Shown here in pieces: positions 1 through 57,076 of a DNA stretch of 57,076 nt. The translations under genes and the position numbers were made by a program. The notes under the pieces are model-generated. The model ran no database searches, had not been told where the DNA came from, and saw nothing but the letters and a program-made list of their open reading frames with translations. The DNA comes from Ignavibacteria bacterium (GTDB lineage: Bacteria; Bacteroidota; Ignavibacteria; Kapaibacteriales; UBA2268): contig JAOAEE010000024.1 in the NCBI GenBank assembly GCA_026416955.1, positions 1 to 57,076 of the forward strand, read 5' to 3'. The first letter of the stretch is position 1; every line of letters begins with the position of its first letter.

Positions 1-672
1 ATGCATATCATCATTTGTTATGTAAATTCATTGACGATATACTCTTTCAAAATTGTAAAAAAGGAAACTCCTATAAGCAAAGAATGAACAAAAAAATTTC
101 ATTTTGATTGAATTTTAATTTAATAAAGTAATTTTTCAGTCAATACTAAATAAAAATGGAGATTATGTAAGCAATGATTAAATTGCAACATCAAGGAAAC
201 ATTAGAAAACAAATAAAAAAATTAATTTAATCATTTGTTTCAATAACAAAAAAGCTTTGAAAATAGTAAATTAGTATTGCTCTTTGTTTAAGTTCGTCTT
301 ACTATTTACATACTATCATCTAATACAATTTTGCTTTGTGGTAATTTGCGCTATGACGAAATACAAACCGTTTGGAAGTTCCCTTGTTTCTAATTTCGAA
401 CATTTGCTTACCTTCTTTCAAGTTTGCTTCAAATATGTTTGGTCCTATTTAACCTACCATTGTGTTTAAGTCCAGTTGCTTTCTTTTCTGTTTCTAATTT
501 CTCTCCTCCGATTGCTATGTTGGTTTGGATTGTGACGGCCCATTCCTCTTACGTCTATTTCTTTTCAAGCATTTGTTGACTACATTAGAAAAGACAAAAG
601 AAGGGTACCCTTTGGTTAGTCTTTCCAAAGTTAATAATTTGCAGTTTTGTATTTTGAAAAGATGGAATAAAT
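1..672. other. gene-poor leader upstream of gcvPA
   Basis: This AT-rich stretch has no convincing gene. The longest open frame (284-469, 61 codons) has no recognisable domain, no ribosome binding site and a composition like its surroundings. I looked for a glycine riboswitch because gcvPA follows, but could not identify the conserved core. The only clear structure is the nested palindrome at 590-624, described separately. Confidence 0.5.
590..624. repeat. nested inverted repeat 48 bp upstream of gcvPA
   Basis: The outer arms AAAGAC (590-595) and GTCTTT (619-624) flank a perfect 12-base palindrome AAGGGTACCCTT (601-612). It could be an operator for a dimeric regulator or a leader hairpin. It has no U-tract, so a terminator is unlikely. 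The function is unknown. Confidence 0.35.
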
Positions 673-2013
673 ATGAATTATGTTTCTAACACAGAAGAGC
701 AACTTAGAGAAATGCTCCATACTATCGGAGTAGATAAGTTCGAGGACTTAATTGAATCAATACCAGAAAGTATTCGTGTTCTGGACAAGTTTCAATTGTT
801 CCCTGCATTATCCGAGTTCGAAGTGGTAAATCTTTTGCAAGAATATTCAAAAAAGAATTTAAATTCGAATGAATATGTAACTTTTATGGGACTTGGTTCC
901 TACGACCATTATGTTCCTGCCTTGGTCAATTTTGTTATCGATAGGCCCGAATTTAAAACTGCCTACACACCATACCAAGCAGAAGTCTCGCAAGGTACAT
1001 TACAAGCAATGTACGAGTTTCAATCAATGATATGCGACCTTACTGGAATGGAAGTTGCAAACGCCTCGATGCTCGATGGAGCTTCTGCTCTTGCTGAAGC
1101 ATTATTAATGTCGAATGCCCACAATAGAAAAACACACTTCGTTTTTGCTGGTACTCCAAACCCGAACTATCTTACTGTATGCAAAACAATTACCGCTGGA
1201 AAAAATTTCAATTTCGATCTAGCAATTGCCGACGACGGAACTTGTGACCTAGAACGGTTATCGCAAATAGTTTCGGAGAAAACTTCTGCGGTAGTTGTTC
1301 ACCAACCCAATGCATATGGAAATTTAGAAGAAGTTGATGAAATTGAACGAATTGCACACTCAAAAGGAGCATTGTTAATTTCGGTTGTAGACCCAATTTC
1401 ACTTGGGATAATCAAGTGCCCAGGTGAGTATAATGCAGATATAGTTGTAGGCGAAGGCCAACCGTTGGGAATACCATTAAGTTTCGGTGGGCCATATCTT
1501 GGAATTTTTGCAACACGACAAGACTTCATTCGAAAAATTCCGGGGAGACTGTCGGGAATGACAATTGACGCCGATGGAAAAAGAGCCTTTGTATTAACAT
1601 TGCAAACAAGAGAACAACAAATTAAACGAGAGCGTGCAACTTCGAATATCTGCACGAATCAAGGATTAATGATGCTTGCTGCAACTGTTTATCTTTCGAT
1701 TATGGGTAAAAACGGAATACGGGAACTTGCAGAGATTTGTTTTAGAAAAGCACATTATCTTGCTGAACAAATCAAGAAAATTCCCGGCTTCAAAATATTC
1801 AACAATAAACCTTTCTTCCGTGAATTCTTAGTTATTCCGCCAGTACCAGTCCATAAAATTCTTGAAGAAGGGAAAAAAGAGAAAATCCTTGCTGGAATTG
1901 ATACAAGCAAATTTCCAGAACTAAAACCCGGACTATTAGTTTCTGTAACCGAGAAACGAACAGAAAGTGAATTGGAAAAATTCGTGGAATTTTTGAAACT
2001 TTTTGGTACTTAA
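673..2013 (+). CDS. gcvPA: glycine dehydrogenase (decarboxylating) subunit 1
   Basis: This 446-residue protein is the usual length for the N-terminal-half subunit of the split glycine cleavage P protein. With GcvPB it decarboxylates glycine and passes the aminomethyl group to the lipoyl H protein. The family block around residues 75-145, beginning GSYDHYVP and running through TPYQAEVSQG to DGASALAEA, is intact, as are the glycine-rich region with GEGQPLG and SFGGPYLG and the RERATSNICTNQ segment. The PLP lysine is known to lie in the other subunit, so its absence is expected. gcvPB, gcvT and gcvH are not in this window. The ATG has no strong ribosome binding site. The stop overlaps the next start as TAATG, which indicates translational coupling. 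Confidence 0.95.
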   Translation: MNYVSNTEEQLREMLHTIGVDKFEDLIESIPESIRVLDKFQLFPALSEFEVVNLLQEYSKKNLNSNEYVTFMGLGSYDHYVPALVNFVIDRPEFKTAYTPYQAEVSQGTLQAMYEFQSMICDLTGMEVANASMLDGASALAEALLMSNAHNRKTHFVFAGTPNPNYLTVCKTITAGKNFNFDLAIADDGTCDLERLSQIVSEKTSAVVVHQPNAYGNLEEVDEIERIAHSKGALLISVVDPISLGIIKCPGEYNADIVVGEGQPLGIPLSFGGPYLGIFATRQDFIRKIPGRLSGMTIDADGKRAFVLTLQTREQQIKRERATSNICTNQGLMMLAATVYLSIMGKNGIRELAEICFRKAHYLAEQIKKIPGFKIFNNKPFFREFLVIPPVPVHKILEEGKKEKILAGIDTSKFPELKPGLLVSVTEKRTESELEKFVEFLKLFGT

Positions 2014-2318
2014 TGGCTATTTTTCAAATAAATAGAAAAACGTTCCGTTTACTTCTTATGCTAATTTTTGTTTTAGTCTCTGTATATTTCTTGTTTTTCT
2101 CGAAATATGGATATCTTACAAGGTGGAGACTAGAGAAAGAAAAAAAAGAATTATTACAGTTGATTAATAGTGAAATAAAAAAAAGGGACTCACTTGAAAA
2201 AAGAATAAATTTACTCGAAAATGATACACTTGAAATAGAAAGAATAGCACGAGAATACTATGGGTTAGTCAAAGAAGGCGAGGAGATATATGCCATCACC
2301 AAGAAAAAAGCAAACTGA
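2013..2318 (+). CDS. FtsB/DivIC-like septum formation protein
   Basis: A 101-residue bitopic protein with a short cytoplasmic N-terminus, one transmembrane helix at about residues 12-30, and a charged coiled coil at about 38-75. It ends in the element typical of the FtsB/DivIC family (IERIAREYYGLVKEGEEIY). Family members bridge FtsL and FtsQ in the divisome at the inner membrane. The start overlaps the gcvPA stop by one base and the end overlaps the next gene by 29 bases, so it sits inside one transcription unit with metabolic genes. FtsB and DivIC cannot be separated by sequence alone. Confidence 0.8.
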   Translation: MAIFQINRKTFRLLLMLIFVLVSVYFLFFSKYGYLTRWRLEKEKKELLQLINSEIKKRDSLEKRINLLENDTLEIERIAREYYGLVKEGEEIYAITKKKAN

Positions 2319-3282
2319 GGAACAGAACGACATCTTTACCGAAGACCTTTATCTTGGTATCGATATAGGAGCGTCGAACCTTAAGTATGGTATACTCGAT
2401 GCGAAAGGGAACATTGTCTATCAACGGTCTCAATCCACAAATGCAAACAAAGGCTTGGAGTATATGCTCGTTTCCCTTAAGCGATTGATAATGACCTTGC
2501 AGAGCAAGTTCCCAAAAATTAAGGCAATAGGTGTTGGAGTTCCCGGTATTGTCTATGAAGATGGCACAGTCAAAATATCTCCAAATATGCCAGAATGGGT
2601 AGATGTCCCTTTAGGTAAATTTCTCACTAACGTCTTTGCAATTCCAGTTATAATCGAAAACGATGCAAATTGTGCTGCCTACGCAGAAATGGTGCTTGGT
2701 GCGGGAAAAGATTTTAATAGTTTCATTTATGTTACCCTTGGAACCGGAGTTGGTGGTTCAATAGTCTATAAACGAAAGATTTTCAAAGGTGAACATAATG
2801 CTGCTGGGGAATTCGGACATATTATTTACAATCCATTTGAACCATTGAATACTAAACGTCCTTTTAGAACTGGAATTATTGAAGAATACATTGGGAAAAA
2901 CCAATTAACATCGTTTGCAAAAAAGTATATTAAAGATAAACCCGAATCAATTTTGCATAAATATGAGAAGACCGACCCATACTTTATTTCGGACGCTGTT
3001 GAAAAAGGAGACGATGTGGCAATAGACATTCTTCGCCATATGGGGCATATTCTTGGAATAGGATTGGTAACAGCAATGAACTTACTCGACATAAATATTG
3101 CTATTATCGGAGGTGGAGTCTCGCTAGCACCAGACCATTACATCGAAAGTGCTATCCAAACAATAAAAGAAAGAGCTTTGCCACATATTGCCGAGACAGC
3201 ACAAGTTGTTCGAGCACAATTTACCAAAGATTCCGGGTTTATTGGTTCCGCACTTTTAGCAAAAGATTATGGACAAACATAA
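2290..3282 (+). CDS. ROK family sugar kinase (glucokinase-like)
   Basis: A 330-residue cytoplasmic kinase. The phosphate-binding loop DIGASNLKYG lies at residues 25-34, the catalytic Asp125 in ENDANCAA, the second glycine-rich loop GTGVGG at 151-156, and the ROK element GEFGH at 173-177. The family normally follows with a CxCGxxGC zinc site; here that region reads YNPFEPLNTK, without the cysteines. Other ROK kinases lacking the zinc site are known, so the protein is probably active, but the substrate (glucose, N-acetylmannosamine or another sugar) is open. GAGGAG lies five bases before the ATG and supports this start inside the end of the upstream gene. Confidence 0.85.
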   Translation: MPSPRKKQTEEQNDIFTEDLYLGIDIGASNLKYGILDAKGNIVYQRSQSTNANKGLEYMLVSLKRLIMTLQSKFPKIKAIGVGVPGIVYEDGTVKISPNMPEWVDVPLGKFLTNVFAIPVIIENDANCAAYAEMVLGAGKDFNSFIYVTLGTGVGGSIVYKRKIFKGEHNAAGEFGHIIYNPFEPLNTKRPFRTGIIEEYIGKNQLTSFAKKYIKDKPESILHKYEKTDPYFISDAVEKGDDVAIDILRHMGHILGIGLVTAMNLLDINIAIIGGGVSLAPDHYIESAIQTIKERALPHIAETAQVVRAQFTKDSGFIGSALLAKDYGQT

Positions 3283-3294
3283 AAGGGTATTGAG

Positions 3295-3675
3295 ATGAAA
3301 AAAGTTATCGAAACCGAAGGAGCACCAAAACCAATTGGCCCATACTCACAAGCAATTTTGGCAGAAGGCAAATTCATTTTCGTATCGGGCCAAATTCCAT
3401 TAACAACAGAGGGTAACATTGCCGGGGATGATATCAAAACACAAACTCGCCAAGTTATCCAAAATTTAAAAGCAATACTTGAAAGTGCTGGTGCATCGCT
3501 TGACAACGTCGTTAAAACAACTGTTTATTTGAGCGATATGAACAACTTTTCTGCTATGAACGAAGTATACGAGGAGTTCTTCAAAGAAAGTAAACCAGCT
3601 CGGGCTGCATTCCAAGTGGCTCGACTACCCAAAGATGTTCTTGTTGAAATTGAAGCCATCGCAGTTGTGGAATGA
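3295..3675 (+). CDS. ridA: RidA family enamine/imine deaminase
   Basis: A 126-residue YjgF/YER057c/UK114 protein. RidA trimers hydrolyse reactive 2-aminoacrylate and related enamines made by PLP enzymes. The family pattern is complete: N-terminal [14 protein letters not shown] at 31-36, and the C-terminal signature [14 protein letters not shown] with the substrate-binding Arg103, then VEIEAIA with Glu120. It starts 12 bases after the ROK gene and its stop overlaps the next ATG (ATGA). Placement in a unit with gcvPA, a PLP enzyme, is suggestive but not proof of a shared role. Confidence 0.93.
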
Positions 3676-4223
3676 TAATCCCTAAAAAGCTTCTTCTGTT
3701 GTTTTTATTTTTTGCTTTCACACTTAATTTATTTTCTCAAGACTTGGATACTACCCCAAATAACAAGCAGAATCAGATTTTACCAAAAGATACAAATTAT
3801 CGCTTTTTTGCAAGCAAAAAATCCCCTCTCGGGGCTGTTGTTCGTTCTCTTATCTTACCCGGATGGGGTCAAATTTATGTCGAACAATACTGGAAAGCAC
3901 CTTTATTTCTTGCCGGTGCTGGGGTAATGTATTATTATGTATTTAAACATAACAAAGATTTTCGAAATTATTCCCAACAGTATAACGAAATTTCCCAATC
4001 GAATCCGAAAGACCCAAGATTATTTAGTTTAAAAATTCGCAGAGAGAATTCTCGGGATAATCGTGACATTAGTATTTTCTTTTTAGTTGGGGTTTACGGA
4101 TTATCGATGTTAGATGCCTACGTTAATGCTCATTTGTTTAGTTTTAATCTCGACGAGAATTTTTCATTAAGTTTTCTTCCCGATGGAAAAGGAATGAAAC
4201 TTTCAATTTCAATTTTTTATTAG
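3672..4223 (+). CDS. DUF5683 family exported/membrane protein
   Basis: A 183-residue protein with an N-terminal signal sequence (hydrophobic residues 5-22) and the DUF5683 hallmark, a Pro-Gly-rich segment around 58-70 ([12 protein letters not shown]) followed by two hydrophobic stretches near 73-92 and 136-152. DUF5683 is common in Bacteroidota and relatives and has no established function. The start overlaps the ridA stop by four bases, so it is probably translated from the same message. Confidence 0.8.
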
Positions 4224-4254
4224 TTAGTGTTAATTTGCATTTTTTTGATGTAAT

Positions 4255-4791
4255 ATGAAAGAAATAATTAAAACAGTCGAAAGTATAGCAAAAACAATTT
4301 CACCGTTTTATGAAATAATTGAATTCCGCAACCAATACACTTTGGTCGTTCCAACCGAACGAATAGTCGATTTAATGACCGAATTGCGAGACAATCCCGA
4401 TACAAGTTTCGATATGCTAATCGATGTTACTGCAATCGACTGGCTCGACAGAAAAAGCCATCGTTTCGAGGTTGTTTATTTCTTGTATTCAAATAAATAC
4501 AAAACTCGACTTCGAGTAAAAGTTCCCTTGCAAGACAACGAAAATCCCGTGTGCCCGACTATGGTAGAAGTGTGGCAAAGTGCAAATTGGTATGAGCGGG
4601 AAACTTACGATATGTATGGAATTAAATTTGAAGGGCACCCCGACTTAAGGCGTTTTTATATGCCCGAAGATTTCTTAGACCCAGAAACTGGTGAACCTTT
4701 GTACCCCTTGCGGAAGGATTTTCCTCTAATGGGAATTCCCGGAGCGCTTCCGCTTCCACCCTATCCAGAACGAGACGGAGAGGTAAAGTGA
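4255..4791 (+). CDS. nuoC: NADH-quinone oxidoreductase subunit C (30 kDa)
   Basis: A 178-residue complex I peripheral-arm subunit. The 30-kDa signature lies at residues 113-140 (YERETYDMYGIKF, then GHPDLRRFYMPEDF) and is followed by the conserved C-terminal element with PLYPLRKDFP. NuoC sits beside NuoD in the connecting part of complex I and carries no cofactor. It stands alone here: the neighbours are a DUF5683 gene upstream and a convergent STAS gene downstream, and no other nuo gene is in the window. The rest of the complex must lie elsewhere, or this subunit serves a hydrogenase-like complex. Confidence 0.92.
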   Translation: MKEIIKTVESIAKTISPFYEIIEFRNQYTLVVPTERIVDLMTELRDNPDTSFDMLIDVTAIDWLDRKSHRFEVVYFLYSNKYKTRLRVKVPLQDNENPVCPTMVEVWQSANWYERETYDMYGIKFEGHPDLRRFYMPEDFLDPETGEPLYPLRKDFPLMGIPGALPLPPYPERDGEVK

Positions 4792-4793
4792 AT

Positions 4794-5129
4794 TTATATT
4801 GTCTCTAAAGCCTCTTCAACCGAATTGCAAAAACCGAAAACCCTATCCAACTTCAAAATTTCGAAAAGGTGTTTAATATTATCGCGCACTCCAACGATTA
4901 TTGTTGGAATTCCGTGTTCGCGGAGTTGACGGTCGGCAAGCAAAAATGCACCAAATCCAGAACTGTCGATACTTTCTACTTTGCTAATATCAATTATCAA
5001 TGCTTTCAAATTTGGTTGAGCTTCGATAAGCAATTTGGCTTTTAAGTCGGGGCTGTTTTCTGAATTGATTTTTGTTTCGTTTACCCGAACAACTGTAATT
5101 TCGTTGTTATGCTCAATTGTAAGATTCAT
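4794..5129 (-). CDS. STAS domain anti-sigma factor antagonist
   Basis: A 111-residue single STAS domain of SpoIIAA/RsbV type. The motif IDSSGFG at residues 54-60 contains the serine (Ser57) that partner-switching kinases phosphorylate in this family. Unphosphorylated antagonists bind a HATPase-type anti-sigma kinase. No such kinase or phosphatase lies next to it; the RsbRD-like gene at 10312-10830 is the only other partner-switching-type protein in the window. It is convergent with nuoC with two bases between them. Confidence 0.88.
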   Translation of the reverse strand: MNLTIEHNNEITVVRVNETKINSENSPDLKAKLLIEAQPNLKALIIDISKVESIDSSGFGAFLLADRQLREHGIPTIIVGVRDNIKHLFEILKLDRVFGFCNSVEEALETI

Positions 5130-5162
5130 ACCATTCGAACAATAATAAAAATACTAATTTAG

Positions 5163-5170
5163 TAATTTTG
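5163..5170 (+). promoter_or_regulatory. TAATTTTG -7-type box before GT9 gene
   Basis: The sequence matches the Bacteroidota -7 consensus TAnnTTTG, 17 bases before the ATG. No TTG is found at the expected -33 distance, so the support is partial. Confidence 0.4.
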
Positions 5171-5187
5171 GTTAATATTTCGATTTA

Positions 5188-6192
5188 ATGAAAATACTAA
5201 TCATTAGACTTTCATCGCTCGGAGATGTAATTCTTTCCACATTTATGGTTCGAATGTTACACAACATTTATCCAAATGCAAAAATCGACTTCCTTGTAGC
5301 AAAAGAATTTTCAATTGTATTTAAATATAATCCAAGGATAAACAAAATATTGGAATACGATAAATCACTTCCTTTCTATTCTCATTTGCTAAACACTTTT
5401 TCGATTAACAATCCAAGTCATTACGATGTAATAATCGATTTGCAGAACAATATTCGAAGTTGGGTCTATTCTTGGGGGAAAAGCTCCACGGTTTTTCGTT
5501 TCAATAAGCGACGATTCTATAAACTAAAATTAGTTTACCTCAAAAGTCGTCCAAAAGAGTTCTTACCGATTCCTATTTTGTATCGAGATACCTTTCCTTC
5601 TTTGCAACAAATCGACGACAAATTAGGTTTGGAACTTTGGACAAGCAAAGATGAAGGTTCATACAAGCCTCATTCCAAAACTTTAGATAAAATTGACCTT
5701 AAAAGAATTGCTATTGCACCAGGTGCAAAACATTTTACCAAAATATATCCACCCGAAAAATATGTGGAACTTATTAAATTTTTTCAATCAAACTTTAATT
5801 CCGAAATATATTTGCTTGGTGGGGAAACGGACCGCAAAATCTGTTGGCAAATTTCCGAAAAGTGCAGCAATGTTTCCAATTTGTGTGGGGAACTCGATGT
5901 AATTCAAACTGCAGAGTTTCTTGATGATATAAACTTAGTAATCTCGAACGACAGTGCAGTAGTCCATATTGCATCGGCTCGGAAAGTTCCAGTCGTTGTG
6001 ATTTATGGTTCCACAGTTCCAGCATTTGGGTTTATCCCCTTTCGTACCAAAAGTTTAATTATTGAAAACAATAGTGTGAATTGTCGACCTTGCACCCATT
6101 ATGGCCGCTCGAATTGTCCAAAAAAACATTTCAATTGTATGAATGAACTTAAACCCGAAGAAATATTTAACAAAATTTCCAATTTTGCTTGA
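5188..6192 (+). CDS. glycosyltransferase family 9 (heptosyltransferase-like)
   Basis: A 334-residue GT-B fold enzyme. The N-terminus (KILIIRLSSLGDVILSTFMV) is the GT9 signature found in ADP-heptose:LPS heptosyltransferases. The donor-binding half includes IAIAPGAKHFTKIYPPEKY, LLGGETDRK and the NDSAVVHIASA motif near residue 255. A cysteine-containing C-terminal stretch (RPCTHYG, then CPKKHFNCM) is usual for the family. It probably adds heptose or a related sugar to a lipopolysaccharide core at the inner face of the membrane. It is monocistronic and divergent from the STAS gene. Confidence 0.88.
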   Translation: MKILIIRLSSLGDVILSTFMVRMLHNIYPNAKIDFLVAKEFSIVFKYNPRINKILEYDKSLPFYSHLLNTFSINNPSHYDVIIDLQNNIRSWVYSWGKSSTVFRFNKRRFYKLKLVYLKSRPKEFLPIPILYRDTFPSLQQIDDKLGLELWTSKDEGSYKPHSKTLDKIDLKRIAIAPGAKHFTKIYPPEKYVELIKFFQSNFNSEIYLLGGETDRKICWQISEKCSNVSNLCGELDVIQTAEFLDDINLVISNDSAVVHIASARKVPVVVIYGSTVPAFGFIPFRTKSLIIENNSVNCRPCTHYGRSNCPKKHFNCMNELKPEEIFNKISNFA

Positions 6193-6505
6193 ATAAGCAT
6201 AGTGATAATCAACTTTTTTCTTTTCACTTTATCTAAATAAAATCCTTTAAAAGGAGAATATTTAAATAGCTATATAGAGAAAACTGTTGAGTTTTGTACT
6301 TATCACAGATTGCTGGAGAATTAAATTATTGGGTAGTACTAGTCTTTCAACAAGAGTAATAATTTAATCTTTACTGATGTTAGAATTTTCTTAATAATTG
6401 CTAATTGAACTAAACTATGGAATAACCTAATGCTACTTTTATCGATTGCTCACTTTTAGTTACAAAGCAGGAAAAGGAATTTAGGTCAAAAATATTACAA
6501 AAGTT
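6193..6505. other. convergent intergenic region
   Basis: This is non-coding space between the GT9 gene and dsrO, whose 3' ends face each other. It contains the hairpin at 6320-6368 and a small palindrome near 6242-6256 (TCCTT/AAGGA). There is no room for a dsrP gene and no membrane-protein frame in either direction. Confidence 0.6.
6320..6368. terminator. possible bidirectional hairpin between convergent genes
   Basis: The perfect 11-base arms ATTAAATTATT (6320-6330) and AATAATTTAAT (6358-6368) are separated by 27 bases. The stem is all A-T, so it is weak as an intrinsic terminator, but its place between convergent units suits one. It may equally be chance in AT-rich DNA. Confidence 0.3.
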
Positions 6506-7273
6506 TCAAACCAAATAGTATACTTCGGGGCTGGTACTCAACTCGGGTTTGCGTCGGATTGAAAATCGTTCAGAAAGCACTTGCCGAATCTCGGAGCCCG
6601 GGTCCGAAAGGTCTCCGAAAAACAAAGCCTTTGATGGACAAGCAACGACACAAGCGGGCATTTGCCCTCGGGCAAGACGTTCGGCACAGAACGTGCATTT
6701 TTCAACAACGCCACGAGTGCGAGTCGGGAAATCTGGATTTAAATTTTTTATGTATGGTCTTGGGTCTTTCCAGTTGAAACTGCGGGAGCCGTATGGACAA
6801 GCAGCAATACAATAGCGGCAACCAATGCAACGATGCCAATCCATCATTACGATACCATCCTCTCGTTTCCAAGTGGCTTGAGTCGGACAAACATTGGTGC
6901 AAGGTGGTTTATCGCAATGGTTGCAAAGCAACAATACGGTTTGATGGTTCATTCCACTGGGTAAATAAATATTCTCCTGGGTAATAAAGGCATTGTGGAA
7001 TTTATCTTTCCAAATCCATTTTATCTCGTCTTTTGGATTGTCGAAATTAGGAACATTGTGATAGTTGTGGCAAGCAACGACACATTCTTTGCAATCTGGG
7101 GTTCGGTCGCATTTTTGAACATCTATCGCCATTGCCCAACGTTTCGCTTTTAATCCCTCGATTTTGTGTTCATTATTATTTTCTTGTGATGTAAGTTCAA
7201 ATGTTATTTTGCTTGCAAGAGCAATTCCACCACCAAAACTAACTATCTTTAAAAAGTTTCTTCTATTAATCAT
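6506..7273 (-). CDS. dsrO: DsrO-like periplasmic iron-sulfur protein
   Basis: This 255-residue protein begins with a Tat signal (MINRRNFLKI and a hydrophobic glycine-rich core). It carries sixteen cysteines in four ferredoxin-type groups: C55/C61/C64/C68, C117/C120/C125/C129, C149/C152/C155/C159 and C193/C196/C208/C212, enough for four [4Fe-4S] clusters. This matches DsrO/HmeA, the exported electron carrier of the DsrMKJOP complex. An open frame extends to 7312, but AGGGAGG at 7280-7286 lies six bases before the ATG at 7273, and this start puts the twin arginine at the N-terminus. The start overlaps the dsrJ stop as ATGA. It is the last gene of the operon; DsrP, its usual membrane partner, is not encoded next to it. 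Confidence 0.88.
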   Translation of the reverse strand: MINRRNFLKIVSFGGGIALASKITFELTSQENNNEHKIEGLKAKRWAMAIDVQKCDRTPDCKECVVACHNYHNVPNFDNPKDEIKWIWKDKFHNAFITQENIYLPSGMNHQTVLLLCNHCDKPPCTNVCPTQATWKREDGIVMMDWHRCIGCRYCIAACPYGSRSFNWKDPRPYIKNLNPDFPTRTRGVVEKCTFCAERLARGQMPACVVACPSKALFFGDLSDPGSEIRQVLSERFSIRRKPELSTSPEVYYLV

Positions 7274-7680
7274 TTCAAACCTCCCTTTGGTTCGATATGA
7301 CAATCCCAACAATAAGGCTTTACATCGAGGTAGTTATGGCATTGGTCGCAAAACTTTTGCTTGTTGTTGTGACATTTCAAGCAAGCCAAAGTTAAACTCA
7401 TTTCGAGGGGTTTGCCGTTATGGGTCAGAACTACTCCATTTCTCACAACATAACGGTAGTTCATTCGAACTACACTATCGCGCCAAAAATTGAGTAAATT
7501 CATATGGTAGTGGTTCATATAGTCTTTATTTTCGACACATTGTTTAGAGTCTTTTGGGTATTCGAGTTGTGGTTTTACTCTACTTTGAGCCGAGGATAAG
7601 TTTATCCAAACCGGCAAGCTGAAAAAAGCAAAAAATACAATCAAACCAAGGATAATTTTCCAGCCGTCGTAAAGTTTCAT
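7270..7680 (-). CDS. dsrJ: DsrJ-like triheme cytochrome c
   Basis: A 136-residue protein with an uncleaved-looking N-terminal hydrophobic anchor (about residues 9-27) and three CxxCH haem sites in the C-terminal third: CLKCH at 100-104, CDQCH at 111-115 and CWDCH at 124-128. A lone cysteine at position 48 fits the cysteine haem ligand known in DsrJ. The protein should be membrane-anchored and periplasmic, exchanging electrons with DsrM and DsrO. AGGAGG lies seven bases before its ATG, inside the tail region of dsrK. Its stop overlaps the dsrO start. Confidence 0.9.
   Translation of the reverse strand: MKLYDGWKIILGLIVFFAFFSLPVWINLSSAQSRVKPQLEYPKDSKQCVENKDYMNHYHMNLLNFWRDSVVRMNYRYVVRNGVVLTHNGKPLEMSLTLACLKCHNNKQKFCDQCHNYLDVKPYCWDCHIEPKGGLK
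7280..7286 (-). promoter_or_regulatory. ribosome binding site deciding the dsrO start
   Basis: AGGGAGG on the minus strand lies six bases upstream of the ATG at 7273 and inside the end of dsrJ. It favours 7273 over the in-frame upstream codon at 7312. Confidence 0.75.
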
Positions 7681-7681
7681 T

Positions 7682-9289
7682 TTACACCTCCTGATTAATT
7701 AAAGGTTGAAATCGAAGGTCAGTCTCGCGAGGCTTTTCCCCACTCATTACAAGAGCATTACCAACCATTTCGTGGACACCACCTACTTCAAGCCCTGGAG
7801 CCCAAAATTCAAATAGATGAGGAAGATTTGCTTTGTCGATTGCGCAAATACATAGGCAAATATTCACTCCGTATTTATCCTTAACATATTTAGCAGCATT
7901 CGCTCTTGGAAAGCCACCTCGCATTCTCATTTCGAAATTCTCGTCGGTTCCAAGCCCTGCTCCACTTCCGCAACAGAAAGTTTGTTCGCGAATTGTATTA
8001 TCGGGCATTTCAGTAAAGTTCCGCATTACGTTTTTGATAATATACCGTGGTTCTTCGATAAGCCCCATTCCACGCGAAGGATTGCAAGAGTCGTGGAAAG
8101 TAGCGTGCCAATGGTCGTTACGGCTTGGGTCGAGTTTAATTTTCCCGTGGTAAATTAAATCGGCTGTAAATTCACAAATGTGAACCATTTTGGTGGATTT
8201 AGCATTTTCGAAAACTGTGCCTGTTATGGGTGAACGTGGCACCTCAAGGAAATCTGCCGGCCCGTTCATTGTATCCATATATTGATGAATCACTCTCCAC
8301 ATATGACCGCATTCACCACCAAGTATCCATTTTACTTTTAGCCTCTTTGCTTCGGCATAAATTTTATTGTTTAGTCTTTTCATTAATTCGTGCGAAACAA
8401 AAGAACCAAAATTTCCACCTTCCGATGCATATGTGCTAAATGTATAGTCTAATCCAATTTCGTGGAACAACATAACATAGCCTAGAAAAGTGTAGTAATG
8501 TGGAGTTCCAAAAAAGTCGGCAGATGGGGTAACGAACAAAACTTCTGCACCTTTTTTGTTCAAAGGGATATCTATGTGTATTCCTGTAATTTCTTCTATA
8601 TCGGCAGTAGCCATTTCCAAACTATCTTTCATACCGTGGGGTTGGATTCCAAGATGATTACCAGTACGGTAAGAATTCTTCACTGGGGTCATAATCCAAT
8701 CGATGTTTACACCAATTAGGTTCATCAATTCTCGAGTAAGAAAGGTAATCTCGGCAGTATCAATACCATAAGGACAAAAAACGGAGCAACGGCGACATTG
8801 CGTACATTGATAAAAGTAATAAAACCATTCACGCAAAACATCAAAAGTAAGGTCGCGTGCACCAACCATTCTTCCCATAATTTTCCCAGCAGTGGTGAAT
8901 TCTCTTCTATAAACAGACCTAAGTAGTTCGGCTCGTAGAACTGGCATATTTTTGGGGTCGCCACTACCAAGAAAGAAATGACATTTATCGGCACAAGCAC
9001 CACATCGCACACAAATATCCATAAAGATTTTAAGGGAGCGGAATTTTTCCAGTCTTTCCCTTAACCCCTCGAGTATAATCTCCTTCCAATTTTCTGGGAG
9101 TTTCCAATCGGGGTCGGTAGTTTGCCATTTCCTTGGGTTTGGTTGGTCAAGATATATCAATGCTTCTTCGCTTCCAGCGTAATTGAACGTTCCTTTGCGA
9201 AACTCAACTGGAACATCCATCCAATTTTTGAACTTCGGTTTTAAGTTAATTGTTTGAAGTAGTTCTTCTGGTTTGATTTTCGTGGCCAT
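7682..9289 (-). CDS. dsrK: DsrK-like heterodisulfide-reductase-type subunit
   Basis: This 535-residue cytoplasmic iron-sulfur protein is related to HdrD. Two [4Fe-4S] ferredoxin motifs are visible: C93/C96/C99/C103 and C162/C165/C168/C172. A C-terminal CCG domain follows, with HDSCNPSRGMG and CCGSGAGLG elements near residues 395-450, which in the family binds the catalytic [4Fe-4S] centre for disulfide or DsrC trisulfide chemistry. With DsrM it links the quinone pool to cytoplasmic sulfite reduction or sulfur oxidation. dsrAB and dsrC are not in the window. AAGGAGG lies six to seven bases before the ATG. One base separates the start from the dsrM stop. Confidence 0.92.
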   Translation of the reverse strand: MATKIKPEELLQTINLKPKFKNWMDVPVEFRKGTFNYAGSEEALIYLDQPNPRKWQTTDPDWKLPENWKEIILEGLRERLEKFRSLKIFMDICVRCGACADKCHFFLGSGDPKNMPVLRAELLRSVYRREFTTAGKIMGRMVGARDLTFDVLREWFYYFYQCTQCRRCSVFCPYGIDTAEITFLTRELMNLIGVNIDWIMTPVKNSYRTGNHLGIQPHGMKDSLEMATADIEEITGIHIDIPLNKKGAEVLFVTPSADFFGTPHYYTFLGYVMLFHEIGLDYTFSTYASEGGNFGSFVSHELMKRLNNKIYAEAKRLKVKWILGGECGHMWRVIHQYMDTMNGPADFLEVPRSPITGTVFENAKSTKMVHICEFTADLIYHGKIKLDPSRNDHWHATFHDSCNPSRGMGLIEEPRYIIKNVMRNFTEMPDNTIREQTFCCGSGAGLGTDENFEMRMRGGFPRANAAKYVKDKYGVNICLCICAIDKANLPHLFEFWAPGLEVGGVHEMVGNALVMSGEKPRETDLRFQPLINQEV

Positions 9290-9290
9290 A

Positions 9291-10292
9291 TTATACCTCC
9301 TTTTCTACTGGAATACCAGCTGCTTTCATTTTATCGCGGAACTCATCCTCATATTCCTCGTAAGTATGTACTGGAACATCATAGTTCCAAGGATTTATAT
9401 GGCGCTTCATACGATTGTTGTTTGCAAGATTTCGTGTCGGGCTAAGAAAAACACCACCTAGGTGCATCAATTTACTCATTGGGAAATAGATTAAAAGGGT
9501 GCAAACAAATGTAAAGTGTATAACAAACAATGGACTTAATTTATTTATCAAATCTCCACTAACACTTTGAAAAGACAAAATCGCAACAGTAAATTCCTTT
9601 ACAGCAACTAAATCTGTTTTGAAGAAATAGCGCATTAAAATACCAGTTGCAGCAATTCCAAGAATTAAGAGAAGAGGGAAGTAATCCGAAGGAAGGGAAA
9701 CAATTCTAACTTTAGAATCGAAAATTCTTCGCAAAAAAAGATAAAGCAACCCAGCAACAATTAAAATATTTGTAATGTAAATAATCGGAAGTCCCACTTG
9801 GAAAAATCCATCAATATTTTGCAAAAAGGTCACGAAAGATGGTATTGGTTCGGTAAAGAATCGAAAATGACGAAGGAAAATAATTAAAAAAGACCAATGG
9901 AAGGCAAGACTAAAAAACCAAAGCCATTTGTCTACCGAGTAGACAAGTCGGTCGCCACGAAATTCTGCTTGAGTATTCCTAAATAAAGAACGGAAAAACA
10001 AAATTTCGAGCAACATTCGGCCCAAGGTCCCTAGCCACGAACTGGGATTATCCAATTTGTTCTGCCTTATCCAAGGAAGCGATTTTTCTTGACCACAAGT
10101 TGTTGTAATTCTAAAAGGAACTGGGGAACGCCCCCAACGAATAATTCTCGCGATAACACCAACAATGAACACAACAAGAGCAACATAGGGAATGACTGTA
10201 GTAAAGAAAACTTTAAGAAAAGGCAGAACACCAGCAATCCAAGCAAGAAAAAGAATAATTGCAAAGTAAATGAACGAAATTCCCAATCCCAT
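9291..10292 (-). CDS. dsrM: DsrM-like membrane cytochrome b subunit
   Basis: A 333-residue protein of the nitrate reductase gamma/HdrE type. An N-terminal pair of hydrophobic helices (about 3-46) is followed by a block of about four more helices between 120 and 280, with several histidines placed as haem b ligands (AFHWSFLIIFLRH, and FVIHFTFVCTLLIYFP). It is expected to oxidise or reduce menaquinol and exchange electrons with DsrK. The cytoplasmic C-terminus has NNNRMKRHINPWNYDVPVHT. It follows the RsbRD-like gene by 19 bases and has AAGGA before the ATG. Confidence 0.88.
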   Translation of the reverse strand: MGLGISFIYFAIILFLAWIAGVLPFLKVFFTTVIPYVALVVFIVGVIARIIRWGRSPVPFRITTTCGQEKSLPWIRQNKLDNPSSWLGTLGRMLLEILFFRSLFRNTQAEFRGDRLVYSVDKWLWFFSLAFHWSFLIIFLRHFRFFTEPIPSFVTFLQNIDGFFQVGLPIIYITNILIVAGLLYLFLRRIFDSKVRIVSLPSDYFPLLLILGIAATGILMRYFFKTDLVAVKEFTVAILSFQSVSGDLINKLSPLFVIHFTFVCTLLIYFPMSKLMHLGGVFLSPTRNLANNNRMKRHINPWNYDVPVHTYEEYEDEFRDKMKAAGIPVEKEV

Positions 10293-10311
10293 AAATATTA
10301 ATCCTTATATA

Positions 10312-10830
10312 TTATTCATTTGTTTCATCTTTAAGTAAAGAATATTTTTCGTTCAAGCGGTCAAGAATTTTTCCATAACGGTTGCGTATCTCGTTTTTTT
10401 GAATTTCGGCAATTCTTTCTTTTATTTCAACATACTTTTTTAGACTTACAGCAACAAGTTTTTCGTAGAAATCGAATGATTGAATTACATCATTAATATC
10501 CGAGCAATTAATACTTTGCTCGCAGTATCTTTTCCATAGGTATTCAAAAATATTCACAGAAGTCCAAGGGTCTAATCCTTCAAGAGTGCGAATTTTCAAA
10601 ATTCCCTCGATTGCCCTTTCGAACTCCAAAGAACTAAAATTAGCCTCGTGGATTGTTTCCAATATTTTCAATAAGCAATTGTAAACATTGTATCCAATGG
10701 GATTAGTAAAAGGAGCATCTTTGTTTAAAATGTATTTTCGCGATGGTTCTGGGTAATTCGAAAGAATCCACTCGAACCATCCTTGCAACAAACTTGCTTT
10801 GTTTTCCCTTACAAACTCAACAAAATTCAT
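10312..10830 (-). CDS. RsbRD N-terminal-domain protein, first gene of the dsr operon
   Basis: A 172-residue soluble, mostly helical protein resembling the RsbRD_N domain (N-terminal sensory domain of RsbR-type stressosome co-antagonists) without the C-terminal STAS domain. The block beginning LLQGWFEWILSNYP and the later DPWTSVNIFEYLWKRYCE segment are the parts I recognise. Proteins of this type are found next to dsrM in a number of sulfur-metabolising bacteria. It is probably the first gene of the rsbRD–dsrMKJO transcript. A structural or regulatory role for the complex is inferred from position only. Confidence 0.7.
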   Translation of the reverse strand: MNFVEFVRENKASLLQGWFEWILSNYPEPSRKYILNKDAPFTNPIGYNVYNCLLKILETIHEANFSSLEFERAIEGILKIRTLEGLDPWTSVNIFEYLWKRYCEQSINCSDINDVIQSFDFYEKLVAVSLKKYVEIKERIAEIQKNEIRNRYGKILDRLNEKYSLLKDETNE

Positions 10831-11261
10831 CCTAAAAAATATATTACCCTAACTAATTTAACATTCATCTAATAAAGCAAAGATTAGGAAAGAACATTTT
10901 GTATTTTTTTTGTTGATTAATGGAGATTTAGAAGTAAAAAATTATCTTCAACAAAAGAAATTCGTTTCTAAAAAACTTAAAAAATTGAATTAGCATAAAG
11001 ATAATTTTTTATACTGGGTTTGATTTTTGAAAATACTTTTACCAAACTTGTTCTAAACTTCTAAATTTAAACTTCAATGCGTTTTGTTTTCGAAGTGCAA
11101 AATGAATTGTTTTTTTCCAAAAAGACTTGCAAAAATTAAATTTTAAAGAGAATTTACTAAATACCAATTTTCTGAGATTTAGTGTAAAAATTATGTTCAA
11201 GTCAATTTTCTCATTGAATATTCTTAATTTTGTAAAATTTTTTTTGAAAAAAGAGGAGACG
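10831..11261. other. divergent promoter region of dsr operon and guaB
   Basis: About 430 AT-rich bases between the divergent RsbRD-like gene and guaB. An in-frame extension of guaB to 11127 exists but is rejected. A TAATTTTG box lies at 11225-11232 for guaB. On the minus strand the nearest match for the dsr operon (TAATCTTTG, around 10872-10880) has one extra base in the spacer of the box. I could not identify a regulator site. Confidence 0.5.
11225..11232 (+). promoter_or_regulatory. TAATTTTG -7-type box before guaB
   Basis: It matches TAnnTTTG, 29 bases before the guaB ATG. There is no clear -33 TTG. Confidence 0.4.
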
Positions 11262-12734
11262 ATGTTTGAACACGAAAAGATAATAGGCGAGGCTTTGACT
11301 TATGATGATGTATTGATAGTACCAAGATATTCCGAGGTCCTTCCAAGAGAGACCGACTTAAAAACTCGCCTAACTCAAAACATATGGCTTAATATTCCTA
11401 TAATAAGCGCGGCAATGGATACAGTAACCGAAGCACCAATGGCAATTGCAATAGCAAGAGAGGGCGGGCTTGGAGTTATACACAAAAATATGTCAATCGA
11501 AATGCAAGTCGACCAAGTCGACCGTGTAAAACGCTCCGAAAGTGGAATGATAATGAACCCGATAACTTTGGGTCCTAACAATACAATTCGCGATGCATTG
11601 GAATTAATGGCAAAATTCCATATCTCTGGAATTCCAATAGTTGATGAAAACCGAAAGCTAATAGGAATAGTAACTAACCGCGACCTTAGATTTAATCCAG
11701 CACTCGATACTCCAATCGACGAGGTAATGACAAAGGAAAACTTGATAACTGTTCCCGAAGGAACAACATTGGAACAAGCAGAAAAAATATTGCAAGAGAA
11801 CAGAATAGAAAAACTTCCAGTTGTAGACAACAATTTCATTCTTAAGGGGTTAATCACTGTTAAAGATATACAAAAAAAGAAAATGCACCCCAATGCTTGC
11901 AAAGACGAACTTGGTAGGTTGCGAGTTGGTGCAGCCGTTGGTGTTTCGTCCGAAACATTGGAACGCGTAGCGGAATTGAAGAAGGTAGGTGTCGACGCAA
12001 TTTTTATAGATACAGCCCACGCCCATAGCCGCGGTGTGATAGAAATGATAAAAAGTATCAAATCCCGATACCCAGAAGTACAACTAATTGCTGGCAATAT
12101 TGCAACAAGCGAAGCAGCCGAGGACCTTGTAAGAACTGGGGTCGATGGAATCAAGGTCGGAATTGGGCCCGGCTCGATATGCACTACCCGAGTAATTGCT
12201 GGCGTTGGTATTCCACAACTTACAGCCATTTTCAATGTAGCAAAGGTAACACAAAAAGCCAACATACCAATAATTGCCGATGGTGGAATAAAACAAACAG
12301 GAGACATAGCAAAAGCTATAGCAGCTGGTGCAGACTCGGTGATGGTTGGTAACCTTCTTGCTGGGCACGAAGAAAGCCCCGGTGACAAAATACTATACGA
12401 AGGGCGTGCGTACAAAATCTACAGAGGTATGGGTTCACTCGAGGCTATGAAAAAAGGTTCCGCCGATAGGTATTTTCAAGATGTCGAAGACGAGATAACT
12501 AAACTTGTTCCCGAAGGTATCGAAGGTAGGGTTCCATACAAAGGTAATGTCGCCGACACAATTTTCCAACTTGTTGGTGGTCTACGCGCTGCTTTGGGTT
12601 ATTGCGGATGTCGTAATCTAGAAGAATTGAAAAAACATGCAAAATTTGTAAGAATTACCGACGCTGGATTACGCGAATCGCACCCACACGATGTTAGCAT
12701 CACAAAGGAATCCCCAAATTATTTTGTTAAATAA
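11262..12734 (+). CDS. guaB: inosine-5'-monophosphate dehydrogenase
   Basis: This 490-residue enzyme oxidises IMP to XMP with NAD, the committed step to GMP. After the N-terminal barrel segment ([17 protein letters not shown]) it has paired CBS domains at about residues 95-215 and the catalytic loop [11 protein letters not shown] near residue 305, whose cysteine attacks C2 of IMP. The flap region with GMGSLEAM and the C-terminal [10 protein letters not shown] segment are also present. The frame is open 45 codons further upstream, but GAGGAG at 11253-11258 and the normal family length support the ATG at 11262. The Xaa-Pro peptidase gene follows 13 bases later. Confidence 0.96.
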
Positions 12735-12747
12735 TTTTTGGCAAACT

Positions 12748-13878
12748 ATGGCAAAAAAAACTACCGAAACTTCCGTTATCAAAAGAACTTATCCAGAAAA
12801 AATCGACCAACGCCTCCAGCAAATTAGGTTCAGAATAGAAGAAGAAAAAGCAGATGGACTATTTGTTAATTACTTACCTAATATTCGTTACTTAACAAAT
12901 TTTTCTGGCTCTGCTGCTTCGCTATTTATTTTAAAAGATGAGGTATGGTTCTTTACAGACGACAGATACGAAGAACAAATCCAAACTGAATTATATGAAT
13001 TGCCAAATTTGAAAACTTTCATTACTCGCGATGTTTGGGATTATTGTGTAAAAAAGAAATTACTTAAAGATATTTCTTCCATTGTTTTCGAATCGGAACG
13101 TTTAAGTTACCAAGATGTTATTAACATTAGAAATATTATTCGACCAGTTAAATTTAAACCCGCACTGGGAATTGTCGAACCATTTACAATGCCAAAATCG
13201 ACCGAAGAGTTGGAAAATATTCGCAAAGCTTGTGAAATGAGCGAAAAGGTTTTCGAGCAAGTTTTGAAGAACTTTAAAGTTGGGATGACAGAAAAGGAAC
13301 TAGCAGCAGAAGTTGTTTATATTGCACGAAAGCTTGGTTCCGAAGGCGAGCCATTTCCTACAATTGTGGTTAGCGGCAAAAGAAGCTCCCTTGTTCACGG
13401 AAGCCCATCGGAAAAGCAAATTAAGTCGAACGAAGTTGTTACAATCGATTTTGGATGTATCGTTAATGGCTTTTGTTGCGATGTAACAAGAGTTTTCGCG
13501 GTTGGGAAATCCACAAAAGAACAACGAGCAATATATGAACTATTGATAAAGGCCAAAGATAGCGCAATTGAACGAGTTAGGCCCTTTGTAAATGGAAAAC
13601 TTGTCGACGAAGCAGCTCGCTCCTTAATTGCAAAAGCTGGATACGGTGAATATTTCCAACATTCATTAGGACACGGAGTGGGAATATCCCCCCACGAACA
13701 ACCATTGATTACATTTAGAAAAGACGACCAAATAATTCCCGAAGGATGTATTCTTGCAATCGAACCTGGTGTTTATATTCCAAATAAATATGGACTTCGA
13801 GTAGAAGACAACATTTATGTAAATCGAGACGGGGCAAAATATCTAACTAAAGCACCAACTGAACTTATTGTTATTTAA
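12748..13878 (+). CDS. Xaa-Pro aminopeptidase (M24 family)
   Basis: A 376-residue metallopeptidase with a creatinase-like N-terminal domain (residues 1-145) and a pita-bread catalytic domain. All five metal ligands are visible in context: Asp in VTIDFG, Asp in CDVTRVF, His in HSLGHGVGISPHE, Glu in AIEPGVY and Glu in LRVEDN. It cleaves the N-terminal residue ahead of proline in the cytoplasm. I place the start at 12748, just after the guaB stop; an in-frame codon at 12691 would overlap guaB and add unrelated residues. The next gene begins at or just after its stop. Confidence 0.92.
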   Translation: MAKKTTETSVIKRTYPEKIDQRLQQIRFRIEEEKADGLFVNYLPNIRYLTNFSGSAASLFILKDEVWFFTDDRYEEQIQTELYELPNLKTFITRDVWDYCVKKKLLKDISSIVFESERLSYQDVINIRNIIRPVKFKPALGIVEPFTMPKSTEELENIRKACEMSEKVFEQVLKNFKVGMTEKELAAEVVYIARKLGSEGEPFPTIVVSGKRSSLVHGSPSEKQIKSNEVVTIDFGCIVNGFCCDVTRVFAVGKSTKEQRAIYELLIKAKDSAIERVRPFVNGKLVDEAARSLIAKAGYGEYFQHSLGHGVGISPHEQPLITFRKDDQIIPEGCILAIEPGVYIPNKYGLRVEDNIYVNRDGAKYLTKAPTELIVI

Positions 13879-13885
13879 ACGAATT

Positions 13886-15157
13886 ATGATAAATCAATCA
13901 AGAATGGACATTCGTCGTGTTCTGCTTATTTCTTATTATTTTCCACCAATGGGACTAAGTGGAGTACAAAGAACTTCTAAATTCGTTAAATACCTTCCAG
14001 AATTTAATTGGGAACCAATTGTTTTAACAAGTTCGCCTAAATCTTATTATGCTTTCGATGAGGAATTACAGCGCGAACTGGACGAAACTAAAGCCAAGGT
14101 ATTTAGAACTGGAATTTCAACTAGTAGAAAATTGAAAAAATTTCCAAGGAATATTTTAATACAGAATATTGGAAGAATAATTCTAAGTTTTTTTCTTCAA
14201 CCAGACACCAAAGTCCTTTGGAAGAGAAAAGCAATTGAATTAGGACGAGAAATACTAAGTAACCACAAAGTGGATGTAATTTTTGCAACTGCTCCCCCAT
14301 TTACCGATTTTCTTATTGCCCAAGAGCTTTCAAAAGAATTCAATATTCCATTTGTTGTCGACTACCGTGACGTTTGGGTGGATAATCCTTTTCATTTCTT
14401 TCCAACGTTCGCCCACAAAATGTATGTCCGGAAATTGGAAGAAAATGTCTTGAAAGAGGCAAGCCGAATAATTGTTACTTTCCGAGGCACGAAAGATGTG
14501 CTACTTACTAAATATCCATTCTTGAAAAGCGACGAGGTAATAATAATACCACACGGGTACGACAAAAAAGATTTTGAAATGGTTGAAGATATAAGACCCG
14601 ACCCCAATAAATTCGTTGTTACCCATTCTGGACTTTTCCAAGATAATCGAAATCCTAAATTTTTTTTGAAAGCTTTTGCTAAATTTGTAGAAGTTCGAAA
14701 TGATGGAATTCCAAAAGAAGCTTGGTTCGTTGGACTAATGAGAAAATCACATATTAAATTGATAAAGAAATTCAACTTAGAAACGAAAGTCAAACTATTT
14801 GGATATCAACCACACTCGGAAGTGGTTCGCTTACTCAAGATGTCCAACCTACTTTGGTTAATGTTCGAAGATAATGTACGTTCTCCGGGCAAGTTGTATG
14901 AGTATTTCGGTGCAAAAAAACCAGTTCTGATTTGTGCCCCCGATGGTTATATGAAAAGTTTAGCATTGGAATCGGATTCGGCAATTGGGGTGGAACCTCG
15001 CGATGTCGAAGGTATTTATAGAGCACTAAACACATTCTACGATTTATGGAGAAACGAAACTTTGCCCGAGCCAAGCGATTCGTTCTTGGAAAAGTTCGAC
15101 CGGAAGATATTAACTGAACAACTTAGTCTTCAGTTGGCTTTAGCTTGTAGGATATGA
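13886..15157 (+). CDS. glycosyltransferase (GT4-like)
   Basis: A GT-B glycosyltransferase of about 420 residues. The N-terminal acceptor domain starts VLLISYYFPPMGLSGVQR, typical of wbuB-like enzymes of surface polysaccharide synthesis. The C-terminal half has VTHSGLFQDNRNP, VKLFGYQPHSEV and a GKLYEYFGAKKPVL segment carrying the donor-binding acidic residue. The start is uncertain: 13868, 13886 and 13904 are all possible, and 13886 avoids overlap with the peptidase. The sugar and acceptor cannot be read from sequence. Downstream comes a lipoprotein gene with its own ribosome binding site. Confidence 0.82.
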   Translation: MINQSRMDIRRVLLISYYFPPMGLSGVQRTSKFVKYLPEFNWEPIVLTSSPKSYYAFDEELQRELDETKAKVFRTGISTSRKLKKFPRNILIQNIGRIILSFFLQPDTKVLWKRKAIELGREILSNHKVDVIFATAPPFTDFLIAQELSKEFNIPFVVDYRDVWVDNPFHFFPTFAHKMYVRKLEENVLKEASRIIVTFRGTKDVLLTKYPFLKSDEVIIIPHGYDKKDFEMVEDIRPDPNKFVVTHSGLFQDNRNPKFFLKAFAKFVEVRNDGIPKEAWFVGLMRKSHIKLIKKFNLETKVKLFGYQPHSEVVRLLKMSNLLWLMFEDNVRSPGKLYEYFGAKKPVLICAPDGYMKSLALESDSAIGVEPRDVEGIYRALNTFYDLWRNETLPEPSDSFLEKFDRKILTEQLSLQLALACRI

Positions 15158-15228
15158 TTTGTTGTATTTCAAATAAATTACCTAAAATGTCGTTTTGTAA
15201 TTTTTGTCCAACATTTAAAGGAAAACCT

Positions 15229-16155
15229 ATGAAGTTCAAACCCGCCCTAATGCTAGCAAGTTTTTTGTTGGCATTTTTACTATTTACTGCTTGCGAAGAA
15301 ACCACAAATACCACCGAACCGAATCCAACTGTTGCCGGTCCAGATAGTATGAAAGCAACTTCGAAAAACGAGACCACAGTTTCGCTACGATGGAAACTCT
15401 CGCCAGACGAGAGCAAAACCTATTTCAAAGACTATGTACTTTACATCTCACCCGGAGCTTTTGCCCCCCGTGTTATTCCAAAGGGAACAAACACAATTGA
15501 TATTACTGGACTAAGCGACGGAACAATCTATACATTCGAATTACGAGCAAGAAATATCGATGACAAAGAAAGTGTTAAAAGTGCAAAAATTCAATGGTCC
15601 CCAGCATTTCGCTTTACAAAAAACATTAATGATGAACCTATAAGAGTTTACGAAACCGCGTCACAATTCGGTAGTGGATTGCAATTATTCGACCCCAATA
15701 GTGGAAAACCAAGAACATTAAAAGTCGCAAGTGGTGAATTTTGGAACCTTGGCCTTTACACTAAATCTGGCGAACTCAGCTTTTATACTGCAAATTATAT
15801 TGCAGACAAGAATCTTTACAACTTTCCTACTAAGCCAAGTTATACTACCGAAATTAGCGAAGATATTTTCTTAACTAACTCGTTAGACAATGTTTACGAT
15901 AGCCAAGCTTTGAACGCAAGAAACTTTTCGAAAAACTATTACATCGACCTTACAGACACCGATTTTAAAAATGGGGTCGTAATAATTGTTAGAACCAAAG
16001 CACCCGGACAAACAGACTGGAACTACGCTAAAGTCTTGATAAAACCTGGTTCGACTGGTGGTTTGTTACAAGGAACCCCCGACAATCGCTACATTGAATG
16101 CGAAATTTCATTCCAAAAGAAAGTTGGTGTTCCATATGCAAAACCAATTAATTAA
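15229..16155 (+). CDS. lipoprotein with one fibronectin type III domain
   Basis: A 308-residue secreted protein. It starts with a lipoprotein signal ending in the lipobox LLFTAC, so the mature N-terminus is a lipidated cysteine. A fibronectin type III domain spans about residues 35-115 (KNETTVSLRWKLSPDE, then GLSDGTIYTFELRARN). The remaining 190 residues have no family I recognise and read as beta-rich. The open frame extends back to 15154, but AAAGGA at 15217-15222 and the signal peptide fix the start at 15229. It is followed by another exported small protein. Confidence 0.75.
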   Translation: MKFKPALMLASFLLAFLLFTACEETTNTTEPNPTVAGPDSMKATSKNETTVSLRWKLSPDESKTYFKDYVLYISPGAFAPRVIPKGTNTIDITGLSDGTIYTFELRARNIDDKESVKSAKIQWSPAFRFTKNINDEPIRVYETASQFGSGLQLFDPNSGKPRTLKVASGEFWNLGLYTKSGELSFYTANYIADKNLYNFPTKPSYTTEISEDIFLTNSLDNVYDSQALNARNFSKNYYIDLTDTDFKNGVVIIVRTKAPGQTDWNYAKVLIKPGSTGGLLQGTPDNRYIECEISFQKKVGVPYAKPIN

Positions 16156-16164
16156 GGAGGGAAA

Positions 16165-16638
16165 ATGAAGAAGATTTTGGTTTCAATAATTGCAATTGTT
16201 CTCGTCTTTGGATTAACATTTTCATTTGCCCAAGAAGAAGCTGGGAAAAAGAAATTAGCTCCGAAAGCAAAAGAAACGCAAGTTGAACAAAAAGAAACAA
16301 CAAAAGCCGACGTTAAACAATCCACTTCGAACCAACCAAAATCTGGTAAGCCACTTAAAGGCAAAGTAATTAGTCTTGCAAAATTTATCCTCGATGGAAA
16401 AGGAATTGTTAAGAAAGATGAAGCTACGAGAGAAGCCGAGGAAGGGAAGCCAATTGTTTTCCTTGTTGGCGAAGGGAAAAAAGCTAAAATTTATTTCGTA
16501 TTCAACGAAGATGGTTCTTTCGCTGGCAAGAAACTTGCTAAGTTTGCCGACAATAATTTCGTTGGTATCATTGGCAAAACAAAAGTTGTCAATGGTTTGA
16601 ATATTATTATCGCCGAAATGATAGAGTCAATGGACTAA
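16165..16638 (+). CDS. exported hypothetical protein
   Basis: A 157-residue protein with a clear signal peptide cleaved after about residue 22 (SFAQE). A low-complexity lysine/glutamate-rich linker (25-65) precedes a compact domain (66-157) with no family that I recognise. That domain contains GKVISLAKFILDGKG and LVGEGKKAKIYFVF, reminiscent of small beta-rich periplasmic domains. The start is secure: AAGGAGGG overlaps the upstream stop and lies a few bases before the ATG. It is probably co-transcribed with the lipoprotein and ends before the hairpin at 16678. Confidence 0.75.
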   Translation: MKKILVSIIAIVLVFGLTFSFAQEEAGKKKLAPKAKETQVEQKETTKADVKQSTSNQPKSGKPLKGKVISLAKFILDGKGIVKKDEATREAEEGKPIVFLVGEGKKAKIYFVFNEDGSFAGKKLAKFADNNFVGIIGKTKVVNGLNIIIAEMIESMD

Positions 16639-16677
16639 ATTTTATGATTTTACTAATTTTTCTTTACACTTTACAAC

Positions 16678-16712
16678 TTTGAACAGAGGGGTTCCTTACC
16701 CCTTTGTTCAAA
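16678..16712 (+). terminator. stem-loop after the exported-protein gene
   Basis: The 14-base arms at 16678-16691 and 16699-16712 (core GAACAGAGGGG with CCCCTTTGTTC) pair with a single G-U and a seven-base loop. There is no long T-tract after it, so termination may be inefficient or the structure may have another role. It lies between the 157-residue gene and an unrelated gene on the same strand. Confidence 0.6.
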
Positions 16713-16741
16713 TGTAATATAATTTGGTAGAATGCATAATT

Positions 16742-17161
16742 ATGGAAAAGGACATTAATCCAATCGAGATAACGAATTTTTTGGAAGTTGAACCAGAAAA
16801 AACTTTCAATTGCTGGACTTGGAAACTTTACGACAAAGAAAATAAGAGTTTTTTGTTTCTTTCGCTCTACACCGATATTGAATTTGATGGAAAAAAGAAC
16901 AGATTGGTATCGGTTCAAACCAATTTTGGCTATTTTGAGCTCCACAATTTTAGTCACGTTCTATTTCTCGAACCAAACGAAATTTCCTTTGTAGAATTTA
17001 GTAAGGAAAAAATTAATTGCTTAATAGTAGGAAAAAATTGTACTTGCTCTTTATATTCTAATATCAATAGGGATATTGTAAAAACGAACATCGCTGAACT
17101 AGACCCAGCTTTTTTATTATCAGCCCTTCAATTAGCCTTGCTCGAAGATACCTTAGCATAA
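16742..17161 (+). CDS. hypothetical protein
   Basis: I do not recognise this 139-residue soluble protein. It alternates hydrophobic and polar residues, as expected for a beta-rich fold over residues 15-110, and ends in a helical, hydrophobic tail (AFLLSALQLALLED). Two cysteines lie in the segment GKNCTCSLY. A TTG codon six codons upstream is in frame, but the ATG at 16742 is preferred. There is no strong ribosome binding site. It is downstream of a stem-loop and just upstream of ybeY, whose promoter-like element lies over its stop. Confidence 0.55.
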   Translation: MEKDINPIEITNFLEVEPEKTFNCWTWKLYDKENKSFLFLSLYTDIEFDGKKNRLVSVQTNFGYFELHNFSHVLFLEPNEISFVEFSKEKINCLIVGKNCTCSLYSNINRDIVKTNIAELDPAFLLSALQLALLEDTLA

Positions 17162-17166
17162 ATTTG
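17138..17166 (+). promoter_or_regulatory. Bacteroidota-type promoter for ybeY
   Basis: TTG at 17138-17140, an 18-base spacer, and TAAATTTG at 17159-17166 match the TTG/TAnnTTTG consensus. The -7 box overlaps the stop codon of the upstream gene. The predicted start of transcription is about 40 bases before the ybeY ATG. Confidence 0.55.
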
Positions 17167-17210
17167 GTACAGACTTTGTTATCAATTCATTTCCTTATTT
17201 AGGAAATTCT

Positions 17211-17627
17211 ATGGATTGTTGTATTCGTATCTTTAACGAAACGAAAAAGAAAAGAATTCCAAGAAAGAAGTTGGAAAACGCTGTTTCTTTGGTTTTAGAC
17301 CATTTCAAAAAAGAGATTAATATTTTGATTGTTCTTGTAGAAGATGAACAAATTTTAGAACTAAATCGAAAATTCTTAGGCCATAATTTTGTAACAGATG
17401 TTATAAGTTTTGACTTAAGTGTCGATAATACATATTTAGGAGAAATATATATTTGTTTACCACAAGCAGAAAGACAAGCAAAAGAATTTGGAGTTAGCTT
17501 ACAAAATGAACTTATGCGTTTGGCAATTCACGGGATTTTACATATTTTAGGTTTTAAGGACGATACAGTAAGAAGTAGAAACAAAATGAGAAAGTTAGAA
17601 GATATGTTTTTAAATAAAATTGAATAA
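17211..17627 (+). CDS. ybeY: endoribonuclease YbeY, 16S rRNA maturation factor
   Basis: A 138-residue UPF0054 metalloprotein that takes part in 16S rRNA 3'-end maturation and ribosome quality control. The family motif is at residues 107-118: H107 and H111 in HGILHILGF. The third zinc histidine of the classical HGxLHLxGYDH pattern is replaced by a KDD sequence. To my knowledge this replacement is common in Bacteroidota relatives, so I read it as lineage-typical rather than damaged. The conserved TDVISFDLS segment at 62-70 is intact. The DUF494 gene starts two bases after its stop. Confidence 0.9.
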   Translation: MDCCIRIFNETKKKRIPRKKLENAVSLVLDHFKKEINILIVLVEDEQILELNRKFLGHNFVTDVISFDLSVDNTYLGEIYICLPQAERQAKEFGVSLQNELMRLAIHGILHILGFKDDTVRSRNKMRKLEDMFLNKIE

Positions 17628-17629
17628 TT

Positions 17630-18076
17630 ATGGAAAGATTGATAGAAATACTTGTTTACTTTGCAACGGAATTGACTAAGAAAAAGCAAATTGATGAATT
17701 AGATGTTAAGTATTTGATGAACAAAGGATATTCTAAATCCGAGATTTCTATCGCTTTGAGTTGGATTTTCGAAAGGTTGGAAGATGGTAAATCCACACTT
17801 TTCCAAAATATACAATCGGGTGGCAAATCTTTTCGCTATTTGCACGAAGCCGAAAAAGATTTATTCACCCCTGATGGCTGGCAAGAACTGACACAACTTT
17901 ATTCTCTTGGGTTACTACCACTCGATTTAATGGAACTTTTCATCGACAGAGCAATGATGATGGGCTTACGAAACATTAATTCCACCCAAGTGAAAAAATT
18001 CATTGGTGGTTTACTTTTCGATTCCTCTGGTTCCGATGGTTATTATGGTATTGCACGCGACGAATTAATAAACTAA
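17630..18076 (+). CDS. DUF494 (Smg-like) protein
   Basis: A 148-residue protein of the DUF494/Smg family. The N-terminal helix pair (ERLIEILVYFATEL, then DVKYLMNKGYSKSEISIALSWIFERL) and the central LHEAEKDLFTPDGWQELTQLYSLGLL segment are characteristic. The molecular function of the family is not established. It starts two bases after ybeY and is probably co-transcribed with it. Confidence 0.82.
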   Translation: MERLIEILVYFATELTKKKQIDELDVKYLMNKGYSKSEISIALSWIFERLEDGKSTLFQNIQSGGKSFRYLHEAEKDLFTPDGWQELTQLYSLGLLPLDLMELFIDRAMMMGLRNINSTQVKKFIGGLLFDSSGSDGYYGIARDELIN

Positions 18077-18119
18077 CTCTTTTATTTCCACCCTCTCCCT
18101 CAATAATCCTTTTTTTATT

Positions 18120-18127
18120 TAATTTTG
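18120..18127 (+). promoter_or_regulatory. TAATTTTG -7-type box before the putative R-M pair
   Basis: It matches TAnnTTTG, 23 bases before the ATG at 18151. No -33 TTG is evident. Confidence 0.35.
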
Positions 18128-18150
18128 ATTTTATTTTACAATTTCAAATA

Positions 18151-18699
18151 ATGAAACAAAAAACCCAAATTATTGATTGTGAACATATCATAATCAAAGG
18201 AACCGAAAGTAGAGAAGAGATTGTAAGAAAAGTTATTAACACTTTTATCAATAATGAAGCAGACAAAAGAGGTCATAGTGTTAAGTTCCGCTATCCAGTT
18301 GAACAATTATCCTCAGGAGAGTTTATTTACATTTTTCGACCAGCCGGGTTAAATAAGTATAACTTCGATTTTAAGGTCGAAGTTAAAGAGGAATTTGGAT
18401 TAAACAAAGGCAAACACGAAGATATTAAAAATGACATTCTAAAAAAGAAAATTGAAAACCCAAATTACATTAATGAACTTAAAGAAGCTATTAAACTAAT
18501 TTTTGAATGCAAAGAGAATAATGTCGACAATATTTTAAAGAGATATCCAAATTTGCTAAAAGCTTTTAATGTTGGTGCAAATGTGGAGGTTCTACTAAAA
18601 ATTCTCAAATGGCTTTTTGTAATGGAGGATATAGTTTATTGGAATTATCTTGGACGAAAGAAGTTGTATGATTTTATTTCCGAGGTTTTCGATGAATAG
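18151..18699 (+). CDS. unknown protein paired with DNA methyltransferase (candidate restriction subunit)
   Basis: A 182-residue soluble protein that I cannot place in a named family. It has an N-terminal alpha/beta region, a DFKVEVKEE stretch (about residues 70-78) that could be part of a PD-(D/E)xK-like core, a lysine-rich helical middle, and a tail with IVYWNYLGRKKLYDFI. It overlaps the methyltransferase start by eight bases (ATG at 18692, stop at 18697-18699), which argues that the two products act together. A type II restriction endonuclease or accessory subunit is the simplest guess. No catalytic motif is strong enough to call it. Confidence 0.5.
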   Translation: MKQKTQIIDCEHIIIKGTESREEIVRKVINTFINNEADKRGHSVKFRYPVEQLSSGEFIYIFRPAGLNKYNFDFKVEVKEEFGLNKGKHEDIKNDILKKKIENPNYINELKEAIKLIFECKENNVDNILKRYPNLLKAFNVGANVEVLLKILKWLFVMEDIVYWNYLGRKKLYDFISEVFDE

Positions 18700-19531
18700 C
18701 AATATTAGTTCTTTTTTAGATAAAGTTTTCTTAATGGATGTTTTTGATTTATTGAAACAATTACCAGACAAATGTGTCGATATGGTTTATGGTGACCCCG
18801 ACTACAATGTTGGGATTAAATATGGGAACAAATCCTACACAAAAAATTTCGAGGAATATACTGAGTGGTATATTGAATTGGCTAAAGAATCTTTAAGAGT
18901 TTTGAAGGACGAAGGAAACTTGTTTTTCATTAACTACCCTAAACAAAATTCGTATTTACGAGTAAAATTTTTGGACAATGTTTGTTACGAAGTATTAGAC
19001 TATGTTTGGATTTATAATACTAATGTTGGTCATTCTCCAAAAAGATTTACAACAGCACATCGTAGTATACTACATTGTAGGAAAACCAAGTTCAACAAAT
19101 TTTATAAGGAAAATGTAGCAGTTCCATACCAAAATCCAGATGATAAAAGAATACAAAAAAATTTACAAAATGGTTCAAAAGGTAGAATGCCTTATAGTTG
19201 GTTCTATTTCGATTTGGTAAAAAATGTTAGCAAAGAGAAAACTATTCACGCTTGTCAAATTCCACAAAAATTATCCGAAATGTTGATAAAAGCTTGCACG
19301 ATGGAAGGTGACATTGTCTTGATTCTTTTCGGAGGGAGCGGTTCTGAAATTGAAGTTTGTAGAAGATTGAATCGACATTTTATTTCTGCAGAAATCGACG
19401 AAAAATATTATAATATGATTATTGATAGGCTTAATAATGGAACAATTGACGAAAAATACAGATTGAAGTTGAATAGATTCAATTTCAAACAAATAGAAAA
19501 TCAGTTGCCTTTATTTGACAAATCGAAATGA
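18692..19531 (+). CDS. site-specific DNA methyltransferase, beta-type motif order
   Basis: A 279-residue N6-adenine or N4-cytosine methyltransferase. The catalytic motif IV comes first, as DPDYNVG (about residues 38-44) instead of the usual DPPY. Motif I comes near the C-terminus as LFGGSGSE, preceded by the conserved ACQIPQKLSEMLI helix. In most relatives the residues ahead of the GxGS loop are DPF; here they are ILF. AEIDEKYYNMI supplies the acidic residue for S-adenosylmethionine. The frame is open from 18650, but the ATG at 18692 gives a normal N-terminus. The stop overlaps the next ATG. Whether it is active with these substitutions is unclear. Confidence 0.82.
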   Translation: MNSNISSFLDKVFLMDVFDLLKQLPDKCVDMVYGDPDYNVGIKYGNKSYTKNFEEYTEWYIELAKESLRVLKDEGNLFFINYPKQNSYLRVKFLDNVCYEVLDYVWIYNTNVGHSPKRFTTAHRSILHCRKTKFNKFYKENVAVPYQNPDDKRIQKNLQNGSKGRMPYSWFYFDLVKNVSKEKTIHACQIPQKLSEMLIKACTMEGDIVLILFGGSGSEIEVCRRLNRHFISAEIDEKYYNMIIDRLNNGTIDEKYRLKLNRFNFKQIENQLPLFDKSK

Positions 19532-22002
19532 AACGACTTCGAAATATTTGTTTTTACTTCACTCAGATACTTTTTGTTACTTTGCTTATAAGTTCATCCA
19601 TACCAAAACTTATCGCTCATAATGTTGTTGGTTGGGTTTTCGACCAAGAAACGAAAAAACCAATTGCTGGGGTATGGGTGCAATTGTTGAACTCCAATAA
19701 AGGGACATACTCCAGTCCTTCCGGCTTTTTTAAGTTGCCAAATGTTCCAATTGGTAGCAAATTGTTGTTAAAATCATTAGGCTACGAACAGCAAATCCAA
19801 GAGATAAGCTCAAATGACACTTTATTTGTATATCTTATTCCATCGCCTATTAAGATGCAAGAAGTAGAAAAAGTTGGGGAAATATATGTCGAGGAAATTA
19901 TTCGTAGGGCAATAAAGAAAAAACGCGAAAACTTGGCAAATTTGAAAACTTTGCAAGCAAAAATTTATAGCAAATTATTTTTGGAACTTGAAAATATAGG
20001 AGTAGAAACATCTTTCGATACTTCGAATAAGCGTCGAATAATCAATTTCAAAACAAAGTCGGCCAAAGATAGCCTAAGACAGAAATATTCATTGGACTTT
20101 GCAAAAAACTTTATTCTCGAAACTTTTTCGGATTTTTTTGTTGATTACCAAAGCAATATTAAATACTCCGAAATTACCCAACGAAGGCAAACTGCAAACA
20201 TTCCAAAGGAAGTCAATCAATTGGTGTTTTCTGAATTTCTTAGTTTTTACGAAGAAACTGTCAAGATTGTCTCCACCGAATTTATCACTCCATTGGCGGA
20301 CAATGCTTTAGAATATTATAAATATTCCCTACTTGGCAAAGAAGCTTATGGCGATTTGTATGTTTATAATATAAAAGTCGAACCAAACACCAGAATTTAC
20401 CCAACTTTTACTGGCACAATCAAAATTTTAGAGAAAAGTTACAATCTTTTGGAAATTAATCTTAAACCGAGTGAATTTTCTTCGGTAGACTTTTTTGATT
20501 CTCTTAACTATAGTCAAAAATTTACCACTTTGGGAAACTTCTTTTGGCAACCAACTTTCCTTGAAATTTCTGGAAGACTAAGCGTCAATATTGTTAAAGG
20601 CTTTTTAGATTTCAAACTAAAGTTCAAAATTACCAGTATAGTCTCCGATGCAATTATAAATCAACCTTTACCCGATAGCATTGTCGCAAAAGCAAGACAA
20701 AGAGAAATTTACGTAAGTCCAGTTGCCGATTCCACAAAAGACGAATTTTGGGAAAATAACTCTCTTTTTGAAACAACCGATAAAGAAAAGGAAATATACC
20801 GCAAAGTTGATACAGCAGCAAAAGTAATAAATGCTGATTCGTTGTATCTTTCGCTGTTGGGGAAACCAAAAAAAAAGTTCAATTTTGGATTTAGCGTTCC
20901 AGATGATTTTGGTTATAATCGAGTTTTGAGTTACAATATTGGAATTTCCCCCTACTTAGAATATGATAGATACAAGTTCACTATTTCCCCTACATATTCC
21001 TTTGGACAAAAAGAAATGTACTACGATGCAAAATTTGCGATTAACCTAAATAAATATTTTATTACAAAAAATTCCGAACTAACTTTCTCGGTTTTCTCTA
21101 ATGTAGATGCTGTTTCGAGGGACAGAAATATGGGTAAGGAAATTTCGGGACTTTTTTCTTATCTATTTCATTGGGATTATTATGACTACTATAAAAAAGA
21201 AGGGTTAAAAATTGGTTATTCACTTGAAAATCAAGAAATTTTTCCTTATGTCAAATTTTCGCTTAGTTACGAGATTGCAAAACACTCGAATTTAGAAAAA
21301 AAGACGGACAAAAGTCTTTTCAGCAAATCTTTGTGGAGGGAAAACCCAAAAATTTTAGAAGGGAATCTCAAGACATTCGAACTCGATTTTAGTATTAGTA
21401 CCAATCCAGAAATGTTTGGTTTTGTTCTTAGGGAACACAAAACAGGCTACAAGTTTGATATTGAATTGGTTGTAGGTGAAATTTCCAATGGGTTAATTTT
21501 TGGGCTTATTTCCCCAAAAGTTTTTGTCGAGTTCCCTACATTTTACACTGGTTACAACCCAATGATGATTAAAATGTTATTTGAACTTGGAATATCAACA
21601 AACGAAACTCCACCACAATATGAATTCAAGATGCCAAATGCTTGGGGATTTGGAAATTTTCTCACTGCTCCAACTTGCCGATTTGGTGGGAAACGCTTCT
21701 TTTCTCTTCATATCCAGCATAACTTTTCCGACTTACTTTGGAGAACTGTTGGTTTGCCTACTATCAAAGGCAGAGGTTTTGAACTTTCGGCAACATTTTC
21801 ACTAGGTGTTTTCTCAAACTATGGTATGAATAAACTTTATTCATCGAACAAAAATTTGTTCTACGAATTTGGCTTCGGCTTTTCCCGAATACCAACTTTA
21901 ATAAGTGACTTTATCCATTGGGGTATTGATTTTAAAATTAATCCAAATGAAAAAATATCAAAAGGATTTGGTTTTGCTTTGAATGTTAACTTACCCTTTT
22001 AA
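19528..22002 (+). CDS. DUF5686 outer-membrane-type protein with CarboxypepD_reg-like domain
   Basis: An 824-residue exported protein. After a signal peptide (hydrophobic residues 10-30) comes a carboxypeptidase-regulatory-like beta-sandwich at about 32-112 (VVGWVFDQETKKPIAGVWVQLL, then KLLLKSLGYEQQ). The long DUF5686 region follows and ends in alternating aromatic beta-strands and a C-terminal ALNVNLPF, as in outer-membrane barrels. The architecture is frequent in Bacteroidota and of unknown function. It overlaps the methyltransferase stop by four bases. It is convergent with prfB with 16 bases between the stops. Confidence 0.85.
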   Translation: MKRLRNICFYFTQILFVTLLISSSIPKLIAHNVVGWVFDQETKKPIAGVWVQLLNSNKGTYSSPSGFFKLPNVPIGSKLLLKSLGYEQQIQEISSNDTLFVYLIPSPIKMQEVEKVGEIYVEEIIRRAIKKKRENLANLKTLQAKIYSKLFLELENIGVETSFDTSNKRRIINFKTKSAKDSLRQKYSLDFAKNFILETFSDFFVDYQSNIKYSEITQRRQTANIPKEVNQLVFSEFLSFYEETVKIVSTEFITPLADNALEYYKYSLLGKEAYGDLYVYNIKVEPNTRIYPTFTGTIKILEKSYNLLEINLKPSEFSSVDFFDSLNYSQKFTTLGNFFWQPTFLEISGRLSVNIVKGFLDFKLKFKITSIVSDAIINQPLPDSIVAKARQREIYVSPVADSTKDEFWENNSLFETTDKEKEIYRKVDTAAKVINADSLYLSLLGKPKKKFNFGFSVPDDFGYNRVLSYNIGISPYLEYDRYKFTISPTYSFGQKEMYYDAKFAINLNKYFITKNSELTFSVFSNVDAVSRDRNMGKEISGLFSYLFHWDYYDYYKKEGLKIGYSLENQEIFPYVKFSLSYEIAKHSNLEKKTDKSLFSKSLWRENPKILEGNLKTFELDFSISTNPEMFGFVLREHKTGYKFDIELVVGEISNGLIFGLISPKVFVEFPTFYTGYNPMMIKMLFELGISTNETPPQYEFKMPNAWGFGNFLTAPTCRFGGKRFFSLHIQHNFSDLLWRTVGLPTIKGRGFELSATFSLGVFSNYGMNKLYSSNKNLFYEFGFGFSRIPTLISDFIHWGIDFKINPNEKISKGFGFALNVNLPF

Positions 22003-22018
22003 TTAACCAAATGAAAAG

Positions 22019-23123
22019 TTAACTTTCTTGGTTCCAAAGAAGGTATGCTTTAATAAACTCGTCGATTTCACCATCCATAACAGCTTGAATATCTCCTTTC
22101 TTCGTTTCAGTTCGATGGTCATTAACAAGTGTGTATGGCTGAAAGATGTAGGAGCGAATTTGGCTACCCCATTCGATTTTCTTTTTCTTACTTTCAATTT
22201 CGGCTTTTGCTCGCTCCTCTTCTTCGAGTTTTAACTGATACAATCTTGCTTTTAGCATTTTCAAAGCACGTTCCCGATTTTGAAATTGCGAGCGCTCTTG
22301 TTGGCACGAAACAACTATTCCCGTGGGTTTATGTCGTAATCTTACAGCTGTTTCGACTTTATTCACATTTTGTCCACCTTTTCCACCAGAACGAAAAGTT
22401 TCCATTTCGATATCATCGGGGTTAATTTCTATGGGGACATCTTCGTCGATGACTGGATAAACAAAGACGGACGCGAAAGATGTATGCCTTCGAGCATTAG
22501 CATCAAAAGGGGAAATCCTAACCAAGCGATGAACACCATTTTCCGACTTCAAATAGCCATAAGCATACTTCCCTTTTATTTCAATTGTTGCAGATTTAAT
22601 ACCAGCGCCATCTCCTTCAAGTCGGTCGACAAGAGAGACTTCGTAGCCGTGGCGTTCAGCCCAACGGATATACATTCTCAACAGCATTTCTGCCCAATCT
22701 TGTGCTTCGGTACCTCCAGCACCCGGATGAATTGTAAGCAATGCATCGCGATGGTCATCCTTGCCAGAAAGTAATTTTTTTAGTTCAAGTTCAGAAACTT
22801 TTTTTTCCAAAATGTCGAGTTCTTCAATAATTTCGTGGAGTAGGGTTTCATCGTTGCTCTCTTCTACCAATAACAAAAGTTCCTCAGTGCTGATAATCTC
22901 ATTATGGAGTTCTTCCCATTCTTGGACAATAGCTTTCATTTCTGAAATGGATTGCATTACTTTTTGGGCTTCGTTTGGATTGTCCCAAAAGTTTGCTTCA
23001 GTGGTTTGTTTTTCAAGTTCTTCTATTTGAATTTTTTTGTTCGAAATGTCAAAGATACCTCCGAAGTTCTTCGGAGCGTAGTTTTAAGTCTTCTATTTTG
23101 TTTTTATATGGTTCAATAATCAT
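22019..23123 (-). CDS. prfB: peptide chain release factor 2, programmed +1 frameshift
   Basis: RF2 recognises UGA and UAA stops. The gene starts at ATG 23123, 11 bases after the atpC stop. It reads 24 codons to an in-frame TGA (23051-23049), then continues in the +1 frame from GAC (23050-23048) to 22019. The slippery site CTT TGA C and the preceding GGAGG match the classical autoregulatory RF2 element, in which low RF2 promotes frameshifting. The downstream part contains the GGQ peptidyl-hydrolysis loop ([17 protein letters not shown]) and the SPFDANARR region of RF2. Total length after the frameshift is about 367 residues, normal for the family. The frame opening at 22957 alone would be a truncated call. 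Confidence 0.95.
23048..23060 (-). promoter_or_regulatory. RF2 frameshift site
   Basis: AGGTATCTTTGAC on the minus strand combines an internal Shine-Dalgarno-like GGAGG (beginning just upstream), the CTT slip codon and an in-frame TGA followed by C. This is the standard autoregulation element of prfB. Confidence 0.93.
23059..23076 (-). repeat. perfect palindrome overlapping the frameshift SD-like element
   Basis: CTCCGAAG and CTTCGGAG are perfect 8-base arms separated by AA. The 3' arm contains the GGAG of the frameshift-stimulating Shine-Dalgarno-like sequence, so folding would mask it. The same bases encode the [10 protein letters not shown] stretch of RF2. Confidence 0.8.
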
Positions 23124-23134
23124 TTTACATCCTA

Positions 23135-23536
23135 TTAACTACCAAGTGCAAGTAATTGAGCCTTTAATTCCGAAATTTGTTGCACAATTTCGTTTTTCTC
23201 TTTATCTGAAATTCCTTCTTTAAGTTTATTTTTCAATTCGCTTAATCTTTTTTCGACATCTTGACGGTTTATTTCATCTTTGGTTAATGCTTTTTCAACA
23301 AAAATAGATACTTTGTTTTCTTGGACTGTAACAAATCCGTTTCCAACGGCAAAAATTTGTTCAAGACCACTAGAATTAATCTTCACAATTCCCGGCTCGA
23401 TTGTCGATACGATGGGTGCGTGTCCATAAAGTACTTGGAAAGGCGACAAACCACCGGGAACACTAACACTAACAGCATTTCCATTAAAAATAGGTTTTTG
23501 TGGGGTTACAATTTCCACATAAATTTGCTTTTCCAT
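23135..23536 (-). CDS. atpC: F1F0 ATP synthase epsilon subunit
   Basis: A 133-residue F1 epsilon subunit with an N-terminal beta-sandwich (VEIVTPQKPIFNGNAVSVSVPG and then LYGHAPIVSTIEPGIVKI) and a C-terminal helical hairpin of about 45 residues that can inhibit ATPase activity. It follows atpD by 16 bases and precedes prfB by 11. The remaining atp genes (A, G, H and F0) are not in this window, as is usual in lineages with a separate atpDC pair. Confidence 0.94.
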   Translation of the reverse strand: MEKQIYVEIVTPQKPIFNGNAVSVSVPGGLSPFQVLYGHAPIVSTIEPGIVKINSSGLEQIFAVGNGFVTVQENKVSIFVEKALTKDEINRQDVEKRLSELKNKLKEGISDKEKNEIVQQISELKAQLLALGS

Positions 23537-23552
23537 ACAATGCCCAGAAAAA

Positions 23553-25010
<1,458 letters not shown>

Positions 25011-25011
25011 T

Positions 25012-25042
25012 CAAAATTAGTTATAAAATTAGAGATTAACAA
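25012..25042 (-). promoter_or_regulatory. promoter of the atpD–atpC–prfB unit
   Basis: On the minus strand, TTG (25042-25040) is followed by a 20-base spacer and TAATTTTG (25019-25012). Both boxes and the spacing match the Bacteroidota primary-sigma consensus. The predicted transcript begins near 25005, about 40 bases before atpD. Confidence 0.65.
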
Positions 25043-25137
25043 AAATTGCTTAATTCCAAGTATAAAAATTGAATGTTTGTATTCAAATTTGTTTTTATTT
25101 TTATTATTTTTCTACTTTATAATTAAACTAAAATTTG

Positions 25138-26751
25138 ATGAGAAAACAAATTATTATTATTTTTTTAATTAACCTATTTAACTATTACTATTTAACCGCA
25201 CAAGAAATTCTATGGTGGTACGATGTGAACGATTCTGCTTTTGGACAATCTTGCTCCGAGGATATAAATAACGATGGCTTTTTAGATGTGGTTTTTGGTT
25301 GCTACCGAAACGATAGTTCAATTTATGCGTTGAGTGGGAAAGACGGTAAACTACTTTGGAAATACAACACCTCTTTTGGTGGTGCCGAGGGTTGTAATGA
25401 TGTTGCTCCATTGATTTACGATGTAGATGGGGATGGAGATAAAGATGTTATTGTTCCAAGTTCTTGTAATCCAACAACATTTTGCTTCAATGGGGTCGAT
25501 GGTTCGGTAAAATGGAAAGCAGCCACTCGTGGAAGTGATTCCCCGCCAACCATTGGGGATATCGATGGCGATGGGAATTTAGAGATTCTTCACGGTGAAT
25601 TCCTTGGTTATGTTATTTGCCTTGATGCAAAAACTGGAAAAAGAAAATGGGAAATACTTGTCCAACCAAATACTTGGATACAAACGGCTCCTTCACTTGT
25701 TGATATCGATAAGGATGGTCTGCTCGATTTTGTTGTTTCTACTTGGTGCTTGGCGAAAACAGACACCAACCGAATTTATGCGTTCCGTGGTTACGACCAG
25801 AAACTATTATGGAAAAAGGACTTAGGTGGTACAGTCTACCACGGTACTTCTATCGCAGATTTAGATGGGAACGGAAGTTTTGAATTGATTTTTGGTGATT
25901 ATAGTGCAAAACTTTATGTTCTAAATGCAGAAAATGGAAAAACTTTGTGGACTTTTAGTGATAATAATTTTTATTATATAGGAAGTCCTTCTTCGATTGG
26001 CGACCTTGATGGAGATGGAACTTGCGAAATTGTCTTCTCTACTGCCTACGAAGTAATTGCACTTAAACACGATGGAAGGGCATTGTGGAGGTTCCAGTTG
26101 GTCTCCGATTTTCCTTCTTTCCGTGGGGTTGCTCTTTCAGATATCGACAACGACAACCTTCCCGACGTTGTTTTTGGAACAAATCAAGGCAAAATTATTG
26201 TGCTTAAAGGAACAAATGGAGAAAATATTTCGACTATCGATTTACAAAAACATTTTGGGAAAGAATTTAGCATCGAGCATTGTCCTTTAGTTGCAGATTT
26301 CAATTTAGATGGGAAATTGGATATCTTCGTTGTCGGGGGGAAAACCGATTACCCAGACTTTTCGAAAAACTACGGAAGAGCATACCTAATTTCCTTTGGC
26401 AAAGGAAAAGGTCCCGAATGGAAAATGTTCCAAAATAATATTTACCGAAATGGAAGTATTTGCAACAAAATAGAATATGTTTTCGAAAGTGAAGCCCCGC
26501 AAAGCAAATTTTCTGCAAAATACAACAAATCGAATGATTTAGTAGAAGTAAAACTAAATTTTGAAAACAGTGCTCCTTGTAAAATTTATTTTCTTGACTT
26601 TTTTGGTCGTAAATGTGAGGAATTTAAGAAAAGCTCCGCACAATCCGATATCTTTTACTTAGATGTAAGAAATTTTCCTTCTGGTGTTTATATTATTTTC
26701 TCATTAATCCAAAATTCTTTCGAAACAAAACTTGTTTCACTAATTAAATAG
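25138..26751 (+). CDS. secreted FG-GAP/PQQ-like repeat protein with T9SS sorting tail
   Basis: A 537-residue exported protein. After a signal peptide (to about residue 21, LTAQE) it carries seven or so beta-propeller blades with calcium-binding loops of the DxDxDGxxD kind (DINNDGFLDVVFG, DVDGDGDKDVIVP, DIDGDGNLEILHG and more) alternating with PQQ-like GKxLWK strands. The last 80 residues form a type IX secretion C-terminal domain (KIYFLDFFGRKCEEF, then NFPSGVYIIFS). It is expected at the cell surface or released. Its function is not predictable beyond binding or adhesion. The ATG at 25138 is preferred to the TTG one codon earlier. Confidence 0.85.
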   Translation: MRKQIIIIFLINLFNYYYLTAQEILWWYDVNDSAFGQSCSEDINNDGFLDVVFGCYRNDSSIYALSGKDGKLLWKYNTSFGGAEGCNDVAPLIYDVDGDGDKDVIVPSSCNPTTFCFNGVDGSVKWKAATRGSDSPPTIGDIDGDGNLEILHGEFLGYVICLDAKTGKRKWEILVQPNTWIQTAPSLVDIDKDGLLDFVVSTWCLAKTDTNRIYAFRGYDQKLLWKKDLGGTVYHGTSIADLDGNGSFELIFGDYSAKLYVLNAENGKTLWTFSDNNFYYIGSPSSIGDLDGDGTCEIVFSTAYEVIALKHDGRALWRFQLVSDFPSFRGVALSDIDNDNLPDVVFGTNQGKIIVLKGTNGENISTIDLQKHFGKEFSIEHCPLVADFNLDGKLDIFVVGGKTDYPDFSKNYGRAYLISFGKGKGPEWKMFQNNIYRNGSICNKIEYVFESEAPQSKFSAKYNKSNDLVEVKLNFENSAPCKIYFLDFFGRKCEEFKKSSAQSDIFYLDVRNFPSGVYIIFSLIQNSFETKLVSLIK

Positions 26752-26775
26752 TGTGAAACAATTTTCTTTCAATAT

Positions 26776-28392
26776 ATGCGAGACTATTATTCCTTGTTCC
26801 ACCTTACAAAAGAACTTCAAGTGTTGAAAGATTCGATACTTATTGAATGCTTCACACAAGAAAGGAATGTGCTTACTCTGCAATTCTACAATGGATTGGA
26901 AATTGAAACATTGCAATTTTCTTCTGAACCTAGTTTCGAGGCATTGTTTCTACGCAGAAATTTTGCAAAGGCAAGAGCAAATTTCAAGAACATTTTCCCA
27001 GAGCTATTAGGGAAAAAATGCTCAAAAGTATTTTTAGTTGAAAGCGAAAGAATTATTACTTTCGATTTTTCCGACTATGAACTATGGTTTGTATTATTTG
27101 GTGGCTCAAAAACAAATGCGTTTGTCTTGGATAAATACGAAACTATTTTAAACAGTTTCCTAAAACCAAAAGAATTCGAAAACAAAAGAATTCAAGAAAT
27201 TCTTGCAAGCAAAGTTCCAAAAAAAATTAAAACTGTTTACGAATATCTTGTTCAAGAAACGCATTTCAGTAAAGAATTTTCCGAGTTTTTGTGCAAAGAA
27301 TACAAATTAGACTGCGATGTGGAATTGACCAATATGTCCGAATTTGATAGAAATTCCTTGTTTAAACAGATTAACAAAATAGTCGAAAAGGTAAAAAATA
27401 CTAACAAGTTTTATCTTTATTTCTATAACCATAAATATTTTATTTCTTTTATCAATTTATCCCAAATAGAATGTATAGCAGAGTTCAATTCTATTTCAGA
27501 TGCAATTTTTTCTTGCTATATTAAGTCCTTAAGATATAAGAAATTTAAAGAAAGATATTCCCAATTAAAGAAATATTTGGAAAGCGAATTTGAATACCTA
27601 AGGAAACTAATCGAAGAAACTTCAAGATTAGAAAATATCGAGCAAAATATCAAGAAATATCAGATATATGCCGACCTATTAATTAGTCAACCAAATTTAA
27701 ACTTAAAAGGACTTACCGAGATTGAAATTATAGACACAGCAGGAAATTCAGTCAAAATTCCTTTGAAGCCAGAACTAAACTTGCAAAAAAATGCTGAAAA
27801 CTATTACAACAAAGTAAAAAAACTTCGCACAAATCTATTGAATTCTACAAAAATCGATGAAATGACAAAAGCCAAATTTGAAAGAGTAAAAACAGCAATT
27901 GACAAACTTTTAAAAATTCAAAATTATTTAGAAATAGAAAGTTTTGAAGAAGAATTTTCCGACCTTTTTGAACAAATTGACAAAAAGGAAGAAACAAAAG
28001 AAATAGCGGTTAAGTTTCGTAGGTATGAAATTGATGATGGTGCAATTATTTTCGTTGGGCGAAATGCAAAGAATAACGAAGAGCTTACCTTTGGGTTTGC
28101 AAGCCCAAACGATTATTGGTTCCACACTCGTACTGTCGAAGGAAGCCATTGCGTTTTGAAGTATTCAAAAGGGAAAGAACCACCAAAACATATCATAGAA
28201 AAATGCGCACAAATTGCAGCATATTTTTCAAAAGCAAGAAACAGCGACTATGTTCCAGTAATTTACACACAAAGGAAGTACATTCGAAAACCCAAAAAAG
28301 CAGAAACCGGAACCGTAGTTGTTATGCGAGAAGAAGTGATATTTGTTGAACCCAAGGCTCCAGAAACTCTTGCAAAAGGAGCAAAAAATTAA
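26776..28392 (+). CDS. rqcH: RqcH/NFACT family ribosome quality-control protein
   Basis: A 538-residue NFACT protein. RqcH binds stalled large ribosomal subunits and adds C-terminal alanine tails to nascent chains. The order is NFACT-N (1-200), helix-hairpin-helix and a long coiled coil (about 255-400), then NFACT-R/DUF814 at 415-535 with VGRNAKNNEELTF, DYWFHTR and VIYTQRKYIRKPKKA. The key pair known as Asp-Arg in the Firmicute enzyme appears as Glu91-Arg92 in SERIITFDF. The ATG follows the FG-GAP gene by 24 bases. It overlaps the convergent DUF202 gene by four bases. Confidence 0.9.
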   Translation: MRDYYSLFHLTKELQVLKDSILIECFTQERNVLTLQFYNGLEIETLQFSSEPSFEALFLRRNFAKARANFKNIFPELLGKKCSKVFLVESERIITFDFSDYELWFVLFGGSKTNAFVLDKYETILNSFLKPKEFENKRIQEILASKVPKKIKTVYEYLVQETHFSKEFSEFLCKEYKLDCDVELTNMSEFDRNSLFKQINKIVEKVKNTNKFYLYFYNHKYFISFINLSQIECIAEFNSISDAIFSCYIKSLRYKKFKERYSQLKKYLESEFEYLRKLIEETSRLENIEQNIKKYQIYADLLISQPNLNLKGLTEIEIIDTAGNSVKIPLKPELNLQKNAENYYNKVKKLRTNLLNSTKIDEMTKAKFERVKTAIDKLLKIQNYLEIESFEEEFSDLFEQIDKKEETKEIAVKFRRYEIDDGAIIFVGRNAKNNEELTFGFASPNDYWFHTRTVEGSHCVLKYSKGKEPPKHIIEKCAQIAAYFSKARNSDYVPVIYTQRKYIRKPKKAETGTVVVMREEVIFVEPKAPETLAKGAKN

Positions 28393-28730
28393 TTTTGGTG
28401 ACTTCGTGCTTCTTGTACAAAATCCTTTTCGAGTTGAAAGATATAACGGCGCGTTTTTCTGTATCGAATAAAACCAATGGTAACAGTAATTAAAGAAATG
28501 GGAATTAATATCAAACCTACGAGTTGAAACCAGAAAAGATTAAAAAATTGTAAAAGTGTTAACCCAGCAACAAGAGTGGCAAGAGCCGTTCTTTGGTAAG
28601 CAAGAAAAGTTCTTTCGCTTGCAAGTATAGACCTAATTGCAGCAAGTTGGTCGTTTAGATTTAGTTCTTTTTCTACAAATTTTTTGAATAAATCGTCTGT
28701 AAGTAAAGACAAGCGGAAAAATTTTAACAT
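28389..28730 (-). CDS. DUF202 (YidH-like) membrane protein
   Basis: A 113-residue inner-membrane protein of the DUF202 family. The hallmark RSILASERTFLAYQRTALATLVAG lies at about residues 36-60 and is followed by two or three hydrophobic helices (50-68 and 71-90) and a basic C-terminus (IRYRKTRRYI). The function is unknown. It is convergent with rqcH and divergent from the TPR gene. Confidence 0.85.
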   Translation of the reverse strand: MLKFFRLSLLTDDLFKKFVEKELNLNDQLAAIRSILASERTFLAYQRTALATLVAGLTLLQFFNLFWFQLVGLILIPISLITVTIGFIRYRKTRRYIFQLEKDFVQEARSHQN

Positions 28731-28743
28731 AATGATTTTTATT

Positions 28744-28751
28744 TATTTTTG
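28744..28751 (+). promoter_or_regulatory. TATTTTTG -7-type box before TPR gene
   Basis: It matches TAnnTTTG, 50 bases before the ATG at 28802, in a T-rich stretch. The support is weak. Confidence 0.25.
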
Positions 28752-28801
28752 TTTTTATTAAAAAAAGTTAACGAAGTCTTAAAATAGTTATTTTTGAAGA
28801 T

Positions 28802-30121
28802 ATGGAAAAGAAATCAACGATTGTAAAAAGAAGTGCAGAAGAATGGCTCGAATTCGGCGACGAAGCCTTCAACAATGGAGACTATGAATCAGCATTTATT
28901 TATTACAAAAATGCAATAACTGAAAACTCTGGTTCCCCTTTTGCATATTTCAAAGCTGGAAATGCTTTGTCGATGCTCAAAAGATGGGAAGAAGCAATAA
29001 AGTATTACATTGGAACAATCACATTGGACCAAACTTTTTCTTTTGCATACTATAAAAAAGGGATTTGCCACCTTGAACTTTTGCAAATAAATGATGCAAT
29101 AAAAGAATTTACCTTTGCAATACAAGTAAATCCAAATTTTGCTCTGGCATATTTTCGCCGAGGATATTGTCTTTATATTGTAAAAAAATTCCAAGAGGCA
29201 ATCGAAGATTTTAACAAATCGATTGAATTAAATCCAGCACACGCAGACTCCTATGTCTACCGAGGAAACTGCTATTTCCATCTTAATAGGAACCAAGAAG
29301 CTATTGCAGATTACGACAGGGCAATAGAACTTGACCCCGACAATCCAAAAGTCTTCGTTTCGCGCGGGGTGATTAATATGAAACTTGGAAATTATAAAGA
29401 AGCAATCGGGGACTTTACACTTGCCGTATCAATAGACGAGAAAAACTATCTTGCTTATAACTACCGTGGCTTTTGTTTGAATCAAATGCGTCAATTTGAA
29501 CTTGCTATCGAAGATTTCCTCAAAGTAATCGACCTAAAAAAAGACTTTGTTGATGCTTATAATAATTTAGGTATTTCTTATGTTGGTTTGAAACAGTTCG
29601 ACAAAGCAATTGAATATTTCGATAAGGCAATAGAACTAAATCCCAAATCTGCAACAATTTATTTCAATCGAGGTAACTCTAACTTGCATCTCAAAAATTA
29701 TGTTGAAGCAATTATTGATTACGACAAGGCACTAACAATTGACCCAAACTATGCCTATGCTTACTTTGGAAGGGGTAATGCAAACTATGCCCTTGAACAG
29801 TACAGGGATGCTTTGCGCGATTATTCAAAAGCCATAGCAATAAAACCAGATTTTGTCAACGCATACATTGCAAGGGGAAATGTTTATCTAAAAATGAAGC
29901 ATTTGAAAAAATCGCTCGAAGATTTTACTACTGCAATTGAATTGGCACCAGAAAATCCAATAGCCTACTTAAATAGGGCAATAGCTTACCGTTCCGATAA
30001 CATTTTCTCTTACGCAGTTGCCGATTTCAACGAATTTCTTCGACTTTATGGAAAAGAAGACCGTTTAGCAGAAAAAGTCCGCACGTGGATAAGAAATATG
30101 GGTTACACTCCCGAATATTAA
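28802..30121 (+). CDS. tetratricopeptide repeat protein
   Basis: A 439-residue protein made almost wholly of TPR units, about eleven in tandem with the 34-residue period and the usual W/L-G-Y-A-F-A-P positions (for example AIEDFNKSIELNPAHADSY and AIADYDRAIELDPDNPKVF). There is no signal peptide or transmembrane helix, so a cytoplasmic scaffold is most likely. Partners are not evident from the neighbourhood. A short C-terminal helix (KEDRLAEKVRTWIRNMGY) caps the array. Confidence 0.9.
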   Translation: MEKKSTIVKRSAEEWLEFGDEAFNNGDYESAFIYYKNAITENSGSPFAYFKAGNALSMLKRWEEAIKYYIGTITLDQTFSFAYYKKGICHLELLQINDAIKEFTFAIQVNPNFALAYFRRGYCLYIVKKFQEAIEDFNKSIELNPAHADSYVYRGNCYFHLNRNQEAIADYDRAIELDPDNPKVFVSRGVINMKLGNYKEAIGDFTLAVSIDEKNYLAYNYRGFCLNQMRQFELAIEDFLKVIDLKKDFVDAYNNLGISYVGLKQFDKAIEYFDKAIELNPKSATIYFNRGNSNLHLKNYVEAIIDYDKALTIDPNYAYAYFGRGNANYALEQYRDALRDYSKAIAIKPDFVNAYIARGNVYLKMKHLKKSLEDFTTAIELAPENPIAYLNRAIAYRSDNIFSYAVADFNEFLRLYGKEDRLAEKVRTWIRNMGYTPEY

Positions 30122-30132
30122 TAACCTCTGAA

Positions 30133-30192
30133 ATGAAATGTTTAACATTATTTTTACTTATAGTTGTGAATGCTTACGCTCGACAATCATAA
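30133..30192 (+). CDS. possible 19-residue hydrophobic micro-ORF
   Basis: A complete short frame between the TPR gene and murB encodes 19 residues that read like a signal peptide (MKCLTLFLLIVVNAYARQS). It may be a leader peptide, a small membrane protein or the remnant of a deleted exported-protein gene. There is no strong ribosome binding site. Chance cannot be excluded. Confidence 0.25.
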   Translation: MKCLTLFLLIVVNAYARQS

Positions 30193-30204
30193 CTTCAATG
30201 AAAT

Positions 30205-31227
30205 ATGATTAAGATATTGGAAAATGTTTCCCTTAAAGAAAAAAACACTTTTGCTGTTGAATCAATTGCAAAATACTACACCGAAATCCTAAATGAAAAC
30301 CAACTACTTTCGCTTTTGGAAACCAATGCTTTTCAAAGTTCGAGAAAGTATTTCTTAGGTGGTGGGTCGAACACCTTATTCCTTGGTGACTTCGATGGAA
30401 TTGTTATTCATCTTGTCAACAAAGGAATAAAATTTATCGAAAACAATAAATATTTCGCAATTCTCGATGTCGAAGCAGGAGTGGGCTGGCACAATTTTGT
30501 TGAAATAACCCTAAGAAATAAACTTTTTGGTTTGGAAAATCTTGCTTTGATACCAGGAACAGTTGGTGGAGCAATTACACAAAATATTGGTGCCTACGGG
30601 GCGGAACTCAAAGACTTCATTGTCGATGTGCGAGGAGTGGATATTCGCTCGGGAAGGTTTATTACTTTTCAAGCTAACGACTGTAAGTTTGGTTACCGAA
30701 CTTCAATCTTCAAATCCGATTTGAAAGGAAAATTTATTATCACTTCCTCAAAACTAAAATTGCAAAAAAAACCAAATGTAAATCTTTCTTATCCAGAATT
30801 AAGGAAAATTGTTAAGAAATTTCCTTTTATTAAACCAGACCCAAAATACATTTTCGAACAAGTAGTTAAATTACGACAATCAAAACTCCCAGATTTGATT
30901 AAATATCCCAATGCAGGTTCTTTTTTCAAAAATCCAATTGTTAACGAAGGAATCTATTCTCGACTTAAAAAAGAATTTCCCGATGTTCCAGCATTCGAAG
31001 TTACGAATGGTTTGTACAAAATTCCAGCAGGTTGGTTGATAGAAAAGGCGGGTTGGAAAGGGAAGCGAATAGGTAATGTCGGAACCTACGAAAAACATTC
31101 GTTGGTTATTATCAATTATGGAGTAAAAACTGGATTGGAAGTACTTGATTTCGCTAAACTTATCCAAAAAGATGTATACGAAAAGTTTGGAATTTCTTTG
31201 GAAAATGAAGTTGAAATCGTTAATTAA
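30205..31227 (+). CDS. murB: UDP-N-acetylenolpyruvoylglucosamine reductase
   Basis: This 340-residue flavoenzyme makes UDP-MurNAc from the enolpyruvyl intermediate in peptidoglycan synthesis. The FAD-binding part has FLGGGSNTLF near residue 50 and the region LIPGTVGGAITQNIGAYG at about 115-132. The catalytic serine is in NAGSFFKNP near 234, and the C-terminal glutamate in LENEVEIVN. The form with a YGAEL continuation and a length over 330 residues matches type I MurB. It stands alone, not in a mur cluster. Confidence 0.95.
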   Translation: MIKILENVSLKEKNTFAVESIAKYYTEILNENQLLSLLETNAFQSSRKYFLGGGSNTLFLGDFDGIVIHLVNKGIKFIENNKYFAILDVEAGVGWHNFVEITLRNKLFGLENLALIPGTVGGAITQNIGAYGAELKDFIVDVRGVDIRSGRFITFQANDCKFGYRTSIFKSDLKGKFIITSSKLKLQKKPNVNLSYPELRKIVKKFPFIKPDPKYIFEQVVKLRQSKLPDLIKYPNAGSFFKNPIVNEGIYSRLKKEFPDVPAFEVTNGLYKIPAGWLIEKAGWKGKRIGNVGTYEKHSLVIINYGVKTGLEVLDFAKLIQKDVYEKFGISLENEVEIVN

Positions 31228-31245
31228 TTATTTCTAACAATAATT
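31226..31245 (+). terminator. weak AT-only hairpin after murB
   Basis: AATTATT (31226-31232) and AATAATT (31239-31245) form a seven-base stem with a six-base loop at the murB stop, followed by a short T run. The stem is too weak for confident termination. Confidence 0.25.
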
Positions 31246-31290
31246 TTCTATAAATCTTGTTAATTATTATGGAGTTAATGAGAAAAGGAA

Positions 31291-33456
31291 TTGAAAACCA
31301 TTAAAAAAATTTTTAACAACTTATTCCAATCTCGAAAAAAGAAGGATGTATCCCAATTTTCTCTCTTGTCGGATATTTTTAATATTGAAACACCAATGTA
31401 CTTGGTTAATAAGGATTTCGATTTACTTTGGACAAACGATTCACAAAGAAACGCTTCGTTATTTTCTTCCGGAACTAAATGTTACCAAGTTCTTTTCAAC
31501 TCGCAGAATATATGTACCTATTGCCCTTCGATTGATGTTTTCAAAAACTATCGCGAAAACGAAAAAATAATTTCTGTAAGCAGCAACCAGAACACTTTCA
31601 GTATTACTAAAATTTGTTCAGTTCCAATAGTGATTGATGGTGGCTTTTGCTCATTAAATACAATTAAAACCCAAAGTTTAGCCAATGTAGAATCTCACGA
31701 AAAATTTTTATGTGGCGAGAATATCGAGAATGACAACTTAAAAGTCCTAATGCAATTTTCCGATAAACTTCCACTTTCGGTTCTCTTTTTGGATGCTTTT
31801 CTCGAAGTATGTTATCAAAATGAGTATTCAAAAAGGTTTTTCAAAATAAATAATCAATCTGCAAAATCAATCAAACATTTTCTGGATTTTAATAACCAAG
31901 ATGATTTTGAGAAACTAATTACCCAACTCTTGAACACCAATTATAGCTCTTTTGTTTCTTATGTTGATGATATTGAAAACAACAAAAAAGTACCTTTGTT
32001 ATGTAGTATTAACAAAATTCAAACAAATTCAGATGTTTTTGTGCTAATTGGTAAAGAAATTTCCGAGGTAGATGAAGAAAAATTGAAAAAACTGAGCAAA
32101 ATAGATATCTACGAAACTATTCTTACCAATCTCAAAATTGGAATATTAATCCAAGACAAACTAAACAACATAATCTATCAAAACCGTATAGCTGAAAAAC
32201 TCTTGCAAAACGATAAGGAACTTCTAAATCAAATAATTAAAGAAAAATCAACGGCAGAAGCAAAGGAAGAGATTAATTTTCTTTATCAAACACAAAAAGA
32301 ACCTAATGAATACATTAATGTTTCAATAAAAGAGTACCAAAACAATTTTACAAACGAAACTTTGGATATTATTGAAATTTCCAACCATAGTAAAATTATT
32401 GAACTAAACCAAAAACTTGAGCAATACAAATCTAAACTTGAACAAATTGCAAAGCACATAAGTTTCGCTTTATTTAGAATTGGAGTGAATTACTCGGTTG
32501 AAACAGCTTTTGGAAAAATTTATGGTGTTGTTGATTTCGAGAAACTTAAGGAAGGACAAAATTTTATCGAATTAGTTCACAATGATGATAGACTAAAAGT
32601 ATTGAACTTGTTGAATGAACTTTTCCATTTCCCAAACATTGTTAGAACCGCAGAATTTAGATTATGGAAAATGGAAGAAGAATGGTTATGGGTAAAAGGT
32701 ACATTCGAAAATATTGTGGACGAACGTGGCAAGATTGTCTATGTTAATTGTTTTCTTTTAGATGTTAATGAACAGAAAAAAGTTGAGGAACAATTAAAAG
32801 CCTCGCAAGAGGAGATGAGAAATCTGGCTTTGTATTTCGAATCATTACGAGAAGAGGAGAAAAAGAAATTGGCATTCGAAATACACGACGAACTTGGGCA
32901 CCTTTTGACCGCAATGAAATTGGAAATGTCGTGGATTTTGAAAAAGAGGTTTTTGCGCGAAGATTTGCTCCACGAAAAATTACTCAAATTGATAGAAATG
33001 GTTGAAACAACAATTCGAAAAGTTCGTTCAATTTCCTCCCAACTCCGACCAAGTATTTTGGACCATTTCGGAATAGTCGCTGCAATTGAGTGGCAAGCAA
33101 AAGAATTTCAAAAACAGACTGCGATAAGATGCAGAATAAATCTTCCAAAGCAAGAAATACGTCTCGACGAATCTAAATCAATTGTTGTTTTCAGAGTTTT
33201 TCAAGAAATTTTAACAAATATTGCCCGGCACGCAAATGCAACCCGTGTCGATATTTACTTGGATGTTGACGAAAATAATCTTATTTTAACAGTTTCAGAT
33301 AATGGGAAAGGAATTAAACCAGAAAATATTTCCTCGAAGCGGTCTTTGGGAATTACTGGAATGAAAGAACGAGCAAATTCTGTAAATGGTAAACTACAAA
33401 TACAAGGAGTTTCTAACATCGGAACAACTGTAATATTAACGATACCAATAAATTAA
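31291..33456 (+). CDS. PAS-domain sensor histidine kinase (HisKA_3 type)
   Basis: A 721-residue soluble sensor kinase with no clear transmembrane helix. A degenerate N-terminal PAS-like region carries a cysteine set (Cys66, then ICTYCPS near residues 72-78) of the kind seen in PAS domains with a CxxCP motif. Further PAS-like modules cover about 150-250 and 265-360, and a PAS/PAC at 385-495 ends in VNEQKKVEEQL. The HisKA_3 box contains the phospho-acceptor His532 in FEIHDELGHLL. The HATPase has DNGKGI and GITGMKERA. The start is uncertain: the TTG at 31291 gives full length and the first in-frame ATG is 31396. It precedes its response regulator by two bases. Confidence 0.88.
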   Translation: MKTIKKIFNNLFQSRKKKDVSQFSLLSDIFNIETPMYLVNKDFDLLWTNDSQRNASLFSSGTKCYQVLFNSQNICTYCPSIDVFKNYRENEKIISVSSNQNTFSITKICSVPIVIDGGFCSLNTIKTQSLANVESHEKFLCGENIENDNLKVLMQFSDKLPLSVLFLDAFLEVCYQNEYSKRFFKINNQSAKSIKHFLDFNNQDDFEKLITQLLNTNYSSFVSYVDDIENNKKVPLLCSINKIQTNSDVFVLIGKEISEVDEEKLKKLSKIDIYETILTNLKIGILIQDKLNNIIYQNRIAEKLLQNDKELLNQIIKEKSTAEAKEEINFLYQTQKEPNEYINVSIKEYQNNFTNETLDIIEISNHSKIIELNQKLEQYKSKLEQIAKHISFALFRIGVNYSVETAFGKIYGVVDFEKLKEGQNFIELVHNDDRLKVLNLLNELFHFPNIVRTAEFRLWKMEEEWLWVKGTFENIVDERGKIVYVNCFLLDVNEQKKVEEQLKASQEEMRNLALYFESLREEEKKKLAFEIHDELGHLLTAMKLEMSWILKKRFLREDLLHEKLLKLIEMVETTIRKVRSISSQLRPSILDHFGIVAAIEWQAKEFQKQTAIRCRINLPKQEIRLDESKSIVVFRVFQEILTNIARHANATRVDIYLDVDENNLILTVSDNGKGIKPENISSKRSLGITGMKERANSVNGKLQIQGVSNIGTTVILTIPIN

Positions 33457-33458
33457 AG

Positions 33459-34088
33459 ATGATAAAGATTATTATTGCGGATGACCACGCTGTAGTTCGA
33501 ACTGGGTTGAAACAAATAATCGAGTCGGACCCCAATTTACGCGTAGTTGGCGAAGCAAGTTCTGGTTTCGAATTAATAGAGAAAATTCAAGAAGGACACT
33601 ACGACGTTGTTATTCTCGACATTTCAATGCCCGGAAAAGATGGTCTTGAAACTCTTAAAGAAATAAAAAGAATTAAACCTAAATTACCAGTCTTAATTTT
33701 CACTGTGTATCCAGAAGACCAATATGCAGTTCGACTTCTCAAAGCAGGTGCTTCTGGATATTTAAACAAAGAATGCGAACCAGAGGCATTAATCGAAGCC
33801 ATTCATCGAGTGGCAATGGGTCGGAAATATGTTTCCGAAAATCTTGCAGAGCTACTAGCCCAAAAATTAGAGGATACAAGCGAAGTCCCACTCCACGAAT
33901 TGCTTTCCGACCGTGAATTCCAAGTGCTTTGCTTGATAGCTTCTGGTAAAACAATCAAAGAAATTGCTGAAATACTTCAACTAAGTGCAAATACTGTAAG
34001 TACATATCGCATTCGAATTTTGGAAAAGATGAAAATGAAAAACAATGCCGAACTCACACATTATGCCATAAAAAACGGTTTGGTATAA
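33459..34088 (+). CDS. NarL/FixJ family response regulator
   Basis: A 209-residue two-component regulator. The receiver has acidic Asp8/Asp9, phospho-acceptor Asp54 in VILDISMPG, and the conserved Lys near 104 in SGYLNKE. A LuxR-type helix-turn-helix follows at about 143-205 (LSDREFQVLCLIASGKTIKEIAE, then NTVSTYRIRILEKM). It starts two bases after the kinase, its evident partner. Targets are unknown; the next genes downstream are the two arylsulfotransferase-like genes, which lie beyond a 397-base gap. Confidence 0.94.
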   Translation: MIKIIIADDHAVVRTGLKQIIESDPNLRVVGEASSGFELIEKIQEGHYDVVILDISMPGKDGLETLKEIKRIKPKLPVLIFTVYPEDQYAVRLLKAGASGYLNKECEPEALIEAIHRVAMGRKYVSENLAELLAQKLEDTSEVPLHELLSDREFQVLCLIASGKTIKEIAEILQLSANTVSTYRIRILEKMKMKNNAELTHYAIKNGLV

Positions 34089-34485
34089 CATTAAATATTA
34101 CTTAAAGAGTCATACTTAATAGATTATCGTTTAATTTTCTTCAATTCAGAAAGAGAAAGGTTTTTTCCTATTTATGTTAATTTTATCTAAATTACCTGTC
34201 TTACTCTTCTAGGAAATATTTTAAAAACTTTAATCTATTTAGAATTTGTAGTAAAATTAACTACATTAACATTCTTAGTTTTCTTACATAAATTTCATTA
34301 CTATATTTACTAAAATTTCATTTGTTAACTGACAACACAAAAGTTTTACCTTGCTTATTTTTAATTACAGAAATAAGGTAATTATGTATGATTGAGCAAG
34401 ATTTTACAAAAACATCATTCATTGTAACTTTTATGTACTTTGAAGTGTTTTTAGTTATTATGTTTCACAAAATGGAAATTAAACG
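34089..34485. other. AT-rich intergenic region upstream of arylsulfotransferase genes
   Basis: There is no gene or perfect promoter box here. A hairpin with arms ACCTT plus TTATTT (34348-34360, with a two-base bulge) and AAATAAGGT (34371-34379) is the only structure I see. The size of the gap suggests regulatory content for the downstream gene, perhaps bound by the adjacent response regulator, but no repeated operator was found. Confidence 0.4.
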
Positions 34486-37326
34486 ATGATGTTTTGGATT
34501 TTGGTTTTTTCCTTTTTGGGTTCTTTGCTTTGTTCGTTTGGACAAAATTTAACATACGTTTACCCACTTCCTAATACAGGAATGCATTCAATAAAAACCC
34601 CAATTATCCTTAAATTCGACGCTCCAATTGAAAATTGTTCCTATTGCACTAAAATTCAAATTTACGGTGAAAAAAGTGGAATACATAATTATAAATATTC
34701 TCTTTCAAATGACAAAAAAACTATTTCAATAGAAAGTTTGAAACCATTTTCTGTTAATGAAAAAGTTGCAATCAAAGTTGGAAACAAGGAATATTCATTT
34801 ACAACCACCAGCGTTAGCCCCGAAGAGCAAAAAATCTTTTTCAGTGCCTATTTCCCCAACTATTTTCCTGAACTTTCAAGTGCTTTCCTATCCAAAGGCA
34901 ATCAAAAGCAAACTGATATTACACTGCAAGACACGGTTCCACAAGATTTTCCAACCGTTATTATAAATTCCGTTCGAAATCCAGCTCCCGGATATATTTA
35001 CATTGCAAATTTCGGAATGGGTGCCGAAAGAAGTTACTTAATGATTCTCGACAACAATGGAAAACCAGTAAAATATAAAAAGGTTCCCTTACCCGGATTC
35101 GACTTCAAAATGCAACCCAATGGGTTAATAACCAACGCACATATCATTACTTCACACATACCACAAGGTTGGGGTTGGGCAGAAGCATATATGGAAGTAA
35201 TGGACCAGAATTTAAATATTATCGACACTGTTCAATGTAAAGGTGGATATATTGCAGATTTCCACGACTTTAAAATCCTACCAAACGGTCATTATTTGCT
35301 TATTTCATACGACCCACAACCAATAGATATGAGCAAAGTTGTCGATGGAGGAAATCCAAACGCTATTGTCCTGGGAAGTATTATTCAGGAATTGGATGCT
35401 CAAAAGAATGTTGTATTTCAATGGAGAAGTTGGGACCATATACCTATTACCGATGCCTACTCCCCACTTACTGGAATAGCAGTCGACCCCGTTCATATTA
35501 ATGCAGTGGAGTTAGATTACGATGGAAATCTATTGATATCCTCACGACACCTTTCAGAAATTACAAAAATTAGCCGCGAAACTGGTGAAATTATCTGGCG
35601 CCTTGGCGGCAAAAAGAATATGTTTACTTTCATTAATGAACACTCAGAAAATGCCCCAACATATTTCTCATACCAACACGACATTCGCCGTCAACCAAAC
35701 GGGAATATTACTCTTTACGATAATGGAAACCAACATCCTACACCTTATTCGAGAGCTGTAGAATACAAATTAGATGAAGAAAATCTCACGGCAGAGCTGG
35801 TTTGGGAATATCGTAATAATCCAGACATTTATGGCGAAACAATGGGTTCGACACAGCGATTACCAAATGGAAATACTGTAATTGGTTGGGGAGGAGTAAC
35901 CTCTGGTCATATTCGTATAGTTACTGAAGTAAATCCCAAAGGTGAAATCGAATTTGAACTTTCGTTCCCTAAAGGAGTTACGTTTCAAACCACTTCTTAT
36001 AGAGCCTATAGGTTTCCATACCCACCAGGTCTTCCAGATGTTGTTGTTGAAAAAGAAGAAATATCGTCGATAATAAGCCCGGGCAATCCCCTTTATGATA
36101 CTTTACACTTTAAAGAAAATGAAAAAGAAACGGGAGTTTCAATTGTATTCCATCAATTAAGCGACGAAAGTCCCTCTAAAATTACAGTCGAAAAGTATTC
36201 TTATGCACCTTTATATCCTAAGTTTCTTAACGAAACTCCTTTAGTAAATTCTTACAAAGTTATAGTTAAATCCGAAAACATTTTTCAATTCAATGGCAAG
36301 ATAATTTTGGACCTTTCCAAATTCCCATTACTAATTCATAGAAAGAATTTGGCAATTTGGCGCCGTGGTAACCAATATGAACCATTCCTTCCTTTACCTT
36401 CAAACTACGATGAAACAAATGGAATACTTATCGGACTTGTCAATAACTTGAACGGTGAGTACATTATTGCTACAGGAGACTTCAAAAAGAAACCCGACCC
36501 ACCCATTTTAACCGCTCCGCCAAACAACGCAGTGTTGAACTCGCAAAAGAAAATTACCTTCCAATGGACACCAAGAAATATAGTTTTGACTTCGGAAATT
36601 TTAATTGCAAAAGACGAGAATTTTGTAAATGTGGTTTTCAATACTAATGGTCTCAAAGAAAACATTCTCACAATTTCACCATTACCTGCGGGTAAATACT
36701 TCTGGAAGGTTAGATGTGCAAATCCTTATGGACAGAGTGAATGGTCGGAAGCTTTTTCCTTCGAGGTTAAACAGCCCTTTTTAAGGGTTCTTTCTCCAAA
36801 AACTGGTGACAAATTAAGCCAAGAAAGTAATTTTTTGATAGAATGGGAACACAATCTTGACCCAGACTTTATGATTACTTTGTATAACAACAATCAACCA
36901 GTATTGAATATAATAGACTCAATTTACAGTGTATTTGGAAAATATATTTGGAATGTTCCGAACACACTACAAATTGGAAACAATTACAAAATAAGAATAA
37001 CATCACTCAAAAACAATCAAAATTATGCTGAAAGTGGAGTATTCTCGATTCAAGGTCCAAATTCAGTCGAAGAGGCTTTCCAGAAGATTAACATTTTTCC
37101 AAATCCCTCGAAAGGCAATTTAACAATTGAAACAAAAGACGAAGAAATAATATCGATAAAAATTTTCAATTTGTTCGGTAACGAGGTAATGCATTTTACC
37201 GATTCCATTTCAAATTTCAATGGAATAGTTTTTGATTTATCTTCATTTCCAAGTGGTTTATACACGATTTTAATTAAAACAAATAAAAGGAGTTTATTCG
37301 AAAAATTTACATTGATAAACAATTAA
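34486..37326 (+). CDS. secreted arylsulfotransferase-like protein with T9SS tail (first of tandem pair)
   Basis: A 946-residue exported protein: signal peptide (1-19), an Ig-like N-domain (about 22-110), then an ASST-type six-bladed propeller (about 160-510). Four family active-site positions appear in order: His260 in DFHDFKILPNG, His337 in PVHINAVE, Arg354 in ISSRHLSEI, and His398 in SYQHDIR, the likely transiently sulfated histidine. A fibronectin-like domain lies near 690-770, and a type IX sorting domain at 865-946 (IFPNPSKGN, then SSFPSGLYTILI). The family transfers sulfate between phenolic compounds without PAPS. Whether the substrate here is phenolic is open. Confidence 0.85.
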   Translation: MMFWILVFSFLGSLLCSFGQNLTYVYPLPNTGMHSIKTPIILKFDAPIENCSYCTKIQIYGEKSGIHNYKYSLSNDKKTISIESLKPFSVNEKVAIKVGNKEYSFTTTSVSPEEQKIFFSAYFPNYFPELSSAFLSKGNQKQTDITLQDTVPQDFPTVIINSVRNPAPGYIYIANFGMGAERSYLMILDNNGKPVKYKKVPLPGFDFKMQPNGLITNAHIITSHIPQGWGWAEAYMEVMDQNLNIIDTVQCKGGYIADFHDFKILPNGHYLLISYDPQPIDMSKVVDGGNPNAIVLGSIIQELDAQKNVVFQWRSWDHIPITDAYSPLTGIAVDPVHINAVELDYDGNLLISSRHLSEITKISRETGEIIWRLGGKKNMFTFINEHSENAPTYFSYQHDIRRQPNGNITLYDNGNQHPTPYSRAVEYKLDEENLTAELVWEYRNNPDIYGETMGSTQRLPNGNTVIGWGGVTSGHIRIVTEVNPKGEIEFELSFPKGVTFQTTSYRAYRFPYPPGLPDVVVEKEEISSIISPGNPLYDTLHFKENEKETGVSIVFHQLSDESPSKITVEKYSYAPLYPKFLNETPLVNSYKVIVKSENIFQFNGKIILDLSKFPLLIHRKNLAIWRRGNQYEPFLPLPSNYDETNGILIGLVNNLNGEYIIATGDFKKKPDPPILTAPPNNAVLNSQKKITFQWTPRNIVLTSEILIAKDENFVNVVFNTNGLKENILTISPLPAGKYFWKVRCANPYGQSEWSEAFSFEVKQPFLRVLSPKTGDKLSQESNFLIEWEHNLDPDFMITLYNNNQPVLNIIDSIYSVFGKYIWNVPNTLQIGNNYKIRITSLKNNQNYAESGVFSIQGPNSVEEAFQKINIFPNPSKGNLTIETKDEEIISIKIFNLFGNEVMHFTDSISNFNGIVFDLSSFPSGLYTILIKTNKRSLFEKFTLINN

Positions 37327-37341
37327 ATCTTTGGAGAATAT

Positions 37342-40300
37342 ATGAAATGCTTATTTAAAATTTTGATAGTGATTGTGATAATATTTGATTGTAATTATTT
37401 ACTAAGTGATACTTCTTTAATTCAAAGAACAGTTTGGAACAACCCTTCTCCCGGTTATCTATTTCTTGGACCAGTTGATGACAGGGACTTATCCATTTAC
37501 GACAACTCTGGTTACAAGGTTATTACAAAGAGCTTCGGATTTCAATCCCAAGGTTTTTATGATTTTAAAATGCACCCAAATGGTAAGCTTTCTGCATATT
37601 TTTTTAACATTCGTAAATTCATCGTTTTAGATTCGAATTTAAATATTATCGATACTGTTGGTGCAGTTGGTTATCCAACGGACTTTCACGATTTTTTAAT
37701 ACTTCCAAATGGCAATTATTTAGTTATTGCCGTAGCAGATACCATTATTGATATGAGTAGGATTATTCCGAATGGGCATCCAACTTGTCAAGTTAACAAT
37801 TTCATTATCCAAGAAATTCACCCACAAACCAAGCGTGTAGTGTGGCAATGGAATGCTCTTGAACATTATTCTATAACAGATGCAACAGAAGATATTGCTC
37901 TCGATGCAAGTTATATTCGACCTTTCCATATCAATTCAATGGAACTTTTAAGCGATGGTAACCTTCTTATTTCTTGTCGACATTTAGATGAATTGACAAA
38001 AATCAATCGTCAAAATGGTAATATAATTTGGCGACTGGGGGGGAGCAAATGCCGAAATAATCAATTCACATTTATGAACGATACTATTAATAATTTCTTT
38101 GGGTTTTCCCATCAACACGACCCAAAGCAATTATCTAATGGAAATATTCTTCTTTTCGATAATGGGAATTTGCGCCCGAATAAATTTTCGCGTGTCGTCG
38201 AATATCAGATAAACGAAAATAACAGAACAGTCTCAAAAGTTTGGGAATATCGAGCTCCCAATAATATTGTTTCTTACTCAATGGGTAGTTGCCAAAGGCT
38301 TCCTAATGGTAATACTCTAATTACTTGGGGCGGCACTACTGCAGAAGGAGGCCATAATTACTTACTTACTGAAGTAACTCCAGACGGAACAGTAGCACTT
38401 GAGTTTACCGGTAATTGTGGTACATATAGAGGTTATCGTTATATATTCAAAATGGATGCAGTTACCTCGACTATCACATCAACTGGGGTTGTAAACTTCA
38501 GAAACTCTCAATATAACACAAATGTTAGTATTTCTGTTTCTAATCTAAACGGAACAGCAAAATATACTGTAGAAAAGCATAAATACGCACCTCATAATTT
38601 AAACCAAGGGGGACCTTGCTCAGTTCTTCCTTATCGTTGGGTTATAACAAAACAAAGTTCAAATTCAATCGCTGGGTATATTTATTTTGATTTAAATGGA
38701 TTGACCGGTTTTTCAAATCCACAAGACTTAAAGGTTTTTTACAGACAAGCGGAAGGTTTTGGTCCTTTTACACAATTAAATACAACTTACAATAGTCAAT
38801 ATAACAGATTGGAAACTAATTTTTCTGGGGTAGGTGAATATTGTATTGGAGCTGGTTACATAGGGGTTCCAAGACCAGTTTATCCAACCAACAGTGAATT
38901 GAACGTTCCTATTTCTCCACGGTTAAGATGGAATAAATTTATTATCGGCGAAAAATACCATATTCAAGTTTCTTTTAGTTCAAACTTTCAAAATATTATC
39001 TATGATATTGATAACATCCCCGATACTACTTATACGCTTACAAACCTAATGCCCGGAAAAACTTATTATTGGAGAGTTCGTGCTGAAAGAGAAAGTTGCA
39101 TTAGCGACTGGTCGAGCCCTATTGAATTCACAACTGTTTACGAAAAAATTACAGTGTTTGCACCTGCCGACAGCTCTTTGGATATGCCATTGAAGGTTCA
39201 ATTTACTTGGGCTGCCAATCAAAATGCTTGGTCGTATCAATTACAAATTGCTATTGATAGCAAATTCGAAACAATTGAAAGGGATACTATCGTAAACAAC
39301 TCCATAGTTGAGATTTCTAATTTAAACTACTACACTGACTACTTCTGGCGTGTACGACTTTTGAGGGGTGAGCAATATGGAATGTGGTCGGATGTTAGAA
39401 AGTTTAGGACAATGTTGGCACCCCCGCTACTACTTTCCCCGGGAAATACTACCAAAAATGTACCAGTTAATGGAACCTTAAGATGGACAGCTGTTCCCGG
39501 TGCAATTCACTACCATCTTGTGGTTTCTAAAACTCCACAATTTGTGAAAAACCTTATTGATGTCGTAGATGTCAAAGAAACTCAATATGAATATTTGAAT
39601 TTGGAGCCTGCAACTGAATATTACTGGCGAGTTCGAGCAACTGGGGAAACTGGAAAAAGCGAGTGGTCTGAAACTTTCTCTTTTAAAACCCAATTATCAA
39701 AACCAGAACTAATTCGACCTCCTTTTGCTGATACTCTTGCCCCAGTAAGCGGAATTCTTAAATGGAAAGAAGTAAATTTTGCAACAAATTACGAAATAGA
39801 AATCTGCGAAAAGAAAGACTTCAATATCGGTGTAATTAGTTACAAAGTAGCTGGTCAAACATTTGTTCAATATTCTGGACTTGCTTATTCAACAATTTAT
39901 TACTGGAGAGTTAAAGCATACAATAATGAACTTGAAAGCCCAGTTTCCGATATATTTTGGTTCAAAACTATTCCAGAAAATTATTTACCTCCTCCAACTC
40001 TTATGTATCCATCGGACCAAGCTATTAATGTTCGGCAAAAAGATAAACTTGTTTGGTTGTCAATCGAAAATGCAAATAGTTACATCTTGCAAATATCCAC
40101 CGACAAATTTTTCAACAATTTAGTTGTAAACAAGGAAATATCAGACACAAGTTTTGAAATTTCAGGATTGGCATATGCAACTCGATTTTATTGGCGTGTT
40201 AAAGCAATCAATTCTTCTTTCAATAGCTTCTGGTCCGAAATTTATTCATTTACAACAGGGTTGCGCGAACCAATGTTACTTTCACCCGCTAATCTTGTAT

Positions 40301-40794
40301 ATTTGGAAAAATTTCCAATCGAATTTGAATGGGAAAAAACTGCCGACAAGATTTTTTATGAATTACAAATAGCTTACGACGAAAATTTTGAATTTATTCT
40401 TACCAAGCAAATTCTTTACGACCAAAGCGAGTACACTTTGCAAACCGCACCTACCGAGACTTGGTTTCATTGGAGAATTAAAGCCTTTAGCGGTGTTTTG
40501 GAAAGCGATTGGTCGGAAGTTCGAAAATTTAGGATAAAAGGAGTGAACTCGATAGAAAATGAAGTTCCACCACTTGTTTTCGATGAAGTTGAACCGGGAA
40601 TTTTTGTGATACAAAATAATAATTCGATAGATGATATAGCTGTTTTCAATCAATTGAGCCAAATTGTATTCAATTGCTCCAATTGCCAACCAGTTAATAT
40701 CATAAATTTAAATTCGTTCCCAATTGGCACATATTTCATCAAAGTTCAAACAAATAAAGATATTTATTTCAAAAAAGTTATAAACTTTCGTTAG
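37342..40794 (+). CDS. secreted arylsulfotransferase-like protein with six Fn3-like repeats and T9SS tail (second of pair)
   Basis: A 1150-residue paralogue 15 bases downstream of the first. A signal peptide (1-22) leads straight into the ASST propeller (about 25-370) with His116 (DFHDFLILPNG), His196 (PFHINSME), Arg213 (ISCRHLDEL) and His259 (SHQHDPK) all kept. A linker domain to about 505 is followed by roughly six fibronectin-type repeats of about 95 residues, each with TYYWRVRA-like and WSE/WSS elements. The C-terminal 75 residues look like a sorting domain. It lacks the N-terminal Ig domain of its neighbour. A strong terminator closes the pair. Confidence 0.85.
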   Translation: MKCLFKILIVIVIIFDCNYLLSDTSLIQRTVWNNPSPGYLFLGPVDDRDLSIYDNSGYKVITKSFGFQSQGFYDFKMHPNGKLSAYFFNIRKFIVLDSNLNIIDTVGAVGYPTDFHDFLILPNGNYLVIAVADTIIDMSRIIPNGHPTCQVNNFIIQEIHPQTKRVVWQWNALEHYSITDATEDIALDASYIRPFHINSMELLSDGNLLISCRHLDELTKINRQNGNIIWRLGGSKCRNNQFTFMNDTINNFFGFSHQHDPKQLSNGNILLFDNGNLRPNKFSRVVEYQINENNRTVSKVWEYRAPNNIVSYSMGSCQRLPNGNTLITWGGTTAEGGHNYLLTEVTPDGTVALEFTGNCGTYRGYRYIFKMDAVTSTITSTGVVNFRNSQYNTNVSISVSNLNGTAKYTVEKHKYAPHNLNQGGPCSVLPYRWVITKQSSNSIAGYIYFDLNGLTGFSNPQDLKVFYRQAEGFGPFTQLNTTYNSQYNRLETNFSGVGEYCIGAGYIGVPRPVYPTNSELNVPISPRLRWNKFIIGEKYHIQVSFSSNFQNIIYDIDNIPDTTYTLTNLMPGKTYYWRVRAERESCISDWSSPIEFTTVYEKITVFAPADSSLDMPLKVQFTWAANQNAWSYQLQIAIDSKFETIERDTIVNNSIVEISNLNYYTDYFWRVRLLRGEQYGMWSDVRKFRTMLAPPLLLSPGNTTKNVPVNGTLRWTAVPGAIHYHLVVSKTPQFVKNLIDVVDVKETQYEYLNLEPATEYYWRVRATGETGKSEWSETFSFKTQLSKPELIRPPFADTLAPVSGILKWKEVNFATNYEIEICEKKDFNIGVISYKVAGQTFVQYSGLAYSTIYYWRVKAYNNELESPVSDIFWFKTIPENYLPPPTLMYPSDQAINVRQKDKLVWLSIENANSYILQISTDKFFNNLVVNKEISDTSFEISGLAYATRFYWRVKAINSSFNSFWSEIYSFTTGLREPMLLSPANLVYLEKFPIEFEWEKTADKIFYELQIAYDENFEFILTKQILYDQSEYTLQTAPTETWFHWRIKAFSGVLESDWSEVRKFRIKGVNSIENEVPPLVFDEVEPGIFVIQNNNSIDDIAVFNQLSQIVFNCSNCQPVNIINLNSFPIGTYFIKVQTNKDIYFKKVINFR

Positions 40795-40811
40795 TGCAAC
40801 CCCCACAACGA

Positions 40812-40863
40812 AAACCCTGAACATTGATTTTCCTCTTTTCGATGTTCAGGGTTTCTTTTTTAA
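40812..40863 (+). terminator. strong intrinsic terminator after the arylsulfotransferase pair
   Basis: The perfect 13-base arms AAACCCTGAACAT (40812-40824) and ATGTTCAGGGTTT (40842-40854) are followed by a T-rich tail to 40863. This is the clearest Rho-independent terminator in the window. Confidence 0.92.
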
Positions 40864-40901
40864 TATCTGCCACTTTTTATTCCTTTTAAGATAAATTAAA
40901 C

Positions 40902-40909
40902 TAATTTTG
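40902..40909 (+). promoter_or_regulatory. TAATTTTG -7-type box before FemAB-like gene
   Basis: It matches TAnnTTTG, 18 bases before the ATG at 40928 and just after the upstream terminator. A new transcription unit is therefore expected here. No -33 TTG is seen. Confidence 0.45.
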
Positions 40910-40927
40910 CTTTTTTTAAAATTTGAA

Positions 40928-41905
40928 ATGAACAAAATAGAAGTTGTTGAATACGAGGAAAAGTATCGTTCGCTTTGGGACGAATTTGTTGAAAAATCCA
41001 ATAATGGAACCCTTTTTCATCTCCAATCGTTCTTGGAATATCATCCAAAAGGGAAATTCAATTTCCACCATCTAATGTTCTTCGAAAATGACAAATTACT
41101 TGCGGTTCTCCCCGGAGGAATTGTCGACTCAAATATTTATTGGTCTCCAGTGGGAGCAAGTTATGGCTCTTTAGTGACCGAGGACATACCATTCGAAAAA
41201 GCATTGCTTTTAGTCGACACTATGATGGAATATTTCGAAAAAAATGGATTTAAAGAAATTTTTCTCATTCCACCACCTATTATTTACAACAAAGTCATTA
41301 CCCAACATATCGAATACTCAATGTTATACAGACACTTCGATTTCGAATTACACTATATTAGTCACGCAATCCATATTAATTTCAAGAAAGACTTTTTGTC
41401 GTATTTCGATAAAACTGCCCGGAAAACAATTCGAAAAATTCTACGGGAACAAAAAATTCAAATTCGCGAAAGCACCGACTACCCTACTTTCAACGAAATT
41501 CTCGTAAAAAATAAAGCAAAACATAATGCAAAGCCAACACATTCGCTCGACGATATGTTACGGCTATCTAAACTTGTTCCAAACAAAGTCCGTTTAAATA
41601 TGGTTTATTACGAAGATATCCCCATTGCTGGTTCTTGGTTGTTTATCTGCAATCCCAAAGTTGTATTATGCTTTTATAATATGTTATTGTATGAATACGA
41701 GCATCTTAAACCAGTCTATTTAATAATGTATGAAACGGTTCGTTGGGCTTTGGAAAATGGCTTTGAATGGGTCGACATAGGTGTTTCCCAAGACACAAAA
41801 TCAAGTAACCCTATGACCCCAGCCTTGAGTTTAATAAATTTTAAAGAACGTTTTCATTCTCGTGGGATTCTTCGAAGCACTTATCATTATAAGTTTCGTG
41901 ATTAG
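40928..41905 (+). CDS. FemAB/GNAT-like peptidyl or acyl transferase
   Basis: A 325-residue protein of the GNAT superfamily branch containing FemAB and BioF2-like acetyltransferase domains. The N-terminal lobe has LWDEFVEKSNNGTLFHL and LPGGIVDSNIYWSPVGASYGSL. The C-terminal lobe has IRKILREQKIQIRE and the PVYLIMYETVRWALENGFEWVDIG segment that marks this group. Members modify surface polysaccharides, lipids or peptidoglycan stems. Its place at the head of a glycan block suits a surface role. The ATG at 40928 is chosen over an in-frame TTG at 40907. Confidence 0.75.
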   Translation: MNKIEVVEYEEKYRSLWDEFVEKSNNGTLFHLQSFLEYHPKGKFNFHHLMFFENDKLLAVLPGGIVDSNIYWSPVGASYGSLVTEDIPFEKALLLVDTMMEYFEKNGFKEIFLIPPPIIYNKVITQHIEYSMLYRHFDFELHYISHAIHINFKKDFLSYFDKTARKTIRKILREQKIQIRESTDYPTFNEILVKNKAKHNAKPTHSLDDMLRLSKLVPNKVRLNMVYYEDIPIAGSWLFICNPKVVLCFYNMLLYEYEHLKPVYLIMYETVRWALENGFEWVDIGVSQDTKSSNPMTPALSLINFKERFHSRGILRSTYHYKFRD

Positions 41906-41907
41906 AA

Positions 41908-43017
41908 ATGAATAAAACATCCGTCGATATCTTAATCGTTGCATTAAACAAGATAGATTACGACGGAAGACTTTTTAACTTCTTGCACACCTTTTCCAAA
42001 AATAATTTTTCAATTGCAACAATTACAATTGGCTATCCTTTCAATTTTAAAAACAACTTAAAAGCTTTCACAATTTCAATTGATGAAAGTTCCAAAACAA
42101 TATTTAAAACAATTAATTTCACATTAAATGGCTTAAAGTTAATAAACAGTATTAATCCTACACATATCATTTGCTCCGATGTTTATTCATTACCATTGTG
42201 TTCAATTTTCAAAAAGAGATACAAATCCAAACTTTACTACGACTCACGAGAAATTTATTCATCATTGGCATCTCTATCGAACCAAAGTTGGAAACAAAAA
42301 TTGCTCACTGCTTTCGAAAAGCATTACATCAAATTTGTCGATAAAATTATTGTTACTGGTGAATTAGATAAAGAGTATCTATCGGAACTTTTCCCAGAAA
42401 AAAAATTTTCAATAATAAAAAATTACCCTTCAAAGTGTAATAAGACTGAAAAAATCAATTTGAAAGAAGTCTTAAAAATACCCGAAAATTCGATTCTTGC
42501 TGTTTACCAAGGGGTATTACTAAATGGTCGCGGGCTGGACTTAGCAATAAAATCCCTTTCCTCCAACACAAGATTACATCTTGTTGTAATAGGTTCTGGT
42601 CCATTGGAAGCACAATACAAAAAATTAGCACAAGATTTTAATGTTTCCGATAGAACGCATTTTCTTGGTTTGATTCAATATTCACAACTTTTAAACTACA
42701 CGATGGCTTGCGATATTGGATTATGCCTTATTGAACCTATTTCGTTTTCGTATGAATTGGCATTACCAAACAAACTTTTCGAATATTTACAAGCGGGAAT
42801 ACCAACTATCGCAACAAAATTGCCAGCAATTGAAAGTGTATTCTTGCAATACAAGGTTGGAGAGCTTGTTCCTTTAAGTATTACACCAAAGGAACTAGCG
42901 AGAAAAATCGAGTATGTTTTCGAAAACAAGTATGATTATCAAATTGATATTAAAAGAGGTTCAGAAACCTTTTGCTGGGAAAGCCAAGAAGATACCATTT
43001 TAGGTTTATTGCTATGA
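41908..43017 (+). CDS. glycosyltransferase family 4-like
   Basis: A 369-residue GT-B enzyme. The N-terminal half has LNKIDYDGRLFNFLHTFSKN and DSREIYSSLASL. The C-terminal donor domain includes LLNGRGLDLAIKSL, VVIGSGPLEAQYKKLA and the EX7E-type region ALPNKLFEYLQAGIPTIAT. It likely adds a sugar to a surface glycan at the cytoplasmic membrane. It starts two bases after the FemAB-like gene and its stop overlaps the EamA start. Confidence 0.87.
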   Translation: MNKTSVDILIVALNKIDYDGRLFNFLHTFSKNNFSIATITIGYPFNFKNNLKAFTISIDESSKTIFKTINFTLNGLKLINSINPTHIICSDVYSLPLCSIFKKRYKSKLYYDSREIYSSLASLSNQSWKQKLLTAFEKHYIKFVDKIIVTGELDKEYLSELFPEKKFSIIKNYPSKCNKTEKINLKEVLKIPENSILAVYQGVLLNGRGLDLAIKSLSSNTRLHLVVIGSGPLEAQYKKLAQDFNVSDRTHFLGLIQYSQLLNYTMACDIGLCLIEPISFSYELALPNKLFEYLQAGIPTIATKLPAIESVFLQYKVGELVPLSITPKELARKIEYVFENKYDYQIDIKRGSETFCWESQEDTILGLLL

Positions 43018-43901
43018 TTTATCTTATTCTGATTTTTCAACAATTTATAGCCTCGACTACACACATTTTTTCCAAAAATCTTACATTCGATCTACCACCA
43101 ACTTTAATTCTACTCTTTCGAAGCCTTTTTGCAGCAAGCTTATTTTTGTGTATACTTTTATTTAGAAAACAAAATCCATTTTTACTCGAAAGGAAAGAGT
43201 TACATAAATGGTTAATTCTTGGATTGTTAAATGTCCCTTTAAACCAACTTTTATTCTACCTTAGTATAAAATCAACAACTGCACCTAATGTTGCTTTAGC
43301 CTACGCATTAAGCCCTATATTCATACTAATAATTTCCGTAGTTGGGCTTCGAGAAAAAGTTAATTACTTAAAGGTATTGGGGATAGTAATTGGTTTTTTG
43401 GGGATTACTATTATACTTGTTGAAAAAGGAGTATCTTTAAAATCGGAATATTTTCTTGGGAATTTACTTGCACTTTTGGCAAGCATATCTTGGGCTTTTT
43501 ATTCAACTTATGGAAAACCAATGATAAACAAATATGGAAGCACCTATTCAACTGCTATTGCTATGATTATGGGATTTCTTATGTATTTGCCAATCTCGTT
43601 AGCAATTGGGGACTTGAATAATGTGCAGATGATTAAACCAATCCATTGGTTGCAAATACTCTATCTTTCGGTTATGACCTCTGGGGTTGCTTACCTTCTT
43701 TGGTATTATGCACTGAAAAGGTTGCCCGCAAGTAGTGTTGGAGTTTTCAACAACTTACAGCCAGTTTTTACTACAATACTTTCTATTATTTTCTTTGAAC
43801 AAACACTTACAGAATTGTATGTAATTGGTGGAGTTTTCGTACTTGTTGGAGTTACTTTGGCACAGACAAACTCCTTTGGCGGCGAATCTCGTACAAAATA
43901 A
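43014..43901 (+). CDS. EamA/DMT family transporter
   Basis: A 295-residue integral membrane protein with ten predicted helices in two EamA repeats (residues about 1-130 and 145-285). Typical elements are NVPLNQLLFYLSIKSTTAPN, ALSPIFILIISV and, in the second half, SGVAYLLWYYALKRLPASSVGVFNNLQPVF. The substrate is unknown. The true start is the ATG at 43014, overlapping the glycosyltransferase stop (ATGA). The open frame back to 42972 is a reading of the upstream gene's tail. The last 50 bases overlap the convergent rlmB-like gene. Confidence 0.9.
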   Translation: MIYLILIFQQFIASTTHIFSKNLTFDLPPTLILLFRSLFAASLFLCILLFRKQNPFLLERKELHKWLILGLLNVPLNQLLFYLSIKSTTAPNVALAYALSPIFILIISVVGLREKVNYLKVLGIVIGFLGITIILVEKGVSLKSEYFLGNLLALLASISWAFYSTYGKPMINKYGSTYSTAIAMIMGFLMYLPISLAIGDLNNVQMIKPIHWLQILYLSVMTSGVAYLLWYYALKRLPASSVGVFNNLQPVFTTILSIIFFEQTLTELYVIGGVFVLVGVTLAQTNSFGGESRTK

Positions 43902-44616
43902 TCGCAGCCGAAACTGATGCGTTCAAGGACTCGGTTTTCCCGAAAATTGGTATTTTAATCACTGCATCACAATGCTTTAATGTACTTTGACTTAAACCTC
44001 TTCCCTCGCTTCCAAAAATTACAACTATTGGCACATCATAATTGAAGTCCCAAAAGTCTATTTCTGCTTTTGGTGTTGTACCAATTATCCAAAAACCAAA
44101 TTTTTTAAGGTCTTCGATAGTTTCTATTGTTGAATCTACTTTCACAATAGGTAAGTTCAAAATTGCTCCGGTACTCGCTTTTACTACTGTGGAGTTAATT
44201 GGTGCAGTTTTCTTAGTGGTCAGTATTAATCCTTGAGCACCTACACATTCGGCAGTTCGGGCAATACTTCCAAGATTTTGTGGGTCTTGTATCTTTTCCA
44301 AAAAAACTAAAATGGGTTGCTTTTCCTTTTGAAAAGCAATGTCAATTAATTCGTATAACTCCAAGTATTCAATTAGACTTAGGTATGCAATAACTCCTTG
44401 GGTTTGTGGAACTTGAATTTCATTCTCAATTTTTTTGAACTTTTCTTTGTCCAAGAAAGAAAAAGGAACACTATTTTTTCTCGATAAATAAATAATATCG
44501 TCGATTGGTTTACCTTCGACACCGTAGCGTAAATAAATTTTCTCAATTTGCGTTGGTTTGTTTCGGAGTACCGTTAAAACTGGATTCCGACCAAAGATAA
44601 TATTTTCTTCTTTCAT
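43852..44616 (-). CDS. rlmB: TrmH/SpoU-family 23S rRNA 2'-O-methyltransferase (RlmB-type)
   Basis: A 254-residue SPOUT methyltransferase. The N-terminal SpoU substrate-binding domain starts IIFGRNPVLTVLR. The knotted catalytic domain has LEKIQDPQNLGSIARTAE (motif 1, with the catalytic arginine), VIFGSEGRGLSQ (motif 2) and IPIFGKTESLNASVSAAI (motif 3). RlmB methylates a guanosine in the 23S peptidyl-transferase region; the exact site here is inferred. The ATG at 44616 gives the normal length. It starts one base after the stop of the upstream methyltransferase gene and overlaps EamA by 50 bases at its 3' end. Confidence 0.9.
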   Translation of the reverse strand: MKEENIIFGRNPVLTVLRNKPTQIEKIYLRYGVEGKPIDDIIYLSRKNSVPFSFLDKEKFKKIENEIQVPQTQGVIAYLSLIEYLELYELIDIAFQKEKQPILVFLEKIQDPQNLGSIARTAECVGAQGLILTTKKTAPINSTVVKASTGAILNLPIVKVDSTIETIEDLKKFGFWIIGTTPKAEIDFWDFNYDVPIVVIFGSEGRGLSQSTLKHCDAVIKIPIFGKTESLNASVSAAIILYEIRRQRSLSVPK

Positions 44617-44617
44617 A

Positions 44618-45433
44618 TTATGTATTTTTGACAAGAATAAAAGATGCTTCGGTTGCAAATATCTCTCTAATTAGATTAAAAGACAAAAACTTAGGTAATC
44701 TTACTGGATTTAACCCAAATTTATACTTGTAAACTGGGCGCACAAGGAAAAACTCAAATGCTTTGATACTCATACCAGATAATTTAACAGCCGACAAAAA
44801 CTTTTTTATTGTTAATCTAATACTCCTTAACCTAACAACTTCTTCAACATCGGCTAAACGACCATTTTCGAGAAACAAATTAAAAATTGGGTCTGGAATC
44901 CAATGCAAATATGGTATTTTGCTAAAAAAATTTTGAATTTGATGTTGATGCCCGCCGAATGGGGAATAATACGGAGGGAAAGTTACATACAGATATCCCC
45001 CTATTTTTAGAAGCTTTTTAATTTTCTGCAAAGCCAACTCGGGTTCTTCTAAATGTTCAATTACATCGCGTAAAATAACAAGGTCGAACGAACCTTCCCA
45101 TTCCTTTGGAATATCGTCAGTAAGTATGTTGTGACTAATAAAAGAAATAGGAAAATTGAAAGCCTCTGCAATAACTCTTCCAGCATCTAATCGCGATTGG
45201 ACAATATCGGTTGCAAGACAATTTTGCGAACCATATTCTGCAAATGCAAACAAAACACCACCTTCGGCACTTCCAATTTCGCATATAGATTTACCACTTG
45301 GGTCAAACCCTATTTTTTGAAAATATGGAATAATGTAGTTCTTGCTCAATTTATATTGATACAACCAGTAATAGGAGTAATACCAACTTAAACCTAGTTC
45401 ATTTATAGTTTTTTCGACAAAATTTGTGTCCAT
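44618..45433 (-). CDS. class I SAM-dependent methyltransferase
   Basis: A 271-residue enzyme with motif I ICEIGSAEGGVLF (about residues 48-60), motif II region CLATDIVQSRLDAG, and motif IV DLVILRDVIEHLEEPELALQKI, as in the UbiE/Methyltransf_11 group. The C-terminal half is aromatic-rich and probably binds the acceptor. The surrounding glycosyltransferases suggest a lipid or glycan acceptor. The start at 45433 is the first ATG; a TTG five codons earlier is in frame. It is divergent from the next glycosyltransferase. Confidence 0.82.
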   Translation of the reverse strand: MDTNFVEKTINELGLSWYYSYYWLYQYKLSKNYIIPYFQKIGFDPSGKSICEIGSAEGGVLFAFAEYGSQNCLATDIVQSRLDAGRVIAEAFNFPISFISHNILTDDIPKEWEGSFDLVILRDVIEHLEEPELALQKIKKLLKIGGYLYVTFPPYYSPFGGHQHQIQNFFSKIPYLHWIPDPIFNLFLENGRLADVEEVVRLRSIRLTIKKFLSAVKLSGMSIKAFEFFLVRPVYKYKFGLNPVRLPKFLSFNLIREIFATEASFILVKNT

Positions 45434-45480
45434 ATCCAATTTCAACAAAAATTAATAACTTAAACGTCTAATTATTTGAA

Positions 45481-45488
45481 TAATTTTG
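45481..45488 (+). promoter_or_regulatory. TAATTTTG box next to start codon, possible leaderless transcript
   Basis: It matches TAnnTTTG and ends six bases before the ATG at 45495. If it is a functional -7 box, the transcript would begin at or within a few bases of the start codon. No -33 TTG is seen at the normal distance. Confidence 0.4.
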
Positions 45489-45494
45489 AAGTTT

Positions 45495-46625
45495 ATGAAA
45501 ATTGCATATCTTTCTACATTTTACCCATTTCGGGGCGGCATTGCTCAGTTCAATGCATCTTTGTTGCGTTCCCTATCCAAATATTGCGAAGTTCGCGCTT
45601 TCAACTTTAAAAGACAATATCCAAAACTTCTTTTCCCGGGGAAATCACAATTTGTCGATAAAAATGATAAAGTTGAAGCAATTGAAACATACCAAGTTTT
45701 GGATACAATTAATCCACTTTCATACTTTTCGACCGCAAGAAAAATCAAAAGCTATCAACCCGATATTGTTATAACAAAATATTGGATGCCTTTCTTTGCA
45801 CCCTCGCTTGGAACTGTACTCAAACTCTTAAAAAAACATACATTTAACATCGCTATTCTCGACAATGTCGACCCACACGAAAAATTCCCTTTTGCCCAAA
45901 TTTTGAACAAATATTTTATTCAGCAAAATCATTCTTTTGTTGTAATGAGCAATAAAGTCCTTAAGGACTTGTTGAAAATAAAACCTAAAGCAAACTTTAT
46001 TCTTGTTCAGCACCCTTTATACGACCATTTCGGAACACAAATAGAAAAAGAAAAAGCAAGGGATATACTTTCCTTACCCAAAAATCGAAAAATTTTACTA
46101 TTTTTTGGTTTTATACGGGAATACAAAGGTCTGGATATTTTACTCGAGGCAATTTCTTTGTTGCCCGAAGAATTTTTTCTTGTCGTTGCTGGAGAATCAT
46201 ATATTTCTATGGACAATTATTTAGAAATGATAGAAAAAAATAATCTTCAAAGTAAAGTAAAAATGTTTGTACGATATATTTCCGATAATGAAGTTCCTCT
46301 ATTTTTTTCTGCTGCCGATGTTTGCGTTCTTCCATATAAATCTGCCACTCAAAGTGGAATTGTTGGAATAGCATACCATTTTGAATTGCCAGTAGTTGCC
46401 ACTCGCGTTGGAGGCTTGCACGAGATGATTGAACCATTTGGGACTGGCATTATGGTCGACAAACCGGACCCCAACGAGTTAGCCCAAAAAATTTTGCAAT
46501 TTTTCGAGCATCCATTAGAAAAATTCAAAAAAGGTATTGATAAGTATAAATCGATTGCAAATTGGGATTTTCTTGCAACAAAAATTATTCACGAGTACAA
46601 CTTTTTCAAAGGTAAAAGAGAATGA
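45495..46625 (+). CDS. glycosyltransferase family 4
   Basis: A 376-residue GT-B enzyme. The N-terminal loop FYPFRGGIAQFNASLL is the usual glycine-rich acceptor-side motif. The donor domain has FFGFIREYKGLDILLEAISLL, VVAGESYISMDNY and the motif FSAADVCVLPYKSATQSGIVGIA with the terminal glutamates replaced as in related sequences. It belongs to the surface glycan block by position. It ends 28 bases before the convergent Spy-like gene. Confidence 0.88.
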   Translation: MKIAYLSTFYPFRGGIAQFNASLLRSLSKYCEVRAFNFKRQYPKLLFPGKSQFVDKNDKVEAIETYQVLDTINPLSYFSTARKIKSYQPDIVITKYWMPFFAPSLGTVLKLLKKHTFNIAILDNVDPHEKFPFAQILNKYFIQQNHSFVVMSNKVLKDLLKIKPKANFILVQHPLYDHFGTQIEKEKARDILSLPKNRKILLFFGFIREYKGLDILLEAISLLPEEFFLVVAGESYISMDNYLEMIEKNNLQSKVKMFVRYISDNEVPLFFSAADVCVLPYKSATQSGIVGIAYHFELPVVATRVGGLHEMIEPFGTGIMVDKPDPNELAQKILQFFEHPLEKFKKGIDKYKSIANWDFLATKIIHEYNFFKGKRE

Positions 46626-46653
46626 ATTTCCAATTCGCTAAAAGAATAAAATA

Positions 46654-47196
46654 TTAACGGAAAATTTCTATTTCTTCTTCATCAACTGGTGGTTTCCTTG
46701 GCGATTTTGGTTTACCATTTTTTTCGTTCCAACCTTTACCTTTTGCACGTTCGATAATTGCTTGTTGCAACCTTTCACGAAAGCGATTTTCGAAAACCAG
46801 ATATTTGGCAAATTGTTCTTCCGATAAAATGCTTTTTATTTCTTTTTGCTGTTCTAGCAAAGTGTTAAGAAAATCTCTTTGCAAATCCATAACTTTTTGC
46901 GATTGCTTCGAAATCTCGTCCTTACTGGCTTTTTTCCGAAGAAGATATTCTAAATCCAAAATTGCTTCTTCGAGCTTTTCTTGTTTTTCGCGAACTATTT
47001 TTTCTATCGAAGTATATTTAATAAGAAACTTTTCTGCTGTTTTCTCGTCTAAGTCCAAAACCTCCAAGAGCTTCATTTTTTTGAACTCGGCAATTCTTTC
47101 TTTTGCACGAAATGCAGGTTGAGAAAATACATTTGAAGCAACACAAACGATTGCAAAAAGAACCACTACGGCACTTTTGAAATTAAATTTGAACAT
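46654..47196 (-). CDS. Spy/CpxP-like periplasmic helical protein
   Basis: A 180-residue exported protein with a signal peptide (to about residue 25, NVFSQP). The mature part is almost entirely long amphipathic helices (about 30-150) with an LDLDEKTAEKF segment and an ILSEEQFAKYL turn, resembling the LTxxQ repeats of Spy/CpxP/ZraP proteins. Those proteins act as periplasmic chaperones or stress sensors. It overlaps the anti-sigma gene by 14 bases, so it is the third gene of the ECF operon and probably both a target and a modulator of it. Confidence 0.7.
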   Translation of the reverse strand: MFKFNFKSAVVVLFAIVCVASNVFSQPAFRAKERIAEFKKMKLLEVLDLDEKTAEKFLIKYTSIEKIVREKQEKLEEAILDLEYLLRKKASKDEISKQSQKVMDLQRDFLNTLLEQQKEIKSILSEEQFAKYLVFENRFRERLQQAIIERAKGKGWNEKNGKPKSPRKPPVDEEEIEIFR

Positions 47197-47881
47197 CTTT
47201 TAACTCCTCTATTAATTTTTGAAAATTATTCTCATCAATTTTGTCTAAGTTTTTAAATAAATCAAAATATGGTGGAGTAAAACCGACACTCTTTTCGTTT
47301 ACAATAAAATCGACTATTTGCTCGGAAACTAATTCATCGAGGAAATCAACTGCTGGTTCGTAAGAATTATCCTGTTCTAATGGTATTGCCGACACTATTT
47401 CCGGAAGTATGTTTAAATCGAGTTGTTGTTCGTTTGCAAGATTAGCCAATTCATCAAGTTGGGGAAAGATTAAGGGGTTGTTGTCCAAAGTATCTGCTTT
47501 CTTTACGACTTGCGTTGGGTTAACATCAAATTTTCTTGCAATTGGGAAGAAAATTGAAATTGCAATTAAAATAATTCCCAACCCAGCAACAAGAGTAACA
47601 AATCCGGGACGAGCAAGAATATTTAATGGGCTTCTCCTTTGTTTCAATCTTTCGTTCACTTTAACTGGGATATTTCTTGTTCTTTTTTCAACAAATTTAT
47701 CGATGTTTGCTTTTTCCAATTTGGAAAAGACTTTTCGAACATCTTCTATTTCTTGAACCAAGTCGGGAAAATTCAACAATGAATTCTCGAATTTTTCCAT
47801 TTCCTCTTTCGAAAGGCGACCAAAAATATAGTCGGGCATTCTTTCTTCCATCTCTTGTCTATCGAAAAATTGCTTTTCCAT
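47183..47881 (-). CDS. membrane anti-sigma factor (no zinc finger)
   Basis: A 232-residue single-pass protein: a cytoplasmic N-terminal helical region (1-90) with PDYIFGRLSKEEMEKFE, one transmembrane helix (94-112) and a 115-residue periplasmic part. The position one base after the ECF sigma gene and the topology identify it as the anti-sigma factor. The HxxxCxxC zinc motif found in many such proteins is missing, and there is no FecR domain. The signal is unknown. Confidence 0.78.
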   Translation of the reverse strand: MEKQFFDRQEMEERMPDYIFGRLSKEEMEKFENSLLNFPDLVQEIEDVRKVFSKLEKANIDKFVEKRTRNIPVKVNERLKQRRSPLNILARPGFVTLVAGLGIILIAISIFFPIARKFDVNPTQVVKKADTLDNNPLIFPQLDELANLANEQQLDLNILPEIVSAIPLEQDNSYEPAVDFLDELVSEQIVDFIVNEKSVGFTPPYFDLFKNLDKIDENNFQKLIEELKDVQI

Positions 47882-47882
47882 A

Positions 47883-48467
47883 CTAATCCTCCAAATATTG
47901 TTTCATTGCAAAAGCTATTTTTCTTACAGCGTGAAAATAATTTGCCTTCAATCCACCAATCGATGTCCCAAGTAGGTTCGATATCTGGGCAAAAGTTAAA
48001 TTGTCGAAATATCTTAAAGAAAAAACTTCTCGTTGCTTTTCGGGAAGCGAGGCAACAACTTCTAGAAATTTTTCTTCCAACTCCTTTTTTTCAACTCCAC
48101 CGTTTTGGGAGTTGTCGGGAAAGTCCAATCCTTTCTCCTCATCATCATTCGGAAAACCAAAGCGAACCAGTGTTACAAGTTTACGGCGACGAAGAAAATT
48201 TTTGCATTTGTTTACTGTTATCCTATAAAGCCAAGTTTTTAAAGAACTTTCTTGACGAAAGAATTTCAATTTTTGCAGTGCATCGATAAAAACCTCTTGG
48301 GTAATATCTTCGGCATCATCGTAATCTTTAACATATCGAAAAGCAATAAGGTAAACGAAATTTTTATAACGCTTAACAAACTCGTTTGCCGCTTGTTCTA
48401 CATTTCCTTTCGTAAACTCTTCGATAATTTCTTTATCAGTTTGCAAATTTATTGCCAAATTCAACAT
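47883..48467 (-). CDS. ECF-type RNA polymerase sigma factor
   Basis: A 194-residue sigma-70 family protein of the extracytoplasmic function group. Region 2 spans about residues 30-100 (FVYLIAFRYVKDYDDAEDITQEVFI, then SLKTWLYRITVNKCKNFLRR). A 35-residue charged linker follows. Region 4 is at 130-185 (LPEKQREVFSLRYFDNLTFAQISNLLG, then SIGGLKANYFHA). It heads a three-gene operon with its membrane anti-sigma factor and a Spy-like protein, suggesting an envelope-stress circuit. Confidence 0.94.
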   Translation of the reverse strand: MLNLAINLQTDKEIIEEFTKGNVEQAANEFVKRYKNFVYLIAFRYVKDYDDAEDITQEVFIDALQKLKFFRQESSLKTWLYRITVNKCKNFLRRRKLVTLVRFGFPNDDEEKGLDFPDNSQNGGVEKKELEEKFLEVVASLPEKQREVFSLRYFDNLTFAQISNLLGTSIGGLKANYFHAVRKIAFAMKQYLED

Positions 48468-48545
48468 TATCTATTCAAAATTAATTAAGTGAATTCAATT
48501 ATTTGACAAATAACCAAAGAAAAGGTTTAATCCACAGCGTTTTTT

Positions 48546-48553
48546 TAATTTTG
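48546..48553 (+). promoter_or_regulatory. TAATTTTG -7-type box before GT39-like gene
   Basis: It matches TAnnTTTG and ends 13 bases before the ATG at 48567, implying a very short 5' leader. No -33 TTG is seen at the normal distance. Confidence 0.4.
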
Positions 48554-48566
48554 CTTTTTTATTGTT

Positions 48567-50111
48567 ATGAAAAAAAATATTTTTTACTTTTCAATAATAA
48601 CATATTTTATTATCTCAATTCCATTTGTTTTTCTTCCATTTGGTTTCGATTACTCTATTTTTTGGTTAGGTGGTAAAATTCTAAATAATGGAGGGAAATT
48701 ATATGTCGATTTCATAGATATCAAACCACCTTTGTTATATTATTCTTTTTCTATTCTTTATTTCCTTTTTAAAAACAATATTTTGCTCTATCAAATTTTT
48801 AACACATCTATTCTTATTTTTACTGCAATTACGATAAATAAACTTACAACCTTTTTCACGCAAAATCAATGGTTAGGTTTTCTTTCTCCGATACCCTTTT
48901 TGTTCTTCATTGCTTCATTCAATTATAACTACATTTTCGAACCAGAATTAGTTTTCTCGTTGATATTTTGCTTAATAGCCTTACTTTTGTTCAAAAAATC
49001 CAATTCAATATTTCACATTGTCGTTGCAGGAATACTTTCTGGCATTGCATTTGGATTGAAGTATTCTTTTGGAATTATAGTCGTACCAACTATTATTTAT
49101 TTAATTACTGAAAGTCAACCACAAGCTCGGTTCAAATTGGTTACAGTTTACCTATTAAGCTTTTTTATCACTTCATTTATTCCATTTTTTATTCTTTATT
49201 TTCAAAATGGTTCACTGAAAGATTTTATTTTCATTTGGAATTTTTTAAACTATTATCAATCAACTTCGATTTTGTATCATAAAAATTTAAAAAGAATTTC
49301 GAATAATCTTGAAATAATTTTGGGCGTCCATTATTCTCTTGTTTTTTCATTTGCTTTTTTCTATTCAGTTTGGAATATTCTCAAAGGAAAAAACGATTTC
49401 AATTTATCCCCAAATAAATATCATAATTTCTTACTTATTAGCCTTTGCTTCATTTTCTTGTCCATTGTGGTCGAGCATCAATTTTTGAATTATCACTTCA
49501 TTCGTATATCAAGTATTAGCTCAATTTACTCTGGTTTAGGTATTTACTTGATTTTCAAAGAAGCAAAATCGTTGTCTCGGAAACTGCTTCTTATCTTGAT
49601 ACCTATAGCGATATTTTTCATAATTTTTTATACACCATTGCCAAGATATTCCCGAACCGCAATTCCAACCTTTTTATACTTTACTAATAAGGAAAAATAC
49701 ATCGACTATTTCGAAAATCCTACAACTGCCAATACATTACTAAGGCAACATACAACAATAGCAAACTATATCAACACGGAAATAAATCCATCCGATACAG
49801 TTATTATTATTGGTGGAGCAGCACAAATTTACACAATGCTTCGCGATTGTCGTACTTCGGCTTTTCCTACCTCGGTTTTTATTCTTTCAAATTTTAAAAA
49901 ACCAAACGATTGGGAAGAACGGTTTGTCAAAGAATTAAACTCAGCAAAATACATTGTTATACAAGACTTCGACCATACACATTTCTTTGGGAAAGAGATT
50001 TCCTCGTGGGAGGCATTTAACCAAAACGAGAAATATAAAAAGATACTGGAAAGTAAATATAAATTGACACTTAAAACCTTCTCGTTTTATGTATACAAAA
50101 GGAGAAACTAA
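48567..50111 (+). CDS. polytopic membrane glycosyltransferase (GT39/GT83-like)
   Basis: A 514-residue membrane protein with about ten to twelve hydrophobic helices up to residue 375 and a soluble C-terminal domain of about 130 residues. The first loop has GGKILNNGGKLYVDFIDIKPPLLYYSF, with the acidic residue and PPL motif of Dol-P-mannose-type and ArnT-like transferases that use polyprenyl-phosphate sugars. The C-terminal domain (TVIIIGGAAQIYTMLRD) is typical. It likely glycosylates proteins or lipids on the periplasmic face. The next gene starts directly after its stop. Confidence 0.78.
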   Translation: MKKNIFYFSIITYFIISIPFVFLPFGFDYSIFWLGGKILNNGGKLYVDFIDIKPPLLYYSFSILYFLFKNNILLYQIFNTSILIFTAITINKLTTFFTQNQWLGFLSPIPFLFFIASFNYNYIFEPELVFSLIFCLIALLLFKKSNSIFHIVVAGILSGIAFGLKYSFGIIVVPTIIYLITESQPQARFKLVTVYLLSFFITSFIPFFILYFQNGSLKDFIFIWNFLNYYQSTSILYHKNLKRISNNLEIILGVHYSLVFSFAFFYSVWNILKGKNDFNLSPNKYHNFLLISLCFIFLSIVVEHQFLNYHFIRISSISSIYSGLGIYLIFKEAKSLSRKLLLILIPIAIFFIIFYTPLPRYSRTAIPTFLYFTNKEKYIDYFENPTTANTLLRQHTTIANYINTEINPSDTVIIIGGAAQIYTMLRDCRTSAFPTSVFILSNFKKPNDWEERFVKELNSAKYIVIQDFDHTHFFGKEISSWEAFNQNEKYKKILESKYKLTLKTFSFYVYKRRN

Positions 50112-51050
50112 ATGTATTTTGAAGTAGCTGGTATAACAGTCAATCCACTAATTCCACCACTTGTTGCATTCTTAATTTCAGTATTTACTTCAACTGGTGG
50201 GGTAAGCGGAGCGTTTATTATTTTACCATTCCAAGTTAGCGTACTTGGTTTCACCTCGCCATCGGTTAGTGCAACGAATCAATTATACAATGTTGTTGCA
50301 ATTCCAAGTGGGGTTTACCGATACATTCGCGAAGGCAGAATGATTTGGCCACTTACTTGGATAGTTATCGCTGGAACCTTACCCGGAGTACTAATTGGAG
50401 CCTTTGTTAGAATAAATTACCTAACAAATCCGACGTACTTCAAGATATTTGCTGGCTTTGTCCTTCTTTATATTGGTTTCAGAATTTTACGAGAAAACCT
50501 TTCGAAAAAGAAACCACACACTCTCGAAGCTGAACAAAAGTTCAACGAAATTGTTAAGGGACACAAGACAGAGAAAGGGAAAATCAAACTTCCAAAAGCA
50601 AAAGTTCTACAATTTAATTTCAAAATTCTTGAATATGAATTCGTTGGAGAAAGGTTTAAAGTCAAAACTGTTCCTATTTTCATAATTAGTTCCATTGTTG
50701 GTATCGTTGGGGGTATTTATGGTATCGGCGGTGGAGCAATAATGGCTCCGATTTATGTTACTTTTTTCAACTTGCCAGTATATACTGTTGCCGGACCAGC
50801 ACTTATGGGCACATTTATCACTTCGGTTTTTGGAGTGATTATTTTTGAAATACTTGCTCCTTTCTACCCAACTCTTTCGGTTGCACCCGATTGGAAGCTT
50901 GGCATTCTGTTCGGAATTGGAGGGTTTCTTGGAATGTATGTTGGCGCTCGCCTACAAAAATATTTGCCAGCTAAAATCATTAAGTTGATTCTAAGTGTTG
51001 CTATATTATTCCTTGGAATTCGCTACATCTTAAACTTTGTTTGGAAATAA
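50112..51050 (+). CDS. TauE/SafE family permease
   Basis: A 312-residue membrane protein with about eight helices in two inverted halves. The glycine-rich repeat motifs VFTSTGGVSGAFIILP (about residues 22-37) and VGGIYGIGGGAIMAPI (about 198-213) mark the sulfite exporter TauE/SafE family. A charged cytoplasmic loop at 135-175 separates the halves. Substrates in the family include sulfite, sulfoacetate and other anions. A link to the dsr operon 40 kb away is only speculation. It starts immediately after the upstream stop, with AGGAG in place. Confidence 0.9.
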   Translation: MYFEVAGITVNPLIPPLVAFLISVFTSTGGVSGAFIILPFQVSVLGFTSPSVSATNQLYNVVAIPSGVYRYIREGRMIWPLTWIVIAGTLPGVLIGAFVRINYLTNPTYFKIFAGFVLLYIGFRILRENLSKKKPHTLEAEQKFNEIVKGHKTEKGKIKLPKAKVLQFNFKILEYEFVGERFKVKTVPIFIISSIVGIVGGIYGIGGGAIMAPIYVTFFNLPVYTVAGPALMGTFITSVFGVIIFEILAPFYPTLSVAPDWKLGILFGIGGFLGMYVGARLQKYLPAKIIKLILSVAILFLGIRYILNFVWK

Positions 51051-51110
51051 GTAACAACTTTCATACATTGTTTGGGCTAAAAAATTCTAAAAATCATTAA
51101 CAATTTAATA

Positions 51111-52307
51111 CTAATCTTCTTTGTAGTAGTTCGGAGGGAAAAGGTAATGTTCTGGGCCGGTTTTAATATTCAATTTTTCCGATGGGTCGCCAAAATGGTA
51201 TTTCACCGAGTTAATTCTACTTGCAATTGCCTCGACAATCACGGAAACATCCCTTACTCTGTGCACATCAATGGGATTTATTACAATTGGAACCTCGAGA
51301 ATCGACCCCGGAAAGGTTCCAGAACTAAATCTTGATTGCACTGAATACTTCAATATTCGTTTGTAAATTTTATATTCTGCATCAATCAGCTCTGAATCGG
51401 GTATTTTTGTGTATTCTTCAAGGAGTTCCGTTTCGCTTAAAGAAGCCATTGGGATACCACTGTAATTGTTTTGTTTCGATTTGATGTAATTAAACATAAA
51501 GTCGTGGACTTTTTCAATAAGATTTTTCTGTGAGTATAAAAACACTATGCTTTCGATTTCTGTAATAGATTTAAATCGATTGACACCAAACAATTGTGTA
51601 ATATCGAAAATCCCAGCACCACGAATTTCAATCCACCTACGAACCGATTGGTTCCCATATCCTAAAAGTTTGTGCCCAAATTTCCTAATTACAAAAATTA
51701 AATCGTCGGCAACAAACAAATGACCTTTTGCAACAAGCTCCATCGTCAGTTCGCTTTTACCAATTCCGCTATCGCCTATGATTAGTATTCCGACGCTAAA
51801 TACTTCAACTAAGTTCCCGTGCAAAGATGCTTTCGGAGCAAAAACATCATCGAGTATGTCCATTAGTCTGTAAACAAATATTGGGGTTTTGCCCCGAAAA
51901 CCAAAGACTGGAATTCCTTTTTCCAAGAAAATATCTATGAAACTATTCTCAATTTCATATTCCCCATAATTAGTGAAAAAGAGACAAGGAATTCTATGAT
52001 TAGCTATTTGTTTTAATCTCTGGTATCTTATCTCGGGTTCCAACTCGTTTAAATATTCGATTTCCGTTCTCCCGAAAATCAAGATTGAATCTTCAACAAA
52101 GTTTTTTGTGTATCCCGATAAAGCAAAATGTGGTCGAATAACAGTTGGATGACGTACCAACTTTTTCTTCAAATCGATATTCCTTTCATCGAAAAGTGGA
52201 ACCAGCCCAAACTCGTTTCTCTTTTCCTTTACAATAGATGCAACATCCACTTGTTCATTTTTTATGGTGTTTTGTTCAATTACTATTGTTTCTTCGTCCC
52301 TATCCAT
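51111..52307 (-). CDS. HPr kinase/phosphorylase homologue, enlarged
   Basis: A 398-residue protein, longer than the usual roughly 310. The core is clear: LHGNL with the His at 163, Walker A GDSGIGKSE at 178-186, VADDLIF at 199-205, and the HprK signature EIRGAGIFDITQLFG at 227-241. There is an N-terminal extension of about 25 residues and an insertion or divergent region at about 255-330. The usual P-loop-like VPVRPGRN near the C-terminus reads VPIVINPID. HPr itself and other PTS genes are not in the window. The substrate could be HPr or another small protein. Confidence 0.82.
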   Translation of the reverse strand: MDRDEETIVIEQNTIKNEQVDVASIVKEKRNEFGLVPLFDERNIDLKKKLVRHPTVIRPHFALSGYTKNFVEDSILIFGRTEIEYLNELEPEIRYQRLKQIANHRIPCLFFTNYGEYEIENSFIDIFLEKGIPVFGFRGKTPIFVYRLMDILDDVFAPKASLHGNLVEVFSVGILIIGDSGIGKSELTMELVAKGHLFVADDLIFVIRKFGHKLLGYGNQSVRRWIEIRGAGIFDITQLFGVNRFKSITEIESIVFLYSQKNLIEKVHDFMFNYIKSKQNNYSGIPMASLSETELLEEYTKIPDSELIDAEYKIYKRILKYSVQSRFSSGTFPGSILEVPIVINPIDVHRVRDVSVIVEAIASRINSVKYHFGDPSEKLNIKTGPEHYLFPPNYYKED

Positions 52308-52375
52308 AGTAATCCATTGATATTATAAAAAATAAAATTACAAAAGAAATACCAACTATTTTTCAGTAACTATAT

Positions 52376-52383
52376 TAATTTTG
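52376..52383 (+). promoter_or_regulatory. TAATTTTG -7-type box before LD-carboxypeptidase gene
   Basis: It matches TAnnTTTG, 60 bases before the ATG at 52444. No -33 TTG is seen. Confidence 0.35.
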
Positions 52384-52443
52384 AATAGAAAATAATCTTT
52401 GAAAAGTTTTTTTATTTTGCTTTTTCAACAACTGGTGCAAGAA

Positions 52444-53493
52444 ATGTTTTCAAGAAGAAGTTTGCTTTCCCTTTTAGGTTTGAGTATTCTTGAACTTTCC
52501 TCTTTAAAAGTTCTTTCGATTTCGAAAAACAGTTCAAATGGAATGACTTTAATTAAACCAAATAGCCTCAAAGAGAACGACATAGTCGGGGTTGTTGCTC
52601 CGGGGACAGCAGTCCCCAGTCCCGATGACTTATTCCGCGCAAAGGAAATTTTGTCGAAATTGAACTTGCGAGCAAAGTTCAGCTCCAATATTTCCAAAGG
52701 AACAAATTATAGAACACGCTCTATTCAAGAAAGGTTGGACGATTTGATGAATATGTTTTTGGACAAAGATGTTCGAGCTATTTTCTGCATTCGAGGTGGA
52801 TATGGGAGTGGCCAACTTCTCGATAAAATTGATTATTCGATAATCCGCAACAATCCAAAGATTTTCGTAGGATATAGCGATATTACTGCTTTACATATTG
52901 CTTTCAACAAATTCGCTCGAATTGTTACTTTTCACGGTCCAGTCCTTCTCTCACCTTTTTCGCGCTATACATTTGAATTGCTAAGAAATCTACTTTTCGG
53001 TAAAGAGAAACAACCTAAAATCCAAAATCCATTTGAAACGGAAACAATTCGCTCGACACATTACATTCGAACAATTAAGACTGGAAAAGCTCAAGGAATT
53101 GTTGTTGGTGGAAACTTATCGATTATTTGTTCTCTTTTGGGAACACCTTTTGAGTATGATTTCAACGATACCATTCTTGTTTTGGAAGATGTCCAAGAAG
53201 AACCATATCGAATCGACCGAATGCTAAACCAATTAAGGCTTGCGGGTATATTTAAAAAAGTAAATGGTTTGATTTTTGGTGAATGTAACGATTGTGTTCC
53301 TTCAACGCAAAATGTTTGGGATTTTTCGCTTGGGGAAGTATTGGATAATTACTTCTCGAACTTAAACAAACCATCCTTTTATGGCCTTTGCATAGGACAT
53401 ACTTCCGACCAGGCTACTTTCCCAATTGGAGTTGCCGCAGAAATTGATGCAGAAAAAGGAACATTAACCTACTTAGATAATATTTTGGATTAA
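52444..53493 (+). CDS. LD-carboxypeptidase (S66 family)
   Basis: A 349-residue serine peptidase that removes terminal D-Ala from muropeptide tetrapeptides. The catalytic triad is visible: Ser145 in VGYSDITAL, Glu248 in VLEDVQEEPYR, and His319 in CIGHTSDQ. The conserved FCIRGGYGS segment at 114-122 is present. The N-terminus begins SRRSLLSLLGLS, a twin-arginine-like or lipid-free signal, whereas the common cytoplasmic LdcA has none; export is therefore possible. The frame runs back to a TTG at 52399, but the ATG at 52444 is preferred. Confidence 0.88.
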   Translation: MFSRRSLLSLLGLSILELSSLKVLSISKNSSNGMTLIKPNSLKENDIVGVVAPGTAVPSPDDLFRAKEILSKLNLRAKFSSNISKGTNYRTRSIQERLDDLMNMFLDKDVRAIFCIRGGYGSGQLLDKIDYSIIRNNPKIFVGYSDITALHIAFNKFARIVTFHGPVLLSPFSRYTFELLRNLLFGKEKQPKIQNPFETETIRSTHYIRTIKTGKAQGIVVGGNLSIICSLLGTPFEYDFNDTILVLEDVQEEPYRIDRMLNQLRLAGIFKKVNGLIFGECNDCVPSTQNVWDFSLGEVLDNYFSNLNKPSFYGLCIGHTSDQATFPIGVAAEIDAEKGTLTYLDNILD

Positions 53494-54353
53494 GACAAAT
53501 TTCTACTCTGGTAACGCTCTTTTAAAATTTTCGAAATAACTTCGGGACAAGGCACAAAACTCTTTGAAACAAAAATAATAGCAAACAATAGCAATATTGT
53601 CGTAACTAAACCACCTTCAATCCCAAAAGTGCCACCAAAAACAATCTCGTTTAATTCAGTGATTTTAGTTTGAACCAAAGGGGTTCCCCATCGTAAACCG
53701 CTAACTGGCGAATCCAACACTAACTTTTGCCAAAAGTTCCAGCCAAAATGGAAACCAATCGGAAGCCAAAGCAAAGAAGTTTTTATATAACAAATAGCAA
53801 GTAAAACCCCAGCAAGAAAAATGTTCAATAAAGCAAGAATAGTAAGATTTGGATTCCAAATATGGGCAATGGCAAAAACAATCGAACTAATAAAAACTGC
53901 AAAAATTTCACCTTTTTTGTCAATTAACTTTTGAAAAAGAACACCACGAAAAAGCAACTCTTCGGAAGTAGCATTAAAACCGATATAATAAAGATAAAAC
54001 AGTAAATCCAAGTAAGAAACTTTTTGTAATGATATTCCTTTAAAGTATAGAACTAATAGAACTGGTAAAAACAATATTAATGGAAGCAAAAAGCCAAAAG
54101 TAAAATGCTTTATTGAGTAGCGATTAACCATTAACCCAGCAAAATGCCAAACTCGAAAGTTCTGAATAAGAACAACGCTTGAATTTGCAAGGAAACTTGC
54201 AAAAAAAATTGAAATCGGTGCATTCGCAAACGAAAAAGGAATTAGTTGGTAGATAAAGAAAAAAGTAATTAAAAAAACAGTTAGAAAAATTGTAAAAGAG
54301 ACCCACCAACTATTTTGAAATATTAGTAGGAAATTACTTTTGGTCTCGGGCAT
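53490..54353 (-). CDS. CPBP family intramembrane metalloprotease
   Basis: A 287-residue membrane protein with about eight helices. The three CPBP (CAAX protease/bacteriocin-processing) motifs are present: SEELLFRGV (EExxxR, near residue 125), FAIAHIW, and GFHFGWNF near 203. They are expected to bind zinc. Bacterial members may process peptides or have lost activity; the substrate is unknown. It overlaps the 69-residue gene's stop by one base (TAATG) and its 3' end overlaps the LD-carboxypeptidase gene by four bases. Confidence 0.88.
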   Translation of the reverse strand: MPETKSNFLLIFQNSWWVSFTIFLTVFLITFFFIYQLIPFSFANAPISIFFASFLANSSVVLIQNFRVWHFAGLMVNRYSIKHFTFGFLLPLILFLPVLLVLYFKGISLQKVSYLDLLFYLYYIGFNATSEELLFRGVLFQKLIDKKGEIFAVFISSIVFAIAHIWNPNLTILALLNIFLAGVLLAICYIKTSLLWLPIGFHFGWNFWQKLVLDSPVSGLRWGTPLVQTKITELNEIVFGGTFGIEGGLVTTILLLFAIIFVSKSFVPCPEVISKILKERYQSRNLS

Positions 54354-54562
54354 TATGCGTTTTGATCCATTTGCTTTGCTTTAAGTTCTTCAATGTGTTT
54401 TTCGATTGCTCGTCGCATAAGCATAACAACTTGTTCGTGCTCCGTTCCGTTTATCATTAAATTCAGTTGAGGACAGTAAGAAGCATAATCATTTTCCCCT
54501 CTACGACGAACATAAATCTCGTAATCGTAAAAATCCGTTGATGTTGATTTCGAAACTTCCAT
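54353..54562 (-). CDS. orphan HicB-like small protein
   Basis: This 69-residue protein has the one-domain alpha/beta arrangement of HicB-like antitoxins: YEIYVRRRGENDYASYCPQL (strands), NGTEHEQVVMLMRRAIEKHIEEL (helix), and a short lysine-rich tail. It has no DNA-binding C-terminal domain and no HicA partner on either side. It is translationally coupled to the downstream CPBP protease, so it may regulate or bind that protein instead. The match to HicB is by pattern only. Confidence 0.6.
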   Translation of the reverse strand: MEVSKSTSTDFYDYEIYVRRRGENDYASYCPQLNLMINGTEHEQVVMLMRRAIEKHIEELKAKQMDQNA

Positions 54563-54751
54563 AAATGTTTACTTTAAAAAAAGCAAAATAAAAAATAATA
54601 TGATTAAATATTTTTTCACATTCAATTTTGTTTTTTCTTTGTTGTTATAAACAACCATTCCATTTCCACTATTGAATTGTAAGTATGCAATAAAAACTAA
54701 ACATAGGATATAATTTTTTTCAACAATCTTGCAATTATGATTACAAAAAAT

Positions 54752-54809
54752 GGGTGTCTCAATACGACTATTCCGACCCGATAATCTTGTATTGTTTAGC
54801 AAAGCACCC
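54752..54809. repeat. nested inverted repeat upstream of mutase
   Basis: The outer arms GGGTG (54752-54756) and CACCC (54805-54809) enclose inner arms CAATAC (54760-54765) and GTATTG (54789-54794). The structure could be an RNA element or DNA operator. No cobalamin riboswitch consensus was recognised. Confidence 0.3.
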
Positions 54810-54892
54810 GGAAAAAATCAAAAAAATTATATTAATTAATAATAATCCTAATCTTCAAGCCGAGTGTGGAGGTCTGTTTTTCATTACTTTAT

Positions 54893-54900
54893 TAATTTTG
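54893..54900 (+). promoter_or_regulatory. TAATTTTG -7-type box before mutase
   Basis: It matches TAnnTTTG, 24 bases before the mutase ATG at 54925. No -33 TTG is seen. Confidence 0.4.
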
Positions 54901-54924
54901 TATTTTGTTAAATTATTTATTGAT

Positions 54925-57076
54925 ATGAATTTTGCAGAACTTTCTAATATCGAATTGAAGGAAAACAATCTAAATTTCAACTTTGAATTTTGGAAAAACG
55001 AATTCGAAGCAAGAACGGGAGTTAAGTTTGAAGAACTCGTCACCAAAACCCTCGAAGGAATCGAAATTTTTCCTTTATACACATACGAAGTTTATAAAGA
55101 TTTCGAACATTTAGACTTTACTGCTGGGCTTCCCCCTTATCTACGTGGTCCCTATCCAACAATGTATATACAACAGCCTTGGACTATCCGACAATACGCT
55201 GGCTTTTCGACAGCAGAAGAAAGTAATGCCTTTTATAAAAGAAATCTTGCTGCTGGCCAAAAAGGTTTGTCCGTTGCATTCGACCTTGCTACCCATCGTG
55301 GATACGACTCGGATAACCCAAGAGTAATTGGTGATGTTGGTAAAGCCGGTGTTGCAATCGATACCGTCGAAGATATGAAAATTCTTTTCGACGGAATTCC
55401 ACTGGACCAAATATCTGTTTCTATGACAATGAACGGGGCTGTACTTCCGGTAATGGCTTTCTACATTGTTGCTGCCGAAGAATCCGGGGTACGCCAAGAA
55501 CAACTTTCTGGAACAATTCAAAACGATATTCTCAAAGAATTTATGGTCCGAAACACATACATTTATCCGCCAGCCCCCTCTATGCGAATTATTACTGATA
55601 TTTTTGCCTATACTGCTAAACATATGCCCAAATTCAACTCTATTTCCATTTCTGGGTACCACATACAAGAGGCTGGTGCTTCGGCCGACATTGAATTGGG
55701 TTACACGCTTGCCGACGGTCTTGAATATCTTCGTGCGGGAATTAAAGCTGGTTTAGATGTTGACGAATTTGCCCCAAGATTTTCATTCTTCTTTGGAATT
55801 GGAAAAAATTTCTTTATGGAGGTCGCAAAACTTCGTGCTGCACGATTACTTTGGGCAAAAATCGTTAAACAATTTAATCCAAAAAATCCAAAATCGATGG
55901 CATTACGAACCCATTGCCAAACCTCTGGTTGGAGTTTAACAGAACAAGACCCCTTCAACAATGTTATCCGAACTTGTATCGAGGCTCTTGCAGCTGTTCT
56001 CGGACACACGCAGTCCCTTCATACAAATTCTTTGGACGAAGCTATTGCACTTCCCACCGACTTTTCGGCAAGAATAGCAAGAAACACACAACTTTATATT
56101 ATGCACGAAACTGGAGTTTGCCGCACAATAGACCCACTTGGCGGTTCCTACTATCTTGAATATCTAACCCACTCTCTTGTACACCGAGCTTGGGAACATA
56201 TCCAAGAAATAGAATCGCTTGGGGGAATGGCAAAAGCAATAGAAACAGGCTTACCAAAAATGAGAATTGAAGAAATTGCTGCACTTCGCCAAGCAAAAAT
56301 TGACTCTGGAGAAGAAGTAATAATTGGAGTAAACAAAAATCGAATTGAAAATGAAGAACAAATCCCAATCTTAGAGGTCGACAATACAGCTGTACGCGAA
56401 AAACAAATTCAAAGAATAAATGAAGTAAAAGCCAAAAGAAACAATGAACTTGTCGTGCAAAAACTTAATGAATTAACTCAATGTGCAGAAACTGGGGAAG
56501 GAAATTTATTGGAACTTTCGGTCGAGGCAGCCCGAGCACGCGCAACTTTGGGTGAAATCTCCTATGCATTAGAAAAGGTTTGGGGTCGTTACAAGGCAAA
56601 TATTCGCTCTTTTACTGGAGTATATATTTCTGCCTATGGAAAGAAAGAAGAAATCGAGGAAGTTCGTAAACTTGCCGATGAATTCGAAAGTATCTCTGGA
56701 AGACGACCAAGAATACTTGTAGCAAAAATGGGCCAAGATGGCCACGACCGAGGTGCAAAAGTTATCGCAACTTCTTTTGCCGATATGGGTTTCGATGTTG
56801 ATATTGGGCCTTTGTTCCAAACACCAGAAGAAACTGCAAAAGAAGCAGTCGAAAACGATGTCCATATTGTTGGAGTAAGTTCACTTGCAGGGGGCCACAA
56901 AACTCTTGTCCCTCAATTAATCGAAGAACTTCGCAAATACGGGCGCGAGGATATTATGGTAGTCGTAGGTGGAGTTATCCCACCCCAAGATTATGAATTT
57001 CTTTATAAGTCTGGTGTTGCTGAAATTTTTGGTCCCGGAACGATTATCCCCCAATGTGCAAAGAAAATTTTAAACA
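54925..57076 (+). CDS. methylmalonyl-CoA mutase (large/alpha-type), runs off the window
   Basis: The frame is open to the window edge: 717 codons, probably only a few residues short of complete. The enzyme interconverts methylmalonyl-CoA and succinyl-CoA with adenosylcobalamin, in propionate metabolism. The substrate barrel has [11 protein letters not shown] (about 73-83), [29 protein letters not shown] and [11 protein letters not shown]. The C-terminal B12 domain (about 590-717) has [10 protein letters not shown] with the cobalt-ligating His607 and [10 protein letters not shown]. No small-subunit gene is seen upstream, where the HicB-like gene is instead. The N-terminal start at 54925 fits the family length. 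Confidence 0.94.

Follow-up and report, generated by a model that had tools for sequence, protein, structure and literature searches.

The Kapabacterium from which the 57,076-nt contig JAOAEE010000024.1 (the window) derives very probably encodes the normal five-subunit DsrMKJOP complex of a sulfate reducer, with dsrP split from dsrMKJO on the chromosome. The preliminary description of the window had regarded DsrP as missing and had offered two readings, one in which DsrP is encoded elsewhere and one in which the lineage makes do with four subunits, DsrO docking on DsrM/DsrJ. The first of these stands, and the idea of a complex without DsrP is not supported.

Genes of the complex in the window and elsewhere in the genome

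Five genes, all on the minus strand, lie within the interval 6506-10830. They are listed here together with the region beyond dsrO.

10312..10830, minus strand: dsrT-like gene, RsbRD_N-domain protein of 172 aa (Pfam PF14361, 26.0 bits, cut-off 24.3)
9291..10292, minus strand: dsrM, membrane cytochrome b subunit of 333 aa (NCBIfam NF038037, 488.8 bits, cut-off 300)
7682..9289, minus strand: dsrK, cytoplasmic iron-sulfur subunit of 535 aa (NCBIfam NF045796, 729.7 bits, cut-off 400)
7270..7680, minus strand: dsrJ, triple CXXCH cytochrome of 136 aa (NCBIfam NF038038, 145.1 bits, cut-off 100)
6506..7273, minus strand: dsrO, periplasmic iron-sulfur subunit of 255 aa (NCBIfam NF045797, 308.7 bits, cut-off 200)
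6193..6505, no strand: gap of 313 bp 3' of dsrO, the place of dsrP in linked operons (six-frame translation)
5188-6192, plus strand: heptosyltransferase-like gene, convergent, beyond the gap (ORF list and domain search)

As can be seen, DsrM, DsrK, DsrJ and DsrO each exceed the respective NCBIfam equivalog cut-off, in agreement with the earlier statement that the four genes are intact and form a single run. The CXXCH sites of DsrJ are at residues 100, 111 and 124, and DsrO has 16 cysteines and a twin-arginine N-terminus, MINRRNFLK; judging by the sequence, the ATG at 7273 is a likelier start for dsrO than the TTG at 7312 of the ORF list. The RsbRD_N gene occupies the place given to dsrT in the available text of Thiel et al. 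2019 (PMC6338057). Stop codons interrupt all six frames of the gap at 6193-6505, where no dsrP remnant or NrfD-like stretch was seen by eye. It was thus correctly noted that no dsrP adjoins dsrO within the window, the stop-ridden gap being followed by a convergent gene.

At the scale of the genome, DsrP is not missing. The genome (G000, a 98% complete draft of 2.49 Mb in 78 contigs) was searched with the NrfD family, as the preliminary description had proposed, and three NrfD-family genes were retrieved, on contigs C71, C20 and C7. One of them is DsrP:

G000:C71:4791-5948, plus strand: dsrP, intact, 385 aa (NCBIfam DsrP model, 463.7 bits, cut-off 350)

This dsrP stands alone: a pair of ABC transporter genes is transcribed divergently from it, an unrelated gene follows 159 bp downstream, and no iron-sulfur partner gene was found beside it. 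All five subunit genes of DsrMKJOP are therefore present in the genome, and what is absent is the adjacency of dsrP and dsrO, which is usual, though not required, for such a complex.

Other sulfate-reduction genes form one cluster on contig C42, with the following matches.

Contig C42: sat, 524.0 bits, above cut-off
Contig C42: aprB, 205.6 bits, and aprA, 904.7 bits, each above cut-off
Contig C42: qmoC, 396.9 bits, above cut-off
Contig C42: dsrA, 574.2 bits, and dsrB, 526.0 bits, each above cut-off
Contig C42: dsrC/TusE-family gene, 122.2 bits, above cut-off

Since this cluster carries dsrAB and dsrC, the partners of DsrMKJOP, DsrAB and DsrC, are present, and the search suggested earlier for dsrAB, dsrC and aprAB/sat found all of them in this genome. 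Other genes of the cluster we take to be dsrD, dsrN, dsrL, dsrM2 and dsrK2. NCBIfam NF038017, considered as a Qmo subunit, was ruled out, being an ABC permease. There are two DsrC-family matches in the genome; the second (G000:C30:5602-5895, L012, 121.2 bits) is on a 7.5-kb contig, away from the C42 dsrC. After dsrC on C42 there is a second, DsrM/DsrK-like pair (L010:9381-11973), whose DsrM-2 candidate (L010:10987-11973) matched no NCBIfam model at 1e-20; in the available text of Thiel et al. (PMC6338057), the pair in this position is called dsrM-2 and dsrK-2.

Separation of dsrP from dsrO among related genomes

Sixty genomes, our own included, were searched for DsrP, and 12 of these were then searched for DsrO. 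DsrP exceeded the cut-off in nine of the 60, and DsrO did so in the same 9/9. The comparison of operon order among relatives that had been called for shows that the separation recurs: dsrP is detached from dsrO in five of the nine genomes (G000-G003, which belong to one genus, and G022, from another genus) and directly follows dsrO in the other four (G009, G015, G024 and G029). DsrO was above the cut-off in 10 of the 12 genomes, that is, in the nine with DsrP and in G012, where the match (200.3 bits against a cut-off of 200) has an in-frame stop and the adjacent match to the DsrP model is weak (86.7 bits); the two G012 matches are taken as another complex. In G004, of the same genus as the window, neither DsrP nor DsrO exceeded the cut-off, which probably means that this member of the genus has lost the pathway.

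The nine Kapabacteria group as a single clade in the DsrP tree (SH-aLRT 99) as well as in the tree of DsrM+K+O (SH-aLRT 100). The trees omit L074, which is the same contig as that of G015, and comprise the 51 rows left once those without full DsrM, DsrK or DsrO were dropped. Since the clade is found in both trees, joint inheritance rather than replacement from outside is indicated, which speaks for one history of DsrP and DsrMKO in Kapabacteria. The five detached DsrP proteins constitute one branch of the DsrP tree with a support of 91; the DsrMKO tree does not unite the corresponding five genomes in one clade, G009, which is linked, branching with them at an open fork. There may thus have been one split or two, the two trees disagreeing. 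Between G000 and G001-G003, dN was 0.071-0.090 for DsrP, 0.115-0.155 for DsrO and 0.122-0.163 for DsrM, with dS saturated or not computable in these comparisons; the value is lowest for DsrP, which has changed little among the genus members, as expected under constraint. DsrJ of G003 stands outside the dN table, the gene being present at 74% identity.

One can imagine a true four-subunit DsrMKJO, in which DsrO sits on DsrM/DsrJ and the C71 dsrP serves something else, given that dsrMKJO has been kept as a tight unit without dsrP and that no gene for an iron-sulfur partner lies beside the detached dsrP. We found no support for such a complex and consider it very improbable, since dsrP and dsrO co-occur in every genome with DsrP above the cut-off, DsrP is a strong equivalog match, conserved and sharing its history with DsrMKO, and dsrP bears the upstream element of dsrT and sat and, in the relative MS-B_bin-24, is reported in the same expression class (see below). 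It is extremely unlikely that DsrP is replaced by an NrfD-type protein encoded on C20 or C7: the two further NrfD-family genes do exist, but their products fall short of the 350-bit cut-off of the DsrP model, scoring 45.0 and 66.2 bits, and the genes adjoin long Fe-S protein genes and, on C7, also one that encodes a CXXCH motif of the cytochrome type. This arrangement resembles, we presume, that of alternative complex III. With a true DsrP in the genome, no NrfD-type replacement is therefore needed.

Finally, there is practically no chance that an assembly or binning error took dsrP from beside dsrO, as might be suspected in a draft of 78 contigs, since dsrO lies inside its contig, followed by 313 bp and then by intact genes, and since all four members of the genus, G000-G003, show the separation and share, next to dsrP and in divergent orientation, an ABC transporter ATPase gene; an error at dsrO is excluded by G001, a closed genome (CP058732.1) in which dsrP and dsrO are 138,072 bp apart, and by G002, in which they are 143,991 bp apart on the same contig.

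The split of an otherwise normal five-subunit system could be located by comparing 80 loci with DsrP (L065-L144) fetched from several phyla, 15 of which (L129-L133 and L135-L144, DsrP identity 39-46%) are probably other complexes. In 70 of the 80, dsrO directly precedes dsrP. The ten loci without dsrO are four from Kapabacteria in which roughly 8 kb are available upstream, one from Kapabacteria at a contig end, four others cut at contig ends and one (L105) with runs of N. The last of these, from Zixiibacteriota, was rejected as a second detached dsrP: no DsrO above the cut-off was found in the L105 record, and since the locus contains 400 N and belongs to a joined draft, it was not counted.

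A CoADR/rhodanese-like gene follows dsrO and dsrP consecutively in 28/80 loci, all outside Kapabacteria (CoADR at most 250 bp from dsrP). The same gene lies 11 bp downstream of the detached dsrP in G022, L068 and L069 (L069 being G022 itself) and is followed by a HemA-like gene, and in G015, where dsrP is linked, the CoADR/HemA-like pair is 5.7 kb further on. The names CoADR/rhodanese-like and HemA, for genes downstream of dsrP, are presumed ones, and so are the names KorA-like, MtaB-like and ABC transporter for other genes. Since the detached dsrP of G022 and L068 keeps the CoADR/rhodanese-like gene downstream, the break is placed at the dsrO/dsrP junction: an older dsrMKJOP operon appears to have broken there, and in the genus of the window dsrP appears to have later lost its downstream genes too.

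Two further observations were made at these loci. In several phyla among the 80 loci, dsrMKJOP is followed by the CoADR/rhodanese-like gene and often by a HemA-like gene, neighbours that hint at a connection with sulfur transfer and the supply of sirohaem. A short single-copy gene of the c31 family is found just downstream of dsrP in G003 (L060:4714-5445) and just downstream of dsrO in G022 (L148:6199-6897); it was discarded as a mark of the old operon end, being in unrelated places in the other eight genomes.

The upstream element ACA-N7-TACAAAA

The detached dsrP, the dsrT-like gene at the head of dsrMKJO and sat, which leads the main dsr cluster, share an upstream element, ACA-N7-TACAAAA. 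In our genome it is located as follows.

Window 10897-10913, minus strand: element before the dsrT-like gene, 66 bp upstream of the start
G000:C71:4698-4714: element before the detached dsrP
G000:C42:24928-24944: element before sat

The element was first noticed by eye in the dsrT and dsrP upstream regions of the four genus members and in the sat upstream region of G000; the regions independent of its discovery are those of sat in G001-G003 and the three of G022. Upstream of dsrT, dsrP and sat in G000-G003, 11 of the 12 regions have an exact copy and one has a copy with one mismatch, 66-85 bp before the start codon; for sat of G001-G003, two copies are exact and one has one mismatch. All three G022 regions (dsrT, dsrP and sat) carry the element with at most one mismatch, 82-109 bp before the start, so that the distance ranges from 66 to 109 bp overall. 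Control upstream regions gave no exact copies and three copies with one mismatch among 114, and stricter, truly intergenic controls gave none and two, respectively, among 38. Dinucleotide shuffles led to an expectation of 0.04 exact copies in 15 regions, with 12 observed.

In the four genomes with linked genes, the best match before dsrP has three mismatches in each case; the lack of the element there is expected, since dsrP is an inner gene of the operon. Elsewhere in the linked genomes a weaker element is seen, with 1, 1 and 2 mismatches before sat and 3 and 2 before dsrT. Genome-wide counts of the element against those of its backward-read control were 34/20 in G000 and 32/18, 31/19 and 23/12 in the others, a modest excess. 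The other 31 sites in G000 comprise 20 inside ORFs, 6 with no gene start near and 5 at most 250 bp from a start. One site precedes an apparent 2-oxoacid:ferredoxin oxidoreductase gene (G000:C60:2844) by 71 bp, and twice in G000 the element lies at most 250 bp from a single-strand-binding-like gene. Compared by eye, the HcpR sites given in PMC545781 look different from the element.

Since the detached dsrP shares the element with dsrT-MKJO and the sat cluster, the parts can still be co-expressed, and we infer that the three are probably regulated jointly by one factor. We propose that after the ancestral dsrMKJOP operon broke at the dsrO/dsrP junction, dsrMKJO and the dsrT-like gene would have stayed one unit, that of the window, and dsrP would have become a separate unit, that of C71, the common element before dsrP, dsrT-MKJO and the sat-led cluster leaving the parts expressible together. 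DsrP and DsrO would then join DsrMKJ in the membrane to assemble all five subunits, with electrons passing between menaquinone and DsrC/DsrJ, as is the role of DsrMKJOP. The part assigned here to DsrP and DsrO is based partially on the available text of PMC8076601.

More tentatively, the element might mark a promoter class or bind a dedicated factor through which dsrT-MKJO, dsrP and the sat-led cluster are controlled in this branch of Kapabacteria. If so, one complex would be built from two unlinked units under a common switch acquired after dsrP broke away, and the level of separately expressed DsrP relative to DsrMKJO could be tuned, for instance to oxygen in the course of a day. The regulator, if found, would offer a way into the sulfate respiration of Kapabacteria, which are among the few branches of Bacteroidota that reduce sulfate.

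Comparison with known systems

The separation of dsrP is itself already published for the genus. The available text of Thiel et al. 2019 (PMC6338057) describes 'Candidatus Thermonerobacter thiotrophicus' as having dsrTMKJO with dsrP "located elsewhere in the genome", and the legend of Figure 8 gives dsrP as its own line. The same text assigns all 20 sulfate-reduction genes of Table 3 of MS-B_bin-24 (RCNO, our G003), among them dsrP, to the night-time expression classes D and E. A dsrP elsewhere in the genome with co-regulated expression had been named beforehand as the observation that would speak against a complex without DsrP, and it is what we found, co-regulation being indicated by the shared upstream element and by night expression in this relative.

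With 'Ca. Thermonerobacter thiotrophicus', as far as that text describes it, the window genome has in common the genus, the gene order and the dsrP separation, and the order of genes on C42 fits the cluster sat-aprBA-x-x-qmoC-dsrABD-N-x-dsrL-dsrC-dsrM2-dsrK2 given for MS-B_bin-24; it differs in being another species, with a DsrP 88% identical to that of MS-B_bin-24. The available text of PMC10591310 counts the family with the sulfate reducers that have DsrAB of the reductive type, DsrD and DsrL-2. Our additions to PMC6338057 are small, consisting of the distance in the closed genome, the location of the break, the trees and the shared element; this last is the only part of the case that may be new. 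A false lead is removed, the lineage being no evidence for a Dsr complex without the quinone-interacting DsrP; the remainder is modest, a membrane-complex operon split at one junction with its parts apparently kept in step through a shared upstream element.

Within the NrfD-like family, DsrP of this genome is close to the DsrP1 type. The available text of PMC8076601 assigns 20 residues of D. vulgaris DsrP (DsrP1) to the quinone site and the ion path, and, compared with that list rather than with the D. vulgaris sequence, 17 of the 20 match at zero offset, while every other offset between -8 and +24 gave fewer than 5 matches. The three that differ are K152, where the list has R, T204, where it has S, and a Lys that is at 328 instead of 329. 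A search of solved structures in the PDB at E 0.001 retrieved no DsrMKJOP subunit P, only three alternative complex III chains. Linked dsrMKJOP operons, in other Kapabacteria and in other phyla, encode the same five subunits, and the genus of the window differs from them in that its dsrP stands alone.
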